40,249 nt of DNA, from positions 1 through 40,249 of the forward strand of contig CANNQU010000027.1 of the NCBI GenBank assembly GCA_947507965.1, written 5' to 3'. Both the position numbers and the translations under genes were made by a program. The stretch's first letter is position 1, and each line of letters opens with the position of its first letter. This document shows, piece by piece, positions 1-40,249 of this stretch. The notes beneath the pieces were generated by a model. That model had not been told where the DNA came from and did not search any database. It saw only the letters and a list, made by a program, of their open reading frames with translations. The stretch is from Bacteroidota bacterium (GTDB taxonomy: Bacteria > Bacteroidota > Bacteroidia > UKL13-3).

Positions 1-2
1 AA

Positions 3-143
3 TACGTCAATGGTAACTTGTTCATGGACCTAGGATCTGCGAAAGGAGGGCTTCAGAATAGGAATGACGAAACAGCATTGATACGGTCTTTGCGGATCAT
101 TTTATTTTCGCCAGCACATCAAATACTGAAATACCCCCGCTAA
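3..143 (+). CDS. Possible C-terminal end of an upstream gene (partial)
   Basis: Frame 3 is open from the first base of the window to a TAA at 141-143, giving 46 residues that end in HQILKYPR. An open frame this long is only mildly unlikely by chance in AT-rich DNA, so this may be the tail of a real gene. Its arginine codons (AGG, CGG) are not the usual ones of neighbouring genes. I do not recognise a family. A competing reading is a minus-strand gene starting near position 24 (ATG AAC AAG) and running out of the window. The sequence cannot decide between them. Confidence 0.3.
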   Translation, partial: YVNGNLFMDLGSAKGGLQNRNDETALIRSLRIILFSPAHQILKYPR

Positions 144-196
144 TGAGCTGAAACACGCAATCTTTGAAAATATTTTCAATTTCAAATTCTTTTTGT

Positions 197-204
197 TACC
201 TTTG
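197..204 (+). promoter_or_regulatory. Bacteroidota -7 promoter element of rplU-rpmA
   Basis: TACCTTTG matches the Bacteroidota -7 consensus TAnnTTTG exactly. It lies 26 bases before the rplU ATG, in the only gap upstream of the gene. An AT-rich tract precedes it, but I see no clear TTTG -33 element at the expected 19-base spacing. A purine-rich AAAGGAA lies at 221-227 just before the start codon and may act as ribosome binding site. Confidence 0.6.
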
Positions 205-230
205 CCGTCCTAAAAAAATAAAGGAATATA

Positions 231-545
231 ATGTTTGCAATAGTAACCATAGCTGGTCAACAATTCAAAGTAACGAAGAACCAAACACTCTACGTTCACC
301 ATCTGTCAAACGAAGAAGGCGCTAACCTTGAATTTAGCGATGTATTATTAATCAACAACGAAGGTAGTGTACGCATAGGCACACCCCATGTTAGTGGAGC
401 GAAAGTTACTGCTACTATTGTTGAGAGCTTAGTTAAAGGCGATAAAGTAATCGTGTTTAAAAAGAAGCGTAGAAAAGGATATCGCCTCATGAAAGGCCAT
501 CGTCAGCAATTCAGCAAAATAAAAATAAACGAAATAGTAGCTTAA
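231..545 (+). CDS. rplU: 50S ribosomal protein L21
   Basis: The 104-residue product has the length and pattern of bacterial ribosomal protein L21, a 23S-rRNA-binding component of the large subunit. It opens with the typical FAIVTIAGQQFKV and carries the conserved basic tail FKKKRRKGYRLMKGHRQ, followed by a short KIKINEIVA end. The ATG at 231 is preceded by a purine-rich tract and by a -7 element at 197-204. rpmA follows after 30 bases, the usual rplU-rpmA pair. The obgE gene that follows this pair in many other phyla is absent here. Confidence 0.97.
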   Translation: MFAIVTIAGQQFKVTKNQTLYVHHLSNEEGANLEFSDVLLINNEGSVRIGTPHVSGAKVTATIVESLVKGDKVIVFKKKRRKGYRLMKGHRQQFSKIKINEIVA

Positions 546-575
546 ATTTTAAAACGAATTAATAAATAAGTAAAC

Positions 576-836
576 ATGGCACATAAAAAAGGGGTCGGTT
601 CCGTAAAAAATGGTCGCGAATCGCATAGCAAACGCCTTGGTGTAAAAATCTACGGCGGTCAGGCAATCATTGCCGGTAATATCATTGTTCGCCAACGCGG
701 CACCAAACACCACCCCAGCGTGGGTGTAGGTATTGGCAGAGACCATACGTTGTATGCCTTAATCGATGGATTTGTGAAATTCCAAAAGAAAGCAAGCGAC
801 AAATCGTATGTATCGGTTGTTGCAGCCAATGCATAG
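576..836 (+). CDS. rpmA: 50S ribosomal protein L27
   Basis: The 86-residue product starts [24 protein letters not shown] and contains [21 protein letters not shown], the standard pattern of L27, whose flexible N-terminus reaches towards the peptidyl-transferase centre. There is no Firmicutes-type cleavable N-terminal extension: the mature-type AHKKG start is encoded directly. It is cotranscribed with rplU, and a strong intrinsic terminator lies about 100 bases after the stop. Confidence 0.97.
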
Positions 837-1159
837 GAAATTCAATACCAAAATGTAAAAATTACTTCTGATAGAAGTAATTAAGATAAAGTTAGACAGA
901 GAAAAAGCGGAAATTTAATAGTGAAAGATAACGAATCAAACCTTGTTCATTAAGTTGAGCAAGGTTTTTTTGTGTTGTTTCAGTCCCTTGCTGATAAAGC
1001 ACCAGCATCCCATATATATAAGAATCAATCGGGAAATTCCTTTTTAAATAAGCTTAACCGGTTAAGCATTGCTTTGGCGATTGCAGTATCGTAAGCATCC
1101 CTTTCAATAAAGAAAATATAGGCCATGGAATTAAGGTTTTTATATCCATCAATTTGGGT
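837..1159. other. Intergenic stretch between rpmA and purM
   Basis: Apart from the terminator at 938-971 I see no gene here. A 61-codon minus-strand frame (1025-1210) runs into the start of purM and has no recognisable family or promoter, so I treat it as chance. The last bases lead into the purM promoter. Confidence 0.5.
938..971 (+). terminator. Rho-independent terminator of rplU-rpmA
   Basis: A 12-base-pair stem (AAACCTTGTTCA at 938-949 with TGAGCAAGGTTT at 956-967, one T-G pair) closes a six-base loop and runs into a seven-T tract (965-971). The position about 100 bases after rpmA fits the end of the two-gene ribosomal operon. Confidence 0.85.
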
Positions 1160-1167
1160 TAAATTTG
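1160..1167 (+). promoter_or_regulatory. Bacteroidota -7 element of purM operon
   Basis: TAAATTTG matches TAnnTTTG. It sits so close to the purM ATG (1177) that the predicted transcript would have a leader of only a few bases. The element covers the TTG at 1165, which argues against that TTG as the start codon. Confidence 0.55.
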
Positions 1168-1176
1168 CACCCGCAA

Positions 1177-2337
1177 ATGACAGATAAATACACACGCCGC
1201 GGGGTCTCATCGCAAAAAGAAGACGTGCATGCCGCTATAAAAAATCTCGACAAAGGCTTGTTTCCGAAAGCATTTTGCAAAGTTGTGCCCGATTATTTAG
1301 GTGGCGATCAAAACTATTGTAACATCATGCATGCCGACGGTGCCGGCACCAAAAGCAGTTTGGCCTACGCCTATTGGCGCGAAACCGGCGACCTGAACGT
1401 ATGGAAAAACATTGCCATAGATGCCATCGTGATGAATATCGACGACCTGCTGTGCGTAGGAGTTACCGATGAATTCCTTCTCTCATCTACCATCGGAAGA
1501 AATAAAAACCTGATCCCGGCTGAAGTGCTCTCGGCTCTTATCAACGGCGCACATGAATTTATTGAGTCGCTCAAACCTTTTGGAATTCATATCCATCACA
1601 CCGGTGGCGAAACGGCCGATGTAGGCGACTTGGTGCGTACCGTTATTGTTGACAGCACCGTTACGGCTCGTGCTAAACGCATGGATATAATCGACAATGC
1701 CCATATTAAACCGGGCAATGTAATCGTTGGTTTTGCAAGTTATGGACAAGCATCGTACGAAAAAGAATATAACAGTGGCATAGGAAGCAACGGATTAACC
1801 AGTGCCCGTCACGACGTGTTTAGTGCCCTTTATAAAGCCAAATACCCTGAAACGTATGATATCGCTATCGATGAAGTTGCCTATACCGGAAACTTACAAT
1901 TCACCGATGCTATCGAAGGAATTTCATTAAACGCCGCACAGATGGTGCTTTCTCCGACTCGTACCTATGCCCCCTTGGTGAAAGAAATGCTAAAACACTT
2001 CCGACAGGCAATCGATGGCATGATTCATTGCAGTGGTGGCGGACAAACGAAAATATTACATTTTGTTGATGCGGTGCATATCATAAAGAACAATCTTTTA
2101 CCCACCCCTATTCTCTTCCAAACGATTCAGAAGCAGAGTGGCACCCGTTGGCGGGAGATGTACAGCACGTTTAATATGGGCCATCGGCTGGAAATTTATA
2201 CGGATGTTGCTACCGCTGCTGAATTAATAAAAATTTCAAAGTCGTTTTTTATTGATGCACAAATTATTGGAACGGTTGAAGCCAGTGATACGAAAAAACT
2301 TACCATAGAAAGTGAATGGGGGAAATTTGAATATTAA
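1177..2337 (+). CDS. purM: Phosphoribosylformylglycinamidine cyclo-ligase (AIR synthase), divergent Bacteroidota type
   Basis: This 386-residue protein belongs to the PurM/AIR synthase superfamily, which closes the imidazole ring of AIR with ATP in purine synthesis. Visible family marks are HADGAGTKSS (canonical DGVGTK), AIDAIVMNIDDLLCVGV (the ATP/Mg-binding helix), HHTGGETADVGDL (canonical GGETAEMPG) and GIGSNGLTSARH (canonical HSNGYSLVR). It is about 40 residues longer than the usual 345, and the late glycine motif reads HCSGGGQTKILHF instead of the typical ITGGG-N-R. ATG 1177 is preferred over TTG 1165 because the promoter covers the latter. hflX starts three bases after the stop, so the two are cotranscribed. 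Confidence 0.88.
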   Translation: MTDKYTRRGVSSQKEDVHAAIKNLDKGLFPKAFCKVVPDYLGGDQNYCNIMHADGAGTKSSLAYAYWRETGDLNVWKNIAIDAIVMNIDDLLCVGVTDEFLLSSTIGRNKNLIPAEVLSALINGAHEFIESLKPFGIHIHHTGGETADVGDLVRTVIVDSTVTARAKRMDIIDNAHIKPGNVIVGFASYGQASYEKEYNSGIGSNGLTSARHDVFSALYKAKYPETYDIAIDEVAYTGNLQFTDAIEGISLNAAQMVLSPTRTYAPLVKEMLKHFRQAIDGMIHCSGGGQTKILHFVDAVHIIKNNLLPTPILFQTIQKQSGTRWREMYSTFNMGHRLEIYTDVATAAELIKISKSFFIDAQIIGTVEASDTKKLTIESEWGKFEY

Positions 2338-2340
2338 GTT

Positions 2341-3498
2341 ATGACGAAAGAAAAACTGCACGATACCCGCCCAAAACCTGAAACAGCAATACTTGTATCG
2401 GTTGGCAATAAATTCGACAAAGAAGAACAGCTGAATATCTTTTTAGACGAATTGGAATTCTTAGCTAAAACGGCCGGTGCGATAACAAAGAAACGTTTCA
2501 TACAACGCCTCGATCATATTGAACAAGGCACTTATGTAGGTAAAGGGAAACTCAAAGAGTTGGCCGATTATGTAAAAGAAAACGAGATTGATATGGTGCT
2601 CTTTGATGATGAACTCTCTCCTGCACAAACCCGAAATATCGAAAACGAATTCAACCCCGACAAAAATGATATGAAGGTTAAAGTAATCGACCGCAGCCGT
2701 CTGATACTCGATATCTTCGCACATAATGCCCGAACAGCACAAGCTAAAACACAAGTAGAACTTGCACAATACCAGTATTTGCTTCCTCGTCTTACCAATT
2801 TATGGACTCACTTGAGCCGGCAAAAAGGAGGCATCGGAATGAAAGGGGCTGGTGAAAAAGAAATTGAAACCGATCGACGCGTTATTAATAACCGCATCGC
2901 GCTCTTAAAAGAAGAGCTAAAAAACATCGACCGCCAAAACACCATCAAGAGAAAAGACAGAGAAGATAAACCCCGCTTAACCTTAGTGGGCTATACCAAT
3001 GTAGGGAAATCAACGATCATGAATGTGTTGAGCAAAGCAGAAATATTGGCTGAAAACAAGTTGTTTAGCACCCTCGACAGTACGGTTCGAAAAGTGGTCT
3101 TAAAAACCGTTCCATTCTTGCTCACCGATACGGTTGGTTTTATTCGCAAATTACCACATCAACTCATCGAATGCTTTAAAAGCACCCTCGATGAGGTGCG
3201 TGAAGCCGATGCACTCATTCATGTGGTTGACTTAAGCAGTAACGAATATGAGGCTCAAATGCAAACCGTGAAAGAAACCATCGAAGAGCTTGGTGCGCAT
3301 ACCAAACCCATCCTTACCCTGTACAATAAAATTGATGCCATGACCGAAGAGCAACGATACAATTTACATAACACCTATATGGCAAAAGAAAACTTGCCGG
3401 TGGTATTTATCAGTGCCCTAAATAAAACGAATACAGAAGAATTACGTGATGCCGTTTCTAATTTGGTACAACAAGTGAGTAAAAAGCGAACCTATTAA
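2341..3498 (+). CDS. hflX: Ribosome-associated GTPase HflX
   Basis: The 385-residue protein has the HflX layout: an N-terminal nucleotide-binding domain containing GTYVGKGKLKEL, the hallmark linker SRQKGGIGMKGAGEKEIETDRR, and a Ras-like G domain. G1 is GYTNVGKST at 217-225, G3 is DTVGF from 263, and the NKID specificity motif lies near 330. HflX binds the 50S subunit and in other bacteria splits stalled 70S ribosomes and helps recovery from stress. The gene follows purM by three bases and precedes a small hypothetical gene by 25 bases. Length and motifs are complete. Confidence 0.96.
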   Translation: MTKEKLHDTRPKPETAILVSVGNKFDKEEQLNIFLDELEFLAKTAGAITKKRFIQRLDHIEQGTYVGKGKLKELADYVKENEIDMVLFDDELSPAQTRNIENEFNPDKNDMKVKVIDRSRLILDIFAHNARTAQAKTQVELAQYQYLLPRLTNLWTHLSRQKGGIGMKGAGEKEIETDRRVINNRIALLKEELKNIDRQNTIKRKDREDKPRLTLVGYTNVGKSTIMNVLSKAEILAENKLFSTLDSTVRKVVLKTVPFLLTDTVGFIRKLPHQLIECFKSTLDEVREADALIHVVDLSSNEYEAQMQTVKETIEELGAHTKPILTLYNKIDAMTEEQRYNLHNTYMAKENLPVVFISALNKTNTEELRDAVSNLVQQVSKKRTY

Positions 3499-3523
3499 GC
3501 ATCATTAAAAAATTAAGATCTTC

Positions 3524-3865
3524 ATGAATAGCGAAAAAATATCGTCGGACTTCATAGCCCTCCAATCGAAACTTAAAGAGCAGTTTCAACGACAACCCAG
3601 CATGGATGCCATTCTCTTTATCATCGGCATGAATGCCTTGGGTAAAGGAAACGTAACCTACGACAGAGAAGAAAAAATGAACCTTCTTCACGTTGCTCAC
3701 TGTACCATATTTGCCTTAAGTGGATACTATGAACTAGAGCGAACCGATGAGGAAGGATGGCCTCACTTTAAAACACTCAAACAATATCCTTTAATGGAAA
3801 TCGCGGCACAAGAAAACTTTTTAAAGGAACATATCCTCATGTATTTTGAAAGTATCGAATATTAG
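3524..3865 (+). CDS. Conserved hypothetical protein, 113 residues
   Basis: A small, probably cytosolic protein with no signal peptide or membrane segment. It appears mostly helical, with a central stretch LFIIGMNALGKG followed by an acidic/aromatic middle (YYELERTDEEGWPHF) and a C-terminal helix (ENFLKEHILMYFESIEY). I do not recognise a named family, although it resembles short conserved Bacteroidota proteins. It is the last gene of the purM-hflX unit and ends three bases before the convergent DUF4476 gene. Reading frame, length and position support a real gene; function is unknown. Confidence 0.8.
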   Translation: MNSEKISSDFIALQSKLKEQFQRQPSMDAILFIIGMNALGKGNVTYDREEKMNLLHVAHCTIFALSGYYELERTDEEGWPHFKTLKQYPLMEIAAQENFLKEHILMYFESIEY

Positions 3866-3868
3866 GTT

Positions 3869-4681
3869 TTAACGGGCAGCCAATTGCGCTATTTCGTTTT
3901 TACTGCTATCGAAGGTAAAAGCATCACCTAATTGATAATACTTGTCCTTGTCGGGAGTATAGTTATAGGCATACTTCGCAATCTCAAGCTTTGTACTCTC
4001 AAAACTAAACAACAAAATGACCTCCCTAATTTGTTCGATACTTAATGTATTCTGTGAGATTCCACTTTTCGCTAATGTAAGTTTAGTATGATCAAAAGAT
4101 GCGTTGTCAATACTATATTTTAGAGCACTGAAATCGGATGGGCTCATATAATAGTTGCCGTCATTTCCTCCTCTGTTTTGGCCATGCCCACCATCATCTT
4201 GACGGTTATCATACCTTTGATCATATTCATCATTTCTATTCTTATCATTATAACGGTGTTTCTCATTGGAATTTTCCTCCTCATACCACTCCCTATTTTG
4301 ATACCTATCCTTATTATTATAATGGTGCGATGGTTGCTTCGGGCCTCTCTCTGGTACCATTCGATCGATATGTAAACCATAGCCATCGATGGAAGCAAAT
4401 AAATCACGGTGGCCTCTCATATCGATTTCTCCATTAAACATCACTACGGGCATAGGTCTGCGATATTGACCTTGTACCGGAGCAAAACATGCTATGGTTA
4501 AATGATGCTGGCCTGGGCCTAAATAAGCTAACTTGAAACTGGAGCCTTGGAATCGATAATAGGCGCCATCGATACTAACGGAGTAGTTCGCCTGACGAGG
4601 AAAGTTTAAATAAAACGACGATGCGTTGGCTGAATAGCTTGCAAATAATGCAACTGCTAAAAGGTAGATGTAACGTTTCAT
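3869..4681 (-). CDS. DUF4476-domain exported protein
   Basis: The start is placed at 4681, where MKRYIYLLAVALFASYSANAS is a clean signal peptide; an upstream in-frame ATG at 4747 would put 22 unlikely residues before it. The 270-residue product has an N-terminal beta-rich section (about 22-105), a very hydrophilic middle rich in Asn, Asp, Glu, Arg, Tyr and Gly, and a C-terminal DUF4476 domain of about 90 residues beginning at MSPSDFSAL. In that domain a helix pattern of the type F-S-KLEIAK recurs three times. The domain is common in exported Bacteroidota proteins and has no known activity. It is transcribed towards the purM operon. Confidence 0.85.
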   Translation of the reverse strand: MKRYIYLLAVALFASYSANASSFYLNFPRQANYSVSIDGAYYRFQGSSFKLAYLGPGQHHLTIACFAPVQGQYRRPMPVVMFNGEIDMRGHRDLFASIDGYGLHIDRMVPERGPKQPSHHYNNKDRYQNREWYEEENSNEKHRYNDKNRNDEYDQRYDNRQDDGGHGQNRGGNDGNYYMSPSDFSALKYSIDNASFDHTKLTLAKSGISQNTLSIEQIREVILLFSFESTKLEIAKYAYNYTPDKDKYYQLGDAFTFDSSKNEIAQLAAR

Positions 4682-4876
4682 GGCGGTGATAATTAAATGG
4701 TTTGACTTTATTAAATACCAATAATGCAATGTATAAATGCCTTTCAACGCTTGATATACTGCGATCTTGGACTTTTATATTTTTGTGGTTTCAATTGCCA
4801 TGCCAAAAAATAATGCTTAACACGGCTTAACACGAATTCATTTTTAGGAGAAATTATGCATTGGTTACAATTTAAG

Positions 4877-4884
4877 TAAATTCG
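4877..4884 (+). promoter_or_regulatory. Probable -7 element (TTCG variant) of the ABC transporter gene
   Basis: TAAATTCG differs from TAnnTTTG by one base, and the same octamer occurs before yidC. It ends 16 bases before the TTG start at 4901, which supports that start. No convincing -33 element is seen. Confidence 0.4.
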
Positions 4885-4900
4885 CTTCAAATTATTTGAA

Positions 4901-6577
4901 TTGCTAAACTCCTTTATTTTATTTAAAACACGCATTGCAATACATTCTCTGCTCTCCGTTGAACGTCAAAAGACATTATCGGTAATGATATTTTTTTCTT
5001 TATGCAGCGCATTACTTGATGTACTTGCTATTGCTCTTTTAGTGTTTCTTATTCATTTCATTTCCACTCATGAAATGAATTATACCACCATGCAACAAAT
5101 TGGAGGTGCCTTCCTAGTTATCGCTTTTTTCGCATTGAAAAACACCATAAACACTTACCTTACAAAGATCCAGTCGACATTTGCATTTTCTGAAGCATTA
5201 ATACAGAGTGCGAACGTATTTAAAAACATCGCTCATCAAAATGAACTGTTCTTTCGAAACTCAGAAACAGGGGCCTTAATAGGCGATATAATGTACGTCC
5301 CCACTGCTTTTTCCAATGGAATAATTTTGGGCTATATTACCTTACTTACCGAATTAAGCGTATTAATATTAATGCTTCTCTTTCTGGCATTCAGTTCGTT
5401 ATATGTGAGTTTGTTAGTTTTGCTCTTTGTAGCCCCGGCAGCGTTTTTTAGCTACCAAAGTATCAAAACCAGAGTAGAAGAATTAGGCAAATACAGGAAC
5501 AGCAATGTACAGCAAGCACAAGATGCCCTGGTACAAAGCTTGCAGGCGCATACCGATGCCGTAATATATAATCGTGTTGACTATTTCAAAGAGTTTTTTA
5601 TTTCGTTTGAGAAACAAATTAGTGCAACCGATGCCCAAGTATTTACCCTCAACAGCATGCCTGCCCGACTGATGGAATTATTCGCTGTGGTTGCCTTTTG
5701 TTTACTTTATATTTACTCCAAACATGCTGGCATTGAAAGCACATTGCCATTTAGCATCACCCTTTTTGTGGCTTCCGCTTTTCGGTTACTGCCTTCGATA
5801 AACAGGAGTTTAAGCGCGATGCTTCGAATCAAGAACCATTGGTTTTCAATAGATACATTACGAGCCTACAAAAAAATAAATCCGCTAAATCAAGAGCCTG
5901 ACGTTATTGAATTTAAAAACCATATAACCTTAAAAAATATTGAATTCGACTTTGCAGAAAAAACAATATGTAAAATAAATTTCTTCGAGCTTAAGAAAGG
6001 AAGTTGTATTGGCATATTTGGAAATACCGGTGAAGGAAAGTCAACGTTCCTCCAGTTAATGTTACATTTAATACCGGCCAAAAAAGGTAGCTTTTGGGTT
6101 GATGACGTTCTCATTGAAAAAGACCAAAGCTCGAGTTATCAGCAACTATTTTCATACATTAAGCAAGATGTGTTTATATTGAATGCCTCATTGCAAGAAA
6201 ACATTTCTTTAAGTAGGGAGGCCGATTCGAATAAAGTGTTGTTAGACGACATCATTAATAAATTGGAACTCAACAAATTAAAACATTTGCTCAGCGTAGA
6301 GGATAGTAATGCTGGAGAGGCTGGAAATAAATTATCGGGTGGGCAAAAAAAACTAATTGCTCTTGCTCGGGCCTTATATTTCGAAAAGCCTATTCTTGTT
6401 ATCGATGAGGCGCTGGCCTCACTCGATCATGAAACAACGCAACAAGTACTCCAAATTTTAAAGCTAGAACATAAAAAAGGCAAAACAATTATTATCGTCT
6501 CGCATCAACGAAATGTATTCGATATCTGCGAAACTATTTATGAATTTAAAAATGGAACCTTATCAAATCATAGGTAG
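4901..6577 (+). CDS. ABC exporter, fused permease and ATPase
   Basis: The 558-residue half-transporter has a membrane domain of about six helices (roughly 27-300) and a nucleotide-binding domain. Walker A is GNTGEGKST at 374-382, the signature LSGGQ at 478-482, Walker B ends in D502-E503 and the switch histidine is H535, so the ATPase looks intact. The architecture is that of MsbA/PglK-type exporters, which move lipids, lipid-linked sugars or peptides as dimers. The start is TTG; the next ATG (4985) would remove the N-terminal linker helix common in this family. A polysaccharide-type PHP phosphatase follows after two bases, suggesting a glycan-linked substrate, but no glycosyltransferase is adjacent. 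Confidence 0.9.
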   Translation: MLNSFILFKTRIAIHSLLSVERQKTLSVMIFFSLCSALLDVLAIALLVFLIHFISTHEMNYTTMQQIGGAFLVIAFFALKNTINTYLTKIQSTFAFSEALIQSANVFKNIAHQNELFFRNSETGALIGDIMYVPTAFSNGIILGYITLLTELSVLILMLLFLAFSSLYVSLLVLLFVAPAAFFSYQSIKTRVEELGKYRNSNVQQAQDALVQSLQAHTDAVIYNRVDYFKEFFISFEKQISATDAQVFTLNSMPARLMELFAVVAFCLLYIYSKHAGIESTLPFSITLFVASAFRLLPSINRSLSAMLRIKNHWFSIDTLRAYKKINPLNQEPDVIEFKNHITLKNIEFDFAEKTICKINFFELKKGSCIGIFGNTGEGKSTFLQLMLHLIPAKKGSFWVDDVLIEKDQSSSYQQLFSYIKQDVFILNASLQENISLSREADSNKVLLDDIINKLELNKLKHLLSVEDSNAGEAGNKLSGGQKKLIALARALYFEKPILVIDEALASLDHETTQQVLQILKLEHKKGKTIIIVSHQRNVFDICETIYEFKNGTLSNHR

Positions 6578-6579
6578 TC

Positions 6580-7314
6580 ATGTTTAACATATTCAGAAAA
6601 AAAAACACGATCCCAGAAGGCCCACCACTGAAAATTGACTTTCATTCGCATTTTTTACCTGGATTAGATGATGGCTGTGCCACCTTAGAAGATAGCATGG
6701 TATTATTAAAGCAGATGCATGATTATGGATATACCCACCTTATCATGTCGCCACACGTAATGGGCGATTTTTATAAGAACACCACTGAGATGATCCTCGG
6801 AAAGCTTGAAACAGTGAAGGAGGAAGCCCTAAAGCTAAAGCTTAATTTGAAACTGGAGGCTACTGCTGAATATTATTTAGATGAATGGTTTGATGAAAAA
6901 ATAAAGAAAAATGAACTATTACCCTTTGGAGCGAATCAAATACTATTTGAAATATCTTATGTAAATGAACCTCGAAATTTATTTGAAACCATATTTAAGT
7001 TACAAATTGCCGGCTATCAGCCCGTTTTAGCACATCCAGAAAGGTATAACTTCTACCACGATCGATTTGAAATTTATGAAGAACTCGTTGCGAAAGGTTG
7101 CCGGCTTCAAATAAACCTGTTGTCGCTTATTGGTTATTATGGAATTAACGAAAAAAAAATAGCCGAAAAACTGATTGACAAAAACTTAGTCTATTATGTT
7201 AGCAGTGATGCACACCGACTAAATCATGTTGAACTTTTAGGCCGTGTATTTAAATCCGAGCTATTTAAAAAAGTTTCACGCCAAATTCATAATCACGAAA
7301 TTTACAGTGTGTAA
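6580..7314 (+). CDS. CpsB/YwqE-type PHP-family tyrosine phosphatase
   Basis: The 244-residue protein shows the PHP metal-binding marks: IDFHSHFLPGLDDG with H22, H24 and D31, the loop HPERYNFYH near 150, and SSDAHR near 210. The family includes CpsB (Streptococcus) and YwqE (Bacillus), Mn-dependent phosphatases that act on the tyrosine kinases controlling capsule or exopolysaccharide synthesis. No cognate Wzc-like kinase is present in the window. It follows the ABC exporter gene by two bases and so is almost certainly cotranscribed. It is convergent with the DUF3108 gene. Confidence 0.9.
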   Translation: MFNIFRKKNTIPEGPPLKIDFHSHFLPGLDDGCATLEDSMVLLKQMHDYGYTHLIMSPHVMGDFYKNTTEMILGKLETVKEEALKLKLNLKLEATAEYYLDEWFDEKIKKNELLPFGANQILFEISYVNEPRNLFETIFKLQIAGYQPVLAHPERYNFYHDRFEIYEELVAKGCRLQINLLSLIGYYGINEKKIAEKLIDKNLVYYVSSDAHRLNHVELLGRVFKSELFKKVSRQIHNHEIYSV

Positions 7315-7354
7315 GAAATCGATGGATATTGAAATAAGAAAAATCGATACCCCT

Positions 7355-8146
7355 CTACTTTACCAAAGCATCAGCATTGTTTTTTAGATTACTGTATTTT
7401 ACGATATCAGCCTTAATTGAACCAACCGCCAAGTCGGCTTGAATGCGCAAGGGTAATAAATTGGCATCATCCGTTACCCACAGTGTCATCGCATCTTCAT
7501 CCTTAAAAACACGGTCAGCAATTACCTGAGGACGAATTTTTATCGCATTGAACTTTCCTAAATCGGTATAAATGATCTCCCTTCCAATAATTTTTAATGA
7601 GATTTTAGTTACCGCCTTATCCAGGTAAAAAGTAATAGGGTACGTTGTTCCAATGGCTGCATCCTTAACCTTTAAGCTCCGAGCATAATACAACATACTA
7701 ATAATATCCTGTGTATATTCTGGCATTGAAATACTTCCTTTGATGGAAGTCACCATCTTCTTTTCATGATCGAAGGCTGCATTATCTTGATCATTATAGC
7801 CGCCTTCATGCTGCTCTTTCGAATATTTTAATGGTGCCAATGCATTTACGTCTATAAAGGAATGATACTCATCCCGTACTTTAAAAAACCAATCGAAGCT
7901 GCTTGCCGATTTACCCTTACCAATTACATGATAAACATCCCTTCCTTTAATCTTCTCTAAATAAGGAAGCACTCTAATAGAGCCATAGCCTGCGGTAACG
8001 AAGCCATAATGTATCCTGAATTCAATGGTTTCACCTTGAATAAAAGCCGTGTTATCCATTTTCCGAAATTCAAAATTATCTGACTTGAAACTAAATAATA
8101 CAAGAATCAGGAGGAATAGCGTTATATTTTTCTTTGAATATTTCAT
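7355..8146 (-). CDS. DUF3108 exported protein
   Basis: The protein matches DUF3108: ETIEFRIHYGFVTAGYGSIRV early on, a central segment with SSFDWFFKVRDEYHSFID, and a C-terminal strand pattern including ALTLWVTDD-like MTLWVTDDANLLPLRIQ. It starts with a hydrophobic signal segment (KKNITLFLLILVLFSF). I place the start at 8146; an in-frame ATG at 8167 adds seven residues and cannot be excluded. DUF3108 proteins are exported envelope proteins of unknown activity, widespread in Bacteroidota. It is convergent with the PHP phosphatase and is separated from rlmI by about 140 bases. Confidence 0.87.
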   Translation of the reverse strand: MKYSKKNITLFLLILVLFSFKSDNFEFRKMDNTAFIQGETIEFRIHYGFVTAGYGSIRVLPYLEKIKGRDVYHVIGKGKSASSFDWFFKVRDEYHSFIDVNALAPLKYSKEQHEGGYNDQDNAAFDHEKKMVTSIKGSISMPEYTQDIISMLYYARSLKVKDAAIGTTYPITFYLDKAVTKISLKIIGREIIYTDLGKFNAIKIRPQVIADRVFKDEDAMTLWVTDDANLLPLRIQADLAVGSIKADIVKYSNLKNNADALVK

Positions 8147-8283
8147 TACTAACTGTAAAGTTACCATTTTCCGTATCCAAATTACGTACCAAATTTTAAC
8201 AGGCAGTGAAACAGGATGTTTTATTTCCTAATAATTACTAAATCCTAGATGGCCTTTCGTACGTTCATCGCCATTACTTTTCG

Positions 8284-9459
8284 CTATACAATTTGTAAAA
8301 CATAAAACTTTAAGTATAACGTCTCGTCGATACCCCAAATATAGGGATGGTCGTGGCTTTGAATTCGGTATTCCAACTGCCTGATTTGAACCTGAGCATC
8401 GATAGCGGCTTCGTATAAAACATTCACAAAATGTTCCTCAGTAACAAAGTGCGAGCAGGTGCACGTAATTAAGTATCCTCCTTTATTTAAAAGTTTCAAG
8501 GCTTTTAAATTAATTTCCTTGTATCCTTTCAGCGCATTCTCAATCGTACTCCTACTCTTAGTAAATGCCGGCGGATCTAATATGATGGTATCGAATTTAC
8601 GTTGTTGACGATGATAATTGGTTAAAGCATCAAACGTGTTTTGCACTTCAAACGTGCAATGGTGAAAGCCATTTAATTGGGCGTTGGCTGTTGCCTGTGC
8701 AATAGCATCCTCGCTGATATCGAGACCCAAAACATGCTTCGCCTTAAATTTTGCCGCATACAAACTAAAAGAGCCCGTGTAACAAAAGCAATCCAACACA
8801 AGCCTATTTTCGACATACGGTTTAATACAAAGTCTGTTTTCTTTTTGATCTAAAAAGAATCCCGTTTTTTGACCCTTTTCAATATCAATCCAAAATTTTA
8901 CCCCTTCGGGCTCTTCTATGATAAATTTCGTTTCAAAAGGTGTGGTGAGAAATCCCTTTTGCTCTTGCAACCCTTCCAGTAAGCGCACGGGAACATCGTT
9001 ACGTTCATAGATTCCCGTAGGAGAAAATAATTTTTGTAATGATCTTATAATTTCCGGCTTCCAACGCTCCATCCCTAATGTTAAAATTTGAACCACCAAT
9101 ACCTCATTAAATTTATCGATAACTAAGGACGGTAAACCATCGGCTTCGCCAAAAACTACACGATAATTATTTTTAAATCCCAATTTCTCACGCCACTGTT
9201 TCGCCTCTGCTATTTTAGTATAGAAGAAAGTCTCATTAATAACTTCAGAAATGTCTCTCGTAAGAAGCCGAATGAGAATTTGCGACTTACCGTTATAATA
9301 TCCTTTGCCGATAAATTGGTTCTTAAAATTGTAAACCTCTACGATGTCTCCATCTGTGATATCTCCTTCAACAAGCTCTACCTCGTTATTATAAATCCAC
9401 GGATGTCCTCCTTCTACGCGATAGCCTTTGCCCCTTTGCAGCTTTATTATTGAACTCAT
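8284..9459 (-). CDS. rlmI: Class I SAM-dependent rRNA methyltransferase, RlmI family
   Basis: The 391-residue protein begins with a PUA RNA-binding domain (about 1-80, with GHPWIYNNEVE) and ends with a Rossmann-fold methyltransferase: LDCFCYTGSFSLYAAK is the SAM-binding loop, ILDPPAFTKS the catalytic DPPxF motif, and TCTCSHFV a cysteine-containing segment. E. coli RlmI makes m5C1962 of 23S rRNA, and the Bacteroidota members are assigned by homology. It lies 37 bases after the IPExxxVDY gene in the same direction, so the two are probably cotranscribed. Confidence 0.93.
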   Translation of the reverse strand: MSSIIKLQRGKGYRVEGGHPWIYNNEVELVEGDITDGDIVEVYNFKNQFIGKGYYNGKSQILIRLLTRDISEVINETFFYTKIAEAKQWREKLGFKNNYRVVFGEADGLPSLVIDKFNEVLVVQILTLGMERWKPEIIRSLQKLFSPTGIYERNDVPVRLLEGLQEQKGFLTTPFETKFIIEEPEGVKFWIDIEKGQKTGFFLDQKENRLCIKPYVENRLVLDCFCYTGSFSLYAAKFKAKHVLGLDISEDAIAQATANAQLNGFHHCTFEVQNTFDALTNYHRQQRKFDTIILDPPAFTKSRSTIENALKGYKEINLKALKLLNKGGYLITCTCSHFVTEEHFVNVLYEAAIDAQVQIRQLEYRIQSHDHPYIWGIDETLYLKFYVLQIV

Positions 9460-9496
9460 TTGCGTTGCCTACTCATTATTAAAATTATAATTCCAT

Positions 9497-9961
9497 TTAA
9501 TCTTCATTTTCTAAATCGAGCTTGTCAAGCTGCTTATCAAAGTACAATACATTCGTGTTTTTAATACGATCCATATCTATTTCAAATACACCTTGGAGGT
9601 GTTCAATACTTTTAATGCGTTGCATTAAAGCGGATGAATCCCACTGGGTATCCTCGTCAGGTAGTCGGGCTTGAATTAGATAATCGAATTGTTTTAATCC
9701 CTTTACCAAAACATTTCGGTCTTCTTTTAAAGCAATTAAATAGAAGTCAGGCTGCATCAAATCTTTTTGATAGTTATACAATGCAAATCCTATCGTTTTG
9801 CTCTCTTCATTGGAAAGTAAGTTTTTTAGCCGTATAAGATTCCATTCACAACGTTCATTGATGTGATAGGCCAACTGGTACGACTTTAATTGGCATACAA
9901 TGGCCCAGCTTATCCATGTTATTTTTTCTGACTCCTGAATAAATTTACTCTTTTTTGCCAT
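9497..9961 (-). CDS. IPExxxVDY family protein
   Basis: A 154-residue cytosolic protein that I assign to the Bacteroidota family named after the motif IPExxxVDY. The overall pattern fits: an N-terminal strand followed by CQLKSYQLAYHINE, a central strand pair FYLIALKEDRN, the motif region VKGLKQFDYLIQ, and a C-terminal helix. In this protein the motif is altered, reading VKGLKQFDY, so only the final aromatic D-Y part survives. Function is unknown. It is the first gene of a unit with rlmI. Confidence 0.75.
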   Translation of the reverse strand: MAKKSKFIQESEKITWISWAIVCQLKSYQLAYHINERCEWNLIRLKNLLSNEESKTIGFALYNYQKDLMQPDFYLIALKEDRNVLVKGLKQFDYLIQARLPDEDTQWDSSALMQRIKSIEHLQGVFEIDMDRIKNTNVLYFDKQLDKLDLENED

Positions 9962-10071
9962 GCCTATGCAAAGAAACCACCTAAATTAGTATTAAACTAA
10001 ATTATTTAACGTTCTGTCATGCGTGACTTTGTATTTCCCGGTGTTTATTAGTGAAACAAAAATTCTAAAAT

Positions 10072-10107
10072 ATGACGAAGGTCATATCATAACATGACGA
10101 AGGTCAT
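10072..10107. promoter_or_regulatory. Tandem CRP/FNR-like operator palindromes
   Basis: The 14-mer ATGACGAAGGTCAT occurs twice, at 10072-10085 and 10094-10107, identical and centred exactly 22 bases apart (two helical turns). Each is an inverted repeat ATGAC-N4-GTCAT. The layout of 5-base arms around a 4-base core is that of FNR/DNR-type sites (TTGAT-N4-ATCAA, TTGAC-N4-GTCAA). The assignment to a CRP/FNR-superfamily regulator is inference. Confidence 0.6.
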
Positions 10108-10130
10108 TTTTTTACATGTTATTTTTATTG

Positions 10131-10138
10131 AATCTTTG
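10131..10138 (+). promoter_or_regulatory. Possible activator-dependent -7 element
   Basis: AATCTTTG differs from TAnnTTTG only in its first base. If transcription starts about five bases downstream (near 10143), the second palindrome (centre 10100.5) sits near -42, the distance typical of class II CRP/FNR activation. The imperfect box fits a promoter that needs an activator. Confidence 0.4.
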
Positions 10139-10235
10139 CTCCGTGAACCAAATTCAGGTTCTATTATTGATAACTGACCCTCCCATCTTCAGTTCAATAT
10201 TTTTAGGCTACCATTCGTATTGAGCCTTCTAAACT

Positions 10236-10328
10236 ATGAGCAATCATGCAAAAATTGCCTATAAATTTCTCATCTTCTTCCCAATAGCAATTGTATTTTT
10301 TACATTTCGCATATTACGTTGGTACTGA
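10236..10328 (+). CDS. Possible 30-residue membrane mini-protein
   Basis: ATG at 10236 to TGA at 10326-10328 encodes 30 residues: a polar N-terminus (MSNHAKIAYK), a hydrophobic core (FLIFFPIAIVFFTF) and a basic end (RILRWY). That is the shape of a single-span small membrane protein with a positive C-terminal flank. It is the first ATG frame of this kind after the putative FNR-type promoter. Against it: it is very short, there is no clear ribosome binding site, and AT-rich DNA readily yields hydrophobic frames. Confidence 0.3.
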   Translation: MSNHAKIAYKFLIFFPIAIVFFTFRILRWY

Positions 10329-10719
10329 AATGTTAAATTTAGTGTACTTCATACCCGATTGGTTTTTAAAATTACCCGCTAATTCACTTAGCAGCGTTAC
10401 CAATTAAAAATCGTATCCAATCTACACGACTCATACAATTTAGATAAAGCTTCACTATTATCGTAGTTCTATTAGTACTTTATTCATTATACGCCTTCAC
10501 TTCTTTTGAATGGTATGTTAGGTTACCTCAGCCTACAATGAATACAAAAAGAAATTAATTCAAACCCGGTTTAATCTAGAGAAAAGGAAGAACCCTTTTA
10601 GGTTAGACACTCAAACCCAAACCTCGTCTAGCATGGCTGAAACAGACACAAAACAGAAGCAGCCAACAGGGGAGCTGAAAACTGTAAAGAGTAAGCAATT
10701 CGTTAAATTATCATCTAAA

Positions 10720-11217
10720 ATGGAAAACAAAAAAATAAAACTATTTGCCGTACTCTTGTTGGGCTTAGGTCTAACCGGTTTACAGGCACAGCAGGCCATC
10801 CCTTCTGCTGGGGGTGATGCCTTCGGGAGCGGAGGATCGGCGAGTTACTCTTTTGGACAAGTGGCTTTTTACACCCACGGTGGTGCTACAGGCATGGAGG
10901 CTCAAGGAGTACAACAACCCTATGAGATTTTTGTTGTTTTAGGATTGGATCATGCCAGTGGTATCAATTTATCATTAACTGCTTACCCCAACCCCACAAC
11001 CGATTTCTTAAACCTACGCGTTGAATATGATACCCATCCGGATTTATCATACCAACTTTTCGACATTAACGGTAAACTTTTAGACAATCGACCTATAAAA
11101 GGCAATGAAACATCAATTGCCATGAGCCATTATTCATCGGGAACCTACCTAATAAAAGTAATCCAAAACAACCAAGAAGTAAAATCATTCAAAATCATAA
11201 AAAACCAATCGTTATGA
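10720..11217 (+). CDS. Small T9SS type A sorting-domain protein
   Basis: I place the start at 10720, where MENKKIKLFAVLLLGLGLTGLQAQ forms a signal peptide; the ATG at 10633 would add 29 polar residues in front. The 165-residue product has a short glycine/serine-rich mature part (GGDAFGSGGSASYSFGQV and VQQPYEIFV) and a C-terminal type A sorting domain of about 75 residues with the marks YPNPTTDFLNL, a GTYLIKV strand and the closing KSFKIIK. Such domains direct outer-membrane export by the type IX system and are removed by PorU. The stop overlaps the next start (ATGA at 11214-11217), so translation is coupled to the collagen-like gene. Confidence 0.88.
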   Translation: MENKKIKLFAVLLLGLGLTGLQAQQAIPSAGGDAFGSGGSASYSFGQVAFYTHGGATGMEAQGVQQPYEIFVVLGLDHASGINLSLTAYPNPTTDFLNLRVEYDTHPDLSYQLFDINGKLLDNRPIKGNETSIAMSHYSSGTYLIKVIQNNQEVKSFKIIKNQSL

Positions 11218-13082
11218 AAAATTTAATTACACTACTAATCGCAGTCATCGTAACTGCCGGTGTGTTTGCTCAAGCACCTCAAAAAATGAGCTATCAAGCG
11301 GTTATTCGTAACAGCAACAGTGCGCTGGTAACATCTAAAACGGTGGGAATGCGTATTAGCATTTTGCAAGGTACAGCCACAGGAACTTCTGTTTATTCAG
11401 AAATACAAAAGCCAATGACCAACGTCAATGGTTTGGTAAGCATTGAAATTGGTTCTGGCTCAAATCAAGAAGGGGTTTTCTCCGCTATCAATTGGGGAGC
11501 AGGACCTTATTTCGTTAAAACAGAAACAGATCCATTGGGTGGAACGGCCTATTCTATTTCAGGTACGAGTCAGTTTATGAGTGTGCCCTATGCACTATTC
11601 GCTGCCAATACAACACCTGGACCTGCTGGAGCACAAGGTATTCAAGGCGTAAAAGGAGATATCGGCCCTCAAGGTGCAAAAGGTGAAACGGGCCTACAAG
11701 GAGATCAAGGTGCAATAGGATTAACAGGTGCAACAGGCGCAACGGGTGCAACCGGATTAACAGGTGCAACAGGTGCAACGGGAGCAACAGGGGCCCAAGG
11801 AGTTCGCGGAAATAATGGAAATCAAGGTCCTCAAGGGGATATCGGGTTCACCGGACCACAGGGAATTCAAGGCATTCAAGGTAGCCAAGGATTGACTGGC
11901 GACAAAGGACTTGCTGGTGCTCAAGGAATTCAGGGCTTACAAGGCGACATAGGCCAAACAGGTCCTCAAGGTATTATTGGTTTAACAGGTGATATTGGCC
12001 CAATTGGGCCTCAAGGTATCGCGGGCGTCATTGGAGCAACAGGAATTCAAGGATTACAAGGCCCACAAGGTGATATTGGAATGATGGGACCTCAAGGCCT
12101 ACAAGGAATACAAGGTGATATTGGTGCTACCGGTGCTACTGGCCCACAAGGCCCTCAAGGTGATATAGGTGCTACTGGTGTTGCAGGTCCTCAGGGAATT
12201 CAAGGTATTATTGGAGCCACTGGCCCACAAGGCCCTCAAGGTGATATTGGTGCTACCGGCGTTGCAGGTCCTCAGGGAATTCAAGGTTTACAAGGCGATA
12301 TAGGAGCTACTGGTGCTGCTGGCCCACAAGGTGTTCAAGGTGATATTGGTGCTACCGGTATTCAAGGAATCCAAGGCGACATAGGAGCTACTGGCCCTCA
12401 GGGAATTCAAGGCGACATAGGAATTCAAGGAATCGCAGGTGTTATTGGAGCCACAGGCCCACAAGGAATTCAGGGAATTCAAGGTGATATTGGTGCTACC
12501 GGCGTTGCAGGTCCTCAGGGAATTCAAGGTTTACAAGGCGATATAGGAGCTACCGGTGCTACTGGCCCACAAGGTGTTCAAGGTGATATTGGTGCTACCG
12601 GTATTCAAGGTGCTACTGGCCCAGCTGGAACATATACTGCTGGAGATGGTATTGACATTTCAAGTGGAATAATAAGCACTATCGCGAAAGAATATTTTAT
12701 GGGTTATTTAGGTGCTGGTGCAAGCAACACGCAAACCATTTCGAGTTCAACTATTGGCAGCGGAATTACGCTTTCAAGTAATCAAATAACATTACATGCC
12801 GGAAAAGTTTATGAACTTACCGCTACATTTATGGCTTATAATTTGGATGAAACAAGTATCTATAGCTATCTATTTTATAATGTCACAGGATCTGTGGCAT
12901 TAGGTTCAAATGTATATTATGGTGATCCTAATGGAGGCACCAAAATTGCAAATTACACAACACAAAGTATAACCCTGTTGGTTGCACCTACATCAACGAT
13001 GATCGTAGAATTGCAAGAAACCTCTTCAAATACCATTAAACCTGCCCTTAGCGGTAACATCGTGGTAAGACAAATAAATTAA
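11214..13082 (+). CDS. Collagen-repeat fibre protein with MSYQAVIR-type N-terminal domain
   Basis: The 622-residue protein has a signal peptide (MKNLITLLIAVIVTAGVFAQ), a roughly 110-residue beta domain (from PQKMSYQAVIRNSN to QFMSVPYALFAAN) common at the N-terminus of Bacteroidota exported proteins, then about 112 Gly-X-Y triplets (residues 136-472; PQG, IQG, DIG, ATG), and a C-terminal globular domain of about 145 residues resembling C1q/TNF or BclA-type jelly rolls, ending in ALSGNIVVRQIN. The layout suggests a stalk with a trimeric tip. There is no T9SS sorting domain, unlike its partner at 10720, whose stop it overlaps. A strong terminator follows. The triplet region is repetitive at DNA level and may vary in length. 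Confidence 0.9.
   Translation: MKNLITLLIAVIVTAGVFAQAPQKMSYQAVIRNSNSALVTSKTVGMRISILQGTATGTSVYSEIQKPMTNVNGLVSIEIGSGSNQEGVFSAINWGAGPYFVKTETDPLGGTAYSISGTSQFMSVPYALFAANTTPGPAGAQGIQGVKGDIGPQGAKGETGLQGDQGAIGLTGATGATGATGLTGATGATGATGAQGVRGNNGNQGPQGDIGFTGPQGIQGIQGSQGLTGDKGLAGAQGIQGLQGDIGQTGPQGIIGLTGDIGPIGPQGIAGVIGATGIQGLQGPQGDIGMMGPQGLQGIQGDIGATGATGPQGPQGDIGATGVAGPQGIQGIIGATGPQGPQGDIGATGVAGPQGIQGLQGDIGATGAAGPQGVQGDIGATGIQGIQGDIGATGPQGIQGDIGIQGIAGVIGATGPQGIQGIQGDIGATGVAGPQGIQGLQGDIGATGATGPQGVQGDIGATGIQGATGPAGTYTAGDGIDISSGIISTIAKEYFMGYLGAGASNTQTISSSTIGSGITLSSNQITLHAGKVYELTATFMAYNLDETSIYSYLFYNVTGSVALGSNVYYGDPNGGTKIANYTTQSITLLVAPTSTMIVELQETSSNTIKPALSGNIVVRQIN
12236..12610 (+). repeat. Near-identical direct repeats within the collagen region
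   Basis: Bases 12236-12367 recur at 12479-12610, an offset of 243 bases, with only two mismatches in 132. A shorter related copy starts near 12157, 81 bases before the first. 81 bases equal nine Gly-X-Y triplets and 243 is three times 81, so the region looks built by duplication of an 81-base unit. Slippage or recombination here would change the stalk length in frame. Confidence 0.85.
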
Positions 13083-13101
13083 CCGACGCAGATAAATACG
13101 T

Positions 13102-13135
13102 AAATGCCTTGCCTAAAAAGCAAGGCATTTTTTTT
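13102..13135 (+). terminator. Rho-independent terminator of the T9SS/collagen pair
   Basis: AAATGCCTTGC (13102-13112) pairs perfectly with GCAAGGCATTT (13120-13130) around a seven-base loop, followed by a run of eight T (13128-13135). It lies 20 bases after the collagen-gene stop. Confidence 0.92.
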
Positions 13136-13431
13136 ATACTTCGCTTGAGGTTTATCATTAAACAAAAAGAAATTTGGAACTTTTCGGATTGACGAGAACG
13201 TTTTCCCCTGTTAAATTTATTTCATATGTAGGTTTCAAAAACCGATGGAAAGACTTTATTGATACGAAAAAGGTTTATTGCAAAATAATTTGAACAAAAT
13301 TTGTTTTTAACAATTGAAATGATAAAATTGCACTATTGATTTTTAGGCCAATTAGCAATTGTAGTTATCGGTTATGGTTATCCTTTCTCGAGCAACTCCA
13401 ATTACAACAACAGATTTAAAACTAAAACACC
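13136..13431. other. Upstream region of the AAA+ gene
   Basis: Nearly 300 bases without any frame. I see no exact TAnnTTTG box; a weak match is TATCCTTTC near 13380. The length suggests that regulatory DNA or a leader belongs to the AAA+ gene, but nothing specific can be named. Confidence 0.4.
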
Positions 13432-16044
13432 ATGAGTGAAGTAAATTACAAGTTTAAAGATATAAAGGTTTACGGGTCGAATGAATGGCTAGCAAACGAC
13501 GAGAAAAAGTACAGGGTAGTATTTGATGAAACAGAATGTTCGTTTATTTATTGTGAGCTATCCTTTTTTAATAAACTTTTTGATGAGAAAGATTGGGATC
13601 TGAAAATAAACTTAAAATGCTATGATAGCAAGAGCACCGAGATGTGCGACCTTCAAGTACAAAAACACATCGCTAAAGACGAGAACGTAGTGTTTGTGCG
13701 CGAAGGATGGGGCGTAAAAAAAATCGGAGGCTATTGGAAACGAGGAGCCTACCGCTGGGAAGCGTGGATGGATGGCGTTCTAATTGGATCTAAATCATTT
13801 TATATTGAAAAAGAAGGAGTCGTAAATGAACTTTCAAATCCTTATTTCCGAATCAAAAACATACGACTGTACGAAGGGCCAAATCAAAATGTCGATGAAT
13901 CGAAAAGAGTCTATTATGATTGTTTTAAACAATCGGAAACGCGTTATATTTGGTTAGAATTTCAGGCTGAAAATTTAGTAAAGAAATACGACTACTGGGC
14001 TTGCGAGCTTTTCTTTAACTTCAAAAATGATAATGGTCAACTCAAGGGAGGGGTTGAACGCCTGCTCTTTGTTTATAAAAACGACGATACCATTACCTGC
14101 ACCGTGGGATGGGGAAGCGATCATAAGGGAACATGGGGAGGAGACCAATACAGTATTGAGGTATTGTTTATGGATCAAATTGTTGCCGGTTATCATTTTG
14201 ATATTGGTGAAGAATTTATCGAAGCCAATGAAGATAGTTATGAACCCTTTGTACAACAATTGTTAGGAGGCGAGCCCCCGTCGGAGGATGAAGCCGCAAT
14301 ACCGGAAACCATGGATGTGGTGATGCAAAAAATGGATGAGTTGATTGGTTTGTCAACCATAAAAAATAAAATAAAAGAATACAGTAGCTATCTTAATTTT
14401 TTAAAAATACGGAAGGAGAAAGGATTCAATGATGATGACAAGATCAATCTACATTCCGTGTTCACTGGAAACCCCGGTACAGGCAAAACCACGGTGGCGT
14501 TGATGCTTGGAAAAATATATAAAAGCCTTGGATTACTAAGTAAGGGACACGTGCATGAGGTGGATAGGGCCGACTTGGTTGCCGAATATATTGGCCAAAC
14601 AGCACCAAAAGTAAAAGAAGCAATAAAAAAGGCAAAAGGTGGTATCTTGTTTATTGATGAAGCCTATGCACTCGCTCGTGCAGGCGATGATAACAAAGAT
14701 TTTGGGAAGGAAGTAATCGAAATTTTAATAAAAGAAATGAGTGATGGAGATGGAGATATCGCAATTATTGTTGCAGGCTATCCTGATGAGATGACCAATT
14801 TCTTAGGATCTAATCCAGGTTTGAAATCGCGATTTAATATGTATTTTGACTTCCCCGATTATCTGCCTCAAGAATTACAACTCATAGCACAATTTTGTAG
14901 TAAAAAAAGAAATGTTGTTCTCACCAAAGAAGCAGAAGCATTGCTTTACAAAAAATTAGTAGAAGCCTACCGTACGCGCACCCATACGTTCGGCAATGCG
15001 CGCTACGTAAATGCCTTAATGGATGAAGCAAAAATGAATCTGGGCCTGCGGGTTATGGCTTTACCAACGACCGAAGAAATAACCAAAGAGCAATTAATGA
15101 CTGTGGAATTGACGGATATTGAAAAAATATTTGCTTCGAAACAACGAACACTAGCCGACATCCCGGTAGATGAAGAACTGCTGAATGAATCGTTTAACCA
15201 ATTGAAAAGCATGATTGGGTTGAAAAGTGTAAAAAAGGAAATTGAAGAATTGGTGAAGTTGGTGAAGTTTTATCGTGAAATCGGGAAAGATGTGCGCCAA
15301 ACCTTTTCATTACATACCGTTTTCAAAGGCAGCCCCGGCACAGGTAAAACTACCGTTGCTCGAATCGTAGCACAGATATTTAAAGCACTGGGCATCCTAG
15401 AGAAAGGTCATCTGGTAGAAACTGACCGAACGGGTTTGGTGGCAAATTTTGTAGGACAAACAGCAACAAAAACAAGCGAGATCGTTGATAAGGCGATGGG
15501 GGGGGTACTGTTTATTGATGAGGCTTACTCCTTATCACAAGGTGGCGATTCGGACTTCGGAAGAGAGGCCGTGGAGACATTATTAAAAAGAATGGAAGAC
15601 CGAAGGGGCCAATTTATTGTGATTGCTGCCGGCTACACCGATAACATGAACTATTTCCTTGAGTTTAACCCTGGACTAAAATCAAGGTTCGACAGAGAAC
15701 TCGTTTTCGAGGATTTCACCCCCTCAGAATTAATGCAAATTGCTAGTTATCTACTCACCGACCAAGGATTAAAAATAACCCCGGAAGCAGAGGATCATCT
15801 AGAAAAGTATTTTACTCATGTTTTTGAAATAAAAGACAAATACTTTGGTAATGGCCGATTGGTGCGAAAGGTTCTTGAAGACCTGGTGAAATACCAAAAT
15901 CTACGACTTTCTCAACTTCCAGCGGCCAACCGCAACCCGGAAATGATGAAGGAAGTTATTTTAGAAGACACCCTTCATTTTAGCCTTGAAGAAGAACCGG
16001 CAAAAAACCAAGGAGGAAAAATTGGTTTTAGAGTGGTTGGCTAG
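13432..16044 (+). CDS. Double AAA+ ATPase (CbbX/SpoVK-like) with duplicated N-terminal domain
   Basis: The 870-residue protein carries two AAA+ modules of the CbbX/SpoVK/EccA clade. Module 1: Walker A GNPGTGKTT at 346-354, Walker B D409-E410, arginine segment NPGLKSRF. Module 2: Walker A GSPGTGKTT at 633-641, Walker B D696-E697, again NPGLKSRF. Both look active. The first 270 residues are beta-rich and form two copies of one domain (about 7-128 and 139-261): both open with a F-K/R-x-IKxY pattern, share a W-x-C/L-x-F/L-N stretch and a GWG segment, and close with DG/DQ-x-x-x-G-x-x-F-x-I. I do not recognise this domain. An acidic linker joins it to module 1. The clade remodels partner proteins (Rubisco activation, type VII secretion). 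No partner is evident here; the gene stands alone. Confidence 0.88.
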   Translation: MSEVNYKFKDIKVYGSNEWLANDEKKYRVVFDETECSFIYCELSFFNKLFDEKDWDLKINLKCYDSKSTEMCDLQVQKHIAKDENVVFVREGWGVKKIGGYWKRGAYRWEAWMDGVLIGSKSFYIEKEGVVNELSNPYFRIKNIRLYEGPNQNVDESKRVYYDCFKQSETRYIWLEFQAENLVKKYDYWACELFFNFKNDNGQLKGGVERLLFVYKNDDTITCTVGWGSDHKGTWGGDQYSIEVLFMDQIVAGYHFDIGEEFIEANEDSYEPFVQQLLGGEPPSEDEAAIPETMDVVMQKMDELIGLSTIKNKIKEYSSYLNFLKIRKEKGFNDDDKINLHSVFTGNPGTGKTTVALMLGKIYKSLGLLSKGHVHEVDRADLVAEYIGQTAPKVKEAIKKAKGGILFIDEAYALARAGDDNKDFGKEVIEILIKEMSDGDGDIAIIVAGYPDEMTNFLGSNPGLKSRFNMYFDFPDYLPQELQLIAQFCSKKRNVVLTKEAEALLYKKLVEAYRTRTHTFGNARYVNALMDEAKMNLGLRVMALPTTEEITKEQLMTVELTDIEKIFASKQRTLADIPVDEELLNESFNQLKSMIGLKSVKKEIEELVKLVKFYREIGKDVRQTFSLHTVFKGSPGTGKTTVARIVAQIFKALGILEKGHLVETDRTGLVANFVGQTATKTSEIVDKAMGGVLFIDEAYSLSQGGDSDFGREAVETLLKRMEDRRGQFIVIAAGYTDNMNYFLEFNPGLKSRFDRELVFEDFTPSELMQIASYLLTDQGLKITPEAEDHLEKYFTHVFEIKDKYFGNGRLVRKVLEDLVKYQNLRLSQLPAANRNPEMMKEVILEDTLHFSLEEEPAKNQGGKIGFRVVG

Positions 16045-16076
16045 AATGAAAATAACGAATTATTGTTAGCACCCTA

Positions 16077-16436
16077 TCAATATATTCCAAGGCTTAGCAT
16101 GACTAGAGTACAGGCTTCCATGAACGCTATTTTATTTGCCTTTAAAAGAGATGCAAATTCCTCATTCTCCGTGCCGGGGTTAAAAATTACGCGTCGTGGT
16201 TTTAGCTTTAAAATAGCCTCATAATATTTTTTCTGATTCAATGGATTCACATAAAGTGTTACCGTATCAACGTCAACTCCAGGAGGAACTAATTCCTCAA
16301 ATATGACCCCCAACACGGCTCCCTTTTTGGGGCTAACGGCAATTACCTGATGCCCGTTCGTAATTAATTTCAGTAATGCTTTATAAGCATATCGTTCGGG
16401 ATTGGTGCTGGCACCGATTAAGAGCGTAATAGGCAT
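16077..16436 (-). CDS. CoA-binding domain protein (YccU-like)
   Basis: A 119-residue single-domain Rossmann-fold protein. The start TLLIGASTNPERYAYKAL has the glycine-rich nucleotide loop of the CoA_binding family, and RRVIFNPGTENEEF is its second conserved strand-turn. The family resembles the CoA-binding part of succinyl-CoA synthetase alpha; its role is unknown, though some members bind CoA. It is somewhat shorter than E. coli YccU. It is convergent with the AAA+ gene and has its own promoter-like box at 16451-16458. Confidence 0.87.
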   Translation of the reverse strand: MPITLLIGASTNPERYAYKALLKLITNGHQVIAVSPKKGAVLGVIFEELVPPGVDVDTVTLYVNPLNQKKYYEAILKLKPRRVIFNPGTENEEFASLLKANKIAFMEACTLVMLSLGIY

Positions 16437-16450
16437 GGGATTTTTACAAA

Positions 16451-16458
16451 CGAAAATA
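16451..16458 (-). promoter_or_regulatory. Probable -7 element (TTCG variant) of the CoA-binding gene
   Basis: On the minus strand TATTTTCG ends 14 bases before the ATG at 16436, implying a leader of roughly ten bases. It matches TAnnTTCG. The divergent yidC promoter lies on the other side of the same gap. Confidence 0.4.
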
Positions 16459-16495
16459 AGGTTTTTGTTTGTATCATTATTTGCCCTATTTTAAC

Positions 16496-16503
16496 TAAAT
16501 TCG
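16496..16503 (+). promoter_or_regulatory. Probable -7 element (TTCG variant) of yidC
   Basis: TAAATTCG, the same octamer as before the ABC transporter gene, lies 30 bases upstream of the yidC ATG. TTTG runs occur upstream (16464-16471), but their spacing of about 24 bases is longer than the usual 19-21. Confidence 0.4.
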
Positions 16504-16533
16504 CAACCTTTTAAAAAACACACAAAATTTATT

Positions 16534-18345
16534 ATGGATAAAACCGCAAGGACGGGGTTATTACTTATCGGGTTATTGTTATTGGTTTACTTTTTTGTAA
16601 CCAACCCTTCCCGTAAGGATGTTGAAAATTATAACATTAAAAAAGATTCGATTGCTTTAAACAACAAAACAAAAGACGGTCCTGAAAAAAACGCTCCTGA
16701 AGTAATTGTAAAAACAGATCGTGACAACACCATTGCTTTAGACTCCCTAAAAGCAGCACAACTTGGCAATTTTGGCACGTTGGCGCAAGGCGTTAATGAA
16801 GAGTGTGTTGTAGAAAATGATTTGCTTAAAATCACCCTAAATACCAAAGGAGGAAGCATTATAAGTGTGGAGTTGAAGAAATTTCAACGTGCCGATAGCA
16901 CAAAACTTATTTTACTTGAAAAGGGAAATAATAACTTTAACATTTCATTCCCTTCAAAACAAGCACAAACCATCAACACAAGAGATTTGTACTTTACCGC
17001 TTCGGCCAAGCAGGGTGAATCGATTGCATTGACGGCTTCATTGGATTCAAATACGTATATCGTACAAACCTATAGCCTAAAAGAAGGCAGCTATTTAGTA
17101 GGTTACGATGTGAAATTCGAAGGGATGAACCGTGTAATAAACTCACAGTCATTACAGTTGGATTGGAGTGCACGTATACCCAAACAAGAAAAAACGTTGG
17201 AGCAGGAAATGCTTACAACCACCATCTGGTATAAACAGCCCGATACCGATGCCGATAATATTTCAGAAAGTAAAGAAACTACGGAGGACTTCCCATACAA
17301 CTTGAAATGGATTGGATTTAGACAAAGTTTTTTCAACTCCACCATCATTGCAGAGAAAGCATTTACAAACTCAAAAGTATCGGTAAAAAACATCAACGAA
17401 GGGAATTTCATAAAAGAGCTTTCCACCACGGCTTACCTTCCATTTAATGCAAATCAAACCAATAATAGTTATGCGTTGCAGTTTTATTTTGGCCCTAACG
17501 ATTACAACATTTTAAAAGCGCCTCATTTAGGAATGGAGAAAATGGTGAAGGTGGGTTGGGGTATTTTTGGATGGGTAAACTTATTTATTACGATTCCCAT
17601 TTTCGAATTCCTAAGTAAAAATATCACGAACTACGGTATTATCATCTTGCTCCTAACGCTAATCATTAAATTAGCGCTATTCCCCATGGTGTATGGATCG
17701 TATAAATCGATGGCGAAAATGAAAGTTTTAAAACCCGACATCGATTTGCTGAACGAAAAATTCAAAGACGATGCGCAACGACGCCAGCAGGAAACGATGA
17801 AACTGTACAAAAAAGCTGGGGTGAGCCCATTGGGAGGTTGCCTTCCGATGTTACTACAGCTGCCTTTTCTGATGTCGATGTTTCAATTTTTCCCATCCTG
17901 TATCGATTTAAGGCAACAAGGGTTTTGGTGGTGTAACGATTTATCTACCTATGATTCAATCTGGGATTTTGGAACAAAAATTCCTTTTTATGGCGATCAC
18001 GTAAGTTTATGGACTATTTTAATGACTTTGGTAACTTTAGCCATGACCTTTTGGAGTAACCAATTTAGTAATCAACCAAAAGAATATAAATGGATTGGGT
18101 ATGTAATGCCTGTTCTCTTTTTAGGTATATTTAATAATTATTCGGCAGGATTTTCTTACTATTCAACCATTGCAACAGCCATGACTTTAGGACAGCAGCT
18201 CATCGCCCGCCGACTCGTTGACGATAATAAACTATTAGCCAAAATAGAAGAAAACAGAAAACGCCCTGAGAGTCAAACCAAATCTGCATTCCAACGCCGA
18301 TTAGATGAAGCGATGAAGCAACAACAGCTTAGGAAGAAGAAATAG
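16534..18345 (+). CDS. yidC: Membrane protein insertase YidC
   Basis: The 603-residue protein has the layout of Gram-negative YidC: one N-terminal membrane segment (about 6-24), a large periplasmic beta domain to about residue 345, and a conserved C-terminal group of five membrane segments beginning near FITIPIFEFLS, with ITNYGIIILLLTLIIKLALFP, the cytosolic hairpin SMAKMKVLKPDI, and LGGCLPMLLQLPFLMSMFQFF. YidC inserts proteins into the inner membrane alone or with SecYEG. The C-terminus is basic (QQQLRKKK), which fits ribosome contact. It stands as a single gene, not next to rnpA or rpmH as in many other phyla. Confidence 0.96.
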   Translation: MDKTARTGLLLIGLLLLVYFFVTNPSRKDVENYNIKKDSIALNNKTKDGPEKNAPEVIVKTDRDNTIALDSLKAAQLGNFGTLAQGVNEECVVENDLLKITLNTKGGSIISVELKKFQRADSTKLILLEKGNNNFNISFPSKQAQTINTRDLYFTASAKQGESIALTASLDSNTYIVQTYSLKEGSYLVGYDVKFEGMNRVINSQSLQLDWSARIPKQEKTLEQEMLTTTIWYKQPDTDADNISESKETTEDFPYNLKWIGFRQSFFNSTIIAEKAFTNSKVSVKNINEGNFIKELSTTAYLPFNANQTNNSYALQFYFGPNDYNILKAPHLGMEKMVKVGWGIFGWVNLFITIPIFEFLSKNITNYGIIILLLTLIIKLALFPMVYGSYKSMAKMKVLKPDIDLLNEKFKDDAQRRQQETMKLYKKAGVSPLGGCLPMLLQLPFLMSMFQFFPSCIDLRQQGFWWCNDLSTYDSIWDFGTKIPFYGDHVSLWTILMTLVTLAMTFWSNQFSNQPKEYKWIGYVMPVLFLGIFNNYSAGFSYYSTIATAMTLGQQLIARRLVDDNKLLAKIEENRKRPESQTKSAFQRRLDEAMKQQQLRKKK

Positions 18346-18374
18346 ATTATTGGATAGGTATTGGCGTATAGAAA

Positions 18375-18998
18375 TTATTGTGGGAGCCCTTCGAGATGCG
18401 CTCGATTGTCTTGCTCTATTAATTTAAACGTCGCACCGTCGTACTTTATTACATATAAACATAAGTTGGTATGCGAAAAATCGTCCATTCGTTGCAATGG
18501 ATGATTCAATAGAAGACAGATAAAAGCACGAAGATACCTTCCATGGGTTGCAATTAATATGTTTTTATCCGCCTTATTAGCGATTATTTTCTGTACGGCG
18601 ATTTTTTGTCTTGCCTGCATCTGCAAAGGCGTTTCGGCATTGGTATACGCCCTATCGAGATTACCATTTTGCCATTCACTGATGATATCAAGGTAACGCC
18701 GATGCATCTCTTCTGTTATATTTTGCCCTTCAAAATCGCCCCAGCTTATTTCATTGAGTTCTACGATGGCTTCATACGGAATTCCGCTTGCAATAAAATC
18801 CTTTACACTTTCTTTGGTACGCTTTAAACCCGAAAAATAAATCTTATCAAATGGGAAATCCTTGTATTTGGCGTAAAACGCCGCCGCCTGCTGCTCTCCC
18901 GTTTCATTTAAGCTACTATCTATTCCACTACCCTGTACCATTCCTTGCTTATTATAATCCGTTTCTCCGTGCCTAATGATATAAAAATATTGTTCCAT
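18375..18998 (-). CDS. Histidine phosphatase family protein
   Basis: The start is set at 18998 (MEQYFYIIRHGETD); an in-frame ATG at 19055 adds 19 residues that disturb the normal N-terminus of the family. The 207-residue protein has the catalytic R9-H10-G11-E12, the FSGLKRTKES segment for phosphate contact, a glutamate in ELNEISWGDFEGQ, and the second histidine in ATHGRYLRAF. It therefore belongs to the phosphoglycerate-mutase-like branch 1 phosphatases. The substrate cannot be told from sequence. It is divergent from the NusG paralog with about 70 bases between the starts. Confidence 0.9.
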   Translation of the reverse strand: MEQYFYIIRHGETDYNKQGMVQGSGIDSSLNETGEQQAAAFYAKYKDFPFDKIYFSGLKRTKESVKDFIASGIPYEAIVELNEISWGDFEGQNITEEMHRRYLDIISEWQNGNLDRAYTNAETPLQMQARQKIAVQKIIANKADKNILIATHGRYLRAFICLLLNHPLQRMDDFSHTNLCLYVIKYDGATFKLIEQDNRAHLEGLPQ

Positions 18999-19038
18999 AA
19001 TTAAATTAAGAAAAAAATAAAAGCCTAAATCAAAATTG

Positions 19039-19046
19039 TAATTTCG
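19039..19046 (+). promoter_or_regulatory. Possible -7 element (TTCG variant) of the NusG paralog
   Basis: TAATTTCG matches TAnnTTCG and ends 25 bases before the TTG start at 19072. It lies in the short gap between two divergent genes. No good -33 element is visible. Confidence 0.35.
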
Positions 19047-19071
19047 AAGCCACAAATAAACTCAATTAAAC

Positions 19072-19581
19072 TTGACCCACACAGTAAATTTAGCCGAATG
19101 GTATGCCTTTTATACCTCGCCCCGTGCTGAAAAAAAAGTGGCGGAAAAATTAGAGATTCAACATTTTGAGCATTATTTACCACTGCGAAAAACGCTGAAA
19201 CAATGGAGCGATAGAAAGAAAATGGTGATTGAGCCCGTTTTTAAGAGTTATATTTTTGTTAAAGTTACGAAAGAAGACATCAGGAAAGTGATACCGATAG
19301 AAGGCATATTAAAAGTAATAAGCTTTGGTAATATTGCTCAGAAGATACCCGAAAACCAACTCGCTTTTTTAAAGTTGCTCTTAGAATCGCCCGATGATAT
19401 AGAAATAGAGTCGAACTTGCAAAAAGGAGACTTGGTAAGGGTTATTCAAGGCCCCCTCGCCGGAGCAGAGGGTTATTTAACGAATAACTCCTCGAAGAAC
19501 TTTAAAATTAATATCGATATCGTAGGTCATAGCATTTCTATCGCCGTAAATCCTGCATTTCTGGAAAAAATACCTTCCTAG
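19072..19581 (+). CDS. NusG-like transcription antiterminator (UpxY/RfaH type)
   Basis: The 169-residue protein has a NusG N-terminal domain (WYAFYTSPRAEKKVAEKL, then the FEHYLPLRKTLKQWSDRKK and PVFKSYIFVKV strands) and a C-terminal KOW motif (LQKGDLVRVIQGPLAGAEGYL). It lacks the features of housekeeping NusG and resembles the paralogs that lead polysaccharide operons in Bacteroidota and keep RNA polymerase from stopping in them. The start must be TTG 19072: an in-frame TAA lies 15 bases upstream and no ATG follows until residue 51. No polysaccharide operon follows; the next gene encodes a large T9SS surface protein. Confidence 0.9.
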   Translation: MTHTVNLAEWYAFYTSPRAEKKVAEKLEIQHFEHYLPLRKTLKQWSDRKKMVIEPVFKSYIFVKVTKEDIRKVIPIEGILKVISFGNIAQKIPENQLAFLKLLLESPDDIEIESNLQKGDLVRVIQGPLAGAEGYLTNNSSKNFKINIDIVGHSISIAVNPAFLEKIPS

Positions 19582-19725
19582 AAACCCTAAATTTGGTAAA
19601 ACGTCTTCAATGCATATCCATTGAACTTTTTCTTCTTTTAAGCGCAACCTTTTTACCCGCTTTACGTATAAGTAAGTAGAACATAGACAAGCACTCAATA
19701 CTTTTGCCTGTTTTAAAATAGTTTC

Positions 19726-19756
19726 TTTGTTTTGTCGTTATTTAGTCGCAACTTTG
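19726..19756 (+). promoter_or_regulatory. Bacteroidota promoter of the T9SS type B protein gene
   Basis: TTTG at 19726-19729 and CAACTTTG at 19749-19756 are separated by exactly 19 bases, matching the -33/-7 layout TTTG-N19-TAnnTTTG except for C in place of the first T. The gene starts 24 bases after the box. This argues that the 19780 gene is transcribed independently of the NusG paralog. Confidence 0.6.
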
Positions 19757-19779
19757 TTAATTCATAATAGAAGCACCTA

Positions 19780-22700
19780 ATGGTAAAAAAGATTATTATC
19801 TTTTTGATGGTATTATTCTCTGCTCTCGAGGTAAGTGCAACGCATTTACTCGGTGGAATTATGACGTATCGATATATTGGAAGAACGGGTGCCAATCAAG
19901 AAAATGCCATCTATGAAATTACCATTACCGTTTACCGTGATTGCTTAAACGGACAAGCAGATTTTGACGGCGCCAAAACATCGGTAGATCCATTGGAGCT
20001 AGGTGTATATTACGATAACTTAAGTTGGAAAGAAACGATTGATTTATATTTGTTACAACGCACCAAAGTATTGCCTCCAAATGGTGGGGTACAATGCAAC
20101 TTTAGCGCAAATGTTTGTATTGAAGAAGGAATTTATATTAAGCGAATTATTGTGCCCGCCAATCAAGGATTTCATTTCTGGTATCAACGATGCTGCCGTA
20201 ATTCTCAAAATAATTTATCCGACGACTACGGGCAATCCTATTATTGCTACATCCCTCCCACCACACAATATAGAGACAATTCGCCAGTAATCAACGGTGT
20301 TCCTGCTCCGTATGTATGTGTTGGCGATACCGTGTCATATAGTAATGCAGCTACCGATGCCGATGGAGATTCGCTTGTATATAGCCTTGAACAACCCTGG
20401 ACCGGTGGCACTCAGAATTCTCCCAAGCCTCCACCTCCTTTCGCCATGAGCCTTCCGCTTCCTTTAGCTGGCTACAAAGCAGGATATAGCTTTGGATCGC
20501 CTTTTGGGGCAGGTGGAATTTTAACCATCAACTCCCAAACGGGTCTAACGACCTTGTTAGCACCTAAAGTAGGGCAATTTTCGTTTGCCGTAGTGGTAAA
20601 ACAATACCGAAAAATAAATGGTGTGTGGGTTTATTTAAGTGAAATTAGAAGAGATTTACAGCTTATCGCCATCGTTTGTACTCCAAATAAAAAACCTTTC
20701 GTCTCTGTGACGGGCATTGCCGATGGGAAAGGTGGCTATAACTATAGCGTGGAGGCGGGCGACAAATTGTGTTTTAATATTACCTATGTTGATCCTGATT
20801 ATAATGTTAACCCGAACGGTCAAAAGCTAATGAGTTTTAAGTATTTTGGCGATATATTAAATGGCACCAATGGTTATACCGGAAACAAAGCAACGATTAC
20901 CAAATTAGCGTCAAATTCAGCCAATATTATTTATGAATTTTGCTGGCAAACAACCTGTGTCCCAAATTCTTTGGCACGCACCTACCCATATCCATTCACC
21001 ATCACGGTTTCCGATTCGGGGTGCCCGCCTAAATCGGTATCCAACGATTATAATGTTTTCGTTACTCCTTATAATTCTAATGCTGTTATTACAGGAAATA
21101 AAACACCCTGTGAAAGAAACATCTATACCTATACCGTAACCAGTAAAAAAGGGATAAAATTTAATTGGACGGTTTTAGGGTCTGGCACCATCCTTTCGGG
21201 GCAAGGTACCAATACCTTGCAAGTTCTTTGGAATGCGTCGGGCACAGGCAGTATCACCGTCAATGACACCACCGCTTCCGGTTGTGTTGGAGCTCCCGTT
21301 TCTATTCCAATTACCATTTACCCTACCCCTATAATTAATTTCTCGATTATTGGCGACAGCATTATTTGTGAAAAAACAACCACAACCTATTATTTAAGCA
21401 GTACTCCGGCAGCTACCTTTAATTGGATTATCATTGGTGGCACACAAGTTTCAGGGGGAAATTCAGACGTCATTGCAGTAAAATGGGGAAACCGTGGCTT
21501 GGGTAAGATAAAATTGGTGGAGATCAGTAATAGTGGCTGTGGAAGCGATACCTTGGTTTATCCTGTTCGTATTGCCGATGCCGTAATTGATACCCTGTGG
21601 GGGCCACGTTCGGTATGTCCTAATATTACGTTTGTCGATTACCAAACCAATTACATAAAAGATGCTACGTACCAATGGTATGTAAGTGGAGGATATCAAT
21701 CGAGTGGCACCAATTTCAATAAAATCACCATTAATTGGGGAGGCGTTGGAATTGGCAAAATAAAAGTGGTGGCTACAAGTAAAGAAGGATGTGTAAGCGA
21801 TACCGTTTACGCAACGGTAATTATCAACCATGTAATACAGGGCTTCACTCCTATAGGCGATAGTATCGTTTGCGAATTTGAACAAAACAAGACCTATGAG
21901 GTGGTTTACACCCGTCGTTCACTTTACACTTGGTTTGTTAACGGTGGAACCAATTTGAATCCGGGCACCACCGCCCCGAAAATCACGGTGAATTGGGGAA
22001 GTGCTGGCATCGGTACGGTAACCTGTATTGAAACAAGTTTTGATAGTGTTAATAACCTACCGTGCAATGGAATACCGGCTACATTAACGGTACGAATCAG
22101 TCCTATACCAGTTGCCGCCCAAATCAAGGGTGATCCATTTGTTTGCCAAACAAATAACGCTACTTCTTATTCACTTGCCGGCTTCCAACAATCAAAATAT
22201 ATTTGGTGGAAAGATAATGATAGCGCCAACATAAGTGGTCAGGGAGGAAACACGGTGAACTTTGTTTGGAATAAACCCGGAACTTATAAACTATCGGTTT
22301 TAGAAATCTCCAAAGACAGCTGCATTGGAAACCGTATTGATACCTTTATTACAATTCATCCCAAACCAACAACGACCAGCATATCCGGTGATTCCATCGT
22401 TTGCTTCCCTAACCATTCAAATAAGACCTATAGTGTAAAAGGATTTGCCAATTCGGTTTACTATTGGTCGGTGGTCAATGGGGCTAAAATTAATGGCGGA
22501 AATTCAAATTCGGTCATTATCAACTGGAACGACGACCATAATTGCAAAATACAAGTGGTTGAACAATCGGAGTTTGGATGTATAGGAGACACGCAATATT
22601 TGAATGTATTTGTTGATCATCCTCTTATCGAAATCAAATCGGTAGGTGATGAATATGCGAATGAGAAGAACATTATACTTCAATGGAGGTTGATCAATGC

Positions 22701-23448
22701 TCCTCGATACAATCGCATTTTTGAAATATGGCGGCGTTCCGCTTTCAGTTCCGACGTTTTCCGACTAGTGGATACCGTGTCGAAAAACGACTCCTTCTTT
22801 ATTCACAAATACCAAAACACAAGCGAAATGGCCTATGAATATTCTGTTCATATTAAAAATTTATGTGGCGATGTGATCGATGCCCCGTTTCATCGCAATA
22901 TTTTATTAACCGGGCGAAAAGCTAATGATGACAATTATGCAGTAGGATTAAATTGGAGTAACTATTTTGGTTGGAATAGTGTGAAACGATATGAGTTATA
23001 TCGAAAACTTGGCGATCATGGAACCTTTCAACGCTACGATTTATATAACGACACCAACGCAGCCTACAAGAATGGATTTGACAGTTACTATCAGTGTTAT
23101 CGAATAAAAGCAATTGAAAACATCGGTGGGTATGATCAAGAAAGTTGGAGCAATGAGCTTTGCTTTGGTTTCGACCCTATCGTATGGATTCCTAATGCCT
23201 TTACCCCTGATGGCAATGGACTGAATGATCAGTATGAAATATTTACGGCATCCATCAAGGAGTTTCATATACAAATTTATGACCGTTGGGGTGAGAAGCT
23301 TTTTGAAAGCTCCGACCCAAAACAAAGCTGGGATGGTAACTTTAAAGACAAAACGTGCCCGATGGATGCCTATATTTATATGATCGATTATAAGGGTTTC
23401 GACAACAAACGTATAATCAAAAATGGCACGTTAACACTTCTAAGGTAG
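19780..23448 (+). CDS. T9SS type B (gliding-motility C-terminal) surface protein with PKD-like repeats
   Basis: The 1222-residue protein has a signal peptide (about 1-21), an N-terminal domain starting ATHLLGGIMTYRYIG that is common in large Bacteroidota surface proteins, then six PKD-like repeats of about 85-90 residues beginning near 437, 522, 605, 690, 781 and 867. Each opens with a G-D/N-x-x-x-C-like turn (GDSIVC, GDPFVC) and holds a Y-x-W-x-V strand and a G-x-G-x-I/V turn. A fibronectin-like section (about 950-1130) follows, and then the gliding-motility-associated C-terminal sorting domain from about 1137, with IPNAFTPDGNGLND, IYDRWGEKLF and YIYMIDYKG. It is probably exported by T9SS and bound at the surface, perhaps as an adhesin. 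Confidence 0.9.
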   Translation: MVKKIIIFLMVLFSALEVSATHLLGGIMTYRYIGRTGANQENAIYEITITVYRDCLNGQADFDGAKTSVDPLELGVYYDNLSWKETIDLYLLQRTKVLPPNGGVQCNFSANVCIEEGIYIKRIIVPANQGFHFWYQRCCRNSQNNLSDDYGQSYYCYIPPTTQYRDNSPVINGVPAPYVCVGDTVSYSNAATDADGDSLVYSLEQPWTGGTQNSPKPPPPFAMSLPLPLAGYKAGYSFGSPFGAGGILTINSQTGLTTLLAPKVGQFSFAVVVKQYRKINGVWVYLSEIRRDLQLIAIVCTPNKKPFVSVTGIADGKGGYNYSVEAGDKLCFNITYVDPDYNVNPNGQKLMSFKYFGDILNGTNGYTGNKATITKLASNSANIIYEFCWQTTCVPNSLARTYPYPFTITVSDSGCPPKSVSNDYNVFVTPYNSNAVITGNKTPCERNIYTYTVTSKKGIKFNWTVLGSGTILSGQGTNTLQVLWNASGTGSITVNDTTASGCVGAPVSIPITIYPTPIINFSIIGDSIICEKTTTTYYLSSTPAATFNWIIIGGTQVSGGNSDVIAVKWGNRGLGKIKLVEISNSGCGSDTLVYPVRIADAVIDTLWGPRSVCPNITFVDYQTNYIKDATYQWYVSGGYQSSGTNFNKITINWGGVGIGKIKVVATSKEGCVSDTVYATVIINHVIQGFTPIGDSIVCEFEQNKTYEVVYTRRSLYTWFVNGGTNLNPGTTAPKITVNWGSAGIGTVTCIETSFDSVNNLPCNGIPATLTVRISPIPVAAQIKGDPFVCQTNNATSYSLAGFQQSKYIWWKDNDSANISGQGGNTVNFVWNKPGTYKLSVLEISKDSCIGNRIDTFITIHPKPTTTSISGDSIVCFPNHSNKTYSVKGFANSVYYWSVVNGAKINGGNSNSVIINWNDDHNCKIQVVEQSEFGCIGDTQYLNVFVDHPLIEIKSVGDEYANEKNIILQWRLINAPRYNRIFEIWRRSAFSSDVFRLVDTVSKNDSFFIHKYQNTSEMAYEYSVHIKNLCGDVIDAPFHRNILLTGRKANDDNYAVGLNWSNYFGWNSVKRYELYRKLGDHGTFQRYDLYNDTNAAYKNGFDSYYQCYRIKAIENIGGYDQESWSNELCFGFDPIVWIPNAFTPDGNGLNDQYEIFTASIKEFHIQIYDRWGEKLFESSDPKQSWDGNFKDKTCPMDAYIYMIDYKGFDNKRIIKNGTLTLLR

Positions 23449-23507
23449 CGATTGTTTATCATTTCTTCTTTCATCATAATTCAATTCTTTAATTTAGTGC
23501 TTGCGCG

Positions 23508-23515
23508 TATCTTTG
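23508..23515 (+). promoter_or_regulatory. Bacteroidota -7 element of the DUF2797-GT9 unit
   Basis: TATCTTTG is an exact TAnnTTTG match, and the ATG follows after only four bases. The transcript should therefore be leaderless or nearly so. Confidence 0.6.
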
Positions 23516-23519
23516 CCCA

Positions 23520-24314
23520 ATGTATGTTTCTGGAATTATAGAGAAGATGGAAACGCAGTTGGCACAAGAAGTGCTGTATTGGCTACCATTAGGCGATGAA
23601 CGCATCCTGATGAATGAATTTATAGGTGAAGCTATTTCCTTGAAATATAACCATCAAATAAATTGCATTATATGTGGACGAAAAACGGCGAAATCATTTG
23701 CTCAAGGCCTGTGCTTCACTTGTTTTTCAAAAAGTCCGGAGAATTCAGAGTGCATTATTCGGCCCGAATTATGCAGCGGTCATTTGGGGCAAGGACGTAA
23801 TGCAGAATGGGAGTTAGAACATCATGTAAAACCGCATTATGTTTATCTCGCCGCTAGCAGCGACATTAAAGTTGGCGTAACACGCGACACCCAAATTCCT
23901 ACCCGGTGGATTGATCAAGGTGCCGACGCAGCGCTTCTTTTTGCAAAAACGCCTAATCGGTATTTAGCCGGCCTAATGGAAGTAAACCTCAAAAATCATT
24001 TAACCGATAGAACCGATTGGAGAAAAATGTTGCGTGGCGAAAAAACAGAAAAAAACATACTGGAAATAAAACATTCACTTCGGCAATTTCTTTCACCCGA
24101 ATTTCAGGCGTATTTTATAGAAGATGATACCCTAACCTTCATCCATTATCCCCTCATAACATCACCAGAGAAGGTAACAAGCATTGGACTGGAAAAAACA
24201 CCTCTAGTGGAAGGCGTTTTAAACGGAATCAAGGGGCAATATTTAATTTTTGATACCGGCAACGTGATCAATATTCGTGCTCATGGCGGATATAACATCA
24301 CATTAGAAGCTTAG
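23520..24314 (+). CDS. DUF2797 protein with cysteine cluster
   Basis: The 264-residue cytosolic protein matches DUF2797. It contains a zinc-finger-like cluster CIICGRKTAKSFAQGLCFTC (CxxC and CxxC pairs) followed by ECIIRPELCSGH, then the well-conserved PHYVYLAASSDIKVGVTR and QIPTRWIDQGADAALLFAKTPNRYLAG. The latter resembles a GIY-YIG-type arrangement (YVYLA then KVGVTR), an impression rather than an established assignment. ATG 23520 fits the normal family N-terminus even though the promoter leaves almost no leader. The GT9 gene starts three bases after the stop. Confidence 0.9.
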   Translation: MYVSGIIEKMETQLAQEVLYWLPLGDERILMNEFIGEAISLKYNHQINCIICGRKTAKSFAQGLCFTCFSKSPENSECIIRPELCSGHLGQGRNAEWELEHHVKPHYVYLAASSDIKVGVTRDTQIPTRWIDQGADAALLFAKTPNRYLAGLMEVNLKNHLTDRTDWRKMLRGEKTEKNILEIKHSLRQFLSPEFQAYFIEDDTLTFIHYPLITSPEKVTSIGLEKTPLVEGVLNGIKGQYLIFDTGNVINIRAHGGYNITLEA

Positions 24315-24317
24315 CTA

Positions 24318-25316
24318 ATGATTTTACCACCAAAGAAAATATTAATCATTCGTTTCAGTTCCATCGGTGATATTGTGCTAACAACACCTATCATTCGTTG
24401 CTTACGAAAAAAATATCCTGATGCCAAAATTCACTTCCTGGTCAAAGCGAAGTTTAAAAATATCATTAGTACCAATCCATATATCAATAAATTTCATTTC
24501 CTTAAAAACGACTTCAAGAAAATTACCGATGAACTAAAGGAAGAAAAATTCGACTGTGTGGTCGATCTTCATCACAACCTACGTTCTTGGCTAATCAAGA
24601 GATCCCTGTCGGTAGAAAGTTTTTCATTCCGGAAATTAAATTTTGAAAAGTGGCTCTTAGTCAACTTCAAAAAAGACCATCTTCCGCGCCTTCATATTGT
24701 AGATCGGTACTTCGAAACCATTACACCTCTTGAAGTTAAAAACGATAACGAAGGCCTTGATTTTTTCATCAATGTAGTTGACGAAGTGCCTCTAACCAAT
24801 CTGCCTTCGGCATTTTCCAATGGCTATATCGCCATTGTTTTAGGTGGAACGTTCTTTACCAAGAGGCTAACCAATGAAAAAGTTATTTCTATTGGTGCCA
24901 AAATAAACCAACCCATCGTGCTTCTTGGAGGACATGCGGAATTAGAAAACGGGATTATCATTACCAAGGCACTAGGCAACGCTAAAGTTTATAATGCCGT
25001 AAATAAATATGGCATCGCCCAATCGGCTTCATTAATAAATCAAGCTGCCGTAGTAATAACAAACGACACGGGGATGATGCATATTGCCGCTGCATTTAAA
25101 AAACGAATCATTTCGGTGTGGGGCAATACCATTCCTGAATTTGGAATGACACCCTATTATGGTTCTAAAGAATTGGAGAGAAAAAATTCTACTATTGTGC
25201 AGGTCAAAAATCTTTCCTGTCGGCCTTGCAGTAAGCTCGGTTATTCAAGCTGTCCTAAAAAGCATTTCAAGTGTATGAATGATATTGATGAAGAACAAAT
25301 AATCGCAGCCATTTAA
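24318..25316 (+). CDS. Glycosyltransferase family 9 (heptosyltransferase-like)
   Basis: The 332-residue protein is of the GT-B fold GT9 type: it starts ILIIRFSSIGDIVLTTPIIRCLRKKYP, has the acceptor-domain segment VVDLHHNLRSW, and the donor-domain motif VVITNDTGMMHIAAAFKKRIISVWG. A C-terminal cysteine group (CRPCSKLGYSSCPKKHFKCM) is frequent in this family. GT9 enzymes add heptose or related sugars to the LPS core, so lipopolysaccharide or another envelope glycan is the likely target. It is cotranscribed with the DUF2797 gene. Confidence 0.92.
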   Translation: MILPPKKILIIRFSSIGDIVLTTPIIRCLRKKYPDAKIHFLVKAKFKNIISTNPYINKFHFLKNDFKKITDELKEEKFDCVVDLHHNLRSWLIKRSLSVESFSFRKLNFEKWLLVNFKKDHLPRLHIVDRYFETITPLEVKNDNEGLDFFINVVDEVPLTNLPSAFSNGYIAIVLGGTFFTKRLTNEKVISIGAKINQPIVLLGGHAELENGIIITKALGNAKVYNAVNKYGIAQSASLINQAAVVITNDTGMMHIAAAFKKRIISVWGNTIPEFGMTPYYGSKELERKNSTIVQVKNLSCRPCSKLGYSSCPKKHFKCMNDIDEEQIIAAI

Positions 25317-25341
25317 AATGCCTTTACCAGTAAGATACCTA

Positions 25342-26661
25342 TCATTTATGACTCCTTTTATCTTTAAATACGATGCCGTATTTTTCCAATTCCTGTAACA
25401 TTGGTTTATATAGTGCCGGTAGTATAGGAATAGCTACTCCCTTTATGGCTACTTTTTTCTCAAGAATTAATTTTGCAGCAATACCCAAAGGTAACCCTAC
25501 GGTCTTCGACATGGCAGTATAAGTATCCGTTTCACCTTCCAATTGAAGTGTGGATGTAATCGTATGTATTTTACTTCTTAACTTATATTGAATAAGATGT
25601 TGCATCACAATCATATCTAAATCTCCTTTTTCAAGTTTCCAACGACGCTCCAAAAGTTGCTGCAGAACATCGGCTGGCGAAGCATCACGCATTGATATTT
25701 TTACCTGGTCGAACAAACCCAACCATGCAATCTTTTGAATAACCCTTGGATCGGAAGTAAATTGCTCCAGTCGTTTTTTAAGCGACTTATTATTGGCCGG
25801 CATGAGTGCCTCTAACAATTCAGCATACGTAAGTTTTAATGCATTGAGCTTAAAAGAATTATCGGTAATACCTATTTTCACCAACACGTCCCAAGCCTCA
25901 CAGAAGCCGCTTTTACGCAAGGTACCCCGAATCATGGTGTTTACATGCTGTAGATTATAGGTGGTAAGATAGGATAAGGAGTCGCGATTGGCATAGCAAT
26001 CGTACATAACTCCATTTATTTTCATTTGTTCCGTTTGTGAAAAAATTCGTTGAGGAGGAATAAACTGAAACTTTCCATCCTGTAGGTATTTTGCCGTTTG
26101 CTGTCCTGCCAACACCACATTTCGAGCATTCCAAGTAAATTTATAGTTCCATGGATTGGTGTCAAATGCCTCGGCAATGAGCCCCCCGCAATACGATTTA
26201 AAGGAGCGCACCGTTCCCTTCTGAGCATGAATTTCATCGATTATTTTTTTAGCACTTAAATGATCGATACCGGGATCTAAACCACATTCATTCAAAAATA
26301 TCACTCCAGCTCTTTCGGCCGATTTATGAAGTGCCTTCATTTCATCGGTCAGATATGACGCAGTAACTAAATGTTTCCTATGCAACAAACAAATTTTGGC
26401 AACTTCGGCATGCATATGAGGTGGCAATAAAGAAATAACTAAATGATTTAGTCCAACTAATTTAGTTAGCGCATTCATATTGCTGGCATCGAGCCATGTT
26501 GCCTGGGCGAAATTATTTCTCCCTATTTTCTTTTGTGCGGCTTTTATATCACTATCGGCGATGGTTATTTGCCAATCGCATTCCGCAGCTTGTTCTGTTA
26601 AATATTTAATTAAATAGGATGAAGATTTGCCGGCACCTAAAACAAGAATATTTTTACGCAT
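25342..26661 (-). CDS. Saccharopine dehydrogenase/reductase-like protein
   Basis: The 439-residue protein begins with a Rossmann NAD(P) motif (ILVLGAGKSSSYLIKYL), followed by VISLLPPHMHAEVAKICL and the substrate-domain mark FLNECGLDPGIDHLSA, which identify the saccharopine reductase family. Related enzymes make saccharopine or other opine-type amino acids; the substrate here is not known. The start is set at 26661 because a -7 box on the minus strand (26677-26684) covers the alternative ATG at 26679. It is convergent with the GT9 gene. Confidence 0.88.
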   Translation of the reverse strand: MRKNILVLGAGKSSSYLIKYLTEQAAECDWQITIADSDIKAAQKKIGRNNFAQATWLDASNMNALTKLVGLNHLVISLLPPHMHAEVAKICLLHRKHLVTASYLTDEMKALHKSAERAGVIFLNECGLDPGIDHLSAKKIIDEIHAQKGTVRSFKSYCGGLIAEAFDTNPWNYKFTWNARNVVLAGQQTAKYLQDGKFQFIPPQRIFSQTEQMKINGVMYDCYANRDSLSYLTTYNLQHVNTMIRGTLRKSGFCEAWDVLVKIGITDNSFKLNALKLTYAELLEALMPANNKSLKKRLEQFTSDPRVIQKIAWLGLFDQVKISMRDASPADVLQQLLERRWKLEKGDLDMIVMQHLIQYKLRSKIHTITSTLQLEGETDTYTAMSKTVGLPLGIAAKLILEKKVAIKGVAIPILPALYKPMLQELEKYGIVFKDKRSHK

Positions 26662-26676
26662 AGAATATTTGTAACG

Positions 26677-26684
26677 CAAAAATA
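26677..26684 (-). promoter_or_regulatory. Bacteroidota -7 element of the saccharopine-reductase-like gene
   Basis: TATTTTTG on the minus strand matches TAnnTTTG and lies 15 bases before the ATG at 26661, giving a leader of roughly ten bases. It decides between the two candidate start codons. Confidence 0.5.
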
Positions 26685-26792
26685 CATTATAGGAAACAGA
26701 TAAATAGAAGTAAATTTCAGGAGACTCTTTAAACCATTCATCAAGTGATTACTCAACATAAAAAATCACTTTCTGGAATCGAGTGCTCCATA

Positions 26793-27488
26793 TTATAACT
26801 GCCCTTCATCGGAGAAACTATAGAATCCATTATCGGTAATAATCAAATGGTCGAGCACCGAAATTCCGAAGATTTTACATGCTTCAATGATTCTTTTTGT
26901 GATATCGATATCTTGTGAACTTGGATTTAAATTACCGGATGGATGATTATGGGCAAGTATTATTGATGAAGCCTCTTTTTCGACGGCTTGTTTCATTATT
27001 TTGGTGATATCGACCACCGTGCCATGCAACCCTCCAATGCTTATCCGCTCCTTTTTTATCACCGATAAATTACGGCGCAAGAGTATGATCCAAAATTCTT
27101 CATGATTTAAATTTTCAAACTCTGGATTAAAATAATCATAAATCTCTCGTGGTTTGGTAAGCCGATCTTTTGTAGGAGATTCATAGGCTCTTCGCCTGCG
27201 ACCCAATTCCATTGCAGCCGCTATGGTAACTGCTTTAGCCGGGCCAATTCCTTTTACCAACATTAGATCCTTCTCGGAGAGCTTACCCAATGCCACGATA
27301 TCGTCGTTTACCAATTTCAAAATCTCCTGACAAAGTTGCACCGCCGATCGATTACGAGTGCCATTTCCAATAAGTAAAGCTAGTAATTCGGCATTGCTCA
27401 ACGCCCCCTTTCCTTTAGAAAGTAATTTTTCACGCGGCTTGTCGTCATCAGCCCAGGCCTTGATCGTAAGATGTTTGGTTTCTTCCAT
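26793..27488 (-). CDS. radC: RadC family JAB-domain protein
   Basis: The 231-residue protein has the RadC (UPF0758) layout: an N-terminal helix-hairpin-helix section (KDLMLVKGIGPAKAVTIAAAMELGRR) and a C-terminal JAB1/MPN-like domain with the metal motif LAHNHPSGNLNPSSQD (H-x-H-P-S-G, then S-x-x-D). Despite the name, a DNA repair role is not supported for most members; the activity is unknown. A minus-strand -7 box lies at 27553-27560. Confidence 0.95.
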   Translation of the reverse strand: MEETKHLTIKAWADDDKPREKLLSKGKGALSNAELLALLIGNGTRNRSAVQLCQEILKLVNDDIVALGKLSEKDLMLVKGIGPAKAVTIAAAMELGRRRRAYESPTKDRLTKPREIYDYFNPEFENLNHEEFWIILLRRNLSVIKKERISIGGLHGTVVDITKIMKQAVEKEASSIILAHNHPSGNLNPSSQDIDITKRIIEACKIFGISVLDHLIITDNGFYSFSDEGQL

Positions 27489-27552
27489 AAATTTTATTTA
27501 TTACGTTTATTACTCAAGCCATAGCAGCGGTTTTACGATGCAAGGCCTAAAG

Positions 27553-27560
27553 CAAAGTTA
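27553..27560 (-). promoter_or_regulatory. Bacteroidota -7 element of radC
   Basis: TAACTTTG on the minus strand is an exact TAnnTTTG match. It ends 64 bases before the radC ATG, which leaves an untranslated leader of about 60 bases, unusually long next to the other promoters here. Confidence 0.5.
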
Positions 27561-27611
27561 ATAAATAATAAGGAATCATGTAGATTAATCAAACCCGGAG
27601 AAAGCTCAGGA

Positions 27612-30600
27612 TCATCTCAACAAATAAATTTTGCCTGTATTTTCATTAATGTCTTTCGAATCGTTTTTAAAATAGGCATCGCCTTCGGTATCACGTAGCG
27701 TATAGTTTTTCTTTTTATCCATGATATGCACTTTATAAAGGTAAACACCGTTAGCTAATCGATCGCCGTATTCATCGGTACCATCCCATACAATACCCGT
27801 AATATTGGCACCTATATGAATCATGCCTAACTCCTCTTTAGATATCGTCTTTACTACTTTCCCTGCAACGGTAGAAATTTGCACTTTAATATCGTCGGGT
27901 AAGTTTTCTCCCGTGATGGTGAAAACAAAATGCATGGCATTATTTACTGGATTTGGATAAGGATAAAAATTAGTAATCGTGGCTTTACTTATTACCTCAA
28001 AATTAATAGAATAATCCTTCACCCCTGCCTTATTTCCTGAGGCATCATTTACATTTACAATTAAAGTATAGATGCCATCGGGAAGATGCTCCGGCTTAAA
28101 CTCAATGGTTGACCTACGCTTTATTGAATCGGCTGGAGTAAAGGTAATCGTTGGTAAATTAAAGTTAATTCGCTGCATTATCTTGGAAGGGCTAACCAAG
28201 AACACTTTAAAATATTGAGTATCATTAAGCAGCCTCATTTTATTTTCATCCGTAGCCGAAATTAGAATGACAGGCGAAGGCGAAACAATTTCATTATTAT
28301 TAATATGTACACCATCAAAAGTTACATCAAGTATTGGATTTATTTTATCGGAAACCACAAAAACATTTCTCTGAAAACCATTATTACTATATACTTTTTC
28401 TTGCTGAACACCGGGGTTGAAAATAATTTGCAATCGATTTTGCCCCCCTCTACCCAAGGTGCTAAATGAAGCTCCGAAGCTTATGGTATCACCCGATGGC
28501 AATGGCTCCAGTTTGGTGTAGAGTAACGTATCTTCCTTATTCTGACTATTTAAAAGCTTTACCTGAACATCAATACTATCCAAACCTACGTCGGAGATAT
28601 TTTGGAAAGCTAGATTAAAACGGATGCTATCGCCTTCCTGTAACGAATCCTTATAAAAGAAAAAATTATGGTTAACATTCACGCTCGCTTCCGGAAGCTC
28701 ATCAAAGGTAACAATCCAATGTTTAAGTTGTAAAGAGGTACGCAACGAATCATCATCGTAGTACATTACAATCTTCAGTTGAGGATAATTGGTGGTGAGA
28801 ATACTGCTGATATCAAAAGTATCGACTCGTAAATTACTAAAAAGAGGCACTTCCTGCCGTGTGTTCGACAAGCCAATGATATCATAATGAAAACCATCCT
28901 TACTATTGTCGGCTCCACTATTCCACACATAAACAGTGCGCCATTTTGAGGCACCAAAAATCCATTCACTACTCATACTTCCTACTTTTGCCAACGGATA
29001 TATTTGTGTGAACTTCTCCAGTTTTTGTGCTAATGGCGGACCTGCTAATCCATTTAAAGTGTCTGCTGTTTCCTCATATAGGGCATCATCGGGCATCGCA
29101 TTTTTTCTAGTCATCAAAAAATACGGCCATCCTTCCTTTACAACACCTAATTTGCTGGCTCCTATCCGTTTAAAGGCATTGATCAAGGAAGTATCCCAGT
29201 TTTCCACTCCGGTGTTTCTTCCATTATGAACAAAAATATGGTAGCCACTAGGGATATTGTTGATATGATTACGTAATGAATCTCTACTTGCCTGAAAATT
29301 GGCATTGCCAATATGGTTGGTGTTAAACCAAAACGTTCCACTTGGTTTTATCGTTACTAAACCGGTATTTCCCGGGGCGAATGGATCGGGTACTTGCGCC
29401 GGTAAATTAAATTGACTGGTATAACTATATCTTGCCTCATTATCGGGATTGTAGGCAATGATGGAGATACCGTCTCCTATCGTTAGGTAACGCGTTGGCC
29501 AATAATTTTGATTATGGGTACGAACGGATGATCCATTTTGGCCGTAGGTGGTAAGGCTATAAAAAGAAGATGTTTTACGCAAAAAGTTAAAGGTGCGTGA
29601 AGTCGTATCGATTAACAACGTAGCACTCTGAATATTATTAAACTGTTGAAAATGCTTCTGCGCCCACCCTCCTGGCGAATTCTCTATATAAATAAACGAT
29701 GATGATTCCCATGCGCTAAGTCCGATAACATTATTTAGCTTAACTCGCCAATAATAAACCATACTATCTGAAGGAACTAAAATAGGCTGCCATGCTGCAA
29801 TGAAGTCGGTGGAGATGATGGAAGAAACCTGTTTAAAAGGAGAATTAAAATTCGCGTTCGTATCAAGTTCAAAAACAAAATCATGCATAACTCCATCTAT
29901 TGCACTCGATTGAGCTTTGAGTGTGAAGGCCTTCTTATTTACAATACTGTATGGTGTAGGAGATATTATTTGCACCCCTTCTGAGGCCATGAAAAATTGC
30001 AAACTATAACGGTTATTGGCTTCATTACTCTCGGTGATCTCCAATTGAGCATCTACATACGCATCAAAATAATTTATCCCCTTCGTTTTAACATCTTTCG
30101 ATTTTATCCAGAAGTACGTCGTGTCTGTATTGTAGGTTGACCGCTTTCTTAAACTAGGTAGTTGAATGATGGTATTATTGGGTAGTGTACGCTTCAAACT
30201 AATAGTAAAGGAATCCGTGAGTGCCTTCCCTGTATTGTTAATAACAACCGCCACAGCAAACGAATCGGACAATGCCGTTACATCCCGTGGCGTTATGAAA
30301 ACATTAGAAATTGAATAATCGGATTGACTCTTGAAATACATGTGAATCGCCGGATCTCCTTCGAAGGCAAACTGGCGTGAATGAATGGTATTGAATACAT
30401 TATTTCCAGAAGCATCTTGATAATCGATAATGGACTGCTTAAGAATGTCGCCAACTCCTTTATTATAACTTTTGTTACTTACGTTTTGATAGTAACGTAA
30501 ATTAAATGCATCCAATTCACTCGTAAAACCGTACCCACTATTGGCTATCCATCCTACGGTACCACCATCCGGATACAAAATAAACTTCTCACCCAACGAC

Positions 30601-32624
30601 CCCTTGGTATAACTATTTCCCAATACACATCCACTAAACATCATCAACGGGTATTTGCCTTTATTACTCATCTCGCTTGGCCCACCAAAATCGATCTCTA
30701 AAATATCAGAAGCTCCATGCCCAACATACGTGAGCATTCCTAAGCCATTCTCTATGTCTTTTTGAATATATAATTTCAATCCTGAACTCACAGAAACCGA
30801 CTGGTCTTTGGAATATAGCTTTGTTCTTCCCCCTACCATAGGGCCTTCTATTATGGGCTTGTATCCATTAAGATAGGCCGAAAAGTTAGTGTTCTCCACA
30901 ATGTCTCTGCCCCCGGCTAAATGTAAGATATTTTTTTGCCAGAGTTGTGAAGGTGTGGCTTCATATTCCTTTATTTTATTTAAATAATTATTGATATCAA
31001 CATTGGTAATTGCTGGAATTCGACCGGTGGGTATGGCCGGTTCATACACCGTACCTTTTAATCCGGAAGTAATCATATAATCGGAGCCCGGGGTACCCCA
31101 TGTTGGCACTAAATCATAGTTAAATCCAATGGTATCGCTTCGCACTAAATAATGCAGCTGTCCCTTTCCTAAAAGCAATAAATATTTCGGTTGTGCAGGT
31201 AATTTCTCCAATGCAAAATCACAGAAATTTCGAAGTGCCATAGGATGATGTAAGCCATAATAAAATTGATTGAAAAGTTGCTGTGACGTCACAACAAGTG
31301 GCTTATAGCCCGTACTGGCACGGTATACAGCATATTCGGTTGCACCTTGCAATAATTTATTATTGGTTATGATAAGATAATCGTAACTGTTATTAGGCAA
31401 ATCAAAGTCAACAAATTGAATCTTCTCTAAACTAATAACACTTAAAATATCGGTACTGTCGCAAATATAAATTTCTTTGACACGATTGGAATTCGGCAAA
31501 ATAAACTGCAACGCCCCCAAATTAATACTTCCTCGAATTCTAAGATGATTGGTTTTGTCATAGATAAGAGGAGTGCTTTTGCTTGAATTATAGTTTATGA
31601 ACTTTACAAAACTCTTAGTACCTGCTACCAGACCAACAAAATTAAATGCGAACTTGGAAGTATTCCCAAGATTAAAAAGTCGAGGGTAGGTTAAAAACAC
31701 ACCCCCAACACAATGATTGTCGGCGATTAAACCCAGATTATTGATAATGGAAAACTGAAATCGCGTGGTAGTATTGCCGATATCTGAATTCAATAAATCG
31801 AAATATTTCCTTACCGTTACATACCCTTTATAGGTTGTATCTATAAGTTGACGATACGTTGTATTATTGGCACTTACACGTACCACCATGTGGTGGTTCA
31901 TCGTTTGCCCTGCAGGCAATACCACATCACTTCTCCCATACCACAATAGGGTAGCAAAAGCAGCAGCACCTGCATTATATAAATAGGGTGTTTGAATGTC
32001 CCGGTTATTGGTTTGTCCTCTCTTAAACAACCCACCAAGCCAGCCTTCTGCATCCGTGTATTCTGAGAGCGCTCCATACTCAAGTACAGGATTTCCATCC
32101 CAAAAAGTTTCGGCATAGGTTGCATTTACGGTATGCATAAAATAAGTTTCCGGTATCAAGGAGCTAAAGGTAGTGTCGGCAAAGGAAGCCATACGCTTGC
32201 CTCCTGTGGAAACCCATGTTAAAAAGTAGGAATTGGTATCGGTATATAAACTAAAAAAAGTATGTGGTTGCTCTTTGGAGGTACGATAAAGAGGCGTATC
32301 TGGAATTCCATCATTTTTCTTAGCATAAAATTCAATAAAATCTCCCGCATCAAAACGGTCATCTTCTTCTCCCAAAATATAAATATATTGTTCCTTACCT
32401 AAATTAAAGAGTTGAAAATTTTTAGGATTAATGGTATTGACATTTATTCCCGCACTCACCAAGGTGCTATATCCTATTCGATAAATTCCATCTTGTGAAA
32501 TTTGAATCTTATAATATTCCTGGTTGAAATTAATCCATTCATTGCCAAACCTCTGCTGTGCCTCCAAAGAAGAAAGATTCACAAAAAACAAAAAAAAAGC
32601 AAGAACTACCGATTTCATGACCAT
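27612..32624 (-). CDS. porU2: Giant C25 (gingipain-like) peptidase, putative T9SS sortase PorU2
   Basis: The 1670-residue protein has a signal peptide (MKSVVLAFFLFFVNLSSLEAQ; two ATGs, 32624 and 32618, are possible) and a C25 cysteine-peptidase domain. The catalytic pair is probably H636 in TYVGHGASD and C666 in FSGCVLG. Further on are CARDB-like segments (around 785-880), an ILEI/FAM3-like domain (about 1070-1195, SGYHIFVHNGRN and KLGVVKEGWPYFLM), another CARDB-like part and a C-terminal FlgD/Ig-like domain (YPYPNPVNN, GIVWDGTDEYGDRLANGVYLYKV). PorU cuts sorting domains from T9SS cargo; this longer form is what databases call PorU2, and its role is inferred. Unlike secreted gingipains it does not end in a sorting domain with a KxF/R-type close. 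Confidence 0.85.
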   Translation of the reverse strand: MVMKSVVLAFFLFFVNLSSLEAQQRFGNEWINFNQEYYKIQISQDGIYRIGYSTLVSAGINVNTINPKNFQLFNLGKEQYIYILGEEDDRFDAGDFIEFYAKKNDGIPDTPLYRTSKEQPHTFFSLYTDTNSYFLTWVSTGGKRMASFADTTFSSLIPETYFMHTVNATYAETFWDGNPVLEYGALSEYTDAEGWLGGLFKRGQTNNRDIQTPYLYNAGAAAFATLLWYGRSDVVLPAGQTMNHHMVVRVSANNTTYRQLIDTTYKGYVTVRKYFDLLNSDIGNTTTRFQFSIINNLGLIADNHCVGGVFLTYPRLFNLGNTSKFAFNFVGLVAGTKSFVKFINYNSSKSTPLIYDKTNHLRIRGSINLGALQFILPNSNRVKEIYICDSTDILSVISLEKIQFVDFDLPNNSYDYLIITNNKLLQGATEYAVYRASTGYKPLVVTSQQLFNQFYYGLHHPMALRNFCDFALEKLPAQPKYLLLLGKGQLHYLVRSDTIGFNYDLVPTWGTPGSDYMITSGLKGTVYEPAIPTGRIPAITNVDINNYLNKIKEYEATPSQLWQKNILHLAGGRDIVENTNFSAYLNGYKPIIEGPMVGGRTKLYSKDQSVSVSSGLKLYIQKDIENGLGMLTYVGHGASDILEIDFGGPSEMSNKGKYPLMMFSGCVLGNSYTKGSLGEKFILYPDGGTVGWIANSGYGFTSELDAFNLRYYQNVSNKSYNKGVGDILKQSIIDYQDASGNNVFNTIHSRQFAFEGDPAIHMYFKSQSDYSISNVFITPRDVTALSDSFAVAVVINNTGKALTDSFTISLKRTLPNNTIIQLPSLRKRSTYNTDTTYFWIKSKDVKTKGINYFDAYVDAQLEITESNEANNRYSLQFFMASEGVQIISPTPYSIVNKKAFTLKAQSSAIDGVMHDFVFELDTNANFNSPFKQVSSIISTDFIAAWQPILVPSDSMVYYWRVKLNNVIGLSAWESSSFIYIENSPGGWAQKHFQQFNNIQSATLLIDTTSRTFNFLRKTSSFYSLTTYGQNGSSVRTHNQNYWPTRYLTIGDGISIIAYNPDNEARYSYTSQFNLPAQVPDPFAPGNTGLVTIKPSGTFWFNTNHIGNANFQASRDSLRNHINNIPSGYHIFVHNGRNTGVENWDTSLINAFKRIGASKLGVVKEGWPYFLMTRKNAMPDDALYEETADTLNGLAGPPLAQKLEKFTQIYPLAKVGSMSSEWIFGASKWRTVYVWNSGADNSKDGFHYDIIGLSNTRQEVPLFSNLRVDTFDISSILTTNYPQLKIVMYYDDDSLRTSLQLKHWIVTFDELPEASVNVNHNFFFYKDSLQEGDSIRFNLAFQNISDVGLDSIDVQVKLLNSQNKEDTLLYTKLEPLPSGDTISFGASFSTLGRGGQNRLQIIFNPGVQQEKVYSNNGFQRNVFVVSDKINPILDVTFDGVHINNNEIVSPSPVILISATDENKMRLLNDTQYFKVFLVSPSKIMQRINFNLPTITFTPADSIKRRSTIEFKPEHLPDGIYTLIVNVNDASGNKAGVKDYSINFEVISKATITNFYPYPNPVNNAMHFVFTITGENLPDDIKVQISTVAGKVVKTISKEELGMIHIGANITGIVWDGTDEYGDRLANGVYLYKVHIMDKKKNYTLRDTEGDAYFKNDSKDINENTGKIYLLR

Positions 32625-32679
32625 TTCATTTTGTTCGACAAAGAGCTCTCTTGAGCTATTATTGTTTCACAAATTAAGC

Positions 32680-32699
32680 TATTTATTTATAAATAAATA
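32680..32699. repeat. Perfect 20-base AT palindrome
   Basis: TATTTATTTATAAATAAATA is its own reverse complement over all 20 bases. It lies about 60 bases upstream of the porU2-like gene (minus strand) and about 145 bases after the stop of the small Lys-rich gene. It contains no G or C and may be an operator or chance in AT-rich DNA. Confidence 0.6.
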
Positions 32700-32844
32700 C
32701 TAAATGTAAAAAAAAATTACAATGCCCCCATCCCATTACACTTACGATAACCAACAGAAAACAAATCAATTAATGATCCTAGAATAAGGCCGAAACGATG
32801 AAATGCAAACCTTATCAAAGTGCAATGCGAAAAATAAAAACAAC

Positions 32845-33240
32845 TTAGTCGACGTAAATTCTATTGCCATTCTTATTAATGTAATATTTCCCTCCTTTAG
32901 GCCCTACTTGTATCTTTTCTCCATTAGGCCCTTGAGAAGAACCTCCTGTTTTAGTATCTTTCTTTTGCTCCTCCTTTTTAACTTCAACTTTCTTTGCCTC
33001 TACCTTCTTTGCTTCTGCCTTTTTCTTAGCGTCAGCATTCTTTGGGTCAGCATTCTTTGGGTCGGGCTTTTTGGTGGCTGGCTTTTTGGTGGCTGGCTGT
33101 GCTTGCTTTTTAGACTCGCCTTTCACTTCCTTCTTGTCGGCCGTCTTCGGCTTGGCATCTTTTGAGGGAATGGTTTGTGACATTGAAAACAACACCGTAA
33201 AAGTGAAGGCAACGGTTAGGAGGTAAATTTTAAATTTCAT
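32845..33240 (-). CDS. Small secreted Lys/Ala-rich protein with PBCV-type basic adaptor tail
   Basis: From ATG 33240 the product has 131 residues: a signal peptide (MKFKIYLLTVAFTFTVLFSMSQ), a highly basic low-complexity stretch rich in Lys, Ala, Pro and Glu with short repeats (ATKKP twice, DPKNA, KKVE twice), and a C-terminal motif QVGPKGGKYYINKNGNRIYVD. That tail matches the PBCV-specific basic adaptor pattern (GPxGGkyYinxnGxkxYv), found fused to many proteins and also in short Bacteroidota proteins. Its function is unknown. The minus-strand -7 box at 33262-33269 covers part of the upstream frame and decides for this start over 33297. Confidence 0.82.
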   Translation of the reverse strand: MKFKIYLLTVAFTFTVLFSMSQTIPSKDAKPKTADKKEVKGESKKQAQPATKKPATKKPDPKNADPKNADAKKKAEAKKVEAKKVEVKKEEQKKDTKTGGSSQGPNGEKIQVGPKGGKYYINKNGNRIYVD

Positions 33241-33261
33241 GGCGAATAAAATAAGGTTAGG

Positions 33262-33269
33262 CAAAGGTA
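33262..33269 (-). promoter_or_regulatory. Bacteroidota -7 element of the Lys-rich protein gene
   Basis: TACCTTTG on the minus strand, the same octamer as for rplU, ends 21 bases before the ATG at 33240. The leader is about 16 bases. Confidence 0.55.
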
Positions 33270-33356
33270 CATCTTTACTTAAACGAGCCCCCTGCAATAA
33301 TGTTAATCCCCGTTAAATAATAGCCGACTGCGGTATGAAGTAGAGAACTAAAAGAC

Positions 33357-33364
33357 TACTTTTG
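33357..33364 (+). promoter_or_regulatory. Bacteroidota -7 element of the thioesterase gene
   Basis: TACTTTTG is an exact TAnnTTTG match. It overlaps the TTG at 33362 that would extend the gene, so the ATG at 33389 is the start, with a leader of about 20 bases. Confidence 0.55.
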
Positions 33365-33388
33365 AACTTCTTACACTTCAAGCCGATT

Positions 33389-33805
33389 ATGGTTTTAAAC
33401 AAAACAAAATTCACCACCGAAATCACGTTACGTCCCGATGATATCGATTTAAATAATCATCTCCATAGTAGTAAATACATGGACTACGTACTCTTTGCCA
33501 GGTACGACCAGATGGAGAGGTGCTATGGATTTAGTATGGAACAATTCGTTTCGGCCGGGTATAGTTGGGTTATGACGGATTGCTTTATGCAATTTAAACG
33601 TCCCCTTTTTTTGAATGACATGGCAGAGGTTACCACATGGGTAGAAGAACTGAATAAAAACAACGTGGAAGTGCATTTTTTAATTACGAATAAGAAAACA
33701 AAAAAACGATCCTGTGGTGGGTGGTTTAAATATGCTATGATTGATCTTGCAACTCAACGCTCAACACAGATACCGGCTGAGATTATACAAAAATACTCGA
33801 TCTAG
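33389..33805 (+). CDS. Acyl-CoA thioesterase, 4HBT hotdog family
   Basis: The 138-residue protein fits the 4-hydroxybenzoyl-CoA thioesterase/FatA-like hotdog family: RPDDIDLNNHLHSSKYMDYVLFAR contains the catalytic-type D-x-N-x-H motif (here DLNNH), followed by the long helix region and strands MTDCFMQFKRPLFLNDMAEVTTWV. It probably hydrolyses an acyl-CoA or acyl-carrier thioester in the cytosol; the substrate is unknown. It stands alone and is followed by a 140-base gap before the glycosyltransferase promoters. Confidence 0.9.
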   Translation: MVLNKTKFTTEITLRPDDIDLNNHLHSSKYMDYVLFARYDQMERCYGFSMEQFVSAGYSWVMTDCFMQFKRPLFLNDMAEVTTWVEELNKNNVEVHFLITNKKTKKRSCGGWFKYAMIDLATQRSTQIPAEIIQKYSI

Positions 33806-33903
33806 AATGCCAACGAAATTCAGCCGAAACAACATCACTAAATCATAGCTCTTGCTTATACCATTAGAGAGTAGGCAGCTTTAGTGTTATTTCATTCGTA
33901 AAG

Positions 33904-33926
33904 TAGCTTTGCAATCCTTACTTTTG
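33904..33926 (+). promoter_or_regulatory. Two overlapping Bacteroidota -7 elements of the GT2 gene
   Basis: TAGCTTTG (33904-33911) and TACTTTTG (33919-33926) both match TAnnTTTG, 15 bases apart. Each has a TTTA- or TTCG-like tetramer 20 bases upstream (33880-33883 and 33895-33898). Two alternative starts in front of the 33946 gene are likely. Confidence 0.5.
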
Positions 33927-33945
33927 CAAACTTTTCCTTACGTTC

Positions 33946-35439
33946 ATGATTTATACAATTATTACAATCTATTCGCTTTTAATGGTTTTCATATTGTGCT
34001 TTGCCTTTATTCAAGCGCATTTAATTTACCATTATCTAAAAGCCCATCGCAATAAACGATATCAGGAACCGGAAGAGCTAACCATCTTCCCACACGTTAC
34101 CATCCAATTGCCAATTTATAATGAACTCTATGTAGTGGAAGGCTTACTCGAAGATTGTTCTAAAATTGATTACCCAAAAGACAAATTCGAGATTCAGGTG
34201 TTGGATGATAGCACCGACGAAACAGTGGAACTCATTGCAAACAAGGTTGCCGAAATACAAAAAAGGGGAATTGATATCGTACATATTCGACGTGGTTCAC
34301 GCGAAGGATATAAAGCAGGAGCGTTGAAATATGGAATGCAAATATGCAAAGGCGAATTCATTGCCATTTTTGATGCTGACTTTTTACCGGAACCCAATTT
34401 CCTTAAACGAACCATACAACAATTTGACCACGAGAATATCGGTTTAATTCAAACTCGATGGGACCATATCAATCGTAACTATTCAAGACTTACCAAATCG
34501 CAAGCTTTCGGATTGGATGCTCATTTTACGGTGGAGCAAACAGGGCGCAATAGTGGAGGTTATTTCATGAACTTTAACGGCACCAGTGGCATTTGGCGTA
34601 AAAGCTGTATTGAAGATGCGGGCGGATGGCAAAGTGATACGATTACCGAAGACATGGACCTGAGTTTCAGGGCTCAGCTAAAAGGCTGGAAATTTAAATA
34701 CCTGGAAGAAGTAGCTAGTCCGAGTGAATTGCCCGTTACTATGGATGCTTGGAAAAGCCAACAATATCGTTGGAATAAAGGTAGTGCCGAAACAACAAAG
34801 AAAATTCTTGGTAAAGTTTATGCCTCTAATATTCCTTTGTCACACAAAATGCACGCTACATTTCATCTATTAGGTAACTTTAATTTTGTATGCGTCATCA
34901 GTACAGCCATTTTAAGCGTACCTCTTTTATATGTAAAAGCCAAACACCCCGAATTGAGGTGGTTTTTCGAATTAGCCAGTATTTGTGTCATCGGGTTTTT
35001 CATCTTAGGCATGTTTTATTGGATAAGCAATAAACGACAAAGCATACACCGTGAAGTAAATGCGTTGGAATTTTTCGTCGATTTTATCGTCTTTTTAAGT
35101 ACGGCCATGGGAATGAGTTTACATAACTCCCTTGCCTTCATGTCGGGCATTCTCGGATTTAAATCGGCTTTTGTTCGAACCCCGAAGTTTCATTTACTAA
35201 AAGGCAGCAGAGACTGGCAAACCAATAAATATGTAAAAATAAATATCAAGCCGGTAACCATTTTAGAACTCGCAGCGGTGGCTTATTTTGGTTATGCCTT
35301 ATACCTTGCATTTACACTTAACGATTATGGTTTATTTCCATTTCATCTGATGTTGTTTTTTGGGTTTGCGTATGTGGTATATTTCACGTTCGAAGAAAGC
35401 TTTGAATGGGGCTTTTTCAGAAAATCGAAAAATACCTAA
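33946..35439 (+). CDS. Processive family 2 glycosyltransferase (cellulose-synthase-like)
   Basis: The 497-residue membrane protein starts with one transmembrane segment, then a GT-A domain with the D,D,D,QxxRW set of processive enzymes: VLDDSTDET, FDADFLPE, ITEDMDLSFRAQLKG and SQQYRWNKG. About four further membrane segments follow (from about 315 to the C-terminus). Enzymes of this layout polymerise and extrude beta-glycans such as cellulose, or act on glycolipids. There is no PilZ domain and no bcsB/bcsC neighbour, so cellulose itself is not implied. A UDP-glucuronate decarboxylase lies two genes downstream. Confidence 0.92.
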   Translation: MIYTIITIYSLLMVFILCFAFIQAHLIYHYLKAHRNKRYQEPEELTIFPHVTIQLPIYNELYVVEGLLEDCSKIDYPKDKFEIQVLDDSTDETVELIANKVAEIQKRGIDIVHIRRGSREGYKAGALKYGMQICKGEFIAIFDADFLPEPNFLKRTIQQFDHENIGLIQTRWDHINRNYSRLTKSQAFGLDAHFTVEQTGRNSGGYFMNFNGTSGIWRKSCIEDAGGWQSDTITEDMDLSFRAQLKGWKFKYLEEVASPSELPVTMDAWKSQQYRWNKGSAETTKKILGKVYASNIPLSHKMHATFHLLGNFNFVCVISTAILSVPLLYVKAKHPELRWFFELASICVIGFFILGMFYWISNKRQSIHREVNALEFFVDFIVFLSTAMGMSLHNSLAFMSGILGFKSAFVRTPKFHLLKGSRDWQTNKYVKINIKPVTILELAAVAYFGYALYLAFTLNDYGLFPFHLMLFFGFAYVVYFTFEESFEWGFFRKSKNT

Positions 35440-35517
35440 CCTATTTCTATTGATATTTCAGCTATTCAACTTCTTTAGATTTAATTATTTCACGTCATCA
35501 TTTCATGGAAATATTCG

Positions 35518-35525
35518 TATTTTCG
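35518..35525 (+). promoter_or_regulatory. Probable -7 element (TTCG variant) of sucD
   Basis: TATTTTCG matches TAnnTTCG and ends 21 bases before the sucD ATG. The sequence between the GT2 stop and this box shows no terminator. Confidence 0.4.
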
Positions 35526-35546
35526 CGCCCTAAAAAAAATTAAATC

Positions 35547-36425
35547 ATGTCTGTTTTAGTTAATACATCCTCGAAAATCTTAGTGCAGGGTTTTACCGGT
35601 ACGGAAGGCACTTTTCATGCCACGCAAATGATAGAATATGGCACTAACGTGGTTGGGGGAGTAACCCCGGGTAAAGGCGGACAGAAACATCTCGATAAAC
35701 CCGTTTTTAATACCGTGGCCGATGCGGTACAAACTACGGGTGCCAATGTGAGCATCATCTTTGTTCCCCCTATGTTTGCAGCAGATGCCATAATGGAAGC
35801 AGCAGATGCGGGTATTGCTTTGGTGGTATGTATTACCGAAGGAATACCGGTGCAGGACATGGTAAAAGTAAAAGAATATTTGAACCGAAAAAACACTCGT
35901 CTTATCGGCCCCAATTGCCCGGGAGTAATTACCAGTGATGAGTGCAAAGTTGGAATTATGCCAGGCTTTATATTTAAAAAAGGTCGTATTGGAATCGTCT
36001 CAAAATCAGGCACGCTTACTTATGAAGCGGCCGATCAGGTGGTGAAAGCAGGACTTGGAATTTCTACCGCCATTGGTATTGGAGGTGACCCTATTATTGG
36101 AACTACCACAAAAGAAGCTATTGAACTATTTATGAACGATAGTGAAACCGACGCCATCATTATGATTGGTGAAATTGGTGGGGGGATGGAAGCAGAGGCC
36201 GCTCGATGGATCAAAGAAAACAATAAGAAACCTGTGGTAGGCTTCATCGCCGGACAAACGGCACCTGCCGGACGACGTATGGGACATGCCGGTGCTATCG
36301 TTGGCGGGGCAGATGATACCGCAGCTGCAAAAATGAAAATTATGAGAGAATGTGGAATAACCGTATGCGAATCGCCGGCAATATTAGGTGAAACAGTAGC
36401 AAAATTATTGTCGCAAACTGCGTAA
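35547..36425 (+). CDS. sucD: Succinate--CoA ligase, alpha subunit
   Basis: The 292-residue protein is a full-length SucD. It has the CoA-binding start [33 protein letters not shown], the phospho-transfer segment with GHAGAIVGG (the histidine near residue 250 is the phosphorylated one), and [13 protein letters not shown]. Together with SucC it makes succinyl-CoA in the TCA cycle with nucleotide triphosphate. The sucC partner is not adjacent, as is common in Bacteroidota. Confidence 0.97.
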
Positions 36426-36442
36426 ATAATCGTTGGCTATTT

Positions 36443-36499
36443 ATTACACCGTACTCCTCGGGGTGATGTAATATACCGAAGGTTGATCGTAGGTGTAAT
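36443..36499 (+). repeat. Inverted repeat after sucD
   Basis: ATTACACC (36443-36450) and GGTGTAAT (36492-36499) are perfectly complementary with 41 bases between, and an inner TGTAAT (36466-36471) can also pair with the left arm. No T run follows, so it is not a standard terminator. It might be a folded 3' region or leader of the next gene, or chance. Confidence 0.3.
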
Positions 36500-36564
36500 G
36501 GCACTTTCTAAATTCTTAAAATGTGAAATCTAACGAGTAACCCACCACCTTAATCGTTCTGTTT

Positions 36565-37545
36565 ATGAAACTACAAAAAAGAATATTAATAACCGGCGGC
36601 GCCGGCTTTCTAGGTTCTCATCTTTGCGACCGGTTTATTAAAGAAGGTTATCATGTGATTGCAATGGATAATTTAATCACTGGCGATATCAAAAATATTG
36701 AGCACCTCTTTCATTTGCCTAATTTCGAATTCTACCATCATGATGTAAGTAAATTTGTTTACGTACCTGGAGAACTGGATTACATTTTACATTTTGCCTC
36801 TCCGGCATCACCTATCGATTACCTGAAAATACCCATTCAAACGTTAAAGGTTGGTTCACTTGGAATTCACAACTGCTTAGGATTAGCAAAAGCGAAACAA
36901 GCTCGTTTGTTGATCGCCTCCACCAGTGAGGTTTACGGCGACCCCAAAGTACATCCACAAAATGAAGATTATTGGGGCAATGTAAACCCTATTGGCCCTC
37001 GTGGCGTATACGATGAAGCCAAACGATTTCAGGAAGCGATGACGATGGCATACCATACCTATCATAACCTGGAAACCCGCATCGTACGTATATTTAACAC
37101 CTATGGCCCTCGTATGCGCCTCAACGATGGACGAGCCTTGCCCGCATTTATCGGACAAGCTTTGCGTGGAGAAGATTTAACCGTTTTTGGGGATGGCTCT
37201 CAAACCCGTTCGTTCTGCTATGTTGATGATTTAATTGAAGGTATTTATCGTTTGCTCCTAAGCAACTATGCCTTTCCTATAAATATTGGCAACCCCGACG
37301 AAATAAGCCTGAAAGACTTTGCCGAAGAAGTGATAAAGCTAACCGGTACCAAACAAAAGATAATATATCAGCCGCTGCCGATTGACGATCCGAAACAACG
37401 TAAACCAGATATTACGAAAGCAAAAGACATATTGGATTGGGAACCAAAAGTAAGCCGTGAAGAAGGATTAAAAAAAACCTACGAATACTTTAAAAGCTTG
37501 CCCAAAGAAGAATGGTTTAAGCAACCGAAGTTTCATGACCAATAA
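36565..37545 (+). CDS. uxs: UDP-glucuronate decarboxylase (UDP-xylose synthase), SDR family
   Basis: The 326-residue SDR protein has the NAD motif [10 protein letters not shown], the Thr/Ser-Tyr-Lys active-site set with STSEVYGDP and [11 protein letters not shown], and [14 protein letters not shown] with the substrate-binding arginine. The sequence [20 protein letters not shown] is characteristic of UDP-glucuronate decarboxylases that convert UDP-glucuronate to UDP-xylose. The product feeds envelope glycans. The gene lies about 140 bases after sucD and about 1.1 kb after the GT2 glycosyltransferase. Confidence 0.93.
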
Positions 37546-37618
37546 TTGGGCGATGGTGCTTTAACGTTTTATGATGGAGCAGTTAATTCATGATTTTTTT
37601 TATTGAAATCAATTTCGG

Positions 37619-37626
37619 TAACTTCG
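37619..37626 (+). promoter_or_regulatory. Probable -7 element (TTCG variant) of the DUF2339 gene
   Basis: TAACTTCG matches TAnnTTCG and ends 24 bases before the ATG at 37651. A T-rich tract (37594-37601) lies about 20 bases upstream of it. Confidence 0.35.
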
Positions 37627-37650
37627 CCATAATCAAAATGGAATAATCCT

Positions 37651-40110
37651 ATGGCAGCTCTAATCATCTTAGTTCTTTTTATCGTTGGTGCTTTATTGAT
37701 AATTCCGATTATTCTTGCATCAAAAACAAGCTCCCGATTAGAGCAGTTATCAAGACAACTGTTTACCTTTGAGAAAAAACTCGATGATGTAATCTCGAAG
37801 AATATAGTGCCCGATTTTACTCAAGAAAAGCAACCCGATCCTATAATAAAGGAAGCTCCAAAGGATCCATCGAATGTGCCCATGGAGCAGCAAGAAGTGG
37901 CCATTAATCCTCCAACCTTGGAGATGGTGGTGGAGGAGAAACAAATCGTATTGGAAAAAGTTTCGGAAATAGTGGAACCCGAAACATTTGAAGCAATAAT
38001 ATTCCCGCCCAAGATGCCATTCACTCCTTCCGAAACCTGGTGGGAGAAATTCAATAAGAAAAATCCCGACCTTGAAAAGTTCATCGGAGAGAATTTGATA
38101 AACAAAATAGGCATCACAGTACTCGTCCTCGGTATTGCCTTCTTTGTGAAATATGCCATTGATAAGGCTTGGATAAATGAATATGCACGTGTTGGGATTG
38201 GTGTATTAGCTGGATGCGTGGTATTGCTTTTTGCTCATCGGCTTCAACATCAGTTTAAATCGTTTAGTTCGGTGCTCGTTGCAGGAGCCATTGCCATATT
38301 TTACTTCACCATTACCATTGGCTTCCAGGAATATCAAATTTTCACCCAACCTATTGCCTTTACCATAATGGTAGGCATTACCACGTTTAGTGTGTTTATT
38401 TCACTCTTGTATAATCGGCAAGAGTTGGCCGTGATCTCGCTAATCGGTGGGTTTGCTGCCCCTTTCATGGTTAGTACAGGAGAAGGAAATTATAAAGTAT
38501 TGTTTTCTTATATCTTAATTTTGGATTTTGGAATGCTCGTTTTGTCTTTCTTACGCCAATGGAAGATGGTACATCTTCTGGCCTTTATCTTTACCATCGT
38601 TCTTTATGGCGGTTGGTTTTTTAATACGGTGAACAGCCAAGCAAACCCTCCTTACTACGGAGCCTTCCTTTTTGCGTCCTTATTTTATCTCCTGTTTTTC
38701 ACTACGGCAATAATCAATAGTATCCAAACGAAAAACCCATTCACTTCTTTTGAGCTCTCTCGTATTCTAATTCTAAACTTTTTATTCTGCAGTGTTGGAC
38801 TTACTATTTTTTCTAATTATCACGTGGAATTAAAAGGTTCTTTTATTATTGGGCTCTCTACTTTTAATTTTATCGCTGCCTGGATTTTATACCGGAAATT
38901 TAACGCCGATAAATCGCTTATCTATTTATTAATCGGACTCACCCTTACCTATGCTACACTTGCGGCTCCTGTTCAGTTAAATGGAAATTATATCACCTTG
39001 TTTTGGGCCGCAGAATCGGTGTTGTTACTCTGGCTTTCACAACGTTCGGAATTCGTCATCTTTAGATTCGCTTCGGTTATCGTAAATGTTTTGATGATGA
39101 TTAGCCTGGTGATGGATTGGCAGCAAATTTATGGGGAGAATGTATCCGAAAAACTCTCCATTGTTTTCAATAAAGGCTTTATTACTTCCATTATTAGTCT
39201 AGCATCTTTCCTCTCTCTAATTGCTTTGTTACGTCGCGAAAATTCGGAGTTCAACTATTGGGGCCTTACCCTAAACACCACTTTTTATCGAGAAGCATTG
39301 ATTTTTTTCGCCTTCATCACAGCCTATCTAACAGGAATATTGGAATTCAAGTATCAACTCCATGCGGCTGAGCTTAACGCTATTCTGATAAATATGATCA
39401 TCGCATGTTATCATCTTGTATTTAGTGCCATTATAATTCACTATATTTTAAGCAGGAAATCTGAAACGAAAAATATTCTTGCCTTTGTACTTGCACTGTG
39501 TAATTTCTTTCTATTCTTCATTTACATCAATCAACTGCCATTTGACCAGCTAAAAGCAACCATTGGCAATGCTAATTCGCAAACGATTGGATTCCTTGTC
39601 CATTATATATCCATCACCGCCTTCTGTTTTAGTGCGTTGCAACTACTTAATTTTATTCTAAATCAGGATAGGTTCGATGATAAAGCCAAAAAATACAGCT
39701 ATTGGATTATCGCATTTATTGTTGTTTATCTCTGTAGTAGCGAATTGTTGCTTCATGTGCTAACGTTCTCCCACCGTTATTATTCGGTTAATACCGATGG
39801 AGTAGCCGAATTATCCCTCAACAGCTATTATCAATTACAAACTCAAACTTCAAAAATCGGCTTCCCGATATTATGGGGGAGTATCGCTTTTGTTTTTATT
39901 GCCATTGGCATGAAGAAACAAATTAAGGAGCTTCGAATTTTATCGCTAACCCTTTTGGCTTTAACGTTGATAAAACTGTTTGTTTACGACATTAAAAATG
40001 CATCTGAGGCAGGCAAAATTATTGCCTTTATTTTATTGGGCGTTTTGCTTCTGGTGATGTCGTTTATGTATCAAAAAATAAAAGCAATTATAATGGATGA
40101 TGAGAAATAA
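37651..40110 (+). CDS. DUF2339 multi-pass membrane protein
   Basis: The 819-residue protein has an N-terminal membrane segment (MAALIILVLFIVGALLIIPIIL), a probable coiled coil (SSRLEQLSRQLFTFEKKLDDV), an acidic/proline-rich linker to about residue 125 and then roughly two dozen membrane segments. The part ENLINKIGITVLVLGIAFFVKYAID is the family mark of DUF2339, whose function is unknown. Its end overlaps the start of the following DUF3999-like gene by 11 bases. The pair of DUF2339 and DUF3999 genes is a common arrangement and suggests a joint membrane/periplasm complex. Confidence 0.9.
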   Translation: MAALIILVLFIVGALLIIPIILASKTSSRLEQLSRQLFTFEKKLDDVISKNIVPDFTQEKQPDPIIKEAPKDPSNVPMEQQEVAINPPTLEMVVEEKQIVLEKVSEIVEPETFEAIIFPPKMPFTPSETWWEKFNKKNPDLEKFIGENLINKIGITVLVLGIAFFVKYAIDKAWINEYARVGIGVLAGCVVLLFAHRLQHQFKSFSSVLVAGAIAIFYFTITIGFQEYQIFTQPIAFTIMVGITTFSVFISLLYNRQELAVISLIGGFAAPFMVSTGEGNYKVLFSYILILDFGMLVLSFLRQWKMVHLLAFIFTIVLYGGWFFNTVNSQANPPYYGAFLFASLFYLLFFTTAIINSIQTKNPFTSFELSRILILNFLFCSVGLTIFSNYHVELKGSFIIGLSTFNFIAAWILYRKFNADKSLIYLLIGLTLTYATLAAPVQLNGNYITLFWAAESVLLLWLSQRSEFVIFRFASVIVNVLMMISLVMDWQQIYGENVSEKLSIVFNKGFITSIISLASFLSLIALLRRENSEFNYWGLTLNTTFYREALIFFAFITAYLTGILEFKYQLHAAELNAILINMIIACYHLVFSAIIIHYILSRKSETKNILAFVLALCNFFLFFIYINQLPFDQLKATIGNANSQTIGFLVHYISITAFCFSALQLLNFILNQDRFDDKAKKYSYWIIAFIVVYLCSSELLLHVLTFSHRYYSVNTDGVAELSLNSYYQLQTQTSKIGFPILWGSIAFVFIAIGMKKQIKELRILSLTLLALTLIKLFVYDIKNASEAGKIIAFILLGVLLLVMSFMYQKIKAIIMDDEK

Positions 40111-40249
40111 TGTTTTACCGTTTTCGATTTTTATACTATTGACTTTTATTTGTTTTTTAGCTTGCTCCCAAAGTTTTTCTTATGAAACTCACGTGCAGAA
40201 AATAACGGAAAGTGGATGGCATAGCATTGTTTTAACTCCGGAGGTGATC
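40100..40249 (+). CDS. N-terminus of a DUF3999-like lipoprotein (partial)
   Basis: ATG 40100 starts a frame that is open to the end of the window (50 codons). It encodes a hydrophobic signal (VLPFSIFILLTFICFLAC) with a lipobox-like LAC followed by a polar start (SQSFSYETHVQKITESGW). The segment SGWHSIVLTPEVI resembles the beginning of DUF3999 proteins, the usual neighbour of DUF2339. The overlap of 11 bases with the DUF2339 gene supports cotranslation. The rest lies outside the window. Confidence 0.6.
   Translation, partial: MRNNVLPFSIFILLTFICFLACSQSFSYETHVQKITESGWHSIVLTPEVI

Follow-up and report, generated by a model that had tools for sequence, protein, structure and literature searches.

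A duplicated Ig-like domain joined to a double AAA+ motor in Bacteroidota: a candidate dedicated chaperone

Within a 40,249-nucleotide stretch of Bacteroidota DNA (contig CANNQU010000027.1; this whole stretch is called the window here), one gene encodes a protein in which two copies of an Ig-like domain precede two AAA+ modules, an architecture denoted Ig2-D1-D2. In our opinion, the gene product is best explained as an AAA+ chaperone of two tiers that works in the cytoplasm, probably as a hexamer, and binds its client through the Ig pair, a reading that we hold to be reasonably likely. What is new is the duplicated domain together with the doubled motor; what is known is the clade of dedicated chaperones.

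The first-pass annotation had put the gene forward as a candidate for an undescribed system, and part of that proposal stands. The duplicated domain has no family match, whereas the motor clade, the principle of its N-terminal domains and the ordinary Ig/FnIII-like fold were already known. Moreover, the protein is not a single oddity, as many Bacteroidota, and AAA-free and secreted-looking proteins, share the domain. A search of the open-access literature found no paper describing the Ig2-D1-D2 architecture; a SpoVK family ATPase is mentioned for another system in a part of one article (PMC11090510). We think that the branch is of interest for further research, since the clade is known for chaperones that each serve a single narrow task, but the clients of only a few have been found, and this branch has an unnamed domain that is easy to recognise and, in one of its lineages, a partner gene conserved in the operon. 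The search for clients is directly testable with trap mutants, and annotators gain a domain to define.

The gene and its product

The open reading frame is intact, with 870 codons plus a stop. Its parts, and a hairpin upstream of it, are the following.

13102 to 13130, both strands: terminator-like hairpin with a T-run, between the upstream collagen-like gene and the Ig2-D1-D2 gene
13432 to 16044, plus strand: Ig2-D1-D2 double AAA+ ATPase of 870 aa; the genome holds a single full-length copy
13444 to 13815, plus strand: Ig-like domain A, residues 5-128 (predicted fold, profiles, conservation)
13840 to 14217, plus strand: Ig-like domain B, residues 137-262 (predicted fold, profiles, conservation)
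14218 to 14331, plus strand: variable low-confidence linker, about residues 263-300 (conservation and pLDDT)
14332 to 15126, plus strand: AAA+ module D1, about residues 301-565, with Walker A K352, Walker B D409/E410, AGY 448-450, SRF 466-468 and FGNAR 520-524
15187 to 15966, plus strand: AAA+ module D2, about residues 586-845, with Walker A K639, Walker B D696/E697, AGY 733-735, SRF 751-753 and FGNGR 805-809

A second match to the protein in the same genome is only partial (19.8 bits) and lies elsewhere, and no other protein of that genome carries the Ig-like domain at E ≤ 0.01. Mean column identity reaches 0.89 and 0.87 in the AAA cores and 0.81 in domain A, so that domain A is kept almost like the motors; the values are 0.69 for domain B, 0.72 and 0.66 for the AAA lids and 0.34 for the linker. 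Among 23 sequences, 44/123 columns of domain A and 28/123 of domain B are invariant. None of the 40 linker columns (261-300) is invariant, and pLDDT falls below 50 at residues 272-291. The predicted model of the full-length protein has a pTM of 0.38, and the relative placement of the Ig pair and the motors in it is unreliable.

The duplicated Ig-like domain

That the N-terminal region holds two copies of one domain, as the annotation had claimed, is borne out by shuffles, profiles and matching predicted folds. The limits had been set at residues 7-128 and 139-261 and lie nearer to 5-128 and 137-262, about 125 aa for each copy. When residues 1-132 were aligned with residues 133-270, the BLOSUM62 local score was 69, above all of 2000 shuffles of the second half (mean 32, sd 5.9, maximum 62). 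Profile-profile comparison by hhalign with 23 own-family rows only was weak (probability 11.5%, E 0.0026) because the own-family profiles are shallow. With 50-row multi-family alignments, in which a few genomes were fetched twice, the probability rose to 98.4% (E 4.7e-15). Besides, profile A recovered 50/50 B domains and profile B 50/50 A domains at E < 1e-3 (Z set to 1000, filters off), and both halves matched a third group, formed by 16 domains of secreted-looking and long-form proteins, at 99.3% and 99.8%. AlphaFold2 predicts two eight-strand Ig/FnIII-like sandwiches (pLDDT 87.2, pTM 0.79); the halves are not different folds, and their strands pair eight to eight in order. As for the shared motifs, GWG is found where it had been placed, at residues 92-94 and 226-228. 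The proposed common opening Y-F-x-x-I does not hold for the first repeat, which opens Y-K-F-K-D-I-K-V-Y, and the strand that closes this repeat, GSKSFYI, has a spacer longer by one residue than that of its counterpart GYHFDI in the second repeat.

A tree was built from 52 of the 116 domains and rooted by midpoint only. It brings all the A domains, 18 in number, together in one group (100/100), and the 18 B domains likewise make up a group of their own (100/99). Each group holds members of several families and of both classes sampled; therefore, the duplication is older than the spread of the Ig2 form.

The domain was found in no known sequence family. Pfam gave nothing significant on residues 1-280 of the window protein and its homologues, and sequence searches of the PDB returned no relative, either with a 23-sequence profile of the N-region (best E 0.96) or with a 40-domain profile (best E 0.12). 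A match of the N-region to DUF5595 was weak (4/23 members, best E 0.022). DUF3859 (PF12975) was also considered and rejected: it matched 1/40 domain sequences at E ≤ 0.1 (best 0.0016), and the protein with that sole match scores 18.2 bits against the curated 24. A genome search for DUF3859 gave 0/58 and was uninformative, as the controls were silent too, and no paper on this family was found by name in the open-access literature searched. Regarding a phage, plasmid or viral origin, the domain had no match in phages or plasmids, and of 23 pattern hits in IMG/VR none was confirmed; matches in a viral fold library were mostly general beta-rich phage and tail proteins.

By structure, Foldseek gave 346 matches to solved structures at E ≤ 1e-3 for the Ig/FnIII-like fold. 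The best structural matches are tandem RbmA and, with Z 10-11 over about 100 residues, domains from GH2 enzymes and AlkC as well as the carbohydrate-binding domain of Wzt, with structural matches (VIA) of Z 11.1, rmsd 2.4 and 103 aligned residues for a GH2 enzyme and Z 10.9, rmsd 2.9 and 106 aligned for AlkC. RbmA, a tandem FnIII biofilm protein of Vibrio cholerae, is the top Foldseek match to the Ig tandem (E 5.2e-9); it is a biofilm scaffold with 9% identity and a TM of 0.29 over the pair, so only a common fold is shared. Since the Ig/FnIII-like sandwich is so common, function cannot be read from it.

The AAA+ motors and their clade

The two CbbX/SpoVK-type AAA+ modules had been described as intact, and indeed Walker A, Walker B and SRF are complete in both. 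PF00004 (AAA) and PF17866 (AAA_lid_6) each match in two stretches, so that both modules show the combination of classical AAA core and AAA_lid_6 that defines the clade. In the 23 aligned sequences, the window's included, the Walker A lysines K352 and K639 are invariant, as are the Walker residues, GY, SRF and FGN(A/G)R of both modules, and every Ig2-D1-D2 protein listed has two complete motif sets. D1 carries a pore-loop-like YIGQTA, which we take to be a pore loop by role, and D2 a pore-loop-like FVGQTA. Among the listed Ig2-D1-D2 proteins, the leading residue of this motif is Y or F in D1; in D2 most have Y or F and a few have H.

Delerue et al. 2023 (PMC10659427) give three marks of the SpoVK/CbbX/EccA clade: the GY signature, a sensor-2 Arg, and an Asn that sits four residues upstream of the first Arg finger. 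The GY signature is present in sensor-1 (G449, Y450, G734 and Y735, invariant in 23/23). As for the Asn, N461 and N746 are invariant, but the spacing departs from that definition: four residues on, the window protein has Lys and its homologues vary, and the invariant Arg comes at +6. The equivalent region of CbbX reads NPGFRSR. The second Arg finger of the clade is present as R524 (FGNAR) and R809 (FGNGR), invariant in 23/23, and we presume that these two residues are the sensor-2 Arg. Among solved structures, chains of CbbX and EccA1 come closest to both modules. In the same part of the literature (PMC10659427), the N-terminal domains are described as varying widely across the clade, which is taken as indicative of substrate recruitment, and the characterised members as dedicated chaperones, with protease association not found there. 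The best reading is that Ig2-D1-D2 is a double-ring member of this dedicated-chaperone clade.

Comparison with known systems

Bacillus SpoVK shares with the window protein the clade, the best NCBIfam score, AAA_lid_6 and the GY signature. According to PMC10659427, SpoVK activates MurG in sporulation and needs its N-terminal region for client binding; this N-domain is short, with three strands and one helix, and reports of SpoVK are confined to sporulating Firmicutes. In contrast, the window protein has two AAA+ modules and two Ig-like domains, and its relatives are Bacteroidetes metagenome-assembled genomes (six named ones, one of them labelled Chitinophaga pinensis). It is not a SpoVK proper, and its 552.8 bits with the SpoVK model TIGR02881 pass the cut-off of 422.95 as the sum of two modules.

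CbbX structures 3zuh and 3syk are among the closest to both modules. Its client is RuBisCO, unlike what we find here: the window protein scores 453.1 with the CbbX model, under the cut-off of 459.25, and RuBisCO was rejected as a client because the large subunit (PF00016) occurs in 0/41 genomes including the window's, with controls found in 5/14. EccA/EccA1 of type VII secretion belongs to the same clade, and the score of 431 is under the TIGR03922 cut-off of 466.65. EccA carries TPRs, as stated in a section of PMC10659427, and these recall the TPR-like region of the long form treated below. A Streptomyces plasmid beta-helix protein of the clade also has two AAA+ modules, which pair with each other (100/97), apart from D1 and D2 of the Ig2-D1-D2 family; therefore, the double AAA arose separately there. 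The Ig-like domain was searched for in this protein and not found. Cdc48/p97 is a double-ring AAA+ with N-domains above D1; it differs from the window protein in AAA+ family and in N-domain, and the CDC48 model gives 42 bits.

Distribution, forms and history of the family

The gene was matched in 35/35 genomes of the window's family, its own included. In one of them (G023) it is split over two contigs, and in another (G021) the match is flagged with one stop, yet the open frame reads 867 aa. In other families, the full-length gene is found in 3/23 genomes, and one more has an AAA match only. A single-domain profile (A3) detects the domain in 89 of 395 sampled genomes of the window's class (22%) and in 99 of 391 of another Bacteroidota class (25%), counts that supersede the lower ones of a narrow profile, A2 (16/395 and 24/197). 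Counted as distinct proteins among the analysed loci, with Walker A motifs recognised by pattern, the architectures are distributed as follows.

Ig2 and two AAA: 74 proteins
Ig2 and one AAA: 4 proteins
Ig2 without AAA: 9 proteins, one cut by a contig end and six with a signal-like hydrophobic start on a crude hydropathy look
One Ig and three AAA: 24 proteins
One Ig and two recognised AAA: 2 proteins
One Ig and one recognised AAA: 4 proteins
One Ig without AAA: 1 protein

The form with three AAA modules, or long form, is TPR-like-Ig-D1-D2-D3; TPR-like matches precede the Ig in 2/3 scanned proteins, and in only one of the two is the Pfam cut-off passed, by a narrow margin. A tree of 45 AAA modules, from which the Methylobacterium hit H10 was left out for want of a usable ORF, joins the D1 modules of the long and double forms (100/98) and also their D2 modules (100/98), the D2 group including two single-AAA proteins; D3 stands apart. 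D1 and D2 of the two main forms are thus orthologous, which makes them one old family with an Ig-D1-D2 core. In L059, D1 was lost, since its single AAA is a D2, sister to that of L074. Some members extend this core, by another Ig domain, by a TPR-like region or by one more AAA+ module, and D1 was lost at least once.

The Ig pair behaves as a separable module, because AAA-free Ig2 and one-AAA forms exist. Ig2 proteins with neither AAA nor signal-like start occur in G606 and G834, and both genomes also carry an AAA form, which in G834 is truncated at a contig end. Two AAA-free Ig2 proteins of this kind, with the AAA form in the same genome, are L200:9767-10870 (367 aa), which has an extra C-terminal region without a Pfam match, and L202:5004-5858 (284 aa). 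A signal-peptide-like segment at or near the start, followed by one or two Ig-like domains, was seen in L064:9525-10361, L124:10417-11337, L125:8169-8996, L068:9112-11097 and L213:3491-4054. Secreted-looking and AAA-fused forms share a genome in G230, G376 and G136, and the secreted-looking homologues indicate that the domain is not tied to the chaperone task.

Neighbourhood of the gene

The annotation had seen no client next to the gene, and neighbourhood analysis across homologues agrees with it for the window's branch: there is no conserved neighbour around Ig2-D1-D2 genes beyond genus or small-group synteny. In a clustering of neighbours at 46 loci, the non-anchor cluster of widest spread, whose members look like general transport ATPases, is near 9 loci. 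In a Pfam tally over 90 of 95 neighbours (ORFs of at least 80 aa, without three neighbours of L122 and two fragments of L115), at most 5 share a family.

Just upstream in the window, at 10633-13082 on the plus strand, lies a gene for a 622-aa collagen-triple-repeat protein, itself preceded by one for a protein of 194 aa that carries a Por secretion tail. Across the 46 loci, neither of these proteins was in a cluster larger than two ORFs. The hairpin at 13102-13130 suggests, from its sequence, that the Ig2-D1-D2 gene is in a separate transcription unit; the terminator call is a consensus match, and 13000-16600 has 5 terminator-like sites against 3.1 expected by shuffles. A promoter pattern that we take to be Bacteroidetes-type matches the window once, within the gene and on the minus strand, which is below chance expectation. 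In one genus (f68/g177), the Ig2-D1-D2 gene comes after a block whose sequences resemble Pst, PhoU, phosphate-transporter and M61-peptidase genes and before a gene for a small protein with a membrane-anchor-like start. This arrangement is kept in that genus only (L061, L063, L116, L118, L120 and L121; partly L117, L119, L122 and L123).

The long-form branch and an ABC exporter

A different picture was obtained for 30 chosen, non-random single-Ig AAA loci (four from one genus). At 14 of them, genes for an ABC ATPase of about 240 aa and for a PF16949 permease of about 562 aa lie directly downstream on the same strand, with gaps of 3-141 bp. Upstream on the same strand is groEL at 10/30, and a GIN-like/PurE-like pair is on the other strand at 8/30, these genes and GroES being recognised from sequence. 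For the 14 exporter loci, the upstream side holds groEL in 7, GIN/PurE-like genes in 4 and other or missing sequence in 3. The Ig-AAA gene is within 8 kb of a PF16949 permease in 31 of the 38 long-form genomes listed with both, and in the other 7 the two are on different contigs. The order groES-groEL, single-Ig AAA, ABC ATPase and PF16949 permease is seen at L218:4733-11590, L220-L223, L211 and L234 (f56, class of G230), L234 showing groEL only; the L218-type arrangement is possibly a folding-plus-export operon. The one-Ig protein of L218 (7200-9494, 764 aa), which is among the four counted above with one recognised AAA and the one of them that was read through, has an intact first AAA and a degenerate second one with an AAA_lid_6 match.

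In the long-form branch, the exporter may be the most likely client or beneficiary. This proposal concerns that branch only, because PF16949 occurs in 0/56 genomes around the window (its own included, and 34 of the 56 from its family; control found in 1/14 genomes), which ruled out the exporter as client in the window's lineage, and because the permease is common in families without a listed Ig-AAA. Two f56 genomes, G202 and G348, have the permease with no Ig-AAA listed.

Proposed mechanism and alternative readings

In the mechanism that we propose, D1 and D2 would stack as hexameric rings, and the Ig pair, above D1 on the flexible linker, would bind a specific client or adaptor. ATP-driven pore loops would then thread, pull or partly unfold the client, whose fate would be activation, assembly or release, not degradation. 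By analogy, client binding by the duplicated domain would fit the variable recruiting N-domains of the clade. In the window's lineage, the client is encoded at no conserved place beside the gene and is neither RuBisCO nor the long-form ABC exporter. A broader and tentative idea, to which we give a rather small chance, is that these proteins are an undescribed family of dedicated chaperones of Bacteroidota with an Ig-D1-D2 core, which is constant in the window's family, and in which the Ig would be a portable client-recognition part, existing also as a free adaptor; in one branch, an operon of groESL, a TPR-like-Ig-triple AAA gene and the ABC exporter would be a folding-and-assembly line for the exporter.

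The family could also be an accessory factor that assembles or remodels ABC exporters, the window's version serving a different, unlinked one. Both the downstream ABC ATPase and permease at 14/30 loci, with groEL upstream at 7/14, and the adjacency in 31/38 listed genomes speak for this reading; yet we consider it unlikely, as PF16949 was not found in the 56 genomes around the window, many families have the permease with no Ig-AAA listed, and near Ig2-D1-D2 genes no exporter is conserved. Alternatively, although we consider this unlikely too, the role of the Ig domains could lie in oligomerisation or regulation. Tandem folds of the Ig/FnIII-like type are often involved in self-association or in binding sugars, and the fold matches to RbmA and the Wzt carbohydrate-binding domain are in line with this, as are the pore-loop-like residues of D1 and D2; however, the conservation of domain A and the AAA-free copies beside AAA forms fit a binding module at least as well. 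Very improbable, in our view, is an ATPase of an anti-phage or other conflict system. PADLOC does give weak matches through the AAA part (IetA 70.5 bits, TRIP13 45 bits), but they are confined to the general AAA core, and the NCBIfam IteA model scores 58 bits against a cut-off of 510. Moreover, presence in 35/35 family genomes is unlike a patchy defence gene, and the 25 families shown, of 131 in the 90-neighbour Pfam tally, include no defence family. A defence role was set aside on these scores and this presence.

Other SpoVK-like sequences

Near one full-length gene, two ORFs upstream (L115:10661-11871) resemble pieces of a broken extra SpoVK-like AAA protein. A Bacteroides finegoldii plasmid (L146:2443-4113) encodes a SpoVK-like protein with a single AAA and without the Ig-like domain, in which we presume, from the look of the sequence, a membrane-like N-terminal part and a TerB-like region.
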